Assembly: GCA_913060975.1 (NCBI GenBank) | Contig: CAJXVC010000003.1 | Span: 62,001 to 126,000, forward strand | DNA: 64,000 bases | From: an uncultured Gammaproteobacteria bacterium | Lineage (GTDB): Bacteria; Pseudomonadota; Gammaproteobacteria; Pseudomonadales; Pseudohongiellaceae | Direction of reading: 5' to 3' | In this document: positions 1 through 64,000 of the stretch, one piece after another | Numbering within the stretch: the first letter of the stretch is position 1 | Layout of the letters: every line of letters begins with the position of its first letter | Position numbers and translations under genes: made by a program | Notes under the pieces: model-generated | Told to the model about the DNA's origin: nothing | Database searches by the model: none | What the model saw: the letters and a program-made list of their open reading frames with translations, nothing else

Positions 1-13
1 ATCAGGAAGTCGC

Positions 14-922
14 ATGTCAGATTCAGCCCATATTGATGCATTGCGTGAATTCTTTGCTGTCCAACAATCTGAAGCGCGGCGGGTTTTTCATGGGCGTGGC
101 CATAGCTATCCGGGATTGGAGCATTTGTGTGTGGATTGGTACGGGCCGGTATTGCTGGTCAGTAACTATGCCGAACAAGCTTTAGACGACACGCTGTTTG
201 AGTCAATCCAGCAAGTGGATAGTGCCCGGCAAATTCGCTCGATCGTTGTGCAGCAACGCAATGTCATCGGCGCGCCCGCCGAGACTGTTTGGGGGGAGGC
301 GGTAGAAGAAGTAATCGTGCTGGAAAATGGTCTGCGCTTTGAAGTCCACCCCGGACGGCGTCAGAACGCTGGACTGTTTCTTGATATGCGCCTGATGCGT
401 CAGTGGTTAACAACGCAGTGCCGTGGCTGCAATGTGCTGAATCTGTTTGCCTATACCTGTTCGTTATCAGTTGCTGCCCTTGCCGGTGGCGCGAGTCAGG
501 TCGTGAACGTGGATGTCAGCAAGCCCAGTATCGCCTGGGGTAGCAGGAATCACCGACTAAATGGGCAGGACGAACGGCAAGTCAAAACTGTGCCGCACAA
601 CCTCTTCACTTCGTGGCGGCGCATCCAGCAGTACGGGCGTTATGATCTGGTTATTATCGACCCGCCGACGCGGCAACGTGGCAGTTTTGATGCCAGCAAG
701 GATTACGCCGCTGTATTAAAAAAGTTACCCAAACTGCTGAATCCGGGCGGGCGCTTTATTGCAGCGCTAAACAGCCCCTTTCTCGGCGCCGATTTTGTGC
801 TGGAACAGGTACATCGCTTCTTGCCAGAAGCGGAACTGCTTGAGCGCTTGCCGATTGCTCCCGAGTTCCCTGAATCCGACCCTGAAAAAGGCTTAAAGAT
901 ATTTTTGTTCTGCTTGTCTTAA
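14..922 (+). CDS. class I SAM-dependent methyltransferase (RlmI/RlmK C-terminal-like)
   Basis: ORF with LNLFAYTCSLSVAAL SAM motif and VIIDPPT catalytic-type motif. Confidence 0.85.
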   Translation: MSDSAHIDALREFFAVQQSEARRVFHGRGHSYPGLEHLCVDWYGPVLLVSNYAEQALDDTLFESIQQVDSARQIRSIVVQQRNVIGAPAETVWGEAVEEVIVLENGLRFEVHPGRRQNAGLFLDMRLMRQWLTTQCRGCNVLNLFAYTCSLSVAALAGGASQVVNVDVSKPSIAWGSRNHRLNGQDERQVKTVPHNLFTSWRRIQQYGRYDLVIIDPPTRQRGSFDASKDYAAVLKKLPKLLNPGGRFIAALNSPFLGADFVLEQVHRFLPEAELLERLPIAPEFPESDPEKGLKIFLFCLS

Positions 923-1006
923 GCGTATTGCGCTGGGTAAAGCATAGCGCTGTCATTGAACTGTCAACTGACTGCCACCTTCCCGCAATAATGAATACCT
1001 ACAATT

Positions 1007-1050
1007 GCACCCATCTATTCAGGCGCACAGGCCTGACTCAATGTGGGTGC
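1007..1050 (+). ncRNA. candidate structured RNA / 3'UTR hairpin (GCACCCA...TGGGTGC with inner TCAGGC...GCCTGA)
   Basis: nested perfect inverted repeats 1007-1013/1044-1050 and 1019-1024/1031-1036, followed by a terminator at 1108. Confidence 0.3.
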
Positions 1051-1107
1051 TACTGACTGATGTTTGCAGTCGTAATGGCTGTCTTAACATTCACGTAGCT
1101 TTTAATA

Positions 1108-1133
1108 GGCCCGGTTTTACCGGGCCTTTTTTT
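1108..1133 (+). terminator. Rho-independent terminator
   Basis: GGCCCGG-TTTTA-CCGGGCC followed by a T tract. Confidence 0.85.
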
Positions 1134-1171
1134 GCCTGTCATTTGCCTGTCTGGGACTGGGATTCAGTGCC

Positions 1172-1561
1172 TCAAGGTTCTAGCAGGGCGGCGACTTCAC
1201 TGGCGCTAATGGGCTCCCCGGAATTGCTCCAGGCATTGCGCACATAATTGATAAGAGCAGCCATTTCAGTCTCGTCCAGCGCGCCTTTAAAGGATGGCAT
1301 CTCGCCACGGCCGATAATTAATACGAAAGCCACATCTGCGCCACTGCCGCGTACAACTTCACTGCCGTCCAAAGCCGGATATACGTTTGCAATCCCACGG
1401 CCGTTGCTTTGATGGCACTCGGCGCAATTGGCAAGAAACAGGGCTTCGCCCCTCTCTTGTTGGGCTTGGCTGGGCAGGCTGAACAGCATGATGTTCGTAG
1501 CAACAATGCTGGCTATGAAACGTGCGGATTGGGAGCGTGGTACTGCCATGTAAGAGGTCAA
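1172..1561 (-). CDS. c-type cytochrome, secreted
   Basis: signal peptide, CAECH heme motif, distal MPSF methionine. Confidence 0.85.
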   Translation of the reverse strand: MTSYMAVPRSQSARFIASIVATNIMLFSLPSQAQQERGEALFLANCAECHQSNGRGIANVYPALDGSEVVRGSGADVAFVLIIGRGEMPSFKGALDETEMAALINYVRNAWSNSGEPISASEVAALLEP

Positions 1562-1772
1562 TCATTCTTGGTCATGAAATAAAAAAGACTATAGCACGAT
1601 CCAAATCATGAGCGGATCATCTGCCGCGCACTCCTTGCGTGTAATGAGTTAGAATTCGGCTTTTACAGCACTATATAGCGCTATACCGTATTACACTTAA
1701 CGCACTGCGCTTGGTGCGACTATTAAAAGTTCCACGGAGCCAAGCGGCCAGTTTCAGGCAAGGATTTCAGGT

Positions 1773-2597
1773 ATGACAGAAGTATTAACGGCACAGCCAG
1801 GTGTGCTGAGTCAGGCGCAGATTGATGAATTCCATGAGCGAGGAATTCTGCAGGTCGATTTCAGCTTTGCACCCGGGTTGCTCGAGACGATCAAGACCAA
1901 GGTTTATCCGCATTACCCGGCTGATTTTCGCAACGGAAAAGCAGATAACACTCGCCTACAGGATGCCTGGAAATGCGTCGATGAAGCGCGACAATTGGCT
2001 GCTGACCCGCGTGTGCTTGCTGCGTTGGAACAACTCCTGGGCCGCAAAGCGCTACCTTTTCAGACATTGAACTTTCCGGTCGGCACACGACAACTGGCGC
2101 ATTCCGATACGATTCATTTTAGTACCTTGCCAGCAGGCTATATGGTTGGCGTTTGGGTCGCGCTGGAGGACATCGATGCAGAAAATGGGCCGCTCATTTA
2201 TTACCCGGGTTCGCAAAAATTGCCTTACTATGGAATGCATGATTTCGATCTGGAGCCTGGCTATCACAACTATCACATCTACGAACAGCGCATTCAGGAA
2301 CTGATCGAGAAGGAAGGTTTCGAGCCAGAGTACGGTACGATCAGGAAGGGCCAGGCTATCATTTGGCATGCCAATGTACTGCATGGCGGTGCCCCTCAAA
2401 AAGACATGTCTCGTTCCCGGCACTCACAAGTCACGCACTACTACTTTGATGGTTGCAAGTACTACACGCCAATGGAAAGTACGGCCGATGAAAAGACTTA
2501 CAGGCAACCTGAGTGGATCACGAATCAGCCTTATCAAATGCCAGAACAGCCTGGTTTTCTGCGGCGCGTATTGCGCAAGCTGGGTGTGGCGACCTGA
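1773..2597 (+). CDS. phytanoyl-CoA dioxygenase family protein
   Basis: HSDTIHF and WHANVLHGG iron-ligand motifs. Confidence 0.8.
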   Translation: MTEVLTAQPGVLSQAQIDEFHERGILQVDFSFAPGLLETIKTKVYPHYPADFRNGKADNTRLQDAWKCVDEARQLAADPRVLAALEQLLGRKALPFQTLNFPVGTRQLAHSDTIHFSTLPAGYMVGVWVALEDIDAENGPLIYYPGSQKLPYYGMHDFDLEPGYHNYHIYEQRIQELIEKEGFEPEYGTIRKGQAIIWHANVLHGGAPQKDMSRSRHSQVTHYYFDGCKYYTPMESTADEKTYRQPEWITNQPYQMPEQPGFLRRVLRKLGVAT

Positions 2598-2698
2598 AGC
2601 CGCGGGCTTGTAGGTGTGTGCTATAGATCAGTAGCCTGAAGGTTCGCTACGCACAACAAATGTCTGCAAAAATAAAGCACGAATAAAAAGGTCTCGTC

Positions 2699-4207
2699 AT
2701 GGTGGCTTTGGCCCGCATTCAACAGGCACAGTGTCGCCTTGGTCGTTTTCACACATTAAAGATTGCCGATTTTAGTATTAGTGCTGGGGAGCACTGGTGT
2801 GTGTTCGGCGCCAATGGCGCAGGTAAATCTGTCCTCGCCGAACTGTTATCGGGCAAGCGCCGAGATAGTCACCACTATGTTGAGTACGCCGGGCAATTTG
2901 ATCCTGGACTGGACGTCTTCGTCGTGTCTTTTGAAGAGCAGCAACGCCTGTGGCAACGAGACAATCGGCTTGATATCAGCGAATACAGTGCTGATGGACA
3001 GGATCTGGGCACGCAGGTCAGCGAACTGATCACTGCCGCTCGGCCACGCAGCGAACAGGAGCCGGACTTGCTGGCAGCGTTGATTACCTCGCTGGATCTG
3101 CAAGCGCTGTTAAGCAAAGGAATTCGTTATCTTTCGTCCGGACAATTGCGTCGGGCCATGATCGCGCGCGGTCTCTATGGTGTGCTGTTCAAACCGGAGC
3201 GCATGCTAATCCTCGATGAACCCATGGAAAGCATCGATCGGCATTCTCGGCAACGCATCCGTGATTGCATTGACCAGTATCGCTCGCACGGTTTTGCCAG
3301 CCTTGAACTGTGCCGGCGTGTTGCTGACATTCCTGCCGGGATTACGCATCTGGCACTACTACAGGAATTGCAATTGCTTGAGCAGGGTGAGCCTGACCAC
3401 ATTCGCTCGTCCAAAGTTTTCAAGGCTCTGGCGGACCCGCAGCCACAGATACCCCGGCAACTCCCTGCACTGCCGGTTGCAGAACCAGCATCTGATTCTG
3501 ATGATGCAGCTCCACTGATTGAGCTTCGCAACGTGCAAGCCTCTTATGGCCAGACTAAAGTGCTGAGCGACGTGTGTTGGCGCATGACGACATCTGATCA
3601 TGTGGTGATCGACGGACCCAACGGCTGTGGCAAATCGACTCTGCTCAGTTTAATTGATGGCGAGAATCATATGGCCTATGGTCAGGATGTATTCCTGTTC
3701 GGCAAAAGAAAGGGCAGTGGTGAGACAATCTGGGAAGTGAAAGCCAGGTTCGGCATCGTGTCGAACGATCTGCACAACAAATACATTAAAGGCTGGCGGG
3801 TTTTAGCTGTCGTCGTTTCAGGGTTTTTCGATACAGTTGGGCTCTATGATGACAGCGGCAGTCGCGAACAGATGCAGGCGCAGCAATGGTTGACTGCGTT
3901 GGGCCTGGCTGACTACGCATCACGTTACTATGATGAACTCTCTTATGGTCAGCAGAGGCTGGTATTGCTGGCACGTGCAATGGTCAAGCAGCCAGCCATT
4001 CTGATTCTTGATGAGCCTTGTGTCGGCCTCGACGATTTTCACCGTCGCATGGTGCTCGGTGTGCTGGATCGCATCGCCGCACAGTTACCGACACAGTTGA
4101 TCTATGTCAGTCACGTCGCCGGCGAACAGCCGACCTGTATCAATTCCCGAATTACATTCAGGGAGCTCGATGGCGGCGGGCATACCATTGAGCAAACTCA
4201 CTGTTAG
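2699..4207 (+). CDS. modF: ModF-like tandem ABC ATPase
   Basis: two Walker A (GANGAGKS, GPNGCGKS) and two Walker B sites; GSGETIWEVK region resembles E. coli ModF. Confidence 0.75.
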   Translation: MVALARIQQAQCRLGRFHTLKIADFSISAGEHWCVFGANGAGKSVLAELLSGKRRDSHHYVEYAGQFDPGLDVFVVSFEEQQRLWQRDNRLDISEYSADGQDLGTQVSELITAARPRSEQEPDLLAALITSLDLQALLSKGIRYLSSGQLRRAMIARGLYGVLFKPERMLILDEPMESIDRHSRQRIRDCIDQYRSHGFASLELCRRVADIPAGITHLALLQELQLLEQGEPDHIRSSKVFKALADPQPQIPRQLPALPVAEPASDSDDAAPLIELRNVQASYGQTKVLSDVCWRMTTSDHVVIDGPNGCGKSTLLSLIDGENHMAYGQDVFLFGKRKGSGETIWEVKARFGIVSNDLHNKYIKGWRVLAVVVSGFFDTVGLYDDSGSREQMQAQQWLTALGLADYASRYYDELSYGQQRLVLLARAMVKQPAILILDEPCVGLDDFHRRMVLGVLDRIAAQLPTQLIYVSHVAGEQPTCINSRITFRELDGGGHTIEQTHC

Positions 4208-4638
4208 CTGCGGATATAGTTTTCCAGATGTTCGATGGTCTCCTGCTGATCATCGATGACATCTTTGACCAGGTCTCCAATCGAAAGAATGCCAACGACA
4301 TTTTCGCCTTCGAGTACCGGTAGATGGCGAATTCTGTGTCTGGACATCAGACCAAGTGAATCCCGGACCATGTCAGAAGGGCTTACCGTGATCAGATCGG
4401 TGCTCATGATCTGACCCACCAGGGTCTCACGCGAAGCGCGGCCTTTGAGAATTACTTCTCTCGCATAGTCTCGTTCCGACAATATGCCTGCAAGCCTGTC
4501 TCCGGAGAGGACCAGCAGAGCGCCGATATGTTTATCGGCCATGAGTTGAATTGCGGAAAATACGGTGTCGTCTGGCGCTACTGACCAGACAAGTGCGGAC
4601 TGCTTTTGCTTCAGGATCTGTTGTACTGTGTGCATCAT
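4204..4638 (-). CDS. CBS domain-containing protein
   Basis: two CBS repeats (GALLVLSGDRLAGILSERDYAR; RHLPVLEGENVVGILSIGDLVK). Confidence 0.9.
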   Translation of the reverse strand: MMHTVQQILKQKQSALVWSVAPDDTVFSAIQLMADKHIGALLVLSGDRLAGILSERDYAREVILKGRASRETLVGQIMSTDLITVSPSDMVRDSLGLMSRHRIRHLPVLEGENVVGILSIGDLVKDVIDDQQETIEHLENYIRS

Positions 4639-4665
4639 TCACTCCTTCTTGGGGAGTGACGGCAA

Positions 4666-5232
4666 TCAGTTTACCCGTGACAGAGCAATATTGGCGTAAC
4701 CAAGGTTATTGGAATAGAAGCCATATGTGTCGTTCACAAACAGGGTGAGTGTGCCGTCACAAGCTGCGACGAATTGATAATTACCACTGATTGAATCTTT
4801 GCTGAGGTCCGACACGCCTTGCAAACTGGCGCTACTGCAACGAGGTTGAAACAACATTAATTCGAACCACTGATGTTGGCGTGAGCGACGCGTTGTGCCT
4901 AAAAAGCTCAGCGGCATAAGATTGTTGGAGAAGCCAAATTCGTTAATCGCTTCGCCATTGTCGTTTTCTTCGATCCAGCCATCAATCCAGTTTGACAGCG
5001 TGACAACATCGAGCACATAGGTATTGCCTTCCTGGAGAATAATGCCTGTATCCAGGTTGGTAACAGAGGTGAAGAAATCCACGCTGATAGAATCACCCGG
5101 CGCCAAAACAGTGGCTGCGTCTCGATCACTCGAAGACTGAATGGCTGGAACCGAGCAGGCAGTCAAGAGCATCACTGTTGCACAGATAATCACTGCTGAT
5201 TTCGAGAATCTGCTGGCCGTATGTAATGTCAT
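4666..5232 (-). CDS. hypothetical lipoprotein
   Basis: lipobox-like MLLTACS; no recognised domain. Confidence 0.55.
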   Translation of the reverse strand: MTLHTASRFSKSAVIICATVMLLTACSVPAIQSSSDRDAATVLAPGDSISVDFFTSVTNLDTGIILQEGNTYVLDVVTLSNWIDGWIEENDNGEAINEFGFSNNLMPLSFLGTTRRSRQHQWFELMLFQPRCSSASLQGVSDLSKDSISGNYQFVAACDGTLTLFVNDTYGFYSNNLGYANIALSRVN

Positions 5233-5529
5233 TTTTCCGTCCTCGGTTCGACTTTCAGTCTGGGCTTGTCGTGTCGCCGGAGACCGCCTTCAGTCATTCC
5301 TGAAACTGCTCTCCAGCGCGATGGCTGCATGCCGGCCGCTGCTTCCTGGCTCAGGCATGCAGACAGTCTAACTTGAGTCCTCGCCAAGCTCAATTCCCAT
5401 ATGAGCTGGCCTAATTCGACGTCAGGTGCTGCACGGAAGGCGGGAGTACGCTAATGTTAGTGCCAGAACGACAGGCTGCTGGAAAAGGCATGCCTGGTGC
5501 GGTTAGATGAGGGGGATTGCATAGCGGCC

Positions 5530-6333
5530 ATGAAGATTACTGTACTGGCTAACAGGGATTTGCCAGCCTGTCTGGCATTGAATTATCTGTGGTCACACCT
5601 GAAAGAGCATGACGTCACAGTGTTCTTGTCTTCCCACGTAGGAAAACCGCAGGGCCGCCCAGCGGCGCTTGAGCATTTGGCATTTTTTGAACAGACTTTA
5701 TGTAATGAATTGCTGTTTCCGGCACTGGATTCAGCAAGTTCTTCAGCCGATGCGGGGTTGATGACATTCAATCAACTTGCCAGTCACTGCGTTAAGCCAA
5801 TGCGGTTGCTCAGCCGGATTAACGAGGGGGAGGGTCTGGCGCTGTTTTCCAGTTCCGAACCGGATCTGGTGATTTCCATCCGCTTCGGGTTGATTCTCCG
5901 GGAACCGGTCCTGGCGATTCCGCCGGCTGGAGTTCTGAATCTGCATTCCGGTTTATTGCCAGATTACAAAGGTGTCATGGCGACATTCCGCGCAATGCTC
6001 AATGGTGACAATGAAATCGGTACGACTTTGCATTTTATCGACGATGCCGGTATCGATACGGGTCGCGTCGTCGGTATGACCAGGCTACCAGTTGATCGTA
6101 GCCATTCTTATTTCTGGCATGTGCTCGGCCTGTATGAACAGGGTTGTGAGTTGCTGGGGCAAACCATTACTAGAATAGCTTCCGGTGAGGCAATTGCTGG
6201 CACAGCTCAAGCGAGCACTGGCAATTATTACAGTTTTCCCGATGCGCACGAGTTGCGGGCATTCAGCGAGCAAGGTTTGCAGTTATGGAGCCCTGCAGAT
6301 GTGGTTGCCATAGGGCGGCGGTTTTTAGGTTAG
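5530..6333 (+). CDS. formyltransferase family protein
   Basis: GVLNLHSGLLPDYKGVMATFRAM and GTTLHFIDDAGIDTG motifs of the methionyl-tRNA formyltransferase/GART superfamily; start reset to MKITVLAN. Confidence 0.75.
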   Translation: MKITVLANRDLPACLALNYLWSHLKEHDVTVFLSSHVGKPQGRPAALEHLAFFEQTLCNELLFPALDSASSSADAGLMTFNQLASHCVKPMRLLSRINEGEGLALFSSSEPDLVISIRFGLILREPVLAIPPAGVLNLHSGLLPDYKGVMATFRAMLNGDNEIGTTLHFIDDAGIDTGRVVGMTRLPVDRSHSYFWHVLGLYEQGCELLGQTITRIASGEAIAGTAQASTGNYYSFPDAHELRAFSEQGLQLWSPADVVAIGRRFLG

Positions 6334-6501
6334 CCGGGGCTAACTGGCTTGTTGCGAGAGTTGCTCGCAGTATTCTGAAAAGCTCTTGCCAGCTACACAA
6401 GGGGTACTTGGATGCCCGGCTACAAAAATGACTTTACAATGTTAAGCAGGCGCTGATTGTGGGCGTGCACATCTTTCAACATACTCAGTCAAGGAGACAA
6501 C

Positions 6502-7125
6502 ATGAGTGATATTCATTTTTACACCAACCCCCAATCTCGAGGCCGTATCGTTCATTGGTTATTGGAGGAGCTGGGCGAACCTTACGAAACCCATTATCTG
6601 CAATACGGCGGCTCCATGAAGGAGCCCGAGTATCTGGCTATTAATCCCATGGGTAAGGTGCCAGCTATCACGCATAAGGGCGCTGTAGTTACAGAAGTGC
6701 CAGCCATTTGCGCCTATCTGGCTTCTGCCTATCCGCAGAGTGGGTTACTGCCACCCGCCGGGTCCCCTGCATCAGCAGCGTATTTCCGCTGGTTGTTTTT
6801 TGCTGCCGGACCAGTAGAGCAAGCTGTGACGACTAAGTCGATGGGCTGGCAGGCCACTGCAGAGCAGCAGCCAACCTTAGGTTTTGGCAGTTACGATGCG
6901 ACGATCAATACACTAGAGTTGGCGTTGGCCAATGGCCTATATATCTGCGGGGAGCAGTTCACCGCTGCCGATGTCTATGTTGGGTCCCACTTGACTTGGG
7001 GGTTGATGTTCGAGACCATCGAAAAGCGTCCCAAGTTTGTTGAGTATGTCGAACGTCTGGCAACTCGACCCGCTGCAGTCAGGGCCAATACGATTAATGA
7101 GGAACAGTTGAAGAAGAGCCAATAA
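6502..7125 (+). CDS. glutathione S-transferase
   Basis: N-terminal thioredoxin-like fold, AINPMGKVPAI motif; start reset to MSDIHFY. Confidence 0.85.
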   Translation: MSDIHFYTNPQSRGRIVHWLLEELGEPYETHYLQYGGSMKEPEYLAINPMGKVPAITHKGAVVTEVPAICAYLASAYPQSGLLPPAGSPASAAYFRWLFFAAGPVEQAVTTKSMGWQATAEQQPTLGFGSYDATINTLELALANGLYICGEQFTAADVYVGSHLTWGLMFETIEKRPKFVEYVERLATRPAAVRANTINEEQLKKSQ

Positions 7126-7178
7126 GTAAAACAGCTAATAATACTGTCTGCACTTAACGCAGAAGGAGAATAAAAACA

Positions 7179-8231
7179 ATGTCATTTCTTGCACTCTCTC
7201 CTGCGCAACATTCGGCACATTTCATTACCTTGTCTTCTGTGTTTTTCCGGACAGCCTTGCTGGGCGCCCTTGTCTGTGTCGCTATCCCGGCGCTAGCGCA
7301 GCCAGCTGCGCAAGCGTACGAGCCACCACGGACAGTCTATGGGCGCCCCGATTTACAGGGAACCTGGTCTAATGCTTCTATTACTACACTAGAACGAAAC
7401 GGACGTTATGAACGCCTAACCTTGAGTGATGATGAGATCGCCAGAGCAACTTCCCAACACCCACAAAATGTGCGACTTGCTACCGATGACAATATGGTAG
7501 CCGGTGAGCTGCCGGATGGAACTGACTTGTCGAGGGGGCGTGGCTACAATGCTTTCTGGATCGATCCGGGTACGCAGTTCGGAGTCATCGATGGCGAATA
7601 CCGAACGTCATGGATTGTTGAACCAGCCGACGGCCGGATTCCCTATTCCGAGCAAGGCGAGCAGCTACGGTCCGCGTTACGCAACAAGAACGCCGGATCA
7701 GATGGGCCAGAAGCCCGCCCCTTGGCCGAGCGCTGTATTAGCACCAATATGCGAGTCGGCCCGCCGATGATTAACGGGCTTTATAACAATAATTATGAGA
7801 TCATCCAGACCGAAGATTATGTGGTTATTCGCACTGAAATGGTGAGCCATGCACGCATAGTCAGATTAAATCAGGAGCACCAGATGGATACGATCAAACC
7901 AATGTTTGGTGAGTCCGTCGGGTATTGGGATGGCGATACACTGGTTGTGGAAACAACCAACTTTCACCCCCTGCAAGAAGAAGCTAGCATCAGCCTCTCG
8001 CCCCAGGGGCGTGTTCTGGAACAATTTACCCGCGTGTCGGCTGAGCAGATCCTTTATGAATTTACTGTAGAGGATCCACGCTACTATTCACAGCCCTGGC
8101 ATGGCGAGGCGAGATTTCTGCCAGCAGCGGGCAATGTGTTTGAGTTTGCCTGTCATGAAGGCAACTATGCGCTTGGCGCCATTCTTGGCGGCGCCAGACG
8201 AGAAGAATTGCAACAAGAGCTGGAGCGATAG
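7179..8231 (+). CDS. conserved secreted hypothetical protein
   Basis: signal peptide then PRTVYGRPDLQGTWSNA, which I recognise as a recurring uncharacterised family. Confidence 0.6.
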   Translation: MSFLALSPAQHSAHFITLSSVFFRTALLGALVCVAIPALAQPAAQAYEPPRTVYGRPDLQGTWSNASITTLERNGRYERLTLSDDEIARATSQHPQNVRLATDDNMVAGELPDGTDLSRGRGYNAFWIDPGTQFGVIDGEYRTSWIVEPADGRIPYSEQGEQLRSALRNKNAGSDGPEARPLAERCISTNMRVGPPMINGLYNNNYEIIQTEDYVVIRTEMVSHARIVRLNQEHQMDTIKPMFGESVGYWDGDTLVVETTNFHPLQEEASISLSPQGRVLEQFTRVSAEQILYEFTVEDPRYYSQPWHGEARFLPAAGNVFEFACHEGNYALGAILGGARREELQQELER

Positions 8232-8637
8232 ATAGTGCATTTTAAAGAGATATTTAAAAAGCCATAGAAAAAGCGTTAGATTACATAAGAGTCAGGGTAA
8301 AATCTGGTTCGCAACAATAATTTTAAAGTGGCAACCAGTTTGGCTGGAACGGCTCAACTGGCCGCGAGTGCCATGTGACCTATCATGGTGCATGTGGTGG
8401 TCGACGAAACTGGAGTGGGTGCAATGGTTCGCCACAAGCGAGTTGGGTTGGGTGTTGAAATCATACTTTAAGACTGATTGCAGAACGAAAAGGCTTGGCA
8501 GTTCCCATGTCAGTCTGTTTGACGGTGCGCTCTTCACTGTCAATCGCTCACGAATAATCCGGTAACCCGGATACAGCTACAAACTATCAATATCAAAATC
8601 AACAACAGGCTGTGTTGCATAGCCAGTGAGGACTGTT

Positions 8638-9489
8638 ATGGATAGATTTACGTATTCAAAAACTATTGGAGCCTTTGTTCTGTGTGCTTTAATAAGTTTG
8701 CAAATTTCTGCACAAAGCGAACTGACTATCGAGCCAGTAAAGGACGGTCTTTATATGATTGTCGGGCCTGGTGGTAACGTTGGTGTGCGGGTGACGCCAG
8801 AAGGTGTCATTCTGATTGATGATAAATTCCCGCGCAATTTTGATGAAATTCAGTCGTTGGTTGCGAGTGTCAGCGACGAACCAGTGAAATACGTTATAAA
8901 TTCACACCATCATGGCGATCATACTGGCAGTAATGCCGGGTATATTCAGATTGCCGAGATTATTGCCCACAAGAATGCGCGCGACAATATGCTGCGCGGC
9001 AATCAGGATGCACCGCCTCGATTGGTTTATAGTCAGGAAACGTCTGTCTTTCTTGGTGGCGCTGAAGTCAGGGCTTATTACATGGGCACCGGCCATACCA
9101 ATGGTGATTCGGTGATCTACTTTCCAGATTTGAAAACCGTGCACGGAGGTGACCTGTTGCATGGCATCGCACCATTTATCGACTATGCGAATGGCGGTAG
9201 CAGCCGCGGGTGGGTCAGTACTATCAATGGCATGTTAGAGCTGGACTTTGATACCGCAATTCCGGGGCATGGCGCATTGATGGACAGACGCGATGTGTTG
9301 GCCTTTCGTAATCAGATGGAAGCTGTACGTGACCATATGAAGGCTTTAATTCGCGACGGCACGACAGCTGAGCAAGCTCCAGAAATGATCCAGAATCCCG
9401 ATCTGAGTTGGACTCAGGCTGCAGATGGTTTATTTATGCAACGCAGTGTTCCGGGCTTCTATGCGGAGATTGCTCGTGAGCTTGAGTAA
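8638..9489 (+). CDS. secreted MBL-fold metallo-hydrolase
   Basis: NSHHHGDHTG HxHxDH motif, signal peptide. Confidence 0.9.
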   Translation: MDRFTYSKTIGAFVLCALISLQISAQSELTIEPVKDGLYMIVGPGGNVGVRVTPEGVILIDDKFPRNFDEIQSLVASVSDEPVKYVINSHHHGDHTGSNAGYIQIAEIIAHKNARDNMLRGNQDAPPRLVYSQETSVFLGGAEVRAYYMGTGHTNGDSVIYFPDLKTVHGGDLLHGIAPFIDYANGGSSRGWVSTINGMLELDFDTAIPGHGALMDRRDVLAFRNQMEAVRDHMKALIRDGTTAEQAPEMIQNPDLSWTQAADGLFMQRSVPGFYAEIARELE

Positions 9490-9598
9490 CCAAAGTTCGT
9501 TGACCTTCGTCAAAGTCTGCAACGCCTATACATTCATAATAGTCATGCATGTACAGCCGGTGTGAAATTTAATAGGTATCTCCTGGAGGATCAGCCTG

Positions 9599-10003
9599 AT
9601 GGTAGAAGAAATTGAGTTAGAGAAGCTGTTGACGCTGTTGCAGCCCACTCTGCTCGAAGATGAGTTCGTTTTCTGCACCATAGATCCGGTACCGTTCGGT
9701 GAGCTGGATGCATTGAATCCGCTTGCCTGTTATCACGAAAAGGAAGGGCTGAGTTTGTTGCTTAAACGCACTGCAGCGGATGAGGCAGGTATCAAATACC
9801 AATTCGTGTCGCGCTGTATCACGCTTTCTGTGCACTCGAGTTTGAGTGCGGTAGGCTTTACAGCGGCGGTTTCGTCCAAGCTGGCTGCACACGGCATCCC
9901 AGCCAACGTGATTGCTGCCTATTACCATGATCATGTCTTTGTACCTGCAGACAGGGCCGAAATAGCGCTTAAATTGCTTACCGAGTTTGAGCGCAGACGC
10001 TAG
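9599..10003 (+). CDS. ACT-domain-like protein
   Basis: two ACT-like halves (FVFCTIDPVPFG; SAVGFTAAVSSKLAAHGIPANVIAAYYHDHVFVP). Confidence 0.7.
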   Translation: MVEEIELEKLLTLLQPTLLEDEFVFCTIDPVPFGELDALNPLACYHEKEGLSLLLKRTAADEAGIKYQFVSRCITLSVHSSLSAVGFTAAVSSKLAAHGIPANVIAAYYHDHVFVPADRAEIALKLLTEFERRR

Positions 10004-10194
10004 GTAGTCAATATTTCTATAAGGGATAGCAAGAGTTGACCCTGTGCTGTCAGACTACCGTTTGTTTCGCTTCATCCTCGACTGACTTGGCCTCCTGCAC
10101 TCTTCCTGATACTACTGCATGGCAACGGCACTACTCATCAAAGCAATGCGCTCTTAAATCTAAATACTTAAATAGTGCTTCCAAGAGGTCTGTC

Positions 10195-11658
10195 ATGGAT
10201 AAAAGCGATAAAGACGGCATCCGCCTGCCCATCAAGATCGACAGCACATCCAACGGGGAATACGAGCCGATTCCCATCTCACCGATCAACGAAAAAGGTA
10301 ATCGCCTGGCTTTGGAGCAGGCGACTGAGAACGCGCGTCGCACAGGTAAATCCCGGCGCGACTTTCTGGTATCCAGCTGCGGCGCCGCCAGCACCTTGCT
10401 GGCCTTTAATCAGGCCAATGCTTTTCACCAGCGCACTGGCGGCTACTTCGATCTCGTCGCTGAGGCGGCTCTGGATGGCGCTGCGGCCAAGGCTCAGGTA
10501 GAAGGCGGTGAATTCATTTTTGATGTGCAGGGACATTATGTGAATCCAGAAGGGGACTGGTTGAGCCAGATACCACCCGACTCACGCCCCTATGCGGGCA
10601 TGGAGAAGGCGGCTTGCGAGATGGCCAATGACGGCGGTAATCGCGGCTATCTGGACTGCTTGTCCCAGAGTGAGTTCATCAAGGATATCTTCATGGACAG
10701 CGACACCGACATTATGGTGCTGTCATTCGTGCCATCGACTCGCGAAACTGAACCGGTCACTATTGAGGATGCTGATGAGACCCGCCGCATCGTGGCTGAG
10801 TTAGAGGGTAGCAAGCGCTTGATGATCCATGGTCGGGTCAATCCCAATCAGGAAGGCGATCTGGAAGGCATGGATGAACTGGCCGAAAACTGGAATATCT
10901 CCGCATTCAAGACCTATACTCAATACGGCCCCGGTGGCGTGGGGTTTTTCCTGCATGATGCGCCGGGTCGAGCCATGATCGAACGGGCGCGCCGCCTTGG
11001 TGTGCGTAATATTTGTGTGCACAAAGGGCTACCGTTCGGGCCGCAGTCTTACGAGCACAGCCAGTGCTCCGACATCGGTATCGTAGCTCGAGATTACCCG
11101 GACATGAACTTTTTAATCTACCATTCCGGTTTTGTGGCAGGCAATGAAGAGCAGCCATATGTGGATGGTGCCGGGCGTGATGGTATTGATACGCTGATTC
11201 AGTCCCTGATCGACAATGAGATCGCCCCCAATTCGAACGTCTATGCCGAACTAGGCAGCACCTGGCGCTTTTTGATGCGCGACCCGAACAATGCGGCGCA
11301 TGCGCTGGGTAAACTGTTCCGCTATGTCGGAGAGGATAATGTGCTATGGGGGACGGACTCGATCTGGTACGGCTCACCTCAGGATCAGATTCAGGCCTTT
11401 CGCACGTTTCAGATATCCGAGGAATTTCAGGAGCGCTTTGGCTACCCGGCGATCACTCCTGAACTGCGTCGCAAGGTGTTTGGCCTGAATGCGTCCGTGC
11501 CCTACGGTATTGATGAGGCAGAGATTCGCCTGTTGACCGCGAACGATATGGTTAGCGCAGAAAAGCTGGCCTATCTGGAAAACCCGTCGCCCAGCTTTCT
11601 GACTTACGGGCCCAAGAACCGGCGCGAATTCCTCAATTTCCTGAAGTGGGGCGGTTAG
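10195..11658 (+). CDS. Tat-exported amidohydrolase (amidohydrolase_2-like)
   Basis: KSRRDFLVSSCGA Tat motif; VHKG...YHSGF...WGTDS motifs. Confidence 0.75.
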   Translation: MDKSDKDGIRLPIKIDSTSNGEYEPIPISPINEKGNRLALEQATENARRTGKSRRDFLVSSCGAASTLLAFNQANAFHQRTGGYFDLVAEAALDGAAAKAQVEGGEFIFDVQGHYVNPEGDWLSQIPPDSRPYAGMEKAACEMANDGGNRGYLDCLSQSEFIKDIFMDSDTDIMVLSFVPSTRETEPVTIEDADETRRIVAELEGSKRLMIHGRVNPNQEGDLEGMDELAENWNISAFKTYTQYGPGGVGFFLHDAPGRAMIERARRLGVRNICVHKGLPFGPQSYEHSQCSDIGIVARDYPDMNFLIYHSGFVAGNEEQPYVDGAGRDGIDTLIQSLIDNEIAPNSNVYAELGSTWRFLMRDPNNAAHALGKLFRYVGEDNVLWGTDSIWYGSPQDQIQAFRTFQISEEFQERFGYPAITPELRRKVFGLNASVPYGIDEAEIRLLTANDMVSAEKLAYLENPSPSFLTYGPKNRREFLNFLKWGG

Positions 11659-12026
11659 TCACGCAGTACTGCAATGAGTGCGAGGGTGGCAGCTACTGCG
11701 ACAGCCATGAAGAGCAGTGGCGCCGACTGCAGCCCGGACAGAGCGAGTTCGATACCAGTCGGCAATTGCTCACGGGCCAGTTCTGCGAACCATTCGCGAT
11801 AGGCAGTAAGCCATTGCTGGATCTGCCGTGGTACGCCGGCGGCAATCGCCAACACTAGCCAGATGACTCCCACTAGTCCAAAAAGCCTCGGCTGACGCTG
11901 ATTGTCGGACAGCGGCTTTTCGTGTTGCAAGTGCTGTGCTACCTCGTCAGTGAAGCCGCTGTCGGCTAGCATTGCAGAGCCTCCCAGCAAGCGATCCAGT
12001 TCCTTGTCAGTTATTTTCGGTTGCAT
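11655..12026 (-). CDS. putative anti-sigma-like small membrane protein
   Basis: two hydrophobic segments; overlaps the 3' end of the ECF sigma gene. Confidence 0.5.
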   Translation of the reverse strand: MQPKITDKELDRLLGGSAMLADSGFTDEVAQHLQHEKPLSDNQRQPRLFGLVGVIWLVLAIAAGVPRQIQQWLTAYREWFAELAREQLPTGIELALSGLQSAPLLFMAVAVAATLALIAVLRD

Positions 12027-12685
12027 TGTTTGCTTGCCATGGGTTTTGACGTGTCATGTGTGCTGTGGGTTTGTCCAAGGAGCTCACGCAGTTTTTTCTT
12101 GCCGCGCAAGATGCGCGATTTAACGGTGCCCACAGGCAGTTCGAGAATTGTGGCTGCCTCAGCATGGGAGAAGCCGTAACTATGACATAGCGAAATCGCT
12201 GCGCGTTCGCCGCTGTCCAACTTACCCATTGCCTGTTCCAGATCCAGCTGTTCAGTACTCGGCTGTTCATAGCGATCATGAAGCACAGCAAATTGCTGAC
12301 TATAAGTGGTGACAACATCAGTGTAGCGGGTCGCGCTGCGGCGCTGTTGCAGGAATTCCCGATAAGCGATGCTGTACAGCCAGCTCTGGAACTGGCCGGC
12401 ATTGCCGGTAAAGCTGGGCAGCTTGCGATAGGCCTGCAGAAAGGTATCCTGGGCCAAGTCGTCGGCCAGGGAATAGTGCTGGCAGAGCCTTACGAGAAAC
12501 GCCCGTAATTGTCCCTGATGCAACCGCACGACAGTTGCGAACGCATCCGTATCTGACTGGAGGCGGGCGCGTTCGATCAGGCTCAATTCCTTGTTCAAGA
12601 AATGTCGTATCTTGGTAATCCTCGACTGAGGTTGATCATGGCTCGCGCAAGCGCAATTTGCCAGACAGGAGCAAGGCGCCACCAA
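12011..12685 (-). CDS. ECF-type RNA polymerase sigma factor
   Basis: region 2 (DDLAQDTFLQAYRKLPSF) and region 4 (HAEAATILELPVGTVKSRILRGKKKLRELL); exact start uncertain. Confidence 0.85.
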   Translation of the reverse strand: MVAPCSCLANCACASHDQPQSRITKIRHFLNKELSLIERARLQSDTDAFATVVRLHQGQLRAFLVRLCQHYSLADDLAQDTFLQAYRKLPSFTGNAGQFQSWLYSIAYREFLQQRRSATRYTDVVTTYSQQFAVLHDRYEQPSTEQLDLEQAMGKLDSGERAAISLCHSYGFSHAEAATILELPVGTVKSRILRGKKKLRELLGQTHSTHDTSKPMASKQCNRK

Positions 12686-13004
12686 TGAATAAAGGAATCA
12701 TGCCGATTATAGCGCCCTCCATGCCGTCACTTATATAGAATGTCACAGAGAGGGGTAGGCCGATGGCGATCCAGATAAGGCCTTTACGGTAATCGACTTT
12801 ATGGGAATTGCCCATACCTTCGCCAATTAGCTTGAGTATCTCCGGGTCAGCATTGCCACCCAGTTCGACGATTCTGGCCAGCGTATCCAGCTTTTTGACG
12901 CGGGCTTTGTAGAGTAGCAGTACGACGCTAATAATTACTGCTGCGAGCATTATCGGCACGAATATGACCGCTAGCACTCCTTCGGCATTGTCACCCATGG
13001 GCAT
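12636..13004 (-). CDS. small membrane protein (DUF6249-like)
   Basis: three hydrophobic segments; encoded directly upstream of the sigma factor. Confidence 0.5.
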   Translation of the reverse strand: MPMGDNAEGVLAVIFVPIMLAAVIISVVLLLYKARVKKLDTLARIVELGGNADPEILKLIGEGMGNSHKVDYRKGLIWIAIGLPLSVTFYISDGMEGAIIGMIPLFIGGALLLSGKLRLREP

Positions 13005-13064
13005 CTCTCTCCTGAATAAAAAACGTTACTACCCAGTAAGATGCTGCTCAGTCCCGCATTGGAT

Positions 13065-14030
13065 TCATTTTTCTGTGTATTTGTGCACTTCGACTGTCAC
13101 ATGATCCACATCAGTTACATGGCGTAGCTGCTTTTTGTAGTGCTCCGGGGACTTGGGGACAGTGCTGACCACGGTCAGTGAGGCGGCCTGTATATTAGGA
13201 CCGACGGTCCACAAATGCAGGTCTACGACGCGATTGCCTGCTTCTTCCTCGATAGTCTGACGAATGACTTCCTGTTGCTGATCTGATACCTGTTCATCCA
13301 ACAGGATCGCACTGGTGCTCTTGAGCAGGCCCCAGCTCCAGCGAGCCACGAGAATCGCGCCGACGATGCCCATGATGGGGTCCATCCAAACCCAGCCCAG
13401 ATACTTGCCGATGAGCAGGGCGAAAATCGCCAGCAGTGAGGTGAGGGCATCAGCCAGGACATGAAGGTAGGCTGATTTCAGGTTGTGGTCGTGATGGTGG
13501 TGATCATGGTGATGATGGTGGTCGTGCTCATGATCGTGAGAATGGCCGTGATGATGATCGTGGTCATGATGGTGATCCGCACCAAGTATAACCACCGACG
13601 CGCCATTGACGATCAGGCCAAGCACAGCGACGAAGATAGCTTGATTGAAGGCAATGCTGACTGGTGAAATCAGGCGTAGGATACTTTCCCAGGCCATCAT
13701 CATGGCGAACAGGGCCAAGAGTATGGCGCCAGTGTAGCCACCCAGAGTATTGACCTTGCCGGTACCGAAGCTATAGCGCTCGTTATGGGCGTGGCGGCGG
13801 GCATAGACATAGGCAAAGAAATTGATACCGAGAGCCACGGCATGGGAGCCCATGTGCAAGCCATCTGCCAGCAGGGCCATAGAACCATAGGCGATGCCAG
13901 CAGCAATCTCCACTATCATCATGGCGAAGGTAATGGCGATGACTATCAGAGTGCGCGATTCACCCGGACGCTTCTGGTCCTGGCCAAAGCTGTGCGAGTG
14001 CCGCCAACGGTCGAGGATATCTTCTTTCAT
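13065..14030 (-). CDS. dmeF: CDF metal efflux transporter, DmeF-like
   Basis: RWRHSHSFGQD N-terminus, ALLADGLHMGSHA motif, very His-rich loop; start reset to MKEDILD. Confidence 0.8.
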   Translation of the reverse strand: MKEDILDRWRHSHSFGQDQKRPGESRTLIVIAITFAMMIVEIAAGIAYGSMALLADGLHMGSHAVALGINFFAYVYARRHAHNERYSFGTGKVNTLGGYTGAILLALFAMMMAWESILRLISPVSIAFNQAIFVAVLGLIVNGASVVILGADHHHDHDHHHGHSHDHEHDHHHHHDHHHHDHNLKSAYLHVLADALTSLLAIFALLIGKYLGWVWMDPIMGIVGAILVARWSWGLLKSTSAILLDEQVSDQQQEVIRQTIEEEAGNRVVDLHLWTVGPNIQAASLTVVSTVPKSPEHYKKQLRHVTDVDHVTVEVHKYTEK

Positions 14031-14234
14031 AATGGCGAGCCTTATAGCATGAGCATCACAGTGAAATCCAATCTTGGCCATTAGCCGTAAATGTTCTGAG
14101 AACTGGCGCGGAGGGGGCAGATTGCTCTCCTCAGCACCCTTTTTTGCGCTACACTTGAGTTAACGCTAGGCAAGGCACTGTTGCGGTTGCAATGCCAGCT
14201 AACCAGCATGCAATGGAATTTTAGAGGATTGGAT

Positions 14235-14807
14235 ATGAAAGCTTTGACATTAACACTGATGCTCGCAGGCCTGCTGCCAGCGTTCGCCCAGGCGGTGGAA
14301 GAACCACCCGCGCCGCTGGCTGAAATCACCAACTTTCGGCAGTACAGTGACCTGTTCTCCAGCGCCGGTCAACCGACTCGTGAACAGTTCCAGACTATTG
14401 CCGATCAGGGATTTGAGCGCGTGGTCTATATTGCGTTCACCAACAACCAGAACGCCTTGCCCGATGAAGATCTGGTGGTAACTGGTCTGGGCATGGAGTA
14501 CATGCAGATACCGGTCGATTTCTCCAATCCGCAGCCTTATCACTTCTATGTATTTGCCGACGCGATGGAGCGCGCCGCCGACCAGAAAACATTGCTGCAT
14601 TGCCAGGTTAACGCCCGCGCAACCGCGTTCAGCTTTTTGTATCGCGTGGTCAATGAGGGCGTACCGGTCGCTGAAGCCAAGGCAGATATGAATACTGTCT
14701 GGCAACCCAATGCAGTTTGGCGTGACTTTATCTTTGCTGTACTGGAAGAGAACAATATCGACCCGAACTGTGAGGGTTGTGACTGGACGATTCCGGATAG
14801 CCAATAG
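14235..14807 (+). CDS. secreted PTP-like / DUF442-type phosphatase family protein
   Basis: signal peptide, SAGQPTREQFQTIADQGFERVV, LLHCQVNARAT. Confidence 0.65.
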   Translation: MKALTLTLMLAGLLPAFAQAVEEPPAPLAEITNFRQYSDLFSSAGQPTREQFQTIADQGFERVVYIAFTNNQNALPDEDLVVTGLGMEYMQIPVDFSNPQPYHFYVFADAMERAADQKTLLHCQVNARATAFSFLYRVVNEGVPVAEAKADMNTVWQPNAVWRDFIFAVLEENNIDPNCEGCDWTIPDSQ

Positions 14808-14826
14808 TAGGCAGGGTAAGAACAAC

Positions 14827-14854
14827 GCGAGTGCAGCAATATTGCTACACTCGC
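14827..14854. repeat. hairpin between convergent genes
   Basis: GCGAGTG-c-AGCAAT/ATTGCT-a-CACTCGC. Confidence 0.5.
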
Positions 14855-14916
14855 ACTAGTCTATACACGATAAGTTTCTTGGTGAGGCCAATCAAATAAC
14901 AAAATAGCTGATCTGG

Positions 14917-17187
14917 CTAATTTGTTATTTCAATAGTATCTCCCTCAAGCACTCTGTTGATAGCTTCCTGAAGATTTTGCTGCGTAAACGGTTTTGGCAA
15001 GAAAGTTACGCCACTACGGTCAGCGAGTCGGGAAAGCGCATTGCTGGAATCATAGCCACTCATTAGCACTATAGGCAGCGCAGGATTAGTCTTGCGGATG
15101 TTCCCTATCACCTCAACGCCATCGCCATCACCCAGCGTTAAATCAACCAATGCGCAGTTTATGGAAGCATTGTTCAGAGTGGGTAGTGCTTCTTTCAATT
15201 CGTTGCAGCCACTGAATTGGAAAACCTGAAAATTGATTCTTTCTAAAAAGATTGTCGCCAGTTTCTGAACCTGGAGGTCATCTTCAACCAGAATGATGCC
15301 GCCGCCGTCAGCATGATCAGTGCTAGGCATGATTTCCGTTTTTGTTCGCTCTGGATATTGATCCGAGAGTGGCAAGTAAATTCGAAATAATGTGCCGCGA
15401 TCCCGTGTAGAAAAAACATCCACTGAGCCGTTGTGAGCTCGAAGAATTCCGAGCACTGCAGCGAGCCCCAGACCGGTGCCTGCATCTTTGGAAGTGAAAA
15501 ACGGATCGAATATTCGGTTGAGAGTTTTTGCATCCATGCCGCAACCGTTGTCTTCTACTTCAAACCAGGCATAGTGACCAGCCGACATTTCGGTGCTGGT
15601 GATATATGACGATTCCGCATCAGCTTTATCGGTTACTTGACCATTGGATAGCAACTCTATTTGCCCCGTTCTCAGCAAGGTTTGGCTCGCCCCTGCGTCT
15701 TTCGCGTTGGTCAGCATATTTAGTAGCACTTGGCGGATTTGTGTGGGGTCAACATTAATGGGCAAGTTGCCCCCGCTTGTTGCATCAACTATCCGCATAT
15801 TCGATGACAAGTCCTGGCGGAGAAATTCGCCGAGCTCACGCACCAGTTCCGATAGATCAACAACACGCGTTATAAAACTGGCTCTCCCGGCGTAGCCTAG
15901 CATCTGGCTCGCAAGTTCGCGGGCTTTCGAGCTTGCCTCCAGGATTGCTCTAATGCTGCTCTTGGCTTCTCCTTGTGTTGGAAGCATTTCTTCGAGTAAT
16001 TTGCCGTGACCGATGACCACTGTTAGCAGATTATTGAAGTCGTGCGCGACCCCGCCTGCCAATACACCCAGACTCTCCAGTCGTTCTGATTCCAGATTAC
16101 GCTTGACCATTGCTGACCATTCCTGAGCCTGGATGGCGAAGGCAGTAACGTCAGCAATCGAGCCGGCGAATGTTTGGTCTTCTACAGACCAGTTACGGGA
16201 TTCGCCAATGTGCTCATGGCAAACTACACCAACGATTTCACCGCGAATCCGGATCGGGGCATCCAGAAGGGCTCCGACACCGGTTGGTCGTAGGTAGCTG
16301 TCTGCCATCTCGCTAGTGCGCGGATCGGTTAGTGCGTTGTTGGCCGCCAAAGTGCGATTATCTTTGAGTGCAGAGAAATAAGCCGGGAAATCGGATTGTT
16401 TTAATGCAATCTGTTCACTGGTCGTGTCTGCATCCTGGGAATATAGATATGTGCACCGAATACTCTGCTGATCTTCACCGAAAAGCCAGATGCTGACCCT
16501 GTGGGCATTAAGTTCGTTGCTGGAGGTGCGGCAGATCTGTTTGCTCGCTGCTTCGAGATCCGCGTGTGCCAGTTCTGGAGACTGCGAGAGAGCCTGCAGT
16601 GCCTCTGTTCGATGCCGTAGTAAATTGATTCGTCGGGCTGAGGCTCGTGAGCTGTATAGCCTTTGTTCGTGCAGAATAATTGCGAAGACAGAAGCAAAGA
16701 AATAAATCGTGGCCCACTGGGTGATATCCTGAATATTGTGTAGTGCAACTGTCGCTATCCAGCTCGTTACAGAGATGGCTAAGTAGCAGTAGAACCAACG
16801 CCGGGAAGTCATTACCAAGCCGAGTATCAGGCTAAAGGCAACGAAGTTTCCTGTATGGCGAATTTCAGGCACAAGCGCCATATGCAAGACGGTATTGAAC
16901 AGGCAAAGCCCCACAAGTATGCCAAGCATTAGAAAGGCGTGTGACAAAATTTCACGGTCGGTCTGTTTCCACAGTCGAAGCTGACTGTAAATTCCGGCGG
17001 CTACAAGCGCAGAGACTCCAGCCACTGCCAGCATTATCCAGCCATTGCGACCACCAATGGCAAATGGATGGGCTACCGCCAGTGCGGTATACGCGATCGT
17101 GGTCAACAATGACAATGGGCCGAGGCTGGCCGCTACTGTTTCACGCGATGCCCTGATTGCTTCGATTTGTTGTTGCGAGTCTGCCAT
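14917..17187 (-). CDS. hybrid sensor histidine kinase with GAF and C-terminal receiver domain
   Basis: GGVAHDFNNLLTVV H-box, GTGLGLAAVLGI G-box, receiver ALVDLTLGDGDG; multi-TM N-terminus. Confidence 0.9.
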   Translation of the reverse strand: MADSQQQIEAIRASRETVAASLGPLSLLTTIAYTALAVAHPFAIGGRNGWIMLAVAGVSALVAAGIYSQLRLWKQTDREILSHAFLMLGILVGLCLFNTVLHMALVPEIRHTGNFVAFSLILGLVMTSRRWFYCYLAISVTSWIATVALHNIQDITQWATIYFFASVFAIILHEQRLYSSRASARRINLLRHRTEALQALSQSPELAHADLEAASKQICRTSSNELNAHRVSIWLFGEDQQSIRCTYLYSQDADTTSEQIALKQSDFPAYFSALKDNRTLAANNALTDPRTSEMADSYLRPTGVGALLDAPIRIRGEIVGVVCHEHIGESRNWSVEDQTFAGSIADVTAFAIQAQEWSAMVKRNLESERLESLGVLAGGVAHDFNNLLTVVIGHGKLLEEMLPTQGEAKSSIRAILEASSKARELASQMLGYAGRASFITRVVDLSELVRELGEFLRQDLSSNMRIVDATSGGNLPINVDPTQIRQVLLNMLTNAKDAGASQTLLRTGQIELLSNGQVTDKADAESSYITSTEMSAGHYAWFEVEDNGCGMDAKTLNRIFDPFFTSKDAGTGLGLAAVLGILRAHNGSVDVFSTRDRGTLFRIYLPLSDQYPERTKTEIMPSTDHADGGGIILVEDDLQVQKLATIFLERINFQVFQFSGCNELKEALPTLNNASINCALVDLTLGDGDGVEVIGNIRKTNPALPIVLMSGYDSSNALSRLADRSGVTFLPKPFTQQNLQEAINRVLEGDTIEITN

Positions 17188-17645
17188 GTTGGTGCTTTAC
17201 ACCATAACCACATAAAATCTGTGACAGATACATAATAGCCTGTTTCTGAGAATTTCATAGATATATTGACAGACAGGCGCCCGCCGCCTTTAATTAAAGG
17301 AATAAGCATTCCTGAATAAATCAGATTTATGACAGGAATTGATCAGTGAGCGACAATGATTACGGTCGTTTTCAGTAAACGCTTTAGTTTTGGGCGCTAA
17401 TAAAATAGCGAAATTACTGATACCAGAAGATCAGCAAAATTGAATTTACGATTCTGGCTTTTCCTCATGTGGAATAGGATGGCTTCATAAATAACTAGAT
17501 TGATCAAGAGTTGGCAGTTGCAAATCAAAAGATGATCAAACCTGGCGCTGGAGAACGCGCTGCCACCAATTCGTATCGGTGCCACTTGATACAGCGACGG
17601 GCATGCCGCTCTCATTCACAGATTGTTTCTATAAAGCTAAATCGC

Positions 17646-19448
17646 TTACATTGGTGCAGTTGTCAGTACTGTCCCTTCTCGGCGCGGATCAGCCGCGCCT
17701 TCCAGCTCATCCTCGTGCACAAGAATTACATGCAGCCCGGAATTCTCGCCTTCGCTTTCCTGTACGTTATAGCCAGCTTCACGTAATTGGCCGGCCAGTG
17801 CCTGGCCGGGCTCGCGGCCGATTTCCACACGCACAGTGTCTCCACGAGCAATGATATTGGGGAAATCGACTGCCTCTTGAACGCTCATTCCCCAGTCGAC
17901 AATGCCAATAATGGTCTTGGCAGTATAGGCGGGGATAGAGTTGCCGCCGGGTGAGCCGGTAACCATATACAGTTCATTATCGCTGTCGAGCAAGATCGAG
18001 GGTGACATGGATGAGCGCGGACGGGCGCCAGGTCGCACTTGATTGGCGGCCTCTGGTGTATCGGGATTGTACTCGCGAGCGAAATCGGTCAGCTCGTTGT
18101 TGAGCAGAAAGCCGGCGGCCCAGCGTGATGAGCCAAAGGCGGACTCGACAGTCATCGTGATAGAAACAGCGTTGCCGGCATCGTCAACTATGGAAAAGTG
18201 AGTGGTGCCCGCAGGCTCTTGTGTGCTGTCGGGGCTGAACACGGCAGCAGTCTCGCCGCCCAGTACAGAAGCCGGATCGCCATGGGTTGGTGACTCGCCG
18301 GGAGCGATTGGGTTTGCTCCGCGGCTCTGCAGGTAAGCAGGGTCTAGTAAGAGTTCCAGCGGTACGTCGACACGGTCCGGATCACCGAAGTAATAGTCGC
18401 GGTCAGCATAGGCCAGACGCTGGGCATCAACAAACGCTTTGACGCGCTCAAACTCAGTCGGGTTTTCCGGGACGAGTGTGTCATACATATTGGCAACCAT
18501 GATTTGCATGGCGCCTGACGAAGGGGGTGTTGCGGAGCATACTGTCAGGTCACGCCATGGGCCGCAGATTGCCTCGCGTTCAATCGCCTCGTAGCTGGCC
18601 ATGTCTTCCATGGTCAAGCTGCCACCGTCGGGTTCTGCTTGCGTGGCCGCAACAATGGCCTCGGCGATCTCGCCGGTGTAAAAAGCCTCCGGGCCTTCGT
18701 CGACAATGCGTTGCAGGGTAGCGGCATATTCGGGGTTACGCACCAGAGCGCCGGGTTGAATGGCTTCGCCGTCAGGGAAGAAGTACTCGGCCGCACCGGG
18801 GTTCTCATCCAGTCGTGATACCTGGGCGATGCGAGGTAGCAAGCCGGCCATCTTTTCGGTGGCGACAAAACCTTCGCTGGCCAATTCGATGGCCGGTTCA
18901 AACAAGCTTGCCCACGGCAGTTTGCCGTAGTTGTCATGGGCCAGTTTATATAGGGCCACGGCGCCGGGCACGCCGACTGCCTTGCCACTCTGCCAGGCGT
19001 TCAAAAAACCCATGACCTCACCGTCCTGCATGAACATATCAGCTGCGGCGCCAGCCGGAGCAGCCTCGCGGCCATCATAGAAGCGTACGCGCTTGTTGTC
19101 CTGCTCAAAGACCACCATGAAGCCGCCGCCGCCCAGTCCTGAGCTTTCGGGCTCTACCAGACCGAGCACCGCGTGCGCCGCGATAGCGGCATCGACGGCG
19201 TGACCACCCTGGGCCAGCATTTCAGCGGCCGCGTCCGTGGCATAAGGGTTGGCCACTGCAGCCATGAAACCAAGATCCCATGCAGAGGCGGCGTTCGAAA
19301 TTGCCGGTATAGCCGGAATAGGTGAAACGGGCTGCGCGCCTGCGCTGTTGTCATCAGTGTTGCTCGCACTTGGTGCCGGTGTCGACTGCGGCGCTTCGGA
19401 ACAATAAGTTAGCAATGACAATAACAGCGTGATTACAACGGTTCTCAT
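17646..19448 (-). CDS. ggt: gamma-glutamyltransferase, lipoprotein/secreted
   Basis: GGHAVDAAIAAHAVLGLVEPESSGLGGGGF; catalytic TTHFSIVD. Confidence 0.92.
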   Translation of the reverse strand: MRTVVITLLLSLLTYCSEAPQSTPAPSASNTDDNSAGAQPVSPIPAIPAISNAASAWDLGFMAAVANPYATDAAAEMLAQGGHAVDAAIAAHAVLGLVEPESSGLGGGGFMVVFEQDNKRVRFYDGREAAPAGAAADMFMQDGEVMGFLNAWQSGKAVGVPGAVALYKLAHDNYGKLPWASLFEPAIELASEGFVATEKMAGLLPRIAQVSRLDENPGAAEYFFPDGEAIQPGALVRNPEYAATLQRIVDEGPEAFYTGEIAEAIVAATQAEPDGGSLTMEDMASYEAIEREAICGPWRDLTVCSATPPSSGAMQIMVANMYDTLVPENPTEFERVKAFVDAQRLAYADRDYYFGDPDRVDVPLELLLDPAYLQSRGANPIAPGESPTHGDPASVLGGETAAVFSPDSTQEPAGTTHFSIVDDAGNAVSITMTVESAFGSSRWAAGFLLNNELTDFAREYNPDTPEAANQVRPGARPRSSMSPSILLDSDNELYMVTGSPGGNSIPAYTAKTIIGIVDWGMSVQEAVDFPNIIARGDTVRVEIGREPGQALAGQLREAGYNVQESEGENSGLHVILVHEDELEGAADPRREGTVLTTAPM

Positions 19449-19667
19449 GGTGTGATTCTCGGATGTCAGAATGGGGAAATGATGAGTTGAGAGTGTTGGT
19501 TTCCGGTATTGCCTGCAGCACTCTCAAACCAGCTTCAAGCTTACCATAACAGCAGTTTACCGCCAGCGGTGGGACGGATGGATATCACGACGTTGCGCTG
19601 TGGTACGGTACTTGCGGCCAGACCAAGGCTGACTGCTCACAGGGTTTGTTGAAAAGCAGATATAAAA

Positions 19668-19689
19668 AAGGCGAGCCGAGGCTCGCCTT
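19668..19689 (-). terminator. Rho-independent terminator
   Basis: AAGGCGAGCC-GA-GGCTCGCCTT; T-rich on the minus strand. Confidence 0.75.
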
Positions 19690-19720
19690 TTGCACAGTCT
19701 GTGAATGCGCCGGGGGAGAG

Positions 19721-21565
19721 TTAGTCCTCGCCACCATTTTGGTTCACTTCCTGCCATGTATAGAAACCCATGAACATCTCTTCCCAGCTCTGCTCGCCCC
19801 AGGTGACTTCCTGAGCCGGATCAGGGTTATACGGGTTCTGGGCAGAGTTATCAAAAGCGCCATGAGCCACAATTTGAGTGCCGGCGGGCACACGCAGTGG
19901 TTCGGCTAATTCATGCGCCAGCTGCCAGTTAAACGAATAGGCAGGTACGGACAAGAGCAATTCTTCGCTGCCATCAGGGTAGCGTGCAGTAAAGGCCATG
20001 CGCTTGCCGCGGAAATGCATGTGTGGCATCAGGCTATGAATTTCTGCTTCGTTAGGCACGTTGGTGACCAGCTCCATTTCATGATCCTTGGCTTGTGGCG
20101 GGATCTGAATTGTGAAGGCATTACCAACGCCGCCACCCATACGTTCTGCAGGCTCTTCGCCTTCTGGGTAGAAGTAGATGCCGATCTCTGTAGCATCTGT
20201 CGTTTCCTTGCCGGAGGTGGTGTAGTGCATTTGCAGACTCAGGCTGGAGCCGGCACGCAGCAGTCCGCCAACGCCTTCTGGATTCCAGCTTACACTGTTA
20301 CCCGGCGCATAGCCGGCAATGGAAGCCTGGTTGGGATCGCCGCCACCGAGAATGAAGCCGATATCGATGTCGGGGTTTTCACGGAAGATACGGTCCATGT
20401 CCGGCTGCCCGCCAGCAGCGATGGCTGCGAACATCTGGCCGCGAATGGCTTGCGCGCGTTCAGGAGGCAGTTTGCCGATGGCTTCCATGAAGGCCTGTTG
20501 CGGATCCATGGCACCTTCTGGCGGAACAACAGTTGTGATGATGTGGTGCAAGACTTCGGCCTTGTCAGGAGCGACTTCACTGCCGCGTACCCAACGATCT
20601 TCGGTCAGGCCCAGATCAAGCGGAATGTCCATGTAGTCGACCACGCCTGTGGCTGGAATATTTTGCGGTGGCACCTTCACAATCAGGTCAGGCTCACCCA
20701 TTTTCCACTTGGTGTCCGGCCATACCAGTGCAGTCAGCGGGTCATCATCGCCTTCCACATTGGCGCCAGCGTCAACCCAGCGAATCAACTTCTGGATTTC
20801 GGCATCGCTCAGGTTCATTTCATTGGCCATCTTGTAACCGACCTTGTTGTCGATTTGGCCTGGTGGCATGCGCTTGGTCATAACCACTTCGCGAATCATT
20901 GGCGACCAGCCCCGAACGGCTAGCTTGTTGTCCATGGCAAAAGGGGCAATACCGCCTTCACGGTGACATTCAGCGCAATTCTCAGCGATGATCGGGGCAA
21001 TATCGTCGGCATACGACAGTGTGTGACCGTCCACACCCTGGCTGTAGTCAATAGCCATACCGTTAGCAGCGACTGTCGTCAGCGCAGGGCTATTGCCAGC
21101 AATAGCTTCGGTCAAAGCCTGTTCCAGTCCGGACTGGATCGGGCCGCGATAGAGAATTTCGAAAGTTTTGGGGCTGTATACGACAGCCTGATCCATATGC
21201 GTCAAACCCAGTGCTTCAGCGACAACCTGGGCATCATCCATCAGCACTGGCAAGTCACTGCCAGCGATGTCAGCGGCAACGGCTGCGCGATCGATTTGCA
21301 AGCCAGGGTTAAGCAGGAAAAATTGCACACCCTGGTCGGCGTATTGGTCTTGCAGAGTCTTTAGAGCGGCCAATGCTTGCTGGTCCGTCTGGCCAACAGC
21401 TTGCGGTAGAATAACCACAGCAGAGTGATCATCATACCAGGCCATATGATGTTGTGCGCCGGCATGATCGATCAGCGCAAAATCACCCACGCGTTCGCCA
21501 GCGATCAGGCTGGTGCCACTGAGTGTTAAAAGCAGGGTTAAAGCGAGTTGCAGAGAATATTTCAC
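19721..21565 (-). CDS. secreted fusion: redoxin-like + cytochrome c + copper type II monooxygenase-like domains
   Basis: thioredoxin-like N-terminus, CAECH heme motif, LHHIITTV and MPHMHFRGKRM His clusters. Confidence 0.75.
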   Translation of the reverse strand: MKYSLQLALTLLLTLSGTSLIAGERVGDFALIDHAGAQHHMAWYDDHSAVVILPQAVGQTDQQALAALKTLQDQYADQGVQFFLLNPGLQIDRAAVAADIAGSDLPVLMDDAQVVAEALGLTHMDQAVVYSPKTFEILYRGPIQSGLEQALTEAIAGNSPALTTVAANGMAIDYSQGVDGHTLSYADDIAPIIAENCAECHREGGIAPFAMDNKLAVRGWSPMIREVVMTKRMPPGQIDNKVGYKMANEMNLSDAEIQKLIRWVDAGANVEGDDDPLTALVWPDTKWKMGEPDLIVKVPPQNIPATGVVDYMDIPLDLGLTEDRWVRGSEVAPDKAEVLHHIITTVVPPEGAMDPQQAFMEAIGKLPPERAQAIRGQMFAAIAAGGQPDMDRIFRENPDIDIGFILGGGDPNQASIAGYAPGNSVSWNPEGVGGLLRAGSSLSLQMHYTTSGKETTDATEIGIYFYPEGEEPAERMGGGVGNAFTIQIPPQAKDHEMELVTNVPNEAEIHSLMPHMHFRGKRMAFTARYPDGSEELLLSVPAYSFNWQLAHELAEPLRVPAGTQIVAHGAFDNSAQNPYNPDPAQEVTWGEQSWEEMFMGFYTWQEVNQNGGED

Positions 21566-21950
21566 GAAGAACTCCCTCGGTTTGTTCTGGTTGCTAGCTA
21601 AGGAATTTGATCTTACTTGGCTTGCCAGTCTACGCCGATAGCAAGAGAATTCAGCTGATTTTCTGAATTTTTGTTACCAACCTACCCATCATGATTAGAG
21701 GGCCCAAACCACGGGGTCTGTAGCAATTTGTTACAAATTACTTGATTGCCGGGATCCTCGCTGGCGTCGTTGAAGCTAGTTACTAGAAATTACAAAGCCA
21801 ATCTGAGTCCGATGCAAGTATACGTTTCCTGGTGATTTAGCCGCACGCGGGGCTAACTCTCCGGGCTCAGCTACTCCATAATGACATGCATGGAACCACC
21901 CCCGACATCGGGGCCTGATAATGGGATGTTTGCGCAAGCAAGGGGAAGGA

Positions 21951-23723
21951 ATGTACACAGAAAGTCTGCTGGTTAATGCGCTGTACTATTTGACGGCAGC
22001 GGTCATCGCCGTGCCACTGTTCAAAGCCATCGGTCTGGGTTCAATTCTGGGCTATTTGTTCGCCGGTGTCGTGCTTGGACCCAGTGCACTGGGCCTGGTC
22101 CACGATCCTGAAGAGGTGCTGCACTTTGCTGAATACGGGGTGATTTTCCTTCTATTTGTTATTGGGCTGGAACTGGCACCGAACAAACTATGGACCATGC
22201 GCGGCCAGATTTCCGTCACTGGTGGCAGCCAGCTTTTACTTTCAGCCCTTGTCATTGGTGCTGTCTTTCTTCTGCTGACCGAAGGCGCCTCGCAAGCCAC
22301 GGTGCTAGGCTTGACTCTGGCGCTGTCGTCAACTGCTTTTGCCATCCAGCTAATGAGTGAAGAACATATTTTGGCCTCACCATTGGGCCGGCAAGGGTTT
22401 TCTATCCTGTTGCTACAGGATCTGGCCGTTATTCCGATCTTGATTCTGGTTGGTCTGCTGGCGCAGGGGGGAGTCGCAACTGGCCCGCCTTGGTACTACG
22501 GTATACTGGCGGTGCTTGCAGTTATGCTCTTTGGACGCTTTGGGCTGAATCAAGTGTTGGCCATTGTCGCCAATACCCAAAACCGAGAAGTGATGACAGC
22601 AGCCAGCCTGCTCATCGTCATCGGTGTTGCCGTACTTATGAACGCGGTTGGCCTGTCCATGGGATTAGGGGCTTTTCTGGCTGGCATCATGCTGGCCAAT
22701 TCAGACTATCGTCATCAGTTGGAATCGGATATCGAGCCGTTCAAGGGCATCTTGCTCGGCTTGTTCTTTATCGCAGTGGGGATGTCGATCAATCTAAGTC
22801 TGTTGCTCGATCATCCCCTGGCCATGATTGCCGCTGCCATCGCTCTGGTGGCGAGCAAGACATTAATAATCGTGCTGATCTTGCGCCTGCAAAAGGTAAG
22901 TTTCAGAGAAGGCTTTCAGCTGGGTTTGATGTTGTCACAAGGCGGTGAATTTGCCTTTGTTGTGCTGTCGCAGGCAACGCAGACTGGTTTGTTAGGCACC
23001 GAGATCGCTGAGCAGGTGACGTTGGTGGTAGGCCTGAGTATGGCGTTAACGTCGCCATTGGTGGCGATACAACGCAAATATTGGCACTGCCGCAGCGAAA
23101 AGCAGCCTGATCAGGATGCCCATTGGGATGACCATGAACCGGAAGTGATGATTGCCGGCTTTGGACGTTTCGGTCAGGTGATCGGGCGTATGTTGGCGGC
23201 GCGACACATTCCTTTTACGGCAATGGACAAAAACCCGACTCATGTGGAGTTCGTCAGGCAGTTCGGTAACCGATTATATTTTGGAGACATGAGTCGTCTT
23301 GATCTATTGCAATCTGCTGGCGTGAAACATGCAAAGATTCTGGTGGTGGCAGTGGATGAGATGGAGCAGTCGTTGGCAATCATCGATCTGGCCCGAGAGC
23401 AGAATCCCGATATTCATATTGTCGCGCGTGCGATTAATCGTTTTCATGCCTATGAGTTACACAAGCGCGAAATCAAGTCCGTCATTCGCGATACGTTTGC
23501 CAGTTCACTGGAGGCGGCGACAGAAACACTGGAGATTCTGGGCTACCCGGAAGGTCAGGCGCTGGAGATCGCTGATATGTTTCGCAAACATGACGAGGCA
23601 CTACTGCAGCGATCGGTGGCGCACATGGACAATATGGACGAACTACTGGCAATCGCGGCAGAAGGGCGCAAAGAGTTGGAGCAACTCTTTGCCGAGGACA
23701 GTAAACGGCCTATTTCCCAGTGA
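21951..23723 (+). CDS. CPA2 (Kef-type) cation/proton antiporter with Rossmann nucleotide-binding (TrkA-N) domain
   Basis: Na/H exchanger TM domain plus VMIAGFGRFGQVIGRML; GGGGAAGGA SD-like sequence before ATG at 21951. Confidence 0.85.
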   Translation: MYTESLLVNALYYLTAAVIAVPLFKAIGLGSILGYLFAGVVLGPSALGLVHDPEEVLHFAEYGVIFLLFVIGLELAPNKLWTMRGQISVTGGSQLLLSALVIGAVFLLLTEGASQATVLGLTLALSSTAFAIQLMSEEHILASPLGRQGFSILLLQDLAVIPILILVGLLAQGGVATGPPWYYGILAVLAVMLFGRFGLNQVLAIVANTQNREVMTAASLLIVIGVAVLMNAVGLSMGLGAFLAGIMLANSDYRHQLESDIEPFKGILLGLFFIAVGMSINLSLLLDHPLAMIAAAIALVASKTLIIVLILRLQKVSFREGFQLGLMLSQGGEFAFVVLSQATQTGLLGTEIAEQVTLVVGLSMALTSPLVAIQRKYWHCRSEKQPDQDAHWDDHEPEVMIAGFGRFGQVIGRMLAARHIPFTAMDKNPTHVEFVRQFGNRLYFGDMSRLDLLQSAGVKHAKILVVAVDEMEQSLAIIDLAREQNPDIHIVARAINRFHAYELHKREIKSVIRDTFASSLEAATETLEILGYPEGQALEIADMFRKHDEALLQRSVAHMDNMDELLAIAAEGRKELEQLFAEDSKRPISQ

Positions 23724-23739
23724 GCACTGATATTCCGGG

Positions 23740-24273
23740 CTAATTGCGTAGCCAGGTAACTGCATCATCCAGTTCACGAGTCAGTTTGAATAGTGCGGCG
23801 ACCTTGTCGGCGACCAGCAACAGAAACTGTCGAACTGAGCCGTAGGCAAGGTCATTGCTAACCAGAATGGCAATGCGACTGCAGCCAATTTTCGCATTGT
23901 TGTCGATGTAGGTATCGCACAACGACATCATGGCGTTCAGGTCGTTGCGACCAAAATCCGCCAGACGAAAATCCAAAAGGACCCCCAATCCATTCTGCCA
24001 GAGCGGCTGGGACAGTATGTCCTGAATCAGGTTGCGATGGCAGCCTACGTTGAAATTACCCGATGCAACCGCGTAAATAAAATTATTGCTGCTGGATAGA
24101 GTGTCCGAGTTGCCATTCGAAGAATTTTCTGAAGAATCTGCGGGATCGGATCGTGAAACTGCCTGATGAATGGCGGTAATACTGTATTGTGTGCTGTGTT
24201 GAAAGCGGAGTCTGGAGTTGGATTGCGGGTGTGAAACTGCGGAAAACTGTCCGTAACTGATCGACCATTCCAT
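23740..24273 (-). CDS. STAS/SpoIIAA-like domain protein
   Basis: C-terminal half LLDFRLADF...RIAILVSNDLAYGSVRQF...DDAVTWL pattern; start uncertain. Confidence 0.5.
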   Translation of the reverse strand: MEWSISYGQFSAVSHPQSNSRLRFQHSTQYSITAIHQAVSRSDPADSSENSSNGNSDTLSSSNNFIYAVASGNFNVGCHRNLIQDILSQPLWQNGLGVLLDFRLADFGRNDLNAMMSLCDTYIDNNAKIGCSRIAILVSNDLAYGSVRQFLLLVADKVAALFKLTRELDDAVTWLRN

Positions 24274-24564
24274 AAAGCTTAAATTGGGCTTGTGCGGTGA
24301 AGGGCGCAGTATACGAGCCGATTTCGGAATTGCAACCTAGAAAGGGAATCAGCAACGAATTAGGTATGAACTTTTGCGGGAAAGCTCCCTAATCTCAGTA
24401 AAATTACGTAGACTTGCAATCTCTTGCGGTCAGAATCATTATTCTTCACACTCGGAATTATCCGGCTTAGGTTGGCGGCTGACTGCTGAAGCGCGCTAAC
24501 CACCTGACCCACAGGCATAAGCAATTACTCATCATCCACAATAATAACGAATCGAGCTCTGGCC

Positions 24565-26196
24565 ATGATCCTATCTGTTGTTGCTTCCTTAATTCACAGA
24601 TCTTGCCAGTCTGGCGCTGTTTTGGCTCACCGCGCTGGCGCAGTCTTCGCGGTACTGACACTGTTTACCGTTAGCGCACCTGTAGTCTGGGCTCAGGCTG
24701 AAGGGCCATGGTTTGGTATCACTCTGCCACCCCCGTTGATTCCGGGCGAAGCGCCTGTCGCCATTGGTGTCCGTGGCCCGGCGCCAGCAGTGGTGCCTGC
24801 CGGCGAAGAAGGGTTCAGCAATCTGGAAGGCGAACGTCTGGCGCAGGATCTCAATGCCATCGTGGCGGTTTCGCACGCTAGCCGTGCCAGTCAGGAATTG
24901 GGCGGCAATCAAATGTGGGGCCGCGTGGCTGGATTTCCTAGTGGCGAGGACATTACCAGCTGGTCGGCCGAGCAATTTCGCGCTGCAGGCATCAGCGATG
25001 TGCGAGTACAGCAGTTTTCACAAGATGCTGATGCAGTGCAGTGGTTACCCACTTCCTGGCAAGTGACTTTACTGGGGGATGCTGCCTTTGGAGCAGGTAG
25101 TGGTGATGTCGTGCTGGAGACGGCAATGGCGCTGGCACCTTCGGAAATTCCCGGTGGTGGACTCACAGCACCTATTATTTACGTCGGACGTGCCACAGCC
25201 GCCGAAATCATGCATATGGATGTGGCCGGCAAAATAGCGATTCAACATGTCACTCCTCAAGCACATCTGGTCTTTGAGCGGACACCGTCAGTGCCACGTG
25301 CCCAGGAGCTCATGGCGCGTGGTGCCGTGGCAGTGGTAACGATGGTTGACCAGCCTGGCAATGCCATGGTGCGCGACTTCAGCAATTGTGGTGGACCCTG
25401 TTTTAATCTGGGCGGTCAGGACAGTAATTTCCTGTCCGCAGTGATGGACGCAGCTGCCCTCGATGGATCATTCGACCAGTTACGGATGCGGCTGGAAGTT
25501 GCATCAGCAGAACATACCGGCTTGCGGGCGAGTAATGCGATCGCAGTGATTCCCGGCAGCAGTGACGAAACTATTGTTCTCAATGCCCATACGGATGCCT
25601 GGTTTGATGGCGCCGGTGATAATGGCGATGGACTGGCAGTGCTAATGGGGCTGGCGCGGCATTTCATGCAGCCCGGGCAACAATTGAATCGAACGCTGGT
25701 GTTGGTAGCCAGTGCCGGGCATCATACGCGTGGCCTGAATGGTCCACGCAATGCGGTGCGCATGAACCCCGACTTGTTCGATGAGGCATTGCTGATTTTC
25801 AATCTCGAGCACGTGGCACAGCGCAATATTGCCCCGGCCCGCTTTCTGTTTGAGGACGGCTATCGCCAGTTCACGGCAGATGTCGGCGAAGCGCCAATTG
25901 TCGTTGGCATCACCAATGAGTCGGCTGCCTTACAGAACTTGTTTACTGAAGGGGTGCAGCGTTACGGTACCAATTTCATGTCGACGGAATCCGATATGGC
26001 TAGCGGCGAGGGCGGCGGCTATCGTAGTGCCGGTGTGCCCATAGTCACAACCATGCAGGCGCCACCGCTGTACCATACCAGTGGCGAGGTTGAGGAAGTG
26101 ATCTCGATCCCGGGCATGGAACGTATGGCAAGATTCATGGCGTTTTTCGTCAAGCAAGTCGATCAATTAGACATTCAGCAGATAGGCGGTCGATAA
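24565..26196 (+). CDS. M28 family peptidase
   Basis: NAHTDAWFDGAGDNGDGLAVLMGLARHF zinc site region; signal peptide. Confidence 0.85.
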   Translation: MILSVVASLIHRSCQSGAVLAHRAGAVFAVLTLFTVSAPVVWAQAEGPWFGITLPPPLIPGEAPVAIGVRGPAPAVVPAGEEGFSNLEGERLAQDLNAIVAVSHASRASQELGGNQMWGRVAGFPSGEDITSWSAEQFRAAGISDVRVQQFSQDADAVQWLPTSWQVTLLGDAAFGAGSGDVVLETAMALAPSEIPGGGLTAPIIYVGRATAAEIMHMDVAGKIAIQHVTPQAHLVFERTPSVPRAQELMARGAVAVVTMVDQPGNAMVRDFSNCGGPCFNLGGQDSNFLSAVMDAAALDGSFDQLRMRLEVASAEHTGLRASNAIAVIPGSSDETIVLNAHTDAWFDGAGDNGDGLAVLMGLARHFMQPGQQLNRTLVLVASAGHHTRGLNGPRNAVRMNPDLFDEALLIFNLEHVAQRNIAPARFLFEDGYRQFTADVGEAPIVVGITNESAALQNLFTEGVQRYGTNFMSTESDMASGEGGGYRSAGVPIVTTMQAPPLYHTSGEVEEVISIPGMERMARFMAFFVKQVDQLDIQQIGGR

Positions 26197-26248
26197 ATTG
26201 CCGCGCTCTGCATTCAGTCAGTAGCTATTAGCCAGGACTTATAATCGT

Positions 26249-27319
26249 ATGACCAAGGCAGTGTTGTTGCTCAATTTGGGCACTCCTTCATCACCCACAC
26301 CTCATGGATTAAGAGAATTTTACAAATACTTTTTTTCTGATCCATTTGTATTTGATTTCAATCCGATTGGTCGCTGGTTACTACGTAATCTCATCATTTT
26401 GCCGTTTCGTGCCCCCCGAATCGCTAAAGATTACGAGCAAATCTGGATGGCGGAGGGCTCGCCGCTGAAGGTTTACGCAGATCGTATGCAAGTCAGCGTG
26501 CAGGCTGCCTTTGACGAATCCGGTGAGGACGTGCTTGTAGCTACTGGCATGGCTTACAGTCAGCCGTTTATTCATGACGTCATGGCGGATCTGGAAGCCC
26601 AAGGCATCCGCGATATTCTGTTGCTACCGATGTTCCCTCAGTATTCCACGGCTACCACTGCGTCTATATTTCACGGTGTTAAAGAAGCCGCGGCGCTCTG
26701 GAGCGAAGCGCCAAATCTGCATTTCGTAAACGATTTGTATCAAGAGCCAGCATTTATACGCGCCTGGAGTATTCTCATTACCAGTGATCTGGAAAATGAT
26801 GATATTGATCACGTGATCTTCAGTTACCACGGTGTGCCGGAGAGTACGATCAAGAAAGCAGACGACGCTGGCGTATGTGAATTTGGCGAATGCTGTAAAA
26901 AAATTACCGACGCCAATCGGCTTTGCTACCGTGCGCAATGTGTACAAACTACCGAAAGCATTGTGCGCGCGCTGGGCTGGAAACCGGATCGCTATTCCAT
27001 GGCTTTCCAGTCCCGCTTTGGCTCCCAGCCGTGGACCCAACCCTACCTGGACGACCATTTAAAAGAACTGGTCAACAAAGGCATTAAGCGCGTAGCTGTG
27101 GTAACACCGTCATTCGTTTCCGATTGTCTGGAGACTATTTTCGAGATTGGTATCGAATATCGTGAAGAGTTTACGGCTGCCGGTGGTGAAAATTTTGCTC
27201 TGGTGCCGAATTTGAATGATGATCCGGCGTGGTTCGCTGCTGTCTACGAGATAGCTAACAAGCATTTGCGAGCGATGCCCGATGTGGCAACACCTGCAGC
27301 ACTGGCGGACCGCGCCTGA
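26249..27319 (+). CDS. hemH: ferrochelatase
   Basis: AVLLLNLGTPSSPTPHGLREFYKYFFSDPFV; FSYHGVPES; VVTPSFVSDCLETIFEIGIEYR. Confidence 0.95.
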   Translation: MTKAVLLLNLGTPSSPTPHGLREFYKYFFSDPFVFDFNPIGRWLLRNLIILPFRAPRIAKDYEQIWMAEGSPLKVYADRMQVSVQAAFDESGEDVLVATGMAYSQPFIHDVMADLEAQGIRDILLLPMFPQYSTATTASIFHGVKEAAALWSEAPNLHFVNDLYQEPAFIRAWSILITSDLENDDIDHVIFSYHGVPESTIKKADDAGVCEFGECCKKITDANRLCYRAQCVQTTESIVRALGWKPDRYSMAFQSRFGSQPWTQPYLDDHLKELVNKGIKRVAVVTPSFVSDCLETIFEIGIEYREEFTAAGGENFALVPNLNDDPAWFAAVYEIANKHLRAMPDVATPAALADRA

Positions 27320-27343
27320 ATCTGTCTTAAACAGATGTGATTA

Positions 27344-27357
27344 ATGATCTGCATCAA
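27344..27357 (+). promoter_or_regulatory. FNR/Anr-like box (ATGAT-CTGC-ATCAA)
   Basis: 13/14 to TTGATNNNNATCAA counting N positions; centred 41.5 nt from a TSS extrapolated from the CATAAT -10 at 27380-27385. Confidence 0.55.
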
Positions 27358-27438
27358 TACCGGCTAGCCGGTAATTGCCCATAATACTCTCCATAGTTAA
27401 ACGACAGTTGGCCTATTGCCAACAAAAAGGAGAGCGAA

Positions 27439-27561
27439 ATGAGCACACAGCTAACCACAGGCCAACAGCAACGCGAAAGTCTACTTCCAGTGGCAATCAC
27501 CATTTTCGGCATGTACCTGATGATCATGTCTATCGGTTATTTCGTTGGCAATATGCTGTAG
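27439..27561 (+). CDS. 40-aa single-TM small protein (MSTQLTTGQQQRESLLPVAITIFGMYLMIMSIGYFVGNML)
   Basis: strong SD AAAAAGGAG, ATG start, one hydrophobic helix, followed by a terminator; below the length cutoff of the supplied ORF track. Confidence 0.65.
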   Translation: MSTQLTTGQQQRESLLPVAITIFGMYLMIMSIGYFVGNML

Positions 27562-27673
27562 CTACGCGTCTGTATGCGAGCAAACAAAAGTTGCTCGCGC
27601 TGGCGTTAACCGTGGCTCAGGAATAGCCTAATGCTGGGACAGCAGAATAAGCGTGCATAAAAAGCGTATATAA

Positions 27674-27709
27674 AAAAAGGGTTACATCATTTGATGTAAC
27701 CCTTTTTTA
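27674..27709. terminator. bidirectional Rho-independent terminator
   Basis: AAAAAGGGTTACATCA-TT-TGATGTAACCCTTTTTT between convergent units. Confidence 0.9.
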
Positions 27710-27776
27710 TTTGCATTGCTGCAACTTTCAATAACGAAGCGTATAGCTATATATGCCCGTTACGACTTGCGCATGA

Positions 27777-28766
27777 TCAAGCGGCAATTGCGCGCTTGAC
27801 CAGGTTTTTCAACAAAGGCACTTTGAAGCCGTTGTGGGCCAGAACTCGGGCTCCATCGGCAGCCATCGGTGCAACAGACTCAGCAGTCTGCGCATTCTTG
27901 GCTTGGCCTCGTACTGCATTTTCCACATTGGTCAGTCGGCGTGGCGTGGTTTGCACGGCGCCGGCGACGATACGGGAATCCTCAATGGTTCCACCGTTAA
28001 CGCGGAATACAGCGGCTACGTTCACAAGTGAGAAGTCCCAGACATTCCGGTCCGCTACTTTCTCCCAATAGTGAGTGGCGTTCGCCCAAGTGGCTGGAAT
28101 TCGGACCGCAGTCAGAATCTCGCCAGGTCGCAGGATAGTCGTGTGTTCGATATCCAGTGCTGGCCCAACAAAGTAGTCTTCAGCCGAGACAGTGCGAACA
28201 CCGTCAACGCTTTGGATCACCATTGTTGCATCCAGCGCAACCAGAGCTGGCGCCGTATCAGACGCACCGGCGGCAACGCAGCGGCTTTGTTCAAACAGCG
28301 CGTGCTCCCGGTTCATGCCTTGTGGCGTATCTGCATAACACAGGTTACCACCGGCACGATAGCAAGACAGGCCGCGACGGTAGTACCAGCAGCGCACGTC
28401 TTGTGAGACGTTGCCACCGAGGGTACCGATGTTACGGATCTGAGGGCTGGCAACTACGCCTGCCGCTTCGGACAGTACTGCATAACGTTGTTGAATCAGG
28501 CCGCTTTCAGCAACCTCGGTCAACGTTGTCAGCGCACCAATTTCGATACCGTCGGCCGTTTCGCGAATTCCGCGCAGGGCTTCGATACCACTTAAGTCGA
28601 TCAGGGCGTCGGCACTCTTGGCTCGGTCTTTCAACCAACCGTAAGTGTCTTGACCACCTCCTACCAACCATCCTCGATCAGCGAGGCGGTCAGCAATTTG
28701 GACGGCATCTTCAACCTGTACCGGCTGATAGAGCTCCATGTTTGGCATTACGTCATGTGCTGGCAT
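27777..28766 (-). CDS. FAD-binding subunit of xanthine/aldehyde dehydrogenase (PaoB/YagS-like)
   Basis: GGQDTYGWLKDR and NIGTLGGNVSQDVRCWYYRRGLSC motifs. Confidence 0.85.
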   Translation of the reverse strand: MPAHDVMPNMELYQPVQVEDAVQIADRLADRGWLVGGGQDTYGWLKDRAKSADALIDLSGIEALRGIRETADGIEIGALTTLTEVAESGLIQQRYAVLSEAAGVVASPQIRNIGTLGGNVSQDVRCWYYRRGLSCYRAGGNLCYADTPQGMNREHALFEQSRCVAAGASDTAPALVALDATMVIQSVDGVRTVSAEDYFVGPALDIEHTTILRPGEILTAVRIPATWANATHYWEKVADRNVWDFSLVNVAAVFRVNGGTIEDSRIVAGAVQTTPRRLTNVENAVRGQAKNAQTAESVAPMAADGARVLAHNGFKVPLLKNLVKRAIAA

Positions 28767-28774
28767 AAATCACC

Positions 28775-31210
28775 TCAGAATGTATTGGTTTTAAGAGTTT
28801 TGGAGCTGTAATCATTGCCAGCGAGGTGGTCAATAATCATGTCCGTCGTAATAGGTGCTGTATTGAACAGATGTCCGTCCAGTGCATCAGCAATCGCACT
28901 GGTCAGTGCAGCTGCAGCAGCACCTTGCGTAGGCTCACCAATACCGCGGCCACCGACCGGGTTCTGTGGGTCGGGAATATTCACGGCAGACATATTGGTC
29001 TGTACCGGAACATCCATATTTGTTGGCGGCTTGCTCTGGTAGATACCAGTGTTCGCCGGCAGGCCATTCTGAGGGTCATAGACATGACGCTCCAGATTGC
29101 TCAAGCCGATACCCCAGACCATTCCGCCACGCATGGCGTTCTGGAAATTCTTGGGATGTTGCACGGTACCGCAGTCTGCACACATGGCGTAATCGAGAAT
29201 CTCGATCTTGCCTGTATCCTTGTCGAGCTCGATTTCCATCATGCCGACCTGCAGGCCCGGGGGTTGTCCCTGACCAGGGATGTTGTCTTTGGCGACGCCA
29301 ACCAGACCAGTACCCGCCATACCTTGTACGGCGATCTGGGTTAGTGGGTTGATATCGTCAGGGTATTCTTCGCCACTGAACTTGCCACCAATTTCCATGG
29401 CGCGTTGCGCAGCTTCGGCATAAGTCAGGCCAATGCTGTCATCGCTGGTACGGAAGACACGCTCGCCACCGATGTCATAGTCATCGGGCGAACCGCCCAG
29501 ATCCATGGCTGCAATTTCTTTCAGCTTGTTAACAGCATCTTCGGCAGCGACCCAGTTGGTGCGGGTGTGCGTGAAGATTGTGTTACTACCGCCCTGGCCT
29601 GAACTGTGTGGCAGGAAGCGGTCGCTACGACCGTTGACAATTTCGCAACGTTCCCATGGCACTTGCAGGCGCTCAGCGGCGGCGCGACATGTCGCTGCAT
29701 AGGAATAAGTACCGAGGTTGCCAACACCACTGTGGATGTAGAGGCGACCGTCTGTACCAATGCGGATCAGGCCATCATAGCCACGACCACCGGCACCGTG
29801 GTAACCGATACCCACGCCGATACCGCGAACTTTGCTGCCGTTGACCTTCGGCTGGCCAATTTTTGCCTGATAGTCGAATTGACGCTCGACCTGTTCCAGT
29901 GCTTCGCGAGCGAAAGCGCTGGTAACCGGGCCTTGTGAGCCACCCTGGAAACCGCTGCTATTCACAACATTGCGCTTGCGGAATTCCACGCGGTCCAAAT
30001 TGACTGCCTTGGCAACCTTGTCAGTGATCGGTGCCAATACGGCAGCCATCTCATTCTGGCCGGGACCACGTTGGGCGCCGCGAGGTGTTGTATTGGTGTA
30101 TACAGAGATCATGCGAAAGCGCATATTCTCTGGCTGATACGCCACGGTGACATGTTGGGCAGAGGAGTTACCGCTACCGCCGCCAGTCATTCCGCCGTCA
30201 TTGACGATGACCAGATCCACGGCAGAGACTTTACCGTCTTCCTTCACGCCGACCTTGATCCAACCCTGCATACCCGAGCGTGCAGAGCCGATGTAGAACT
30301 CCTGCTCACGAGTAATACGCAATTGCACCGGGCGATTCAGAACGCGGGCGAAGTTACCTGAGATGGCCATGTAAGGATAAGGGCCGATCTTGGAACCAAA
30401 ACCGCCGCCTGTGGCTTCGTTAATGAACACCAGATCAGCAAGATCGATATTCAGCATACGGGCCAGACCAGCGTTGTTGGCGCTTTGTGACTGTGATGAA
30501 CCATGGAAGTAGCACTTGCCATTTTCCCAGTAAGCCATACAGGTACGCGCTTCCAGTGAATGGTGTGGGTAACCCATGGTGACAAATGGTTCTTCGATAA
30601 TGGCTGCCGCTTCGGCGAAGCCGGCATCGAGGTCGCCGAAAGCCCACTCGTTGGTGAACTCGGCACCGGCGGGTTCGCGACCGGCGCGCAAAGCGTCGAT
30701 TGCCGACTGTGGCCATTTGATCGATTTGATCTGGGCACCAACAATAGGGGCGCCTTCCGGGCCTTCTTCCTGCGTGCGCACTAAGGCGTTGCCGTCAGGG
30801 TAGGCATCCGGACCGCCTGGCTTGAGGCTTTCCAGAGGATCGACGACGAAATCGCGACGCTCGTACTGGACGCGAATGCGATCCAGTGCCGACTCAGCAA
30901 CTTCTTCAGTCGTCGCAGCGACGGCCAGAATTGGCTGCCCCACGTAAGTAATGTAGTCAGAAGCCAGTGCCGGATTGGCCGGCGGTGCAACGGGTGGCAA
31001 ATCGTCGGCGGTGAAGACACCAACCACGCCATCCATACGCAGTGCTTCTGAAGCATCGATGCTGACGATGCGGCCGCTAGGCATCGGGCTCGTCAACAGT
31101 CGTGCGAAAACCATGCCTTCAGCTTTGTAGTCTTCGGCATATTTAATCTCACCAGTGACCTTACCGGGCACATCTGGTGGCGTAAAATCGCGTCCAATTA
31201 GAGTACTCAT
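28775..31210 (-). CDS. molybdopterin-binding subunit of xanthine/aldehyde dehydrogenase
   Basis: large Mo subunit motifs (GGGFGSKIGPYPYMA; GRGIGEPTQGAAAAAL). Confidence 0.9.
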   Translation of the reverse strand: MSTLIGRDFTPPDVPGKVTGEIKYAEDYKAEGMVFARLLTSPMPSGRIVSIDASEALRMDGVVGVFTADDLPPVAPPANPALASDYITYVGQPILAVAATTEEVAESALDRIRVQYERRDFVVDPLESLKPGGPDAYPDGNALVRTQEEGPEGAPIVGAQIKSIKWPQSAIDALRAGREPAGAEFTNEWAFGDLDAGFAEAAAIIEEPFVTMGYPHHSLEARTCMAYWENGKCYFHGSSQSQSANNAGLARMLNIDLADLVFINEATGGGFGSKIGPYPYMAISGNFARVLNRPVQLRITREQEFYIGSARSGMQGWIKVGVKEDGKVSAVDLVIVNDGGMTGGGSGNSSAQHVTVAYQPENMRFRMISVYTNTTPRGAQRGPGQNEMAAVLAPITDKVAKAVNLDRVEFRKRNVVNSSGFQGGSQGPVTSAFAREALEQVERQFDYQAKIGQPKVNGSKVRGIGVGIGYHGAGGRGYDGLIRIGTDGRLYIHSGVGNLGTYSYAATCRAAAERLQVPWERCEIVNGRSDRFLPHSSGQGGSNTIFTHTRTNWVAAEDAVNKLKEIAAMDLGGSPDDYDIGGERVFRTSDDSIGLTYAEAAQRAMEIGGKFSGEEYPDDINPLTQIAVQGMAGTGLVGVAKDNIPGQGQPPGLQVGMMEIELDKDTGKIEILDYAMCADCGTVQHPKNFQNAMRGGMVWGIGLSNLERHVYDPQNGLPANTGIYQSKPPTNMDVPVQTNMSAVNIPDPQNPVGGRGIGEPTQGAAAAALTSAIADALDGHLFNTAPITTDMIIDHLAGNDYSSKTLKTNTF

Positions 31211-31800
31211 GCTAACTGCCCCGAGGCGCGTAACACGCCATTGATATAATGTTCATAGGCACCGCAACGGCATAGATTTCCTGACAATCCCTTGCGCACT
31301 TCTTCGCGGCTTGGGCTTGGGTTGCTGTTAAGCAACGCCACCGCCGACATGACCTGGCCTGGGGTGCAGAAACCGCACTGTGGTGAGTTCTCATCGATGA
31401 AAGCTTGCTGCACGGGGTGCAAAGTTCCATCAGCGGCTTTCAAGCCTTCGATGGACACCACGGATTTGCCTTTCATGTTGTGAGTAAGAACTGAACATGC
31501 GTAATTGGGAACACCATCGATCAACACCGTACAGGCACCACACTCACCCCGGTTGCAACCAATCTTGGTTCCGGTGAGGTCGAGTTTGTAGCGCAGGGTA
31601 TAGGCGAGGGTTTCGGATGGCATGACGTCAACGGGGCGACTGCGGCCGTTGATATTGAGTGTTATCAAGCGTTCAGCAGAACCAGCTCCGGATTGAGCGT
31701 TGGCTGCAAGGTAAAAACCGGTGCCTGTTGTAGCGGCGGCGCCGGAGAATATTACCCCCTTGATAAAACGTCTGCGTGTTAGTTTGGAAGTCACTGACAT
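31207..31800 (-). CDS. Tat-exported 2Fe-2S subunit of xanthine/aldehyde dehydrogenase
   Basis: LTRRRFIKG Tat motif; CNRGECGACTVLIDG, CGFCTPGQ, CRCG; start reset to MSVTSK. Confidence 0.9.
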   Translation of the reverse strand: MSVTSKLTRRRFIKGVIFSGAAATTGTGFYLAANAQSGAGSAERLITLNINGRSRPVDVMPSETLAYTLRYKLDLTGTKIGCNRGECGACTVLIDGVPNYACSVLTHNMKGKSVVSIEGLKAADGTLHPVQQAFIDENSPQCGFCTPGQVMSAVALLNSNPSPSREEVRKGLSGNLCRCGAYEHYINGVLRASGQLA

Positions 31801-32127
31801 AGCTCCGTTTATTGTTGTATAGAAACACCTGAAGAAAGGGGTTCGCCAGGTGCGTACTCGCTGCATATATAGCTACCCCCGAGGCTAGTCGCTTTAGCCC
31901 CAAAAAGCAACAAAGCCGGCCCTGCCAAAGGGCATGAAATCGAGTAAAAACGGGCACTTAACGTAAACCCCGACAGAAAAGTTACATACTGTCACAAACC
32001 CCGTTAGCAGGCTGAAAAAGCGATCAATTGCTCGCTGCAACTTGCTAATTCCCACATTGCTGCCTACCTTACTTTCTCATTGTGTTGACGCGGCGATTTT
32101 GTGCCGCCCCTACAGGATTTACCGACC

Positions 32128-33741
32128 ATGAAACCACGCTATTGCCTGCGCCTTGCTGCATTCTGTTTGGGTTGTGCCAGTGCATCTGTGCAGGCGGCAG
32201 ATGCACTGCTACCGGCGACCATGATGACCGCTGCCGAGCGCAGCGACTATGTGCGCACCTCAACCTTTGCTGAAGTTATCGCGGTGCTGGATGCTTTGCA
32301 GGCCCAGTCGGAGCTGTTGCACCGGGAGCGCTTGCTGCTCACTCGTGAAGGGCGGGATGTGCCCATTGTGGTGCTGGCCGATCCACCAGTGACCAGCCCA
32401 GAGCAGGCCCAAGCCTCTGAAAAACCAGTGATTTATATTCAGGGCAATATTCACGGCGGAGAGGTCGAAGGCAAGGAGGCGGCCTTGATTCTGATGCGGG
32501 ATATTCTGTTCGGCGACAAACAGCATTTGCTGGCCAATCAGATTCTGGTGTTCGTGCCGATTTACAACGCCGATGGCAATGATGCCATGGCGGACGACAA
32601 CCGGCCCAATCAGGAATACAGCCCACTGATGACCGGAGTGCGTACTGCCCACGGTCTTGATCTGAATCGTGACGGCATGATTATCGAGGCCGATGAAACC
32701 CGCGCCCTGATGCGCAACGTGATTCAGCGCTGGGACCCGGATTTGTTCGTTGACCTGCACACCACCAACGGCACCTGGCATGGTTATTCGTTGACCTATG
32801 CACCGTCCTATCACACCGCCGGCGACCCAACGACTTCTGAGTTCACCAGTGACGTCCTGTTGCCGACCATTGCACAGGCTGTGCAAGACAAGTTTGCTCT
32901 CGATTTTGGCTGGTACGGCGGTTTCGACTATCGCGACTGGCCGCCAACCGAACTGCGCACTTACCATCATGCGCCGCGCTACCTGACCAATCAGATGGCG
33001 CTACGCAATCGCATGGCGATTCTCAGCGAGACGTTCTCCCATGACCGTTTTTACAAACGCGTGCATGCGGCCAATGTGTTTATCGAAGAGATTCTGGAAT
33101 TCACCCACGTGCATGGCCAGGAAATTCGCCGCCTGAATCGCGCCGCAGATGCGCGCACGGCGCAACAAACTGTTGGGGCCGAGAAAGGTGTGGCGTTCAC
33201 GATGGTGCCCAGAGAGGAGCCGCTCGACCTACTGAGTTATCGGTATATTCCTTTTGCGGCGGAAGATGGCACGACTGACTTTGCGCGCAGCTCTGAATTG
33301 GTGGTCATTGAAGGTGTGGCGAACTATAACGCCTTCGAACCCATTCGCACCGCCGCCTTTCCCAGCGCCTATGTATTCAGCTCAGCGTTCGCAGGTTTGG
33401 CTGACAAACTGGCGCAACACGGTATTCATGTTGGGCAGTTGGAAGCGGATACGACTTTCACTGGTCAGGTATACGACGTGACAGGTATCGCCAAGCAGGA
33501 CTATCAATTGAACGGTCACAGCAACAGTCTGTTGCAGGGCGAGTTTCGCTCAGTAAGCCGTACTTATTCGCGCGGGGACTATATCGTCGACATGAGTAAT
33601 CGGCTGGCCAATTTGATTTTCTATTTACTGGAACCGGAAAGCGATGACGGGTTGGCGTTTTGGAACGCCTTCGATGAGATCCTGGAGCCGGCACTTGATG
33701 CGCGCGGCGATGCGGAATACCCCATATTTAAAGTGTTATAA
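32128..33741 (+). CDS. M14 family zinc carboxypeptidase
   Basis: IQGNIHGGEVEGKEA, LNRDGM, DLHTTNGT; signal peptide. Confidence 0.85.
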   Translation: MKPRYCLRLAAFCLGCASASVQAADALLPATMMTAAERSDYVRTSTFAEVIAVLDALQAQSELLHRERLLLTREGRDVPIVVLADPPVTSPEQAQASEKPVIYIQGNIHGGEVEGKEAALILMRDILFGDKQHLLANQILVFVPIYNADGNDAMADDNRPNQEYSPLMTGVRTAHGLDLNRDGMIIEADETRALMRNVIQRWDPDLFVDLHTTNGTWHGYSLTYAPSYHTAGDPTTSEFTSDVLLPTIAQAVQDKFALDFGWYGGFDYRDWPPTELRTYHHAPRYLTNQMALRNRMAILSETFSHDRFYKRVHAANVFIEEILEFTHVHGQEIRRLNRAADARTAQQTVGAEKGVAFTMVPREEPLDLLSYRYIPFAAEDGTTDFARSSELVVIEGVANYNAFEPIRTAAFPSAYVFSSAFAGLADKLAQHGIHVGQLEADTTFTGQVYDVTGIAKQDYQLNGHSNSLLQGEFRSVSRTYSRGDYIVDMSNRLANLIFYLLEPESDDGLAFWNAFDEILEPALDARGDAEYPIFKVL

Positions 33742-33802
33742 AATCGCGTGTGACGGCCGTCAAGAAAAGACCGGTAATTACTGTCACGTGTCGGGATTGG
33801 AA

Positions 33803-33833
33803 CCCGGACTGCACACTCAATGCGCAGTCCGGG
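33803..33833. terminator. hairpin between convergent genes, possible terminator
   Basis: CCCGGACTGC-N11-GCAGTCCGGG; lacks a clear T tract. Confidence 0.4.
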
Positions 33834-33843
33834 CGGTCAGCGG

Positions 33844-36225
33844 TTAGAAATTGGCATTAATGCTTAGCCAAAAATTACGCGCCTTGTCCTTGTTGTTGTA
33901 GTCGTCAATGAAGTCCGGGGTGTAGCTGCCATCAGCTTCCTGCACGAACAAAGTCTGAAAGCCGGTAAAATCTTCATCCAGCAAGTTATTGACCCGTGCG
34001 CTGAGCGTGATGCGGTCATTGATATGATACTGGGCACCCAGATGCAGCACATCATAAGCGTTATAGTACAGATCGTTACCGTTGGCATCAGTACCCCGGA
34101 AGCGATCCGAACGTGATTCCATGGTCAGCTGTAAACTTGCTGCAGTAGTCACATACCAATCCAGTGTCGTATTAAACATGGTCTCGGCGGTGTTGGTGAG
34201 CGGTTGGCCAGCGTCTGGACCGGTCAGTTGCTCGCTGTCAGTCCACGTGTAGTTGGCACGTAGTGATAATTGTTCCAGTAACTGATAACGACCCGCGATT
34301 TCCAGACCCTGAATTTCAGCCTCATCGATATTGACCCGTTGCGAATAGCTGGTGTAATTCAACTCGCCGTAAGAACCGAGATTGGCACAAGGTCTGACGC
34401 CACCGGTTTGTTCACAACTAAGACTGGTTTCGCCGCGGGAGATCTTGTCCTTAAAATCATTGAGGAAGTAGGTGATATTGAAATTGTGACTGTTCTGAGT
34501 AGAGGTCCAGTACAACGCTATTTCTTTGTTCACGCTGGTTTCCGGTTTCAGGTCCGGATTGCCCACAAAGGGCGAAGTACCCTGGCCGCCAAAGCCAGTG
34601 ACGCCGTCATATAAATCTGTTGTCTTGGGCGTCTTGTAGCCCGTACTAACACCACCTTTAACCGTCCAGGCATCGCTGAGTGTATACACAGCATAGGCGC
34701 GTGGACTCAGGTGCTGACCGAAGACCTGATGATCGTCATGGCGCAGACCAAAGGTGAGCGTCAGTGGGTCGACTGGTGTCCAATTGTCCTCGGCAAATAA
34801 CGAGAACATTTCATGATTTTGGACAACGCCGGCGCCATCCAGTCCGCCTTCCATACCAAACACACCGTCATCGAGTTCGCCGTCAATCACCTGACCACCA
34901 ACGACAAAATGATGCCGTCCACCAAAACCCTCAACCGGCTTCTCAAGGCGCACATCCAGTGTGTATTGCTTGCTGTCCAGATTACGTGCGGGACGCGGTA
35001 AGAAGGTCGCTTCGGCCAGAGAGCGGCGCTCGTCCTCAGACAGGCTGGCGTATTCGCCGGTACCGTCCCACATCTCCTGCAGATTCAATCGTTCGGCCAC
35101 CGTTAGCGGCAAGGTGCGACCTGCATTGCTGGTATCGATATAGGCCAGAGAGACCAGACTTTTGGCGAAGCCCCAATCCGCATCATGTGTCAGTGCCCAT
35201 TGATTGCGGTCAAACTGCTGATCAGCTGCGTAGCCGGCACGGGGATTCACTTGACCGCCGCGTTCTTGCCAGATGGAACTGATATTGTCGACAGTGCCGA
35301 GGGGGTAGGAAAGGGTGCCCAGATTATTCTCAAAGGGCGTGTTGTCATATTTCTGTTGCGAGACATCGTAGTCGAAGCTGACTCGCTGTTCCGCTGCAGG
35401 CGTCCAGTTGAGTGTGAACCCATAGGTCTTGTTGGTGTTGTCGACTGTTTTGCCGCCGCGGCCAAATCCCAGTGCGCGTTCGTGGGATTCACCGGCTGGA
35501 TCATAAATGAGTTCGTATTCGGGCTCGGAAGCTTCGCGTTCATACCAGGAGCCACGCAGGGCAAGACTAAGAGTGTCATCGATCAGTGGGCCGAATATCG
35601 CCAGATCATAGGTTGTATCAGCGCCAAAGGCTTTGTTTTCCTGAAAGCTGTGGCCAGCAGTCACAGAGCCAGACCAGCTTTGCGCTGAAGATTTTGTAAT
35701 GATGTTGATGACACCGCCAAGCGCATCGGCACCATACAGGGTAGAAGCAGGGCCGCGAATAACTTCGATGCGCTCGATCGCTTCCAGGGGTGGCACATGA
35801 TTGAACTGGTTGCCGCCAAAGTTGTTTGGATAGATATCGCCATGATTGTTCTGGCGCTTGCCATCCACCAGCAGCAAGGTGTAATCCGAGCCCATGCCGC
35901 GCATGCTGATCGTGCGTTGGCCGGTTTTATCGGACGTCTCACCGACGTCAACACCTTCCAATTCACGCACGGCATCAATCAGCGTGATGTAAGGGCGTTT
36001 TTGCAATTCGGCGCTGCTGACGACTGAAATACTGGCTGGGGCATCGACCAAGCGCTGGCTGATGCCAGAGGCAGTCACAACAATTTCTTCGACGCCGTCA
36101 CCAGACCCGGATTGCGCAGCGCTCATGCTGGCACTCAAGCCAAACAGGGCGATAGCAATACCCTGGCTGACTTTGTTGCTAAGAAAGTGGGAACCCGCTG
36201 GCCCGCGTGCGGCTTCTAGTGGCAT
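33844..36225 (-). CDS. TonB-dependent receptor (catecholate siderophore type)
   Basis: EEIVVTASG TonB box/plug, plug IEVIRGPASTLYGADALGGVINI, terminal aromatic F. Confidence 0.9.
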   Translation of the reverse strand: MPLEAARGPAGSHFLSNKVSQGIAIALFGLSASMSAAQSGSGDGVEEIVVTASGISQRLVDAPASISVVSSAELQKRPYITLIDAVRELEGVDVGETSDKTGQRTISMRGMGSDYTLLLVDGKRQNNHGDIYPNNFGGNQFNHVPPLEAIERIEVIRGPASTLYGADALGGVINIITKSSAQSWSGSVTAGHSFQENKAFGADTTYDLAIFGPLIDDTLSLALRGSWYEREASEPEYELIYDPAGESHERALGFGRGGKTVDNTNKTYGFTLNWTPAAEQRVSFDYDVSQQKYDNTPFENNLGTLSYPLGTVDNISSIWQERGGQVNPRAGYAADQQFDRNQWALTHDADWGFAKSLVSLAYIDTSNAGRTLPLTVAERLNLQEMWDGTGEYASLSEDERRSLAEATFLPRPARNLDSKQYTLDVRLEKPVEGFGGRHHFVVGGQVIDGELDDGVFGMEGGLDGAGVVQNHEMFSLFAEDNWTPVDPLTLTFGLRHDDHQVFGQHLSPRAYAVYTLSDAWTVKGGVSTGYKTPKTTDLYDGVTGFGGQGTSPFVGNPDLKPETSVNKEIALYWTSTQNSHNFNITYFLNDFKDKISRGETSLSCEQTGGVRPCANLGSYGELNYTSYSQRVNIDEAEIQGLEIAGRYQLLEQLSLRANYTWTDSEQLTGPDAGQPLTNTAETMFNTTLDWYVTTAASLQLTMESRSDRFRGTDANGNDLYYNAYDVLHLGAQYHINDRITLSARVNNLLDEDFTGFQTLFVQEADGSYTPDFIDDYNNKDKARNFWLSINANF

Positions 36226-36254
36226 GGTGTTGCTCCTGCTGTGAATGAAAACGC

Positions 36255-36273
36255 GAATGATAATGATTCTCAG
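36255..36273 (-). promoter_or_regulatory. Fur box
   Basis: CTGAGAATCATTATCATTC upstream of the TonB-dependent receptor; close to the Fur 19-mer. Confidence 0.75.
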
Positions 36274-36477
36274 TTGTTAATGCAACGTAAAGATGATGGC
36301 AAGCTCTAGTCATGGCTTTTCGAAGTTGGCAACTGCTGCTATCTGGCGGGAACTGCAGGAGGTGAGAATGGCTTGGTCGGAGCCGGGGAGTTGTTGGGGC
36401 AATCAGAGCGAGCCAAACGGCAGTTGAAAGATTGAGAATCCGGGAGTCCGATCAGAGGCTAATCGGATTACTGGCGA

Positions 36478-37269
36478 CTAATACTCGGTGATATCCGCCA
36501 TCTCAATTTCGCCAAGCCCAAACAAGACACTGCAGTCGGACGCATCCTGGAGGATATGCCCGGCGGTGGGAAACATGGCCATGCCGTCACCGGTAAAGCG
36601 CGGATCATCACACTCGCCGTCATTGGCATACTCGCCACTGTCGTCGCCGAAGTCGATATCGCTGTTCACCATGTTGTGCAGCAAGTTATCGAGTGAGGCA
36701 TTGGCATTGAGATTGGCCCACATGGTGGCGCTGTATTCAGTGACCAGTATAGTCACCTCGTCGGAATTTCCTGAGCTGGCCTGCTTGCCGACCATGACCA
36801 GATAATCGCCACCGGGCGCGGGTGAGATTTCCACCCCGGGATTGCCATAGCGCAAGTGTGTTGAGTCCTCGTTACAGTAGAGCGTGCCGTCTGGTGCGCG
36901 CACTATTAGCGCTGTGTCATCCATTGCGTCGGCGAAAATACCAAGTCGGTCGCTGCCAGCATAATGAACAACAAGTGCTGCATCAGCCGGGTCAAAGTGA
37001 CCGCTGCAATTACTGGTATTGAGGGGGTTGGTCAACAAGCTGGTGACCACTAGCGAGTGACTTGCAGGGTCAGGCGAGAAGCCTACTGGCAGAGTTATGG
37101 TTGCGCTGCTGCTAGTCATTGCCTTTGATTCCTGCGCGGTGACGGGTAGCGCTGCGGCAATACCAGCAACGGCTGTCAAAGCGGCTAGCCTGATACGAGT
37201 CTTACTTCTTGATAAATAGCTGAATAGAAAGCAGTCGAAGAAGGGGCGGTAAAAAGAGCTGGGCAGCAC
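36478..37269 (-). CDS. secreted hypothetical protein with DFGDDSGEYANDGECDDPRF motif
   Basis: signal peptide; Asp/Cys-rich C-terminal motif. Confidence 0.6.
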   Translation of the reverse strand: MLPSSFYRPFFDCFLFSYLSRSKTRIRLAALTAVAGIAAALPVTAQESKAMTSSSATITLPVGFSPDPASHSLVVTSLLTNPLNTSNCSGHFDPADAALVVHYAGSDRLGIFADAMDDTALIVRAPDGTLYCNEDSTHLRYGNPGVEISPAPGGDYLVMVGKQASSGNSDEVTILVTEYSATMWANLNANASLDNLLHNMVNSDIDFGDDSGEYANDGECDDPRFTGDGMAMFPTAGHILQDASDCSVLFGLGEIEMADITEY

Positions 37270-37360
37270 TGCTATCTAAATCCTGTAAGGGCAATGGAAA
37301 GTCGGGGCGCAGTGTAACGTATATTGAGCTGGCAGTGGGTAGTAAGCAGGCATAAAAAAA

Positions 37361-37384
37361 CCCGGCCACCTTGCGGTAACCGGG
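37361..37384 (-). terminator. Rho-independent terminator
   Basis: minus strand CCCGGTTACC-GCAA-GGTGGCCGGG followed by TTTTTTT. Confidence 0.85.
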
Positions 37385-37405
37385 CTTTTCGTTAGATCAG
37401 CTTGC

Positions 37406-40400
37406 TTAGAAGTCGATCTGCAGACCCATGCGGATCTGGTACAGAGTTGCTTGTTCACGCAGATCTGTAATCGTTCGGTTGTTGAACTGCTCGTAGACAT
37501 AGCGTCCTTGATCGTCCAAAGACATATCGACCGCTACTTGCGCAAAGAACTCATTGTCATACTGCACGCCCCAGCTATCGTCGAGCAGATTCAGGACGTT
37601 GTAGATCTTCAGGTATGCCAATGCGTTACCACCGAAGAAAGGCAGGTCCTGGTCAATACGGAAATCCATACGTGACGACCAGGATGAGAAGCTTTCATTA
37701 CGTGGTACGAAACCGCCAGCGAAGGCTGCATAGCCATTTTCCTCGATGAAAGAGGCAAATGCCGCAGTATCGAAGTTAGGACCTGCTACAACATTCGGAT
37801 CGTTGGCAGTCGGGATGTAGAGCAAGTGACGGCCAAAGAAACCATCGCCTTCCAGGTCACTGGAGCTCATTACATAGCTCTGTGGCTGGCCTTGCTTACG
37901 GATAAACTGCGCAGTGAAACGTGTTTCGTGGCCCGGGATGAAATCGTGACCGTAAGTCACGCTACCCACGAAGCGCTTTGGCGTTACGTAGTCTGAAGTT
38001 GCTGCTGTTGGATCCAGCAGTGTGTAGGCTGACAATCCACTGAAGTTGGAGCCCGCGACAGATGAGTTCATCGGGCTGACGTCTGTGTTTTCCGTGTAGG
38101 CATAACCCAGCATCCAATCCAGACCGAAGTCATAGGATTGTTTGGCAACCAAAGACAGAGACAGGCCTTCACCTTCAGTTGTTGAGTTAGTCAGCATGAA
38201 GTTGTCTTCGCCACGAGTGTAGTCAAAGATTGGCTGACCAGCAGCTGTGCGACCAACCACTTCCTGAGAAATGTCCTCGTAGTAAACAGCGTCTTGCTGC
38301 TTGGAGTACAACACGTCGGCATCCACTGTCATGCCGCTGTCGAACGTGTAAGTAGCGCCCAGTGCATATTTCCACTCAGCTGGCTGCTCGTAGTTCGGGT
38401 CAATCAGCGACAATGCTTCAGTTGAGGCGTTAGCTGCGCTAGTGGCAGCAACCTGATCAACCAGAGTTTGTGGTACGTCATAGCCAGGTCGGCCAGCACC
38501 GCTTAATGGCACATCAGAGAAAATAGACTGAGAGCTATCGAAGTTGCGGAACTGGAGTTGGACGTTGCTAATACCATCGTTGCTCCAGGCGTTGGTCAGC
38601 CAAACGTTCGGATTGCCGCCGCCATACAGGCCAACACCACCGCGAACAGTCAGGTTGTAAGCCGCTTCCCAGGTGAAACCCAGTCGTGGCATCAACAGGT
38701 CTACACCATCAATGTTGGCATTGTTGGGAATGCCGAACAAGTCAGTGAAAGCCTGGTTGAATGTTGGACGGTCGTCCATGCTGAATTCTTCATAACGCAG
38801 ACCACCGACCAGAGTCAGGTTGTACTGCGGGATGTAGAATTCGTCCTGAATGTAGAACGTGTTCAGCACATTATTAAAGGTTGCAGCGGCATCGTTTGCA
38901 TTGTTGGTACCACCACCGCTTCCGTAGTAGACGCGGCTTGGGCGGCCCAGCTCAAATTTGTCGAGGCCGGACAGTGAGCAGCTTGGATCATCGAAGCGAC
39001 CCTGGGCAGACAGTGCCGCACAGGAAGCCGGGTTGTTGCCGGAATCGTCGAAGTAATCCCACTCACCACCGTTAGAGTGCTGCACGAACTGGTTGAATAC
39101 ATTCAGCTCATCACGCTCATAACCAAAAGTCAGGATGTGATCGCCAGCCAGATATTGGCCGTTGAACTTGTACAGTGTGGAATCCCAGTTCAGGCGGTTG
39201 GCCTGACGTGAGTCATCGGCACCCAGATAAACCACGTTGTTGCCAAGGCTGATCTGGTGGTCACCGAAGTCTTTCGGGCCCACTGTGACCTGGGAGTCGA
39301 TCATTTCGTTGGTGTTGTAGAACACCTCAGTTGAGAAAGCATCAGTCCACTGTGATTGCAGTTTGACCGTGAGCGTATCCAGCTCAGCGCCTTTGCGGTA
39401 GAAGTGATTGGCGAATTCGAATTCGTTGCTGTCACTGTCTGAGGCGCGATCTTCGAAACCATCGTAGTAGTTGTAGATCACAGCTACAGCGTGGTCAGCA
39501 TTGATGTTCCAGTCAGCGCGCAACATGTAGTTTTCCGCTTCCTGGGCACCGTCACTTGGCTGGCCGCCAGCGTCGTAGTTATACAGATTCGAGGCAATCG
39601 AGCTAATGCGATTGTATTCGTCCTGGCTCAACCAGGGGCGCTCTTCACCGGAACCTGATCCTGCGAAACCTTGAGAGATGAATTCAGGCTGCTCGGCCAT
39701 CTGGTAAGCACCGTAGATGAACAGGCTGTCTTCGATGATCGGACCACCGACGCTGAAACCGTAGGTTTTTTCGTCGTAGTCAGGCGTTGAGTAAGTATTC
39801 GTGCTGCCGTCGGCAAGGCGGATGGAATCGCCACGCAGGCCTTCGTTAGTGCCCTCATAAAAAGCAGTACCGGCCCACTCGTTAGTGCCAGACTTGGTGA
39901 CCGCGTTGATGTTACAGCCAGAGAAGCCGCCGTAAGTCACGTCAAACGGGGCCAACTCAGCAGAAACCTGAGCCACTGACTCGTAAGGGAAAGGCATGCC
40001 GGTTGCAGTGGCGTAGCCGTTGCTGTTCAGACCAAAGCGGTCATTCTGGGCCACACCATCAAGGCTGACGGAGTTAAAGCGCGGGTGTTTGCCGACACAG
40101 TTGGTCTGTGAATCACGGGCATCACCGTCCAGATTGAAACGTGGATCCAGTGAGTACACATCGCGGATATCGCGGTTATAGGACACGGCAGTGTCCAGTT
40201 CGAAGGCGCCAAACGTGGCGGCGGGGCCAGCGGCGACGTCTACCAGGGTATTGGCTTGGCCAAGAACAATGATTTCTTCTAAGGAGGAAGTGCCCATGTC
40301 CACGGTCAGGTTGTAAATATCACCCAGATCGATTGAGTCGATAGTCACGGTTCTGGAATTGTTGATAGTTACTGTGTATGGACCACCTACAGACAGGTTG

Positions 40401-40624
40401 GTCGCATAGAACGTACCTGATGAGTTGGATTGCAGAGTACGAGTGTTGCCGGTACGAGAGTCTTCAACAACAACAGTGGCATTAGCTAGTGGGCTGCCGC
40501 TGGCATCGACGAGACGGCCGCGAATGCCGGACGACGTATCTTGGGCTGCCAGTTCACCGGAAAATCCGATAGCCAGCAGAATGGACGTGCAAAGTAATTT
40601 TCTAGCACCACGTGGACAGTGCAT
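37406..40624 (-). CDS. Oar-like TonB-dependent receptor with carboxypeptidase-regulatory-like N-terminal domain
   Basis: GIRGRLVDASGSPLANATVVVEDSRTGNTRTLQS; plug and barrel features; C-terminal LQIDF. Confidence 0.88.
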   Translation of the reverse strand: MHCPRGARKLLCTSILLAIGFSGELAAQDTSSGIRGRLVDASGSPLANATVVVEDSRTGNTRTLQSNSSGTFYATNLSVGGPYTVTINNSRTVTIDSIDLGDIYNLTVDMGTSSLEEIIVLGQANTLVDVAAGPAATFGAFELDTAVSYNRDIRDVYSLDPRFNLDGDARDSQTNCVGKHPRFNSVSLDGVAQNDRFGLNSNGYATATGMPFPYESVAQVSAELAPFDVTYGGFSGCNINAVTKSGTNEWAGTAFYEGTNEGLRGDSIRLADGSTNTYSTPDYDEKTYGFSVGGPIIEDSLFIYGAYQMAEQPEFISQGFAGSGSGEERPWLSQDEYNRISSIASNLYNYDAGGQPSDGAQEAENYMLRADWNINADHAVAVIYNYYDGFEDRASDSDSNEFEFANHFYRKGAELDTLTVKLQSQWTDAFSTEVFYNTNEMIDSQVTVGPKDFGDHQISLGNNVVYLGADDSRQANRLNWDSTLYKFNGQYLAGDHILTFGYERDELNVFNQFVQHSNGGEWDYFDDSGNNPASCAALSAQGRFDDPSCSLSGLDKFELGRPSRVYYGSGGGTNNANDAAATFNNVLNTFYIQDEFYIPQYNLTLVGGLRYEEFSMDDRPTFNQAFTDLFGIPNNANIDGVDLLMPRLGFTWEAAYNLTVRGGVGLYGGGNPNVWLTNAWSNDGISNVQLQFRNFDSSQSIFSDVPLSGAGRPGYDVPQTLVDQVAATSAANASTEALSLIDPNYEQPAEWKYALGATYTFDSGMTVDADVLYSKQQDAVYYEDISQEVVGRTAAGQPIFDYTRGEDNFMLTNSTTEGEGLSLSLVAKQSYDFGLDWMLGYAYTENTDVSPMNSSVAGSNFSGLSAYTLLDPTAATSDYVTPKRFVGSVTYGHDFIPGHETRFTAQFIRKQGQPQSYVMSSSDLEGDGFFGRHLLYIPTANDPNVVAGPNFDTAAFASFIEENGYAAFAGGFVPRNESFSSWSSRMDFRIDQDLPFFGGNALAYLKIYNVLNLLDDSWGVQYDNEFFAQVAVDMSLDDQGRYVYEQFNNRTITDLREQATLYQIRMGLQIDF

Positions 40625-40866
40625 AGAGCTCCTCCTGATAGATGTATAAAAACGGGAATTGTGGGATTTGTATATCCGGTGCGTATTTTGTTTCGCTTTC
40701 GTGAAACCCTAATGACCGGAAAGTGACAGTTATATTAAAAAATTATTACAGTTTTGCGACAACGGAATGGTAGCGCGGCAAAATCTCTAAATCATCAACT
40801 AATGCGGGTAAATGTCCTTTTTTGCCCGTACTGATTTCAAAATTTTGCTACAGCATAGTGCATCCT

Positions 40867-43707
40867 TCACTTTTGCTTCTGGGCAAGTACTGGTTTCAGG
40901 TATTCGCCAGTATGTGAACCCTTCGCTTTGGCCACTTCTTCCGGAGTGCCCTCGGCGATAATCTGACCGCCGCCACTTCCGCCTTCCGGGCCCAGATCGA
41001 CGATCCAGTCAGCAGTCTTGATGACGTCGAGGTTGTGTTCGATCACCACGATCGTATTGCCCTGATCGCGCAGGTGGTGCAGCACGCTTAATAATTGGCG
41101 GATATCCTGAAAGTGCAAGCCAGTAGTTGGCTCATCAAGGATGTACAGTGTTTTGCCAGTATCACGTTTGGAGAGTTCCCGACTGAGTTTCACGCGCTGG
41201 GCTTCACCGCCGGACAGCGTCGTCGCCGCCTGACCGAGGCAGATATAGGACAGGCCTACGTCGATCAGGGTCTGCAGCTTGCGGGCGATGACCGGGACGG
41301 CGTCGAAGAACTCGCGGGCATCCTCGATAGTCATATCCAGCACTTCGCAAATGTTCTTGCCTTTATATTGGACTTCCAGGGTCTCGCGGTTATAGCGCTT
41401 GCCCCGACATACATCACAGGCCACATAGACATCAGGCAGGAAGTGCATCTCGACCTTGACCACGCCATCGCCCTGACAGGCTTCGCAGCGTCCACCTTTG
41501 ACATTAAAGCTGAAGCGGCCGGGCTTGTAGCCACGGCTCCGGGCTTCTTCAGTCCCGGCGAATAACTCGCGTACTGGCGTGAAGATGCCGGTATAGGTGG
41601 CAGGATTGGAACGCGGCGTCCGCCCGATCGGGCTCTGGTCGATATCGACCACCTTGTCCAGATGCTCCATGCCTTCAATGCTGTCATAGGGGGCTGGATT
41701 GAGTGTGGTGGCACCATTGAGCTTGCTGGCGGAAATCGGATACAGGGTATTGTTGATCAGGGTGGATTTGCCCGAGCCGGATACACCAGTGATGCAGGTA
41801 AACAGGCCAATCGGAATCTTCAGCGCGACTTTCTTGAGATTATTGCCCCGCGCACCCTTGATATGGAGCATCTTGTCCATGTCGCGCGGTATGCGCTCGG
41901 CCGGAATGGCGATGCATTCCTTGCCGCTGAGGAATTTGCCAGTCAGGGATTTTTTATTGCCGGTGATATCGGCCAGCTTACCCTCGGCGACGATTTCACC
42001 ACCGTGCACGCCGGCACCGGGGCCAATATCGATAATGTGATCGGCGCTGCGAATGGCTTCCTCGTCATGCTCGACGACAATTACCGTGTTGCCAAGATCG
42101 CGCAGATGGAACAGAGTGTTGAGTAGACGACTGTTGTCGCGCTGATGCAGGCCAATAGAAGGCTCATCCAGAATATACATCACACCAACCAGTCCGGCGC
42201 CGATTTGGCTGGCCAACCGAATGCGCTGGGCTTCACCACCAGAGAGGGTGTCGGCACTGCGGCTCAGCGTAAGATAGTTGAGGCCGACATCGACCAGAAA
42301 CTGCAGGCGGTCCTGCAACTCTTTCAAGACCTTTTCAGCAATCTTGGCGCGTTTGCCGGCCAGCTTGAGTTTATGGAAATACTCGGTGGCGTGGCTCACT
42401 GTCATGTTGGTGATGCTGGGCAGATTCTTGCCCTTGATCAGTACATGCCGGGCATCCTGTTTCAGGCGCGTGCCTTCGCAGTCCGGGCAGGACTGAGAGC
42501 TCAAATACTTGGCCAGTTCTTCCCGGACCATGCTCGATTCGGTTTCCCGATAACGCCGTTCCATATTGGGCAGGATGCCTTCGAATGGGTAGCTGCGGGT
42601 GACGCGGTCACCGCGATCATTGACGTAGTGGAAGTCCACCACTTCATCGCCGCTGCCATGCAGGATGACCTTGCGGTGTTTCTTGCTCAGTTTCTTGAAT
42701 GGCGTATCGATGGAAAAGCCGAAATGCTCAGCCAGTGATGACAGCATGGAGAAATAATAGAAATTACGCCGATCCCAGCCGCGAATGGCGCCTTCAGACA
42801 AGGCCAGAGCCTCGTCGGTAATAATGCGGCTCTCGTCAAAATACTGTTTCAGGCCCAGACCGTCACAAGAGGAGCAGGCACCGGCAGGGTTATTGAAAGA
42901 GAACAGTCGTGGTTCCAGCTCGGAGATACTGTGGCCGCACATCGGGCAGGCAAACAGTGAGGAGAACACCATATCGTCTTCGGTGGTCTCGGTATCCATG
43001 ATGCTCACCGTGGCCAGGCCATCGGCGAGCTGAATCGCGGTCTCAAAACTTTCGGCTAGTCGCTGTTCCAGCCCCGGCTTGATCTTGACCCGGTCAATGA
43101 CGACGTCGATAGAGTGTTTCTTGTTCTTCTCCAGATCGGGCGGATACTCGATCTCGCACACCAGCCCGTCAACACGGGCCCGGATAAAGCCGCTGCTGCG
43201 CAGCTCATTGAAGACATGCAGATGTTCACCCTTGCGGTCACGAATAATTGGTGCCAGCACCATGACCCGGGTGTCTTCTGGCATGGCCATAACCTTGTCC
43301 ACCATCTGGCTGACCGTCTGGGCCTCCAGCTTGATATTGTGCTCGGGACAATGCGGCTCACCGACACGGGCAAACAACAGGCGCAAATAGTCGTAGATCT
43401 CGGTAATCGTGCCCACAGTGGAGCGCGGATTATGCGAGGTCGATTTCTGCTCGATGGAAATCGCCGGTGACAGCCCTTCGATATGATCGATATCGGGTTT
43501 CTCCATCATGGAGAGAAACTGGCGCGCATAGGTCGACAGCGATTCAACATAGCGGCGCTGACCTTCGGCGTAGAGCGTATCAAAGGCCAGAGAGGATTTG
43601 CCTGAGCCTGACAAGCCGGTAATAACTACCAGTTTGTCGCGGGGAATTTCGATATTGATGTTCTTGAGATTGTGGGTGCGGGCACCGCGTACGACTATCT
43701 TGTCCAT
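40867..43707 (-). CDS. uvrA: excinuclease ABC subunit A
   Basis: full-length Uvr[32 protein letters not shown]; zinc fingers; [11 protein letters not shown]. Confidence 0.98.
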
Positions 43708-43921
43708 GAACAGCTCAGGTTAGGGTGGGGAAACCGACCATTATCGGAAATTTTGTTTGCCCGAGTAAAGGACGCAATTGACTGGATGTGATTACTTGCT
43801 GTTCAGTACGTGGATTAAGTGGGGTTGGATGCTTGATTTTATTGTCTATTTTGTTGGTCGGTGTTGATGTGGGTGTTTTTTAAAAGGTTGATGGTTATGA
43901 GCATCTGGCGCGCACTAGGGC

Positions 43922-44013
43922 GGGACTGCTGTGCTGGCGCCCTCCAATGGGCCATCCCTGGCCCGGTCCCGCGCCCGTCCCTGGCGCTAGTCGGGCGCCA
44001 GCACAGCAGTCCC
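43922..44013 (-). repeat. hairpin element 1 (21-bp perfect stem, 50-nt core)
   Basis: arms 43922-43942 / 43993-44013; core 43943-43992 is homologous (reverse complement) to the element 2 core. Confidence 0.85.
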
Positions 44014-44180
44014 ACCCAAGCGCGAATCAGTGCCAGCGGATGATTCTGCGGTTCTTTTTTGGGCTGTGTGTTAGTGACTTTGCTAACTGCAATTCCTTTG
44101 CATGTGTTTTCGGTCGTGAAGATTTGGCTTGGCGGTAGTCCGCAGCTACTTTTGCGTGGCAATCTGGCACTGCATCCGCA

Positions 44181-44288
44181 GGCGTTGGAGCCCGGGGTGG
44201 TGCGGCTGTGAGTAGCGACAGGGACAGGCGCGGGACGGGGCCAGGGATGGGCCCACCGAACAGCCGCAGCAACCCGGGCTCCGGCGCC
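44181..44288 (+). repeat. hairpin element 2 (29-nt arms, 50-nt core)
   Basis: arms 44181-44209 / 44260-44288 (mostly paired, including G-T wobbles); core 44210-44259 matches element 1. Confidence 0.85.
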
Positions 44289-44400
44289 ACTGCACAGACC
44301 CTCTATATTCAATCCAATTTCGCCATAAATTTTCAATTACCCGGAGCGTTGGTATAGACTTGCAGTGCTAAGCAGACAATCCAATCCAGGGAGAAAAACG

Positions 44401-44873
44401 TGGCAAGTCGAGGAATCAACAAGGTAATTTTGGTCGGAAATGTGGGCAATGATCCGGAAGTTCGTTATATGCCCAATGGCAATGCTGTTGCCAATGTCTC
44501 GATTGCGACCAGCGAGTCCTGGAAAGACAAGGGTACCGGTGAACAACAAGAGCGGACTGAATGGCACCGCGTGGTGTTCTTCAATCGCCTTGGTGAGATC
44601 GTTGAGCAATACGTGAAGAAGGGCAGCAAGCTGTACGTCGAAGGCCGTTTGCAGACGCGCTCCTGGGAACAGGACGGCGTCAAGCGTTACAGCACAGAGA
44701 TCGTTGCCAACGAAATGCAAATGCTGGATTCCCGTGGTGGTCAGTCAGACAGTGACTATGGCCAGCAGCGTTCTGCACCGCCGCAGCAGTCTTCGGGTGG
44801 CGGTGGTGGAAGCCAGCAGCCGCAGCCGCAGGCGGGCAACTTCGACAACTTCGACGACGACATCCCATTTTAA
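44401..44873 (+). CDS. ssb: single-stranded DNA-binding protein (GTG start)
   Basis: [23 protein letters not shown]-terminal DDDIPF. Confidence 0.97.
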
Positions 44874-44885
44874 CGGAGCTACTGC

Positions 44886-44992
44886 GCGTCACGCTGGCTT
44901 CGTTGCCGCGAAATTCTGAATGCTCATGTATGTGCCGTATACACTGCGCTTCAGAATTTCCCGCCGCCTCGCCAGCGCGCCGCTCGTGACGC
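44886..44992. repeat. long interrupted inverted repeat downstream of ssb
   Basis: GCGTCAC/GTGACGC, GCTGGC/GCCAGC, AAATTCTGAA/TTCAGAATTT nested arms. Confidence 0.75.
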
Positions 44993-45276
44993 TCCTCGAT
45001 ATCTCGCCAAACTGGGTGTTTTTCGATTCCTTTCTCCTTTAGATTCCAGTGGAAATCTGGTTTTGGCGCTACTGATCGGTTAGCTCGCATTCCTTCTCCT
45101 ATTCCGCAAACTCGTTAACTCGTGAAACTGTCCTTATTAGAATAACCGGGTTCGCAAGCTGTGCGGGAGAAACTCACGTGGCAGTAGTGCGCTAATCTCG
45201 GGCTATGTTATTGTTCTGCAAGGTGGTAATTGCAAAAGTTAGAGAAGTAATTGACAGGCATATAGATAGGAAGACA

Positions 45277-46224
45277 GTGAAGTTATTTGTGGTTGGGGCC
45301 AATAGCCCTACTGGAAAGCATTTTGTTGAGCAGCTGCGCAAGAAGCGGATTTCGTTTCTGGCGCCGGCGCGCACGCAATTCTTTCCGGAAAATGCCATGG
45401 GTATAGCCAAGCTGGTGACTGAATATGCGCCGACTCAGTTGGTTAATCTGACTGACTTTATCTCCGGCAATCACAGTGCCCTGCGTCGGGCTGAGACCGC
45501 TGAGGACCGCTGCCGCAGTGTGAACACGCTGTTGCCGGCGACACTGGCGGAGATCGCCAATCACCTCAATGTGCCCATGGTGCATTTGTCGAATGCCTAC
45601 GTATTCGATGGTGAGAAGAAGTTGGGTTACAACGAAAACGACGCGGCCAACCCGATGGGTATCTATGGCGGTGCGACCTACGAAGGTGAACGCGCCGTTT
45701 CTGATCACAATGCACATATTATTATTCGATCGGGTTGGCTGTTCGGCCAGTGGAAGAAAGGGCTGATCAAATCCTGGATTCGTTCGTTCAAGCGCAATGA
45801 AGGCCATTTGCAATTGACGCGCCGTCGCTTTAGTCCAACGCACACTGGTGATCTCGCGAACGCCATTCTGGCCGTCTGTCAGCAGGTGGATTGTGATGCC
45901 AATGTGTGGGGGACTTATCACTTCAGTGGTTTGGAGACCAAACGCGAAAGCGAGTTTGTGCAACAGGTGCTGAAATACGCCGCTAATCACGACGAAGATA
46001 TTTATCAGCTGCTTGACAGTAAGCGGCTGATAGAAAAAGAAGCCCGCGCTCCGGAAATTGCCAACGCGACGCTCTCCAGCAAAAAGATATTCGATACCTT
46101 TGGCATCAAGCAAAAATCCTGGCATGGGCATTTGCAGGACGTTATCAAGTTGCTCTACGAAGGTCGAACTCGCAAGTCGGCCAGCAGCCGGGTTGCCGAT
46201 AATGCCACCACCGACGCCGCATGA
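45277..46224 (+). CDS. RmlD-like NAD(P)-binding sugar-nucleotide reductase family protein (GTG start)
   Basis: KLFVVGANSPTGKHFVEQL; HLSNAYVFDGEKKLGYNENDAANPMGIYGGATYEGERAV. Confidence 0.75.
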   Translation: MKLFVVGANSPTGKHFVEQLRKKRISFLAPARTQFFPENAMGIAKLVTEYAPTQLVNLTDFISGNHSALRRAETAEDRCRSVNTLLPATLAEIANHLNVPMVHLSNAYVFDGEKKLGYNENDAANPMGIYGGATYEGERAVSDHNAHIIIRSGWLFGQWKKGLIKSWIRSFKRNEGHLQLTRRRFSPTHTGDLANAILAVCQQVDCDANVWGTYHFSGLETKRESEFVQQVLKYAANHDEDIYQLLDSKRLIEKEARAPEIANATLSSKKIFDTFGIKQKSWHGHLQDVIKLLYEGRTRKSASSRVADNATTDAA

Positions 46225-47450
46225 GTGCAAACAGCAGATCCGACTCGCTAACACCTGTCGACGCAGCTCTCGCTGCATTGCTTGCGGCAATGCCATCCAT
46301 CAAAGACACCGAATTTGTTGAGCTGCGCGCGGCACGCGGACGTATTCTTGCTGAAACAGCAACCGCCTCTTGCAATGTGCCGCCGCAGGATAACAGCGCG
46401 ATGGACGGTTATGCCGTGCGCAGAGCTGATGTCAAGAACACGCCTACACAACTACGTGTTTCGCAGCGCATCATAGCGGGGGCGACAGGTGCACAGCTTG
46501 CCAGTGGCGAAGCGGCGCGTATTTTCACCGGTGCGCCGGTGCCGGCCGGTGCTGACGCTGTGGTCATGCAGGAAAATACCCAACTCGAAGGTGAGGTTGT
46601 CACTGTATTGCAGTCCGCTGCAGCCGGAGAAAATCTACGCCGACAAGGGGAGGATATTGCCGCCAACACGAAACTGTTTCCTGCCGGTCACCGCTTGTTG
46701 GCTCAAGACTTGGCAGTATTGGCGGCTACGGGCATTGAGCAAGTTCGTGTCACTCGACGTTTGCGAGTCGCGCTACTAACTACCGGTAACGAATTAGTGC
46801 AACCTGGCACCAATCTAAAGCCTGGTCAGATTTACAATTCCAATTTTTATGCATTGTCAGGTCTGCTCGATGCGCTCAATGTTGAAGTTATCGATTTGGG
46901 GATTGTGGCAGATAGTCTGGAAGGCACTCGCACGGCCCTTGAAGATGCGGCGGCGCAGGCCGATTGCGTAATTACTACTGGCGGAGTTTCAGTCGGAGAA
47001 GAAGATCACGTCAAGCCGGCGGTAGAAGCCCTGGGTGAGCTGCAACTATGGAAGCTGGCGATCAAACCGGGTAAGCCCTTCGCCTTTGGCACGATCGGCA
47101 AGAGTCAGTTTTTTGGGTTGCCGGGTAATCCGGTGTCTTCTTTTGTAACTTTCGTTCTGCTGGTGCGCCCTTGTTTGCTGCAAATGCAGGGCTGTCAAAA
47201 CATCAAGCCGCTCGTTGTGGATTTGCCTGCTGCTTTCGAGCGTATTGAGCTGAGTGAGCGTCAGGAATACTTGCGGGTAGTGCTGGATACGACGAACGAG
47301 GGGCAAAGCTTGGTGCCCTATGTAAATCAGAGTTCTGGCGTGACAGCATCGCTAAGTGGCGCTGATGGCCTGGCGATCGTGCCTGCCCATACGAAAATTG
47401 CAAAAGGTGATAAACTCGGGTTTATCGCATTTTCTGAGTTGCTGTATTGA
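46221..47450 (+). CDS. moeA: molybdopterin molybdenumtransferase
   Basis: PPQDNSAMDGYAVR; IFTGAPVPAGADAVVMQE; GLPGNPVSSFVTF. Confidence 0.95.
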   Translation: MSANSRSDSLTPVDAALAALLAAMPSIKDTEFVELRAARGRILAETATASCNVPPQDNSAMDGYAVRRADVKNTPTQLRVSQRIIAGATGAQLASGEAARIFTGAPVPAGADAVVMQENTQLEGEVVTVLQSAAAGENLRRQGEDIAANTKLFPAGHRLLAQDLAVLAATGIEQVRVTRRLRVALLTTGNELVQPGTNLKPGQIYNSNFYALSGLLDALNVEVIDLGIVADSLEGTRTALEDAAAQADCVITTGGVSVGEEDHVKPAVEALGELQLWKLAIKPGKPFAFGTIGKSQFFGLPGNPVSSFVTFVLLVRPCLLQMQGCQNIKPLVVDLPAAFERIELSERQEYLRVVLDTTNEGQSLVPYVNQSSGVTASLSGADGLAIVPAHTKIAKGDKLGFIAFSELLY

Positions 47451-47454
47451 TCTT

Positions 47455-48246
47455 ATGTGTAAAAGAACACTTACAGGAAGGATTGCCGGAAGGTTTGCAG
47501 AAAGGTTTGTGAGAAAGTCTGCAGGAATTTTCTTAGTGCCGATTACTTGTCTGTTTCTGGCAGCCTGTGCAGCACTGCCGTCAAGCCGTGACAGCGAGCC
47601 TGTAGCAAGCAATGCAGAGTCTGGTCCGCAAGTGCGAGTCCTGTCTGGCGCCGAAGTCTACGCCGGGTCGCAACCTGCTGACCGTCAACGCCTTATTGCC
47701 GATCTGCTCTACGAAGGTTTGCAAGCGCTGGATGCTGATCGCCTTTTAACCCCGGTTGATAATAATGCCCACGCTCGTTTCCAGCGTGCTCTGGCCTATG
47801 ATCCCGATAATGAAATTGCCTTGCAGGGCTTGCAGGATATTGTGCTGCGCTATGTGGAATTAGCCGAAGAGGCCATTTATCAGGGCTTGTTTGAAGAGGC
47901 GCGTTTAATGCTGGATCGCGCGGAGTTTGTTGATGCTGAGCATCCGGCGATTGCCAATATGGCCGGTCAGCTCGCCAACGAAATGCAATCAGGGGATTTA
48001 TTCTTTGATTTTGAAGCCAATGGTATTGTGAATCAGAGTGATTCTGCACAGACCAAGCTTGCCAATATTGCCCAGACTGCACGCGACAATGAAGCCTTTT
48101 TCCTGATTACTGCACCCAATGACGCACACGCGCGCTGGATGTACTCTGTCATGCGCGAGGCAGTTGAAGGTTATCGTTTGCGCGGCAACATCGAATTGGC
48201 CAGTCGTTATAGTATCCGACTGCGAATGCCAGACGACAGAAGCTGA
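47455..48246 (+). CDS. TPR-like putative lipoprotein
   Basis: FLAACAAL lipobox-like; repeat-like helices ARFQRALAYDPDNEIALQGL. Confidence 0.6.
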   Translation: MCKRTLTGRIAGRFAERFVRKSAGIFLVPITCLFLAACAALPSSRDSEPVASNAESGPQVRVLSGAEVYAGSQPADRQRLIADLLYEGLQALDADRLLTPVDNNAHARFQRALAYDPDNEIALQGLQDIVLRYVELAEEAIYQGLFEEARLMLDRAEFVDAEHPAIANMAGQLANEMQSGDLFFDFEANGIVNQSDSAQTKLANIAQTARDNEAFFLITAPNDAHARWMYSVMREAVEGYRLRGNIELASRYSIRLRMPDDRS

Positions 48247-48335
48247 TCGCGCTGCACACGCCCAAGCGCTCATTCTGGCGACATTGCCATCTCTGGCGTT
48301 TTTCGCCTGTCCGGTGTCCCTGCTAAGCTGAACTT

Positions 48336-48887
48336 ATGAAGCTACCTTTTCTGTCAATGTTTGGAGCCTATGCGCGACTCGTGATTTTCGCGGCTGGCTT
48401 GCTACTTGGCATTCAAGTGCCGGCCTTTGTTGATCAGTACAAGAATCGTGTTGCTGCGCATTATCTTGAAGTCAGTGCCAATATTGCCGGCTTTCAGGCG
48501 ACCGCTAACGAATTATTCGAAGGTAACCTCCAGGCTCTTGTTGCCTATTATCGAAATAGCACCGATCCGGTGTTTTCCCGTGATGCCAATAGTTTGCAAA
48601 CTGTGGTCGCGCGCTACGAACGAATCTCCGCGGAACATGCGGCAATGCAGCAGCATCCGATTCGCGTAGCAGCGCATATTGCAATTGCTGCCGATCAGGA
48701 ATTCCTGCGCGAAACTTTCGATGCCTATGGGTATACCGTGCCTCTGAATCTAGTGGCTGTTGGTTGGGGGATGGCTTTGGCTGTCCTGCTCATCGTGTTT
48801 ATCGATTGTTGTTGGTTCGGTTGTAAACGTTGTGCGCAGTGGTTGGGAAAACCCAGACATCGGCATACTGAACAGGTCCGCTCTTGA
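48336..48887 (+). CDS. DUF2937 family membrane protein
   Basis: overall pattern (GAYARLVIFAAGLLLGIQVPAFVDQY), two TM segments. Confidence 0.65.
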   Translation: MKLPFLSMFGAYARLVIFAAGLLLGIQVPAFVDQYKNRVAAHYLEVSANIAGFQATANELFEGNLQALVAYYRNSTDPVFSRDANSLQTVVARYERISAEHAAMQQHPIRVAAHIAIAADQEFLRETFDAYGYTVPLNLVAVGWGMALAVLLIVFIDCCWFGCKRCAQWLGKPRHRHTEQVRS

Positions 48888-50671
48888 GTAAGCGCTTCAC
48901 TCTCAAACGTTATCTTCCCATTCTGGTTTGGGGGCCACGCTATACGCGTGAGCGGCTGCGTGATGACTTGATTGCGTCGGTGTTGGTGGCAGTGATGCTC
49001 ATTCCTCAGGCTTTAGCCTACGCACTCATTGCCGGTGTCTCGCCTGAATTGGGTTTGTATGCAGCGATTCTCGGCTTGGCTGGCTACGCCTTTTTTGGAT
49101 CCAGCAGTACGCTCTCGGTAGGACCGGTGGCGGTGCTGTCGCTTATGACAGCGGCCGCGTTAGGTAAGTTGTCGATTAACAGCGCCGCTGATTATGCCGC
49201 TGCAGCCACCGCGCTGGCATTAATGTCTGGTGGCTTGTTGTTGCTGCTGGGTCTGTTGCGTCTTGGTTTCATGGCCAATTTTATCTCTCATCCGGTGGTC
49301 AGCGCCTTCGTTACGGCGTCGGCGTTATTGATTGGCTTGAATCAGATGGAATATCTGCTCGATATTCGCATCAGCGGCGATGATGCCGTAAGCATGCTGC
49401 GCTCACTGATAGAAGGCATCAACAATATTAATTACGCCACCTTGAGTCTGGGCGTCATCGCCATGTTGCTCATCGTGTGGTGTAAGTCGGGTCTGCAGAA
49501 TGGCTTGTTGCGCCTGGGCTGGTCCGAGTCCCGCGCCAGGCTGATTGGGCGGTCCGGGCCATTGCTGGTAGTGGTGTTATCCGCTGGCTGCGCCAGATTA
49601 TTCAATCTGCAAGATTATGGCGTTGTTCTGCTTGGCACGGTGCCAGCGGGATTGCCAGAGATGCGCTTGCCATCAGTGTCGTTGGAATTGATACGTGCAC
49701 TCTGGGGGTCGGCGATTCTGATCGCCATAATTGGCTATGTTGAATCACTGTCTGTTGGGCAAGTATTGGCGGCTCGGCGTCGAGAGAGACTGAATCTCGA
49801 TCAGGAGCTAATCGGACTCGGCGCTGCCAACATTGCCAGTTCCGCCGGCGGCGGTTTCCCCGTCAGTGCGGGTTTCTCTCGCTCAATTGTCAATTTCAGT
49901 GCCGGGGCTGCCACACCTGCGGCGGGATTGTTCACGGCTATCTTCGTTGCGGGCGTTGCCCTTTTACTGACGCCGGTACTGTTCTGGTTACCGCGCTATG
50001 CACTGGCGGCCATTATCCTTGTGGCGATAGTGCCGCTTATTGATCTGGGCATGTTGATCAGGTCGTTCCGCTTTTCCAAGGCCGATTTCACGGCAGTGTT
50101 GTTCACTCTGTTGCTGACCTTGACTATTGGTGTCGAAGTAGGGGTGGCTGCGGGCGTGCTGGCTTCCATTGTGATGCATCTGTACAAGACCTCCAAACCG
50201 CATGTGGCAGTAGTAGGGCGAGTGCGAGACACCGAGCATTTCCGCAATGTGCAACGCCACAAAGTAGAAACCTTTGAGTCACTGCTGTCTATCCGGGTTG
50301 ATGAAAGCCTGTATTTTGCTAACAGTCGATATTTGGAAGAAATGATTTTCAATATGGCTGCCAAGAAGAATAATCTCAAGCATGTCATTTTGATGTGCAC
50401 TGCAGTCAATGAAATTGACCTTAGTGCTCTCGAGGCACTTGAAACAATCAACGACACTCTGGAAGAGTTGGATATCAAACTGCACTTGTCTGAAGTCAAA
50501 GGGCCGATCATGGACCGTCTTGGCTCGTCCGGATTTTTTACACGGCTAACAGGCAATAACTATCTCAGCCACAATCAGGCCGTAGAGGATTTACGCGTTG
50601 CGGCTAAGCCTGATAATGCAGAGTCTGATAGTCAAGACAAATCAAAAGACGATACCGCCAAAGGCGACTAG
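48884..50671 (+). CDS. SulP family inorganic anion transporter with STAS domain
   Basis: ASVLVAVMLIPQALAYALIAGVSPELGLYAAI; C-terminal STAS. Confidence 0.92.
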   Translation: MSKRFTLKRYLPILVWGPRYTRERLRDDLIASVLVAVMLIPQALAYALIAGVSPELGLYAAILGLAGYAFFGSSSTLSVGPVAVLSLMTAAALGKLSINSAADYAAAATALALMSGGLLLLLGLLRLGFMANFISHPVVSAFVTASALLIGLNQMEYLLDIRISGDDAVSMLRSLIEGINNINYATLSLGVIAMLLIVWCKSGLQNGLLRLGWSESRARLIGRSGPLLVVVLSAGCARLFNLQDYGVVLLGTVPAGLPEMRLPSVSLELIRALWGSAILIAIIGYVESLSVGQVLAARRRERLNLDQELIGLGAANIASSAGGGFPVSAGFSRSIVNFSAGAATPAAGLFTAIFVAGVALLLTPVLFWLPRYALAAIILVAIVPLIDLGMLIRSFRFSKADFTAVLFTLLLTLTIGVEVGVAAGVLASIVMHLYKTSKPHVAVVGRVRDTEHFRNVQRHKVETFESLLSIRVDESLYFANSRYLEEMIFNMAAKKNNLKHVILMCTAVNEIDLSALEALETINDTLEELDIKLHLSEVKGPIMDRLGSSGFFTRLTGNNYLSHNQAVEDLRVAAKPDNAESDSQDKSKDDTAKGD

Positions 50672-51615
50672 ATTGACTGCCAACTGATCCAGCCAATATA
50701 GGCACAGTAACTTGCCAGTAGTAAGATGCCCTCGAACCGGGTCAGAGACAGGCCAGAACGTGCGAACGGCAAAAGCACAAGCGAGAAGCCGAGCATGACG
50801 ATAAAGTCGACGATGGAAAACTGACTGGCTGAGACTGTCCCGGCAAGAGCCGAGATCCCGAGCACGCACAGAATATTGAAACAATTGGACCCAACAACAT
50901 TGCCAATTGCGATATCAGATTCCCGGCGCATTGCCGCTGCTACCGATGTTGCCAGCTCAGGAATGCTGGTGCCGATCGCGACCAGAGTCAGACCGATAAT
51001 TGCCTCGCTAACACCCACTACCCGGGCAATATCGACAGCGTTAGTCACAAAAAGTTGGCTGCCAGCTACCAGCAAGGCCAAACCAATAATAATAAATAAC
51101 ACTAAAAGCGCAGAATTCGTGCCGGCCTTTGTAGGTGGTTGGCCGATCAGCACTTCTATCTCGCCACTCGCGCGCGCGGTGCGCACGCTGAGAAAGAGGT
51201 AGACGGACAGCCCCAGTAGCAGTAGCAAGCCATCGAATACAGCCAGTTCGGCATCCAGTAATAGCAGGCCCAGAAGAAAAGCACTGCCTATCGCGATCGG
51301 GATTTGCAGGCGGACCAGATCGACTTTGATTTCGATGGGGTTGATGATGGCGGTAATGCCGAGAATGAGGCCAATATTGGCGATGTTGGAGCCAACAACA
51401 TTACCCAGAGCAATGCCACTAAAGCCATCGATGGTGGATTCAACACTCACCGCCAACTCGGGGGCGCTGGTTCCGAAAGCCACGACAGTCAGACCGACGA
51501 CCAACGGTGAAATGCCCAGCTTTAAAGCCAGTTGTGAACTGCCGCGGACCATGAATTCGGCGCCACCCGCCAGAATCAGGAAGCCTGCGACAAGCAACAA
51601 CAGTGAGGTGAGCAT
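50668..51615 (-). CDS. calcium/sodium antiporter (CaCA, YrbG-like)
   Basis: GTSAPELAVSV and GTSIPELATSVAAAMR alpha repeats. Confidence 0.9.
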   Translation of the reverse strand: MLTSLLLLVAGFLILAGGAEFMVRGSSQLALKLGISPLVVGLTVVAFGTSAPELAVSVESTIDGFSGIALGNVVGSNIANIGLILGITAIINPIEIKVDLVRLQIPIAIGSAFLLGLLLLDAELAVFDGLLLLLGLSVYLFLSVRTARASGEIEVLIGQPPTKAGTNSALLVLFIIIGLALLVAGSQLFVTNAVDIARVVGVSEAIIGLTLVAIGTSIPELATSVAAAMRRESDIAIGNVVGSNCFNILCVLGISALAGTVSASQFSIVDFIVMLGFSLVLLPFARSGLSLTRFEGILLLASYCAYIGWISWQSI

Positions 51616-51791
51616 TTATGTGCCTCGCGAAAATCTGTTAGACACAACCGGCGGTGCGCCTGACTCAATGCGTCAACGAAAAGTACAGGGATAGTGTGCC
51701 AGACCGGCTGTCAGACTTCAGTCTTTACTACGGTACAAACGATGGGTGTTGGTTCAATGAGGTGAAATCAGGAAGCGGCGGGAAGCGAGCG

Positions 51792-53831
51792 TCAGCTTGG
51801 CCCGGAACCGAGTGCTTCCTCTGCCAATGCGCGCTCTTTGGCCGCCATGCGATTCTGAACAACAATGACGCCAAACAGCAGCGCGGCTCCAGCCAGGTGA
51901 TAGTAGATAGGCAGACCCGTCCACATGAGCAGTCCGGCACTGACCAGTAGTACTGCAGCAGTGAGGACGTTGATGCGCGTTTCCAGATGCCACTGTAATA
52001 CGCCTGCCAGCGCATACAGCCCCATGCTTGCCCAGAGGAACACTTCAATGCGTTCTGGCCAGGTGCCAGAGATAAGTGGTGAATAGGCAAACAATACTGG
52101 TACGAGGTAAAGACCTTTGGCGACTTTCCAGCTGGTGAGTCCTGTCGCCATTGCTCGCGTACCAGCGATACCGGCGGCGGCGAAGGAGGCCAGACAAACA
52201 GGTGGTGTTACATTGCTATCCTGTGATAACCAAAATATAACCAGGTGGGCGCTAAGCAGCATACCGGTCAGTAATTCAGGAGGCAGCATTTCCTGACGGA
52301 TGAGTTGTTTCATCTCCAGAGGCATTTCACGCAGTGCTACAACGGGGTCACCACCGAACAAATCCAAAGTGGCGGCGACATTGCTGGGTAGATCGCCAGC
52401 CTGTAAGGCGATTAACAATTGCGATTGGCTGATCAGGTCAAAGATCAGTGGTGCTGACAAAGTGGCAAGAACAATATAGGAAGCGGTCACGGGTAGACCC
52501 ATTCCCAGCACCAATGACGCCAAGGCTACCAGCACAAGAGTAATCAACAAGCTGCCCTGGGCCCACTCGACGATCATCAATGAGAAAGCGTTACCGACTC
52601 CGGTGGTTGTGACCACATTGATAATTATGCCAACTGCTACCAGTAACAGGGCCGTTGAGACCATGGTCTGTACGCCATCCACGACAGCGTCAAAGATGTC
52701 GCGCAGGTTCATTGGGTTGCTTGATAAATACGAAGCAGCAATCACGCTGAGAATGGCAAAGGCGGCGGACGTGGTCGGCGTTCTGCCCATGACCAGAAAA
52801 GTCACCAGGACTGCCATCGGTATTATGAAGTGCCAGCCTTCTTTGAGGACTGTGGATACTTTCTCAGTGTCTTCGATGGTGGAAGCACGCAGACCAAGTC
52901 GTTTCGCTTCGATTCGCACAAAATAACAAACAGTCAGAAAATACAGCAAGGCTGGCAGGGTCGAGGCAGCAATAATCGTCAAATAGGAAATCTGGGTATA
53001 GCTGGCCAGGACGAAAGCACCGGCTCCCATCACAGGAGGCATAAGTGCGCCACCGGTGGACGCGGCGGCCACTACGCCAGCGGAAAACTGGCCTTCAAAG
53101 CCCGATTTTTTCATCATTGGAATGGTGATCACGCCAGTGGAGACTGTGTTGGCCACGGCCGAACCTGATACTGACCCCATGAGGCCAGAGCCAACGACTG
53201 CAACCAGCCCGGCACCTCCGGTAAAGCGGCCTGCCAGACATTGAGCCAGGCGCACAATGAAGTCGCCGGCGCCAGAACGCAGCAGGAAGGATCCAAAAAT
53301 GATGAACATGAAGACGAAAGTAGACGAGATGTTGGCTGTCAGGCCAAACATGCCTTCGCTGGTAAAGAAGGAGCGATAAAGCACGGTTTCCAGGCTCAAA
53401 CCGGGGAAAGCAAACACACCCGAGATATAGCGTCCGAGGAAAAGAATATAGGACAGACTGACCAGAATCAGGATAGGCATGAACCAGCCAGTCGTGCGGC
53501 GAGTAAACTCGATTGCCAGGCCGACCGCCATGATGGAGAAAATATAATCACTCAGTATGTACTCGGTTTCCCGGGCATACAGCGCATTCTCGAACAGTAT
53601 CAGATAGGTCGAAGTGGCAACGGCGGCGACAGCCAGCGCAATGTTGACCCAGAAACCGAAAGAGCCTCGTCGCACATCTTTTGACTCGTTCGCCATGAGT
53701 GCGCAGATCGCGCAAAATCCGCCGAAGTGAATCGCAGAGAGCCACAGTTCGGAAATGCTGGCAAAGACGTTACAGTAAATATGAAACAGGGCGAACAGAA
53801 AGGCGGCCCAACGCAAGTAATTAGACTTCAT
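51792..53831 (-). CDS. TRAP transporter fused permease (DctQM type)
   Basis: GSVSGSAVANTVSTGVITIPMMKK; MGLPVTASYIVLATL. Confidence 0.92.
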   Translation of the reverse strand: MKSNYLRWAAFLFALFHIYCNVFASISELWLSAIHFGGFCAICALMANESKDVRRGSFGFWVNIALAVAAVATSTYLILFENALYARETEYILSDYIFSIMAVGLAIEFTRRTTGWFMPILILVSLSYILFLGRYISGVFAFPGLSLETVLYRSFFTSEGMFGLTANISSTFVFMFIIFGSFLLRSGAGDFIVRLAQCLAGRFTGGAGLVAVVGSGLMGSVSGSAVANTVSTGVITIPMMKKSGFEGQFSAGVVAAASTGGALMPPVMGAGAFVLASYTQISYLTIIAASTLPALLYFLTVCYFVRIEAKRLGLRASTIEDTEKVSTVLKEGWHFIIPMAVLVTFLVMGRTPTTSAAFAILSVIAASYLSSNPMNLRDIFDAVVDGVQTMVSTALLLVAVGIIINVVTTTGVGNAFSLMIVEWAQGSLLITLVLVALASLVLGMGLPVTASYIVLATLSAPLIFDLISQSQLLIALQAGDLPSNVAATLDLFGGDPVVALREMPLEMKQLIRQEMLPPELLTGMLLSAHLVIFWLSQDSNVTPPVCLASFAAAGIAGTRAMATGLTSWKVAKGLYLVPVLFAYSPLISGTWPERIEVFLWASMGLYALAGVLQWHLETRINVLTAAVLLVSAGLLMWTGLPIYYHLAGAALLFGVIVVQNRMAAKERALAEEALGSGPS

Positions 53832-54901
53832 GGACTACTTCCGTTCTCGGCATTGGGATTGACCAGTTCGCCGACGGGTTCTTCCAGAATCAGTCGGTCC
53901 GGCACATCCAGGCCAACTTCGCGGTAGTAGCGCAGGGCGCCGACATGCAACGGAGCACCCAGACCAGCGACGGCAATTTCCGGGCGCATGTCTTTGGTGG
54001 CGCCATGGATCTCTTGCAGAGTCGCCAGATTTTCCCAGATTACTTTGGTGATGTTGTATACCACATGCTCGGGAATATCATCGCGAGTCACCAATACATT
54101 GGGAGAAGCAACCGTGCGGATTAACTCGTCCTGATTCGGATACGTGCCAGGCGGGAAATCGTACCAATCCCACAACGGGTAGCGGGCATTGATCTTGTCC
54201 AATGATTCCTGAGTCCAGTTCAGGATCGTCATCCTGTCGCCCAGCAAGGCATAGGCCTGGGTGATCGAGCTGACCGGGGCGCCGGCAGGAATATTCATAC
54301 CGACAATATTGTTGTCCTGAATGGCGCTGGTGGTAGGCCCATAGCCCATGTAAGCCAGATTGAATTTGCTTTCGTAGTCGATGCCTAGGGTTTCGAGGAT
54401 AAAGCGGCCCGTTTGATCGGCGCCGGAGTTGCGCGCGCCCAGAACATAGCGCTCACCATCGATATTGTTCAGGTCGTCCATGGTGCCGGTTTCAGTCAAG
54501 CGCGTCAGCAGCACAAAATGTTCGACGTTATTCCACATGGCTGCGACGCTGCGCATATGTGTTTGCGGGCTACTAACCGGGCCTTCGCCAGTCCACGACC
54601 AGGCGCCAAATGGTCCTTGCAGAAGGGCAAACTGGGCTTGATTGTCACGCAGTAATTTGACGTTTTCGAGAGAGCCGGCGGAACTGATAGCGGTGAGCGA
54701 AATGCCTTCGCTTTGCGCCAGTTCGGCATGGGCAATAGTGGCCAGTGCCACACCCACGGGGTAATAAGTGCCGCCGGTAGTCGCTGTGGTCAGCACATAA
54801 GGGCGTGCACGATTCAGTTCATCACTGCAGGAAGCCAGCGTGAACACAAGGAGCACACTGAGAATTATTTGCCGAAAGGGCCATCCGCTATAGCTGGACA
54901 T
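53828..54901 (-). CDS. TAXI family TRAP solute-binding protein
   Basis: TTATTGGTYYPVGVALATI; lipobox FTLASCS; 4-nt overlap with the permease gene. Confidence 0.92.
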   Translation of the reverse strand: MSSYSGWPFRQIILSVLLVFTLASCSDELNRARPYVLTTATTGGTYYPVGVALATIAHAELAQSEGISLTAISSAGSLENVKLLRDNQAQFALLQGPFGAWSWTGEGPVSSPQTHMRSVAAMWNNVEHFVLLTRLTETGTMDDLNNIDGERYVLGARNSGADQTGRFILETLGIDYESKFNLAYMGYGPTTSAIQDNNIVGMNIPAGAPVSSITQAYALLGDRMTILNWTQESLDKINARYPLWDWYDFPPGTYPNQDELIRTVASPNVLVTRDDIPEHVVYNITKVIWENLATLQEIHGATKDMRPEIAVAGLGAPLHVGALRYYREVGLDVPDRLILEEPVGELVNPNAENGSSP

Positions 54902-55170
54902 GAATTGAATGGGTCGTCGCGAGGTAATTATTATTGCATTCTTGTTAGTCTCCAGCCTATTTCTAAGTCACTGATTACAGTGGTAAAAAAATGGCCAAGA
55001 GCACTGATACGATGGTCAATGATGAAAGCATATTTCATTGCAAACCACAATCTGTCAAACGACGATTTTAGTGGCCTCAACGTGCCGGGTTGGACTGCCT
55101 GCAAGGGCCCGGTGAGGGATCAGGTTGGACTCCGGACGGCAGTTATCATGCTGGCAGGGGGGCAGCCAGA

Positions 55171-55416
55171 TTATGGCTTTTTGCGATCTGCCCCGAGGGT
55201 GTCTTTGGCATTACCGGACAGAGAGCGTTCGTTGTCGAGCTTGCCGATAAGAATGCTGGCACCACCAAGTATTGAGGCCCCTATTGTTACACCAACAATG
55301 AGAGCGATACGCAGGAACTGATGAATCTCGATACCGGTAAAGTATGCGCCAACCTCGGCAATCACATTGACGAGCACAAGCGCGATACCAAAGGTAATCC
55401 ACACAACTTTTCTCAT
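55171..55416 (-). CDS. small membrane protein (81 aa)
   Basis: two TM segments; starts 22 nt after the VCBS protein stop. Confidence 0.6.
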   Translation of the reverse strand: MRKVVWITFGIALVLVNVIAEVGAYFTGIEIHQFLRIALIVGVTIGASILGGASILIGKLDNERSLSGNAKDTLGADRKKP

Positions 55417-55438
55417 GACGTCAGGCCCGGTGAAGAGT

Positions 55439-57103
55439 TCATTCCGAGATTAACAGCAATCCTCGAATGTGACTACCGTCGTACTCGGTAAATACTATGA
55501 TGTCATCCACGCCATCGCCATTCAGATTGGCGGCGCTAATATCGCCACGCGATACGCTGCTGCTCAGATCTATGCTCTGATCAGCACTGACGTTGGCAAC
55601 TCTGGTCAGCATCGGATCGACCTGAACATCCACGTTGTTAATAATCTCACGGATATCGATTTCGTAGTTGTCGCGCTCGCGGCTATATCCAAGTGCCCCG
55701 AGAAACTCGGTATTGCGCGATTCGGTAATGCTGTTCAGAAACAGTTGTACCTGACCGCCGCGTAACACAAGCAAGTCATTCATGGCTGCCTGGTCATCGA
55801 TTGCCGCCTCTGTATAGGGTGGTCTGTCAGACAGCTCGAGTGAATCGGATTCGCTATTCAGGCTTTCATAGGCGCTGGCGAGACGGATGACAGAAGGGAA
55901 GCGCAAATCCACATTGACGCGGCGGGTGGGCCGCCGGGCAAAGCGATCGCCCTCGTTGGGGTAAATAAAAGCTTCGATGGCGATGCTGCCCGACAATGCC
56001 AGCCAGACAAACACATCACCGACCGAAATCGGCTCAACTCGCCACAACCAGAGGTCTTTCAGGCCATCCTCATTTTCATCGTTGAGAAACGTACTGAGTA
56101 CATTGCCACCTGAGCGCAATACTTGCTGTGGTTGCTCCAAATTCATGCCCGTTACGGTGCCCATAAAGAGTGACACCTTGCCCCCTTCGCGCAACAACAG
56201 GTCATCGACGCCATCTCCATTCATGTCTTCGAGAATTTCTTCATGTGTCAGAGACAAAATGCCAGTGAGATTGGAAAAATCCACATTGTCGATGTCGAAT
56301 TCGCCGAGCCTAGCTTCGATTTCGGCAATATCGACAGAGTACGTCGGTGAGGAGGGAAAGTAGGAGGCGCCAGTACTACTGGCCAGAAATACGTCCAGCC
56401 GTTCGTCATTACGCGACACCAGATCAGCAGCTTGATCATTGTTGACGTCGCGCAACTCAAGTGCAGGTATTCTAACGCTCTGTCCGGTCGAGCGATTCAG
56501 CCGGTTGATATTGAGCGCCGTGCGCATGCGAAAATCAGACTGAATGGCCAAGGGTGCTTGAAAATCTCCATTACCGACATTGATGTAAATATGTAGCAGA
56601 CCCGCGCCAGGAATGATCAGATCTTCCAGTCCATCGTTGTTGATATCGCGAGAAAAATGCAATCGGTGCAAACCGCGATTGAGAAAGCCACCCAGGTTAC
56701 TGGCAATGTTTTGACTAATAAAAGCGCCATTTTCCAGCGACCACCGCTGCACAAGATTGCCATCACTCAGGGTGATGATGTTGGTATTGCTCGAGTCGGA
56801 ATGACCGCTGCTGAGGTCCCAGCCAGCGGCGCCGGCTGACAGGGAGATTTCAGTAAAACCGTCGTCAAAGTCGAAGCCGTTCGGACCATGTAAATAGACG
56901 CGAATATTGTCGTCTACTACCGTAATGAGTTCTTGCCGGCCATCACCGTCCAGATCGGCGATTAACAGCGATTCGGCCTGGGCAGGCAAATGGAATGCTT
57001 GCTGGGAATAGGAGTTTGCTGCCTGGGACAAAGGTGCCAGTGCCAGACATAACAATGCCAGGTAAAGCCGGCTAGCTGTTATCTGCATCGCGCACCGGGT
57101 CAT
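55439..57103 (-). CDS. secreted FG-GAP/VCBS repeat protein A
   Basis: signal peptide; DLDGDGRQEL, DINNDGLEDL, DVNNDQAADL, DMNGDGVDDL, NLNGDGVDDI. Confidence 0.85.
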   Translation of the reverse strand: MTRCAMQITASRLYLALLCLALAPLSQAANSYSQQAFHLPAQAESLLIADLDGDGRQELITVVDDNIRVYLHGPNGFDFDDGFTEISLSAGAAGWDLSSGHSDSSNTNIITLSDGNLVQRWSLENGAFISQNIASNLGGFLNRGLHRLHFSRDINNDGLEDLIIPGAGLLHIYINVGNGDFQAPLAIQSDFRMRTALNINRLNRSTGQSVRIPALELRDVNNDQAADLVSRNDERLDVFLASSTGASYFPSSPTYSVDIAEIEARLGEFDIDNVDFSNLTGILSLTHEEILEDMNGDGVDDLLLREGGKVSLFMGTVTGMNLEQPQQVLRSGGNVLSTFLNDENEDGLKDLWLWRVEPISVGDVFVWLALSGSIAIEAFIYPNEGDRFARRPTRRVNVDLRFPSVIRLASAYESLNSESDSLELSDRPPYTEAAIDDQAAMNDLLVLRGGQVQLFLNSITESRNTEFLGALGYSRERDNYEIDIREIINNVDVQVDPMLTRVANVSADQSIDLSSSVSRGDISAANLNGDGVDDIIVFTEYDGSHIRGLLLISE

Positions 57104-58668
57104 GGTTGTGCCACCAGAAAAGTCGACGTTGACCCGTGGCGGAGAAACAGATCGGGATGCTCGTCATCGTTCAACTGCAAGACGCGAAATTCGAAGACAG
57201 AGCGTGGCGAGACATATTCCCAGAAAGGGTCGCTCGCAATCTGCAAGTCATTGCCTATGCGTTTGGCTGCCAGCGTCCCGTTGGCAGTAATGTAGAGGGC
57301 GTCCTTGCGACCATCGCCGTCTACGTCATAACTCAGCGACATCTGCTCAGCGAGGCCGCGCACATTGTCGGCTGAAAAACTCTCCTCGAGTCTTGATGCG
57401 GGGCGGTTACTGAATACGCGGCCATCGTTTGTTGCTGCCGGTGCATAAAGCAGCTGCACACGATTGATGCTGGCATTGCGAATCGCATCCACTACCGGAA
57501 TCGTGTAGTAATTAACGCTAAGCACCGGATCGCTGTCGGCCTGCAGAGTAATCAGATCCAGTTGCACGTCGTAACCGGAAAAGCGCATGACCTGGTCGGG
57601 AGTAGTAAAGTCAAAAGTCCCGCCGCGGTTGATGAATAGTCTGGCCGTCCAATCATCACCGTTGCCGTCCAGTCGCAATAGATCGTCCAGCCCATCGTTG
57701 TTCATATCCAGCAAATCCAACTCGCCCCTTGAGTCAAAGGTCACAGACCAGTCCGGGGTGGCGGAATACTCGCCGTTCGGCCGCTGATAGTGGGCATTGA
57801 ATTGACCTTGTCCGTTCTCGCCCGCATTGATATAGGAGATGTCGGGCAAGTCATCGGCGTCAAGTTTGCCAAGCTGGGCTGCCGGCATCCATTGCTCGCT
57901 ATTGAGCAGGGACCTGCTGCTATCGTTTTCTGCCTGCCACTTTTCAACAAAACCATCGAAGGGCGTAGGTGTATCGACGGTCAGTTCAATAATAATGCCC
58001 TGTTCGGCATTGATGCCCAGCTCTGCGTCGAAATCGGTTTCGAAATTACGCCGCTGAATCGGCGTCATGCCTGGATTCAATGTGGAGAATGTGCCAGTGA
58101 GACTGAAGGCTTCGTTGCCTTCACCGAGAAATATGCCGTACTGATCATCGCCAGGTAGTAACAAGTCGACGGTGCCGTCCTGATTCAAGTCGGTCACCAG
58201 ATTGGTGAATCTCACTGCTTCGGCATCAGGTACACCGGCGAGGAGTTCCCATTGTGCCAGTGGCTTGAGATTGCCGGCATAGCCCTCGGTGGCCGTCGAC
58301 AGACTGAATACTCCCTGATTGGCGAACAAGACCAGTTCGCTGCCTGGGTCGCTGCGCAGATCGGCGGTGGCTATGGCAACGATTTCTGACTTGATCTCAA
58401 TTCGTTGTGGCTCCGCACTGAAGTTGCCATCGCTCAGCTGATGGTAGATGTGCAGCTCGCGGCCAAGGGCAGGGTTGAGTGCTGGCACAAGAATATCTTG
58501 TCGCCCATCACCATTCATGTCTTCAAGTTGCATTGGCCCCCAATTATCTTCGCGCTGCAATTCAAAGCTGTTGTAATTGCTTTGCGCGCAGAGACTGGCC
58601 GGCAGACCTGCAAACAGGAGTCCGGCCAAGGTAGCATTCATCAGATTATTGTGCAGGGTGCTTTTCAT
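57100..58668 (-). CDS. secreted FG-GAP/VCBS repeat protein B
   Basis: signal peptide; DMNGDGRQDI, DLNQDGTVDL, DMNNDGLDDL, DVDGDGRKDA; ATGA overlaps on both sides. Confidence 0.85.
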   Translation of the reverse strand: MKSTLHNNLMNATLAGLLFAGLPASLCAQSNYNSFELQREDNWGPMQLEDMNGDGRQDILVPALNPALGRELHIYHQLSDGNFSAEPQRIEIKSEIVAIATADLRSDPGSELVLFANQGVFSLSTATEGYAGNLKPLAQWELLAGVPDAEAVRFTNLVTDLNQDGTVDLLLPGDDQYGIFLGEGNEAFSLTGTFSTLNPGMTPIQRRNFETDFDAELGINAEQGIIIELTVDTPTPFDGFVEKWQAENDSSRSLLNSEQWMPAAQLGKLDADDLPDISYINAGENGQGQFNAHYQRPNGEYSATPDWSVTFDSRGELDLLDMNNDGLDDLLRLDGNGDDWTARLFINRGGTFDFTTPDQVMRFSGYDVQLDLITLQADSDPVLSVNYYTIPVVDAIRNASINRVQLLYAPAATNDGRVFSNRPASRLEESFSADNVRGLAEQMSLSYDVDGDGRKDALYITANGTLAAKRIGNDLQIASDPFWEYVSPRSVFEFRVLQLNDDEHPDLFLRHGSTSTFLVAQP

Positions 58669-59621
58669 TGCTCTTCGACTAGCTCGCCATAATCACTGCT
58701 GAAATTAAATAAACCCAGAATCGAATGACTTCGTTCACCTTCATTCTGTTGGTAACGGTACAGGGCGAATAACCATAAATCGATAATCGACAGTGATTGC
58801 GCTGCCGGATTGAGAGAAGATTCGTATTGTAAAAGCGGGCCAAGCGAGAGGCGTGACAAGCGACGCCCCGGGTTCCACAGAGTTACTTCTCGCTCGGTGA
58901 CGGTTTGCCCATCATAGACCGAGAAACTCACCGAATCGCCAAGTTCATAACCGGTATTGAGACGGTTGACCAAATCCTGCGCTGAACTCAGTTGGCCGCC
59001 ATCAATGGCAAGTATTAAATCGCCGACATTCAACCCGGCACCAGGCAAAGGGCTGTCAGGGTAAAACTGTCGAATTTCTGCCGCCACAATTTCAGGTGTG
59101 CCATTGACGCTAACCAGCTCACTGCGATATCCAGCGCGGCTGGCAATTGGGTCGACACGATAAAGCTCTACAGGTGAGCTTGCAGCGTTTGCCTGACGCG
59201 CGACAATATCCACTGCAAACACAGTGGTATCACGCCGCACGGTAAAGGAAAAATTTTCCTGTTCAGATTGTTGTTCCAGCGCGCGTAGTGCATCTGGCTG
59301 GTTCACCTCAACGTCGTCTATAGCCAGAATGATATCGCCAGCTTGCAAGCCACTCGTGGCCGCCGCACTTCCGGGTGCGACGCCGCGCACTCTGACGCCG
59401 GGTAATACTTCGATATTGAACAAGGAATCGCTTTCATTGCGCGTCACATCGAGCCCAAAACTGCGCTGCGCGCTACCCGGATTCGTGCTGCCAAACGTGA
59501 CGGTCTCGGGTGACAAGGTCACTGCCGGAATCAATACGGCAGGTTCGTAGCTGGCACAGGCAGTCAATTGCAGGCAAGCCACAATGAATGGTAGTAAAGC
59601 GATTCTTAACATACGCGGCAT
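58665..59621 (-). CDS. lipoprotein with two PDZ domains
   Basis: lipobox LQLTACAS; VRGVAPGSAAATSGLQAGDIILAIDDVEV and PLPGAGLNVGDLILAIDGGQL. Confidence 0.85.
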   Translation of the reverse strand: MPRMLRIALLPFIVACLQLTACASYEPAVLIPAVTLSPETVTFGSTNPGSAQRSFGLDVTRNESDSLFNIEVLPGVRVRGVAPGSAAATSGLQAGDIILAIDDVEVNQPDALRALEQQSEQENFSFTVRRDTTVFAVDIVARQANAASSPVELYRVDPIASRAGYRSELVSVNGTPEIVAAEIRQFYPDSPLPGAGLNVGDLILAIDGGQLSSAQDLVNRLNTGYELGDSVSFSVYDGQTVTEREVTLWNPGRRLSRLSLGPLLQYESSLNPAAQSLSIIDLWLFALYRYQQNEGERSHSILGLFNFSSDYGELVEEQ

Positions 59622-59646
59622 GGTGTAGCGCTAACCAGAAGTGAAT

Positions 59647-60504
59647 TTAGATTTTCTTGCGTCTGACCAACACCAGCCCTGCGACTAGCAACAGCAGCAG
59701 GCTGGGCAGAGGCACCCAATAATTGAACTGTATAAATCTTTCGTCAATCAACACATCAGAGTAACCGCGGACCAATCGCCCGACGTCAGACAAATAAGAC
59801 TCATTGAGCAACGACGGCATGAAGCGGGCATAGATGTAATCGGCGCTATCGCCCATCATACCCTTAAACATATCCAGTGCCAGCGTAACACCCAGAGCCG
59901 CTATGACAGCCTGGGTGGCCGAGTTGGCCGCGATGGAAAAACACAATCCGAGTCCGATGGCAGCAGGTAGAGGCAGGATCGCCAGACGCAAACCGAGTAG
60001 CAATTCAGTCCGGATTTCCGCTTCACTGATGAGCTCGAAACCGTCTTCGACAACCGGGCCGTATTCCCATAGCATGCCTGACAGGAAGTAACTGGCCAGT
60101 AACAGCAAGCTAAGCGCGACGACAGCCATCAGCAACAGGTAAGCAAATTTTGCTAACACGACAGCGCTGCGACTACAGCGACGGATAATTAGGTGACGCA
60201 GTGCGCCGCTGTCGCGATCAGCGCTGAAGCTGAATGCCGATTGTGCGACCAGCAAAAGCCCGAGCAGAATGAGTCCGGTATTGAGTCCGTCGACAAGATT
60301 GCCATAAGCCGGTTCGGCGACCAAATCGTTGAAGCGATCACTACCCAGTAAATTGTCTCGGGCGGCGGCCGTTGATTCAGTCAGTTTGGCCAATACGAGT
60401 TGCACGGCAACCAACAGTACTGGCGTGAGAATAACAAACCGCGTGCCGAGACTGCGCAGGCCGACGAAAACCTCGTTGCGAAACGCCGCTACAAAGCCGT
60501 TCAT
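59647..60504 (-). CDS. ABC-2 type transporter permease
   Basis: multi-TM; FSFSADRDSGALRHLIIRRCSRSAVVLAKF. Confidence 0.8.
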   Translation of the reverse strand: MNGFVAAFRNEVFVGLRSLGTRFVILTPVLLVAVQLVLAKLTESTAAARDNLLGSDRFNDLVAEPAYGNLVDGLNTGLILLGLLLVAQSAFSFSADRDSGALRHLIIRRCSRSAVVLAKFAYLLLMAVVALSLLLLASYFLSGMLWEYGPVVEDGFELISEAEIRTELLLGLRLAILPLPAAIGLGLCFSIAANSATQAVIAALGVTLALDMFKGMMGDSADYIYARFMPSLLNESYLSDVGRLVRGYSDVLIDERFIQFNYWVPLPSLLLLLVAGLVLVRRKKI

Positions 60505-61424
60505 GACGCAGCCTCCGCAGTTATCTGGCGGAACAGCTTATCAAGCGAAGGGCGTTGCAAGACTAATTCCTGTACGGCAATGCCTTCGCCAACGAGAGCG
60601 CTATTGAGAGAGGCCGAGTCTATCTCTTGCAGAGTGACTTTGAGATAGCCATTGTTATCTGCCTGTAACTGACAGCCGGATAGCGAAGTGATGAGCTGTC
60701 GTGCGTGTTCTGTTTGTGCCGTTTTCACCAGCACTTCGGTTCGGTGTTCACTCAATAATGCCGAGACGGTATCGGAAACCGCGATCTGGCCTTTGTGCAG
60801 AATGGCAATATGGCTACAGATATTCTCCAGATAAGGCAGTTGGTGCGACGACAGCAAAAAACTTGTCCCCAACTCTTTGTTCAGATTCTGAATGAGAGTC
60901 AACACTTCATCGACGCCGCCGGCATCCAGGCCATTAAAAGGTTCATCGAGGATGATAAGAGCCGGGTCGCCCAGCAAGGCCTGGGCAATTGAAGCGCGTC
61001 GCTTGTTGCCCAAAGATAATTGCCGAATGCGAAATTGGCTGAAGGGTTCAATGCCTAGCATGCGCTCTACTTGCTCAGGGTTACGCGTTGGAGTGTCACA
61101 AAGCAGACTGGCTTGTTGCAGACACTGACGCACGGTCAACTGTGGCGATAAACTTGGCGTATCGAAAATACCAACGATATTGCCTTTGGCTTCATTCAGG
61201 CGTGCAGGAGAGTGACCCAGTAAGTGGATCGAGCCGCTGTTGTAGGAAAGCAGGCCGAGCAGGCATTCGAGCGTTGTCGTCTTACCGGAACCATTCAGGC
61301 CAACCAGGCCATGTATGGCACCGGTTACGACATCGAGATTGAGATCCCGAAGCACCTTATGACTGCCATAAGATTTGTTAAGCCCGGCGATGGAAAGAAT
61401 GGCATTCTCGGGGCTAGTACTCAT
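60501..61424 (-). CDS. ABC transporter ATP-binding protein
   Basis: GLNGSGKTT Walker A, LSLGNKRR signature, LIILDEPFNGLD Walker B. Confidence 0.93.
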   Translation of the reverse strand: MSTSPENAILSIAGLNKSYGSHKVLRDLNLDVVTGAIHGLVGLNGSGKTTTLECLLGLLSYNSGSIHLLGHSPARLNEAKGNIVGIFDTPSLSPQLTVRQCLQQASLLCDTPTRNPEQVERMLGIEPFSQFRIRQLSLGNKRRASIAQALLGDPALIILDEPFNGLDAGGVDEVLTLIQNLNKELGTSFLLSSHQLPYLENICSHIAILHKGQIAVSDTVSALLSEHRTEVLVKTAQTEHARQLITSLSGCQLQADNNGYLKVTLQEIDSASLNSALVGEGIAVQELVLQRPSLDKLFRQITAEAAS

Positions 61425-61656
61425 GTGGTTGTATGCCGGGCTTGTCGTTGAAAATTAATAGTAACGTGTTGTTTGTCTGAGCTATTGGAGTTTTTGACAT
61501 TACAGACAATGTAGAAAGGGCCGGCACCAGGCCGCCCCTGTTTTCTGCTTTCACTGTAGAATCTGTGAATACTGTTGCCACCGACGCTGACAGCAATTTT
61601 ATTGCTACTGACAGTTGTCAGTCACCATGAATTCCGGATTTCTTATGCCCGGTTCA

Positions 61657-64000
61657 TTATTCTACGAATAGCTGATCAACTTCCACCTGTTGGACTTCAC
61701 CAAACTGTGTGAGTTCCTCAGTATCAATTATCGACAGGTCGCCGACAATCGAAATCAGTTTCGGTCTATTGGCGACATGTTCCTGTTGGAACTGCAGCAT
61801 CTGATCAATAGTGGCTTCCTGAAGCTGCGCAAAACGCTCACGACGCGGATCACCTTCCAGGCCCAGCCGTTCCCAGCTGCGCACAGCACCAATCACTTCC
61901 CGAAAGCTGATCTGGTTAGTGCGGTAGCGGTTGATCAGTGAATTGGCTGATTCAGTAAAACGCTCTTCAGACACTGGCATATCATCGATCAGACCAATAA
62001 ACGCCTGTAAGGCATCACTGGTTTTGTCAGTCTGGGTGCCAATCACGCCAAGCATCATGTTTTCCGCTTCTTCACGTTGCCCCTGGGCATAGGCGGCAGA
62101 GGCAGAGTAGGCCAGGGCTCGCGCTTCACGTAGTTCCTGAAAAACCACGCTGGACATGCCGCTGCCGAAATAGCTGGTATAAAGAGAAGAGGGAATACTG
62201 TCTGCTTCGTTGTAAACGCCATCACCGAATTCAATCCGCACTTGCGCCTGCGCTGTTTGCTGATCGACAACCATGATTTCAGTGCTGTCAATCTCGCGAG
62301 CTTTGCGCAGTCGCACCGGTGGTGTGTCGGCCAGCTCGTCTGTCAGTTCATACTGGCGACGCAATACTTCGACGACATCTTCCAATGGCAGTGAGCCGGT
62401 ATAGGCCAGAGTCTGCTTGTAGTTAAGTAGTTCGGCTGGCATGGCGAGCAGTTCATCCAATTGCGCTGCCATGATCTCTTCGCCAGGCAAGGCTTCCAGC
62501 ATGGGCGATTCTTCGCCATAGCGATTGTACAAATACAATGCGCGGGAAATGGCGGCCGGTGAGCTCTTTTGGTCCTGACGGTTCTTCAGCAGGATGCCTT
62601 TGAGTTGTTGCAGGGTTTGCTCGTCGGCAGTGGGGTTCTTGACCAGTTCCAAGGCCAGGGCAACCGAGTCTTCAAACTGCTCGTCCAACCCGGTGACTGA
62701 AATGGCAGAGCTGTTTTCGCCAGCGCCAAAGCGGAAATCACTGCCCATGCGGTACCATTCTTTCTGCAGATCCTGATTGCTCATTGTTTCAGTGCCTGCC
62801 ACATCCATGAGTGCCGAGGCCAGGCCAAGTAACTCATTGGTTTCTGTGCCGACTTCAATATTGACCGAGAAGCTAAACAGGTCATTGAGTGGATTGGGGG
62901 CATAATACAGTTGCACACCATCAACAAATTCCACGACGCGGTAGTCTTCATCGGCGACCACGAAATTCGGCTCAATCGGCTCGAAGTCCATATTGAGAAT
63001 GCGCGCGGCAAATTGCGACTGTCGCGTAGGATCGATTGTCACAGGATCGATGCGGGGTTTTTCAACTTCCGGAATTTCATGCTGGGCATCAACGCGATAC
63101 ACGGCCACATAATCGTTGCCGAAGTATTTGTTGGCTACATCAATCACATCTTGTTTGGTCAGCGCTTCCATTCGGGCAATTTCGCCAGAAGCATGCTCCC
63201 AGTCATCGCCTTCAATGAATGATTGACGCATCAATGCGACCCGCGCGGTATTGAATTCCAGGCTGGCTTTTTCGTTCTTTTTAAAATCATTGACGATAGC
63301 CGGCAGGATCCAGTCTTCAAATTCGCCTTGTTTTACTAGCTCGACCTGTTCCAGTAATAACTCCTCGACCTCTTCCAGCGTCTGGTCTTGCTTGGGGGCA
63401 CCGTACAGACTTTGCGTGCCGTAGTCGTTGAGAAACAGTGGTGATGATCCGGCACTGGCAACGGCTTGATTCTGTGTGAGATTCAAATTGATCAAACCAG
63501 CTGTGCGGTTATCGAGGATCATGTCAAACATCATCAGGGCTTCTTTGTCCGGGCTGTCGTTAGGCGCAGTGCGGAAAGCTATGCGAACCTCTTCCTGCCC
63601 TGGGTACTGCACAGTCATACGCTCGGCACCTTGCAAAGGGGCTTCCTGCCACGGGCCAACTTCCGGAAGTGGTTTGGCTTCCCAATCGCCAAATTCTTCA
63701 CTAATCAGGGCAATAGTCTCTTCGATGTCGATGTCGCCGCTGATAAAGATACCCATGTTATTGGGCACGTAATACGTGTCGAAATAATCACGGATATAAA
63801 CCAGTGACGGATTCTTCAAATGGTCGACGGTGCCAATTGTTGGTTGCTGTCCGTAAGGGTGTTCCTTGAATAACAATTCATCGACGGCCGTGCCGATAAT
63901 GCGGCTGCCATTGTCCAGCGTACGATTTTTCTCTTCGTAGACCGTCTCCAATTCAGTGTGAAACAAGCGAAAAACCGGGTTCACAAAGCGATCCGACTCA
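61657..64000 (-). CDS. M16 family metallopeptidase, N-terminally truncated by the window edge
   Basis: reading frame stays open to position 64000 (ESDRFVNPVFRLFHTELETVYEEKNR); two M16-type domains; HxxEH not in window. Confidence 0.85.
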   Translation of the reverse strand, partial: ESDRFVNPVFRLFHTELETVYEEKNRTLDNGSRIIGTAVDELLFKEHPYGQQPTIGTVDHLKNPSLVYIRDYFDTYYVPNNMGIFISGDIDIEETIALISEEFGDWEAKPLPEVGPWQEAPLQGAERMTVQYPGQEEVRIAFRTAPNDSPDKEALMMFDMILDNRTAGLINLNLTQNQAVASAGSSPLFLNDYGTQSLYGAPKQDQTLEEVEELLLEQVELVKQGEFEDWILPAIVNDFKKNEKASLEFNTARVALMRQSFIEGDDWEHASGEIARMEALTKQDVIDVANKYFGNDYVAVYRVDAQHEIPEVEKPRIDPVTIDPTRQSQFAARILNMDFEPIEPNFVVADEDYRVVEFVDGVQLYYAPNPLNDLFSFSVNIEVGTETNELLGLASALMDVAGTETMSNQDLQKEWYRMGSDFRFGAGENSSAISVTGLDEQFEDSVALALELVKNPTADEQTLQQLKGILLKNRQDQKSSPAAISRALYLYNRYGEESPMLEALPGEEIMAAQLDELLAMPAELLNYKQTLAYTGSLPLEDVVEVLRRQYELTDELADTPPVRLRKAREIDSTEIMVVDQQTAQAQVRIEFGDGVYNEADSIPSSLYTSYFGSGMSSVVFQELREARALAYSASAAYAQGQREEAENMMLGVIGTQTDKTSDALQAFIGLIDDMPVSEERFTESANSLINRYRTNQISFREVIGAVRSWERLGLEGDPRRERFAQLQEATIDQMLQFQQEHVANRPKLISIVGDLSIIDTEELTQFGEVQQVEVDQLFVE

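Follow-up and report, generated by a model that had tools for sequence, protein, structure and literature searches.

We found that the intergenic region between uvrA (minus strand, 40867-43707) and ssb (plus strand, 44400-44873) of an uncultured Pseudohongiella genome holds two copies of one element, E1 on the minus strand and E2 on the plus strand, which are divergent and face outwards. All positions refer to the window, the whole stretch of 64,000 nt that was analysed. Comparative sequence evidence makes it very probable that these elements are RNA structures under selection rather than DNA-only hairpins, and it is likely that they are related to the TwoAYGGAY RNA (RF01731), either as distant members or as a sister subfamily. 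In our main reading, each copy would serve as a decoy or landing site for CsrA and the copies would be spread partly by mobile elements; we give this combined mechanism a probability of roughly 0.55.

The hairpins had been noticed in a preliminary description, all coordinates of which proved exact when they were re-checked on the sequence with an inverted-repeat search. The complete E1 hairpin (43922-44013, minus strand) consists of a perfect 21-bp outer stem, with the sense 5' arm at 43993-44013 and the 3' arm at 43922-43942, and a 50-nt core; its arms can be lengthened to 32 nt and are then 91% paired. The complete E2 hairpin (44181-44288, plus strand) has 29-nt arms (44181-44209 and 44260-44288), which are 86% paired and likewise enclose exactly 50 nt. 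The covariance models R1 and R2 described below score E1 at 78.7 and 74.1 bits and E2 at 86.8 and 60.7 bits, respectively. Core 2 agrees with the reverse complement of core 1 at 41 of 50 positions ungapped, and the repeat search returned 44 nt common to E1 and E2 as inverted repeats that are 89% complementary. The flank motif CTGGCACTG adjoins the 5' arm of both elements, as CTGGCACTG(ATTC) at 44028-44036 on the minus strand and as CTGGCACTG(CATC) at 44164-44172 on the plus strand.

The core is composed of two small hairpins on the long outer stem and is closed by putative tandem G.A pairs and one covarying pair. In E1, sequence, fold and conservation place inner hairpin 1 (GCGCC-AGGGACG-GGCGC, with an A(N)GGAY loop) at 43971-43987 and inner hairpin 2 (GGGCC-AGGGAT-GGCCC, with a C-G-closed ANGGAY hexaloop) at 43949-43964, both on the minus strand. 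In E2, on the plus strand, the G-A-X motif lies at 44210-44212, as read from covariation over 50 copies; the tandem G.A would be formed by 44210 with 44259 and 44211 with 44258, next to the covarying pair X 44212 - X' 44257. Inner hairpin 1 (44215-44231, GCGAC-AGGGACA-GGCGC) and inner hairpin 2 (44238-44254, GGGCC-AGGGAT-GG(g)CCC), identified from sequence and conservation, are separated by a nearly invariant linker GGGA (44232-44235), which provides a third GGA.

A genome-wide search found two more copies, E3 (C10:20807-20910, minus strand) and E4 (C6:319-423, plus strand), which brings the host Pseudohongiella genome to four. The covariance model R1 was built from these four own-genome copies and searched against 149 genomes, with matches in 13 congeners and in two genomes of another family. 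Since R1 finds copies in congeners and in another family, the likeness of E1 and E2 is not due to chance. R1 found at least 26 copies each in G063, G077 and G094. With a second model, R2, the core turned up in a handful of genomes scattered over the class, 12 copies in one of them and five in another, and an exact-pattern scan of genome contigs gave more than 100 stretches, mostly from Pseudohongiella-type MAGs and some from other Gammaproteobacteria; pattern matches in other phyla, which come without the rest of the core, are probably chance. The element is therefore patchy in distribution and multi-copy. One locus (L132, G025:C1:2768000-2771500) has seven copies between apparent ilvN and ilvC, mostly head-to-tail in units of about 275 nt.

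The preliminary description had argued that a conserved core with stems kept only as pairing indicates selection on structure. This holds in 52 clusters of outer stems that are unrelated to one another, taken from all collected copies, whose arms are about 92% complementary; CTGGCACTG recurs as a flank motif in seven of the 52, compared with one on the reverse strand. The stems of E1 and E2 are unrelated, as had been claimed, but those of E3 and E4 are alike and also resemble some congeners' stems. Conserved stem sequences, which had been named as a finding that would speak against the idea, occur among recently amplified copies of one lineage, whereas different lineages have no stem sequences in common.

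Under a DNA-level process, G.U and A.C oppositions should be equally frequent on the sense (GACTAG) strand. Among the non-Watson-Crick stem positions on that strand, there are 53 G.U and 16 A.C (p = 9e-6; 28 stems versus 7). Substitutions in flanking sequence lean the same way weakly (39:26), and the stem excess over the flanks has a Fisher p of 0.04. Because the flank lean is weak and the copies show no orientation bias relative to adjacent genes, strand-biased mutation does not fully account for the excess. In the A-type subfamily, eight stem pairs were changed on both sides among 32 alignable copies, a number reached by 0 of 500 shuffles. X, which follows the invariant GA that opens the core, and X', which precedes the GA that ends it, form C-G in 35 copies, G-C in five, A-U in four and U-A in one, so that 45 of 50 are Watson-Crick (permutation p < 2e-5). 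Since this covarying pair is flanked by invariant GA/GA, it bears the signature of a junction with probable tandem G.A pairs. Because the wobble asymmetry and the covariation are strand-specific, an RNA family fits best among the three options offered earlier for the hairpins (an RNA family, a mobile ssDNA hairpin or a protein-recognised DNA structure); a mobile element fits in part, in some congeners. Eukaryotic miRNA families in the Rfam scan output were disregarded as sub-threshold, stem-driven chance matches.

It is very improbable that pairing is kept by template switching that corrects quasi-palindromes, with no selection on RNA, since such a process would not be expected to yield more G.U than A.C on one strand or to conserve the GGA loops or the X-X' pair. 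The visible cases of hairpin loss and of recombination through the core would suit it, namely L112, which has precisely lost hairpin B, L338 and L339, which are A/B fusions through the palindromic hairpin 2 that leave non-pairing arms, and L261, which is a chimera; some strand bias in mutation is also conceivable. In L135, L136, L174, L340 and L344, a small repeat (GCAGGTTTTTGCTCCTGCAAAACCTGCAT...CACATCCGTGTGG), which bears its own ACGGAU/AUGGAU-type hairpin, interrupts the element between inner hairpins 1 and 2. Since loss, fusion and interruption are all seen, pairing is not automatic, which argues that a copy still intact is young or has been maintained.

The Rfam gathering cut-off for RF01731 is 43 bits, and the window has no match at this level; E1 scores 23.9 bits, and E4 is also below the cut-off with 27.2 bits. 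Homologues score higher, with 43.1 bits for a congener copy (L080/L134), 42.3 for a copy from another family, 43.5 for a more distant class member (L433) and 54.8 (L460) to 66.8 for order members. Because the window copies lie below the cut-off and homologues lie above it, the former appear as distant relatives tied to RF01731 via intermediates. They also share its make-up: two adjacent AYGGAY-type loops, here ANGGAY in both hairpins of the 52 clusters, and an outer stem that is structural and not conserved in sequence, with putative tandem G.A pairing.

The known high-affinity Csr/Rsm site has A(N)GGAX above a C-G closing pair, with both N and X free to vary, and loops that lack the N bind as well, more weakly (PMC4005645); the ARGGAU hexaloop has been given as a Csr/Rsm recognition pattern (PMC9111926). 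By comparison with the published motif, the loops of the elements are of the A(N)GGAX type, on stems closed by C-G. The A, G, G and A of the hairpin 1 loop A(N)GGAY are present in 50, 52, 52 and 51 of the 52 clusters, respectively, while its N position is mostly G, otherwise T, A or absent; the hairpin 2 loop AGGGAU and the linker GGGA are nearly invariant in the same clusters. Sequence evolution shows that the GGA loops are invariant, with an N position that is free and deletable. The window genome has csrA, and its predicted CsrA keeps L4 and R44, which we take to be conserved key residues in the numbering of the well-studied E. coli protein. From the motif, we consider binding of CsrA/RsmA by the elements to be rather probable. 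Over 1.59 Mb of the genome, hairpins with an ANGGAY hexaloop show no enrichment (7 versus 7.7). In the literature, we found no published demonstration of CsrA binding to any TwoAYGGAY RNA and nothing relevant that connects CsrA with dispersed repeats.

Sequence comparison shows the divergent arrangement of E1 and E2 to be general across families of Pseudomonadales. In Pseudohongiella, many copies form pairs in which a minus-strand copy precedes a plus-strand one; the nearest neighbour of Pseudohongiella copies is divergent in 23 cases, convergent in 12 and tandem in 11. In an independent test with the Rfam model alone, 30 loci from other families of the order were scanned for a second match within 500 nt; RF01731 had one in eight loci, and all eight pairs were divergent, 209-403 nt apart, where chance is one quarter. 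Two further RF01731 loci are likewise divergent, and among the matches listed in order members the close RF01731 pairs are five divergent and two tandem. We found no description in the literature of the divergent-pair arrangement of TwoAYGGAY or of its carriage by miniature elements. In L458 and L459 (family f23), further inverted repeats, CTCGGCCTCCTGAAGGGGAC and AAAGAAAGTAAGCAAAGAAA, enclose the divergent TwoAYGGAY pair.

In G063, G077, G087, G093 and G094, the hairpins lie inside elements of about 240-560 bp bounded by CTGAGATATCCCCAC in inverted orientation; a version of 166 bp has no hairpin. At L337-L348, the miniature elements have CTGAGATATCCCCAC as their ends, and GGTCAGAG-like sequence often adjoins them. 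The window genome has 0 CTGAGATATCCCCAC ends compared with 43 in G077 and 26 in G094, and no terminal inverted repeats surround the window pair. Since these ends are absent from the window genome, the miniature element is a lineage-specific vehicle. These data bear on the possibility, which we think has a rather small chance of being right, that the element is a selfish mobile repeat, whose ssDNA hairpins serve its own transposition in the manner of REP/REPIN or IS200/IS605 and whose RNA role is incidental. Many copies in few genomes, assembly breaks at copies, carriage inside inverted-repeat-bounded elements and the resemblance of divergent pairs to REP doublets agree with it. However, the strand-specific G.U-over-A.C bias and four-type covarying pair, together with the lack of miniature-element ends in the window genome, argue against it. 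So does the search for the REP/Y1-type transposase partner that the preliminary description had envisaged: almost every genome tested has Y1 genes, but 0 of 20 examined Y1 loci carry a core within about 1.5 kb, and the REP/RAYT link was rejected. The element had no match in viral, plasmid and phage collections, which also speaks against a selfish repeat, and an origin from these sources was rejected.

A likely uvrA promoter (TTTACT-GATAAT) lies at 43769-43740 and a likely ssb promoter (TGGTATAGACTT), read from intergenic regions, at about 44350, with E1/E2 upstream of both. Since these putative promoters are outside the insert, the hairpins are absent from the leaders of both genes. The family shows no preference for 5'UTRs; among 97 copies, the convergent-gene context accounts for 31 and the others for 25, 23 and 18. 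Because E1/E2 are upstream of the likely promoters and a 5'UTR preference is absent, CsrA cis-control of uvrA or ssb is unlikely. Consensus scans gave no dedicated promoter in the spacer of the pair (44014-44180) or in ten other pair spacers, and no T-tract of an intrinsic terminator follows the stems of E1/E2; by these scans, the elements are not sRNAs of the CsrB/RsmZ type with their own promoter and terminator. A sigma-54 reading of TGGCAC was rejected by eye for its wrong spacing in E1 and E3. The long stable stems and the convergent genes as commonest context would suit a structured RNA independent of CsrA, which processes, stabilises or blocks transcription at transcript ends. We regard this as improbable, because it leaves unexplained the AnGGAY invariance in both loops and the linker GGGA with N free, and because the terminator T-tract is absent.

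In most congeners, about 176-414 nt separate the start codons of uvrA and ssb, and in ten congeners the separation is 575-743 nt. Six of these ten long gaps are accounted for by TwoAYGGAY-like elements, and other hairpin elements occupy the remainder. In the uvrA-ssb region of G023 and G002 (L142, L154), another kind of two-hairpin element, whose loops are AUGGAU/AGGGAY (GCGGCATGGATGCTGC ... CCAGGGACGGGTTTACGGCGTGTCC), likewise forms a divergent pair, and the ssb-uvrA gap of G076:C221 (L177) holds about three tandem G+C-rich hairpin repeats of about 150 bp that are unlike the other elements. G000, G011 and G012 have a same-orientation hairpin about 100-150 nt 5' of ssb with unrelated stems, and the stems of a uvrA-ssb insertion in G101 differ as well. 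The window genome (G000) also has a second ssb (C1:347120-347608), whose protein is 86% identical to that of the window ssb.

We propose the following for the CsrA decoy or landing site. Each element, judged by sequence evolution, folds as RNA into the long outer stem, the putative tandem-G.A junction and two short hairpins with A(N)GGAY loops, with the third GGA in the linker. Because an own promoter was not found, transcription of E1/E2 would probably be via read-through from adjacent genes. The two loops of one element may bind both faces of a CsrA/RsmA dimer, while the long stem may position the loops and protect the RNA. Each copy would then either act as a small decoy that binds CsrA or offer CsrA a landing site within its host transcript, and in some species copies would travel as cargo of miniature transposon-like elements. 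A more specific and only tentative idea is that TwoAYGGAY RNAs function in twos, as divergent pairs of three-way junctions that bind CsrA; carried and multiplied by mobile elements, these pairs would act as decoys and retune Csr/Rsm.

TwoAYGGAY has been without a known function since 2010, when it was rated a probable RNA by Weinberg et al. (PMC2864571); on motif grounds only, it was later suggested that RF01731 binds CsrA and contains tandem GAs (PMC4333381). This study adds many divergent homologues with strong covariation, an N that is deletable as in known Csr/Rsm sites, a general divergent-pair architecture across families of Pseudomonadales and a mobile-element route of spread. Together, covariation, the deletable N, pair architecture and mobility make the function testable in culturable Pseudomonadales, and they raise the possibility that a global regulator is modulated by mobile repeats. 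If the tentative idea of divergent pairs as functional units is right, mobile elements seed intergenic regions with CsrA decoys, which retune Csr/Rsm in host genomes.

Among known systems, REP/REPIN-RAYT repeats (PMC3116915) are also intergenic and palindromic, often inverted doublets and patchy among genomes, but the window element is an RNA-like three-way junction of about 100 nt with a variable stem, a strand-specific G.U bias and no Y1 transposase association found. CsrB/CsrC and RsmX/Y/Z sRNAs resemble it in that they have several GGAs in C-G-closed loops and linkers, with some loops lacking the N (PMC4005645); the window element has two loop sites only and one long outer stem, and it is dispersed and multi-copy, its own promoter and terminator not having been found. 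Compared with TwoAYGGAY, the window copies fall short of the cut-off, position 2 of the loop is mostly G (AGGGAY) and not Y, and the junction is of a different type, GAxTAG...x'GA. With TwoAYGGAY, they have in common the poorly conserved outer stem, the two hairpins with AYGGAY/ANGGAY loops, the putative tandem G.A at the junction and the gammaproteobacterial hosts.

Follow-up and report, generated by a model that had tools for sequence, protein, structure and literature searches.

An apparently undescribed five-gene module of an ABC-2 transporter, a double-PDZ lipoprotein and two FG-GAP proteins in Pseudohongiellaceae

The window analysed here, a stretch of 64,000 nucleotides within contig 3 of a 3.76-Mb host genome, carries on its minus strand genes for an ABC ATPase, a permease, a double-PDZ lipoprotein and two FG-GAP proteins, designated FG1 and FG2, in tandem (Table 1). 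This series had been proposed from the sequence alone in an earlier reading (the sequence-only reading), and was confirmed by the coordinates and by Pfam matches. The same holds for the ATGA-type overlaps at 60501-60504, 58665-58668 and 57100-57103, and for the spacings of 25 nt between the permease and PDZ genes and of 22 nt between FG2 and the gene for an 81-aa membrane protein. Gene order and short spacing were repeated in 20 of 20 relatives, indicating that the arrangement is not due to chance. A scan for sigma-70 promoters and terminators gave a signal no better than that of shuffled sequence.

Table 1. Genes of the module and its immediate neighbours (positions in the window)
Feature	Position	Strand	Remarks
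ABC ATPase, 307 aa, NosF/DrrA/GldA-like	60501..61424	-	catalytic motifs present
ABC-2 permease, 285 aa	59647..60504	-	VEDGFELIS..EI segment conserved; 4-nt overlap with ATPase gene
Double-PDZ lipoprotein, 318 aa	58665..59621	-	Cys22 invariant, +2 residue not Asp; conserved C-terminal region
FG1, FG-GAP predicted propeller, secreted or periplasmic, 522 aa	57100..58668	-	four Dx[DN]xDG motifs
FG2, FG1 paralogue, FG-GAP predicted propeller, 554 aa	55439..57103	-	four strict and two degenerate motifs
81-aa membrane protein	55171..55416	-	right-hand boundary neighbour, outside module
M16 peptidase, C-terminal part, gene extends past window	61657..63999	-	left-hand neighbour in family, not required

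The ATPase contains an ABC_tran domain (Pfam, E 2e-27) with the Walker A, Walker B, signature and H-loop motifs all present, and the permease gave a weak match to ABC2_membrane_2, just above the cut-off (Pfam, E 5e-7); the pair thus combines an ABC ATPase having intact motifs with an ABC-2 membrane domain, as in ABC-2 transporters. The best prokaryotic homologue of solved structure for the ATPase was NosF (phmmer 1.2e-35), which matched over the full length (residues 10-302), and other ABC families matched as well. NCBIfam models matching the ATPase numbered 192, none above cut-off among the matches listed, and the top scores were those of the lantibiotic-protection and DrrA subfamilies; the cut-offs of the DrrA, GldA and lantibiotic-immunity subfamilies were not reached (best score 140.9 versus 309.75). 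For the permease, which has little periplasmic mass, a PDB search returned no sequence match to NosY or to any other protein of solved structure.

Two PDZ domains were found in the lipoprotein (Pfam, E 4e-19), in which the lipobox, LTAC, ends at Cys22, invariant in relatives, and the Asp+2 retention signal is lacking. The PDZ domains are similar to the HtrA type; in comparison with the PDZ proteins DegQ, DegS and GspC, the lipoprotein has no protease domain and possesses N- and C-terminal conserved regions of its own. A class-wide search with the PDZ profile yielded no more than partial matches confined to the PDZ region, in frames of 456-499 aa, the size of HtrA proteases.

FG1 and FG2 had FG-GAP_3 matches (Pfam, E 2e-19 and 2e-18), and both were seen to start with a Sec-type signal peptide having an AxA-like end; the sequence-only reading had stated that signal peptides are present. 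Its further claim of about six DxDGDG-type repeats in each protein needs correction as to the number: each protein has four strict Dx[DN]xDG motifs (0.06 expected in shuffled sequence), to which FG2 adds the degenerate copies. FG-GAP repeats bearing this motif, as in calcium-blade propellers, are therefore present in both proteins, which are homologous to each other (hhalign E 2e-16). Their AlphaFold2 models were mostly beta (pLDDT 80.6 for FG1 and 80.5 for FG2), and Foldseek matched them to the propellers of integrin, fungal lectin and ITFG2 (KICSTOR) at E values of 1e-7 to 1e-9 with low TM-scores (0.2-0.5); FG1 and FG2 are thus predicted propellers of uncertain blade number. They share the motif-bearing FG-GAP repeats with the calcium-blade propellers of integrin alpha, PVL lectin and PilY1 (PMC3123361), but differ from them in being tandem paralogues inherited with an ABC transporter, and in that the conserved core of FG2 (residues 255-400) contains helix. 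Conservation of FG2 peaks at residues 276-400, which probably form an interface. The last beta strand of each model is formed by the C-terminus.

To describe the distribution of the module, profiles of the PDZ protein, FG2 and the permease were searched against 93 genomes of the family that were at least 90% complete. All three proteins were present in 73 genomes and all three were absent from 19; the sole mismatch (G720) was an FG2 fragment at 5671-6213 of a 6214-base contig, i.e., at an assembly edge. Three whole genera were without the five-gene unit, and in the genomes carrying it the module was single-copy. In a GTDB-wide scan with FG2, from which 80 loci were kept, FG1 preceded FG2 in every case (80/80); the five-gene set was found in 71 loci (in 69 with M16 upstream of it), and the remaining nine begin at a contig end, so that all five genes were found wherever the contig continues. 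The order M16, ATPase, permease, PDZ, FG1 and FG2 was unbroken, with short gaps or overlaps, in the 20 genus relatives. PDZ or FG-GAP genes without the ABC pair, which the sequence-only reading had named as the observation that would speak against it, were never seen in relatives with intact contigs. It was also noticed that the ATPase gene of one locus (L074, about 9911-10844) and the FG2 gene of one genome (G714, C23) were each split into two pieces, and that the permease match of another (G753, C8) ended at residue 220 of 285; these may be assembly errors or signs of decay.

The boundaries of the module were revealed by a naturally empty site and by copies in another family. In G146, a complete genome of a genus otherwise having the module, the end of M16 is followed some 80 nt further on by the start of a homologue of the 81-aa gene, and no remnants of the five genes were found at this site; the 81-aa match was weak (27%, E 3e-6), although its location was as expected. 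Two genomes of the other family, f41, had all five genes, from ATPase to FG2, in unchanged order (24-45% identity). Signatures such as the Asp positions in the FG motifs persist over this distance. The flanks of the two f41 copies differed from one another and held no M16, 81-aa or TRAP genes. The presence of the five genes together in such unrelated surroundings fixes the unit at five genes. Since the 81-aa gene is present in G146, where the five genes are lacking, and does not accompany the f41 copies, it lies outside the unit, and its inclusion in the sequence-only reading was not borne out. M16 was rejected as a system member because it likewise stays at the empty site and is absent beside the f41 copies; searches for it also failed in three genomes of a genus without the module and in genus member G016. 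Outside Pseudohongiellaceae and f41, the unit was not found in samples of 392 genomes of the order and 369 of the class, and in the latter the permease profile gave nothing beyond its own genome. As far as sampled, the range of the five-gene unit is narrow. Viral-contig scans with FG1 and with the PDZ profile detected no relatives and a plasmid search with the PDZ protein gave no match, hence there is no sign of a mobile element.

Among the 20 genus relatives, the five genes have median identities of about 52-58%, compared with 73% in M16 and more than 80% in the TAXI and TRAP genes on the other side, indicating that the module evolves faster than its neighbours. Partial correlations of distance matrices, computed on small samples with M16 as a partial control for host phylogeny, were 0.58-0.78 among the five genes at 33 loci, and none of 200 permutations was as high. 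At 17 loci with TRAP and TAXI genes, the values were 0.72-0.87 among the five genes versus 0.07-0.46 with TRAP or TAXI. The co-evolution of the five genes is therefore tighter among themselves than with the flanking genes, and together they make up a single-copy unit that co-evolves and is present or absent as a whole. Co-function of an envelope unit, which had been suggested from the tight coupling, is strongly supported by joint presence and loss, by the f41 contexts and by the co-evolution, and the five genes very probably act as one functional unit.

The sequence-only reading had known of no named system with this composition, and we found no characterised system so composed among the NCBIfam and defence models or in the openly licensed literature, in which a search for papers on the combination of ABC-2 transporter, double-PDZ lipoprotein and twin FG-GAP proteins gave nothing relevant. 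The module is thus real and coherent, and apparently undescribed; its building blocks are ordinary, but they are combined in an unusual way. A role in anti-phage defence was rejected, as only the ATPase had matches (mad3 and AAA models) and the other four proteins had none.

The nearest analogy is with the Nos proteins, among which NosFY acts with NosD and the lipoprotein NosL in assembly of the periplasmic copper site of nitrous oxide reductase (review, PMC7558416). The module is similar to NosDFY-NosL in that an ABC-2-type ATPase with full-length similarity to NosF, a small permease, a lipoprotein and a periplasmic beta-rich partner are encoded together, but it has propellers and PDZ domains in place of NosD and NosL. 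Membership of the NosDFY system was rejected because NosD, NosL and NosZ are lacking both from the cluster and from the genes beside it; no CASH/NosD domain occurs in the cluster, and the sole NosD-like match of the genome lies inside a 1615-aa open frame elsewhere. The permease has no detectable sequence similarity to NosY, and both would be of the ABC-2 type. With no NosY match for the permease, the analogy to NosFY is drawn from the ATPase only, and because the ATPase superfamily is very large, the NosF match by itself is weak evidence, so that the likeness is one of working principle. By this analogy, our best guess, to which we give a probability of roughly 40%, is a NosDFY-like envelope machine. 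The ATPase and permease would form an inner-membrane ABC-2 transporter of the NosFY type; FG1 and FG2 would leave the cytoplasm by Sec, be stabilised by calcium and pair as a propeller platform docked on the periplasmic face of the permease; and the double-PDZ lipoprotein, which probably resides in the outer membrane, would tether or recruit a client. ATP hydrolysis might then drive the transfer of a cargo, for which a lipid, a glycan, a metal or other cofactor and a peptide are candidates, through or at this scaffold, by analogy with NosDFY-NosL. That such a module represents an unnamed class of periplasm-spanning, ATP-driven machine, in which an ABC-2 transporter works via paired calcium-dependent integrin-like propellers and a double-PDZ lipoprotein, is a tentative and rather doubtful extension.

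The ATPase and permease also belong to the same superfamilies as those of DrrAB, BcrAB and GldAFG, but the module falls far below the curated cut-offs of these named subfamilies and none of their named partners is present. The ABC pair could be an ordinary exporter or self-protection pump like those of the DrrAB, BcrAB or lantibiotic-immunity type, whose substrate would be a lipid, a peptide or a small molecule; the lipoprotein and propellers would then be outside accessory binders that capture or sense this substrate. Although the little periplasmic mass of the permease and the subfamilies scoring best with the ATPase, all of them far below cut-off, are consistent with a pump, no biosynthetic genes are nearby, the locus is single and vertically inherited genus-wide, unlike a resistance cassette, the PDZ protein is without a plasmid match, and co-loss of the five genes is stricter than an accessory role predicts; we therefore regard a pump as somewhat unlikely. 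A trans-envelope shuttle of the Lol/Mla type, in which the ABC transporter loads hydrophobic cargo onto FG1 and FG2 for receipt by an outer-membrane PDZ lipoprotein, would have the same layout of parts, namely an inner-membrane ABC pair, soluble periplasmic proteins and a lipoprotein free of the retention signal. However, the permease is of the ABC-2 and not of the LolCE or MlaE type, and propellers are not known to carry lipids, which makes a shuttle improbable.

Little credence can be given to the proposal of the sequence-only reading, taken as export, anchoring or quality control of surface propellers by the ABC pair. It draws on the tight gene coupling and on PDZ domains being typical of envelope quality control, but FG1 and FG2 have their own Sec-type signal peptides, which makes export by the ABC pair unlikely, the unit encodes neither an outer-membrane channel or exporter nor a protease domain, and C-termini placed in the last strand of the models would be poor free PDZ ligands. 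That the genes are merely co-transcribed neighbours with no joint function is highly improbable: the single position in the family and a shared vertical history account for part of the pattern, but not for the separate f41 contexts, the all-or-none loss and a co-evolution stronger than that with the flanks.

Because a natural deletion exists and one member has been cultured (LSUCC0112, locus L150), this all-or-none, single-copy module of a common aquatic bacterial lineage is directly testable, and doing so would give a function to five unnamed families together. The NosDFY-like reading, if correct, could reveal a new mode of ABC-2 transporter action via periplasmic propellers, and such a mode would help to account for the abundance of bacterial FG-GAP proteins of unknown role.

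As to the neighbouring genes, the TAXI solute-binding protein and TRAP permease genes adjoining the module (51792-54901) are highly conserved in the genus and absent near it in other relatives. The gap between M16 and the ATPase is 232 nt in the window (61425-61656) and only 7-40 nt in some relatives, in which M16 may be co-transcribed with the module. In the segment containing the DNA just past the window end (L182, 2158-11443), M16 was seen to be full-length with an HxxEH motif, and it is probably a lipidated periplasmic peptidase; divergent from it are TolC-, HlyD- and MacB-like genes, which belong to a different ABC export system. At the empty site of G146 (L184, 12440-12900), the DNA separating M16 from the 81-aa gene contains a perfect 15-bp hairpin (TGATCATTCCGGTAA...TTACCGGAATGATCA). 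Since similar hairpins come after M16 in some relatives, this one may represent a terminator rather than a scar.
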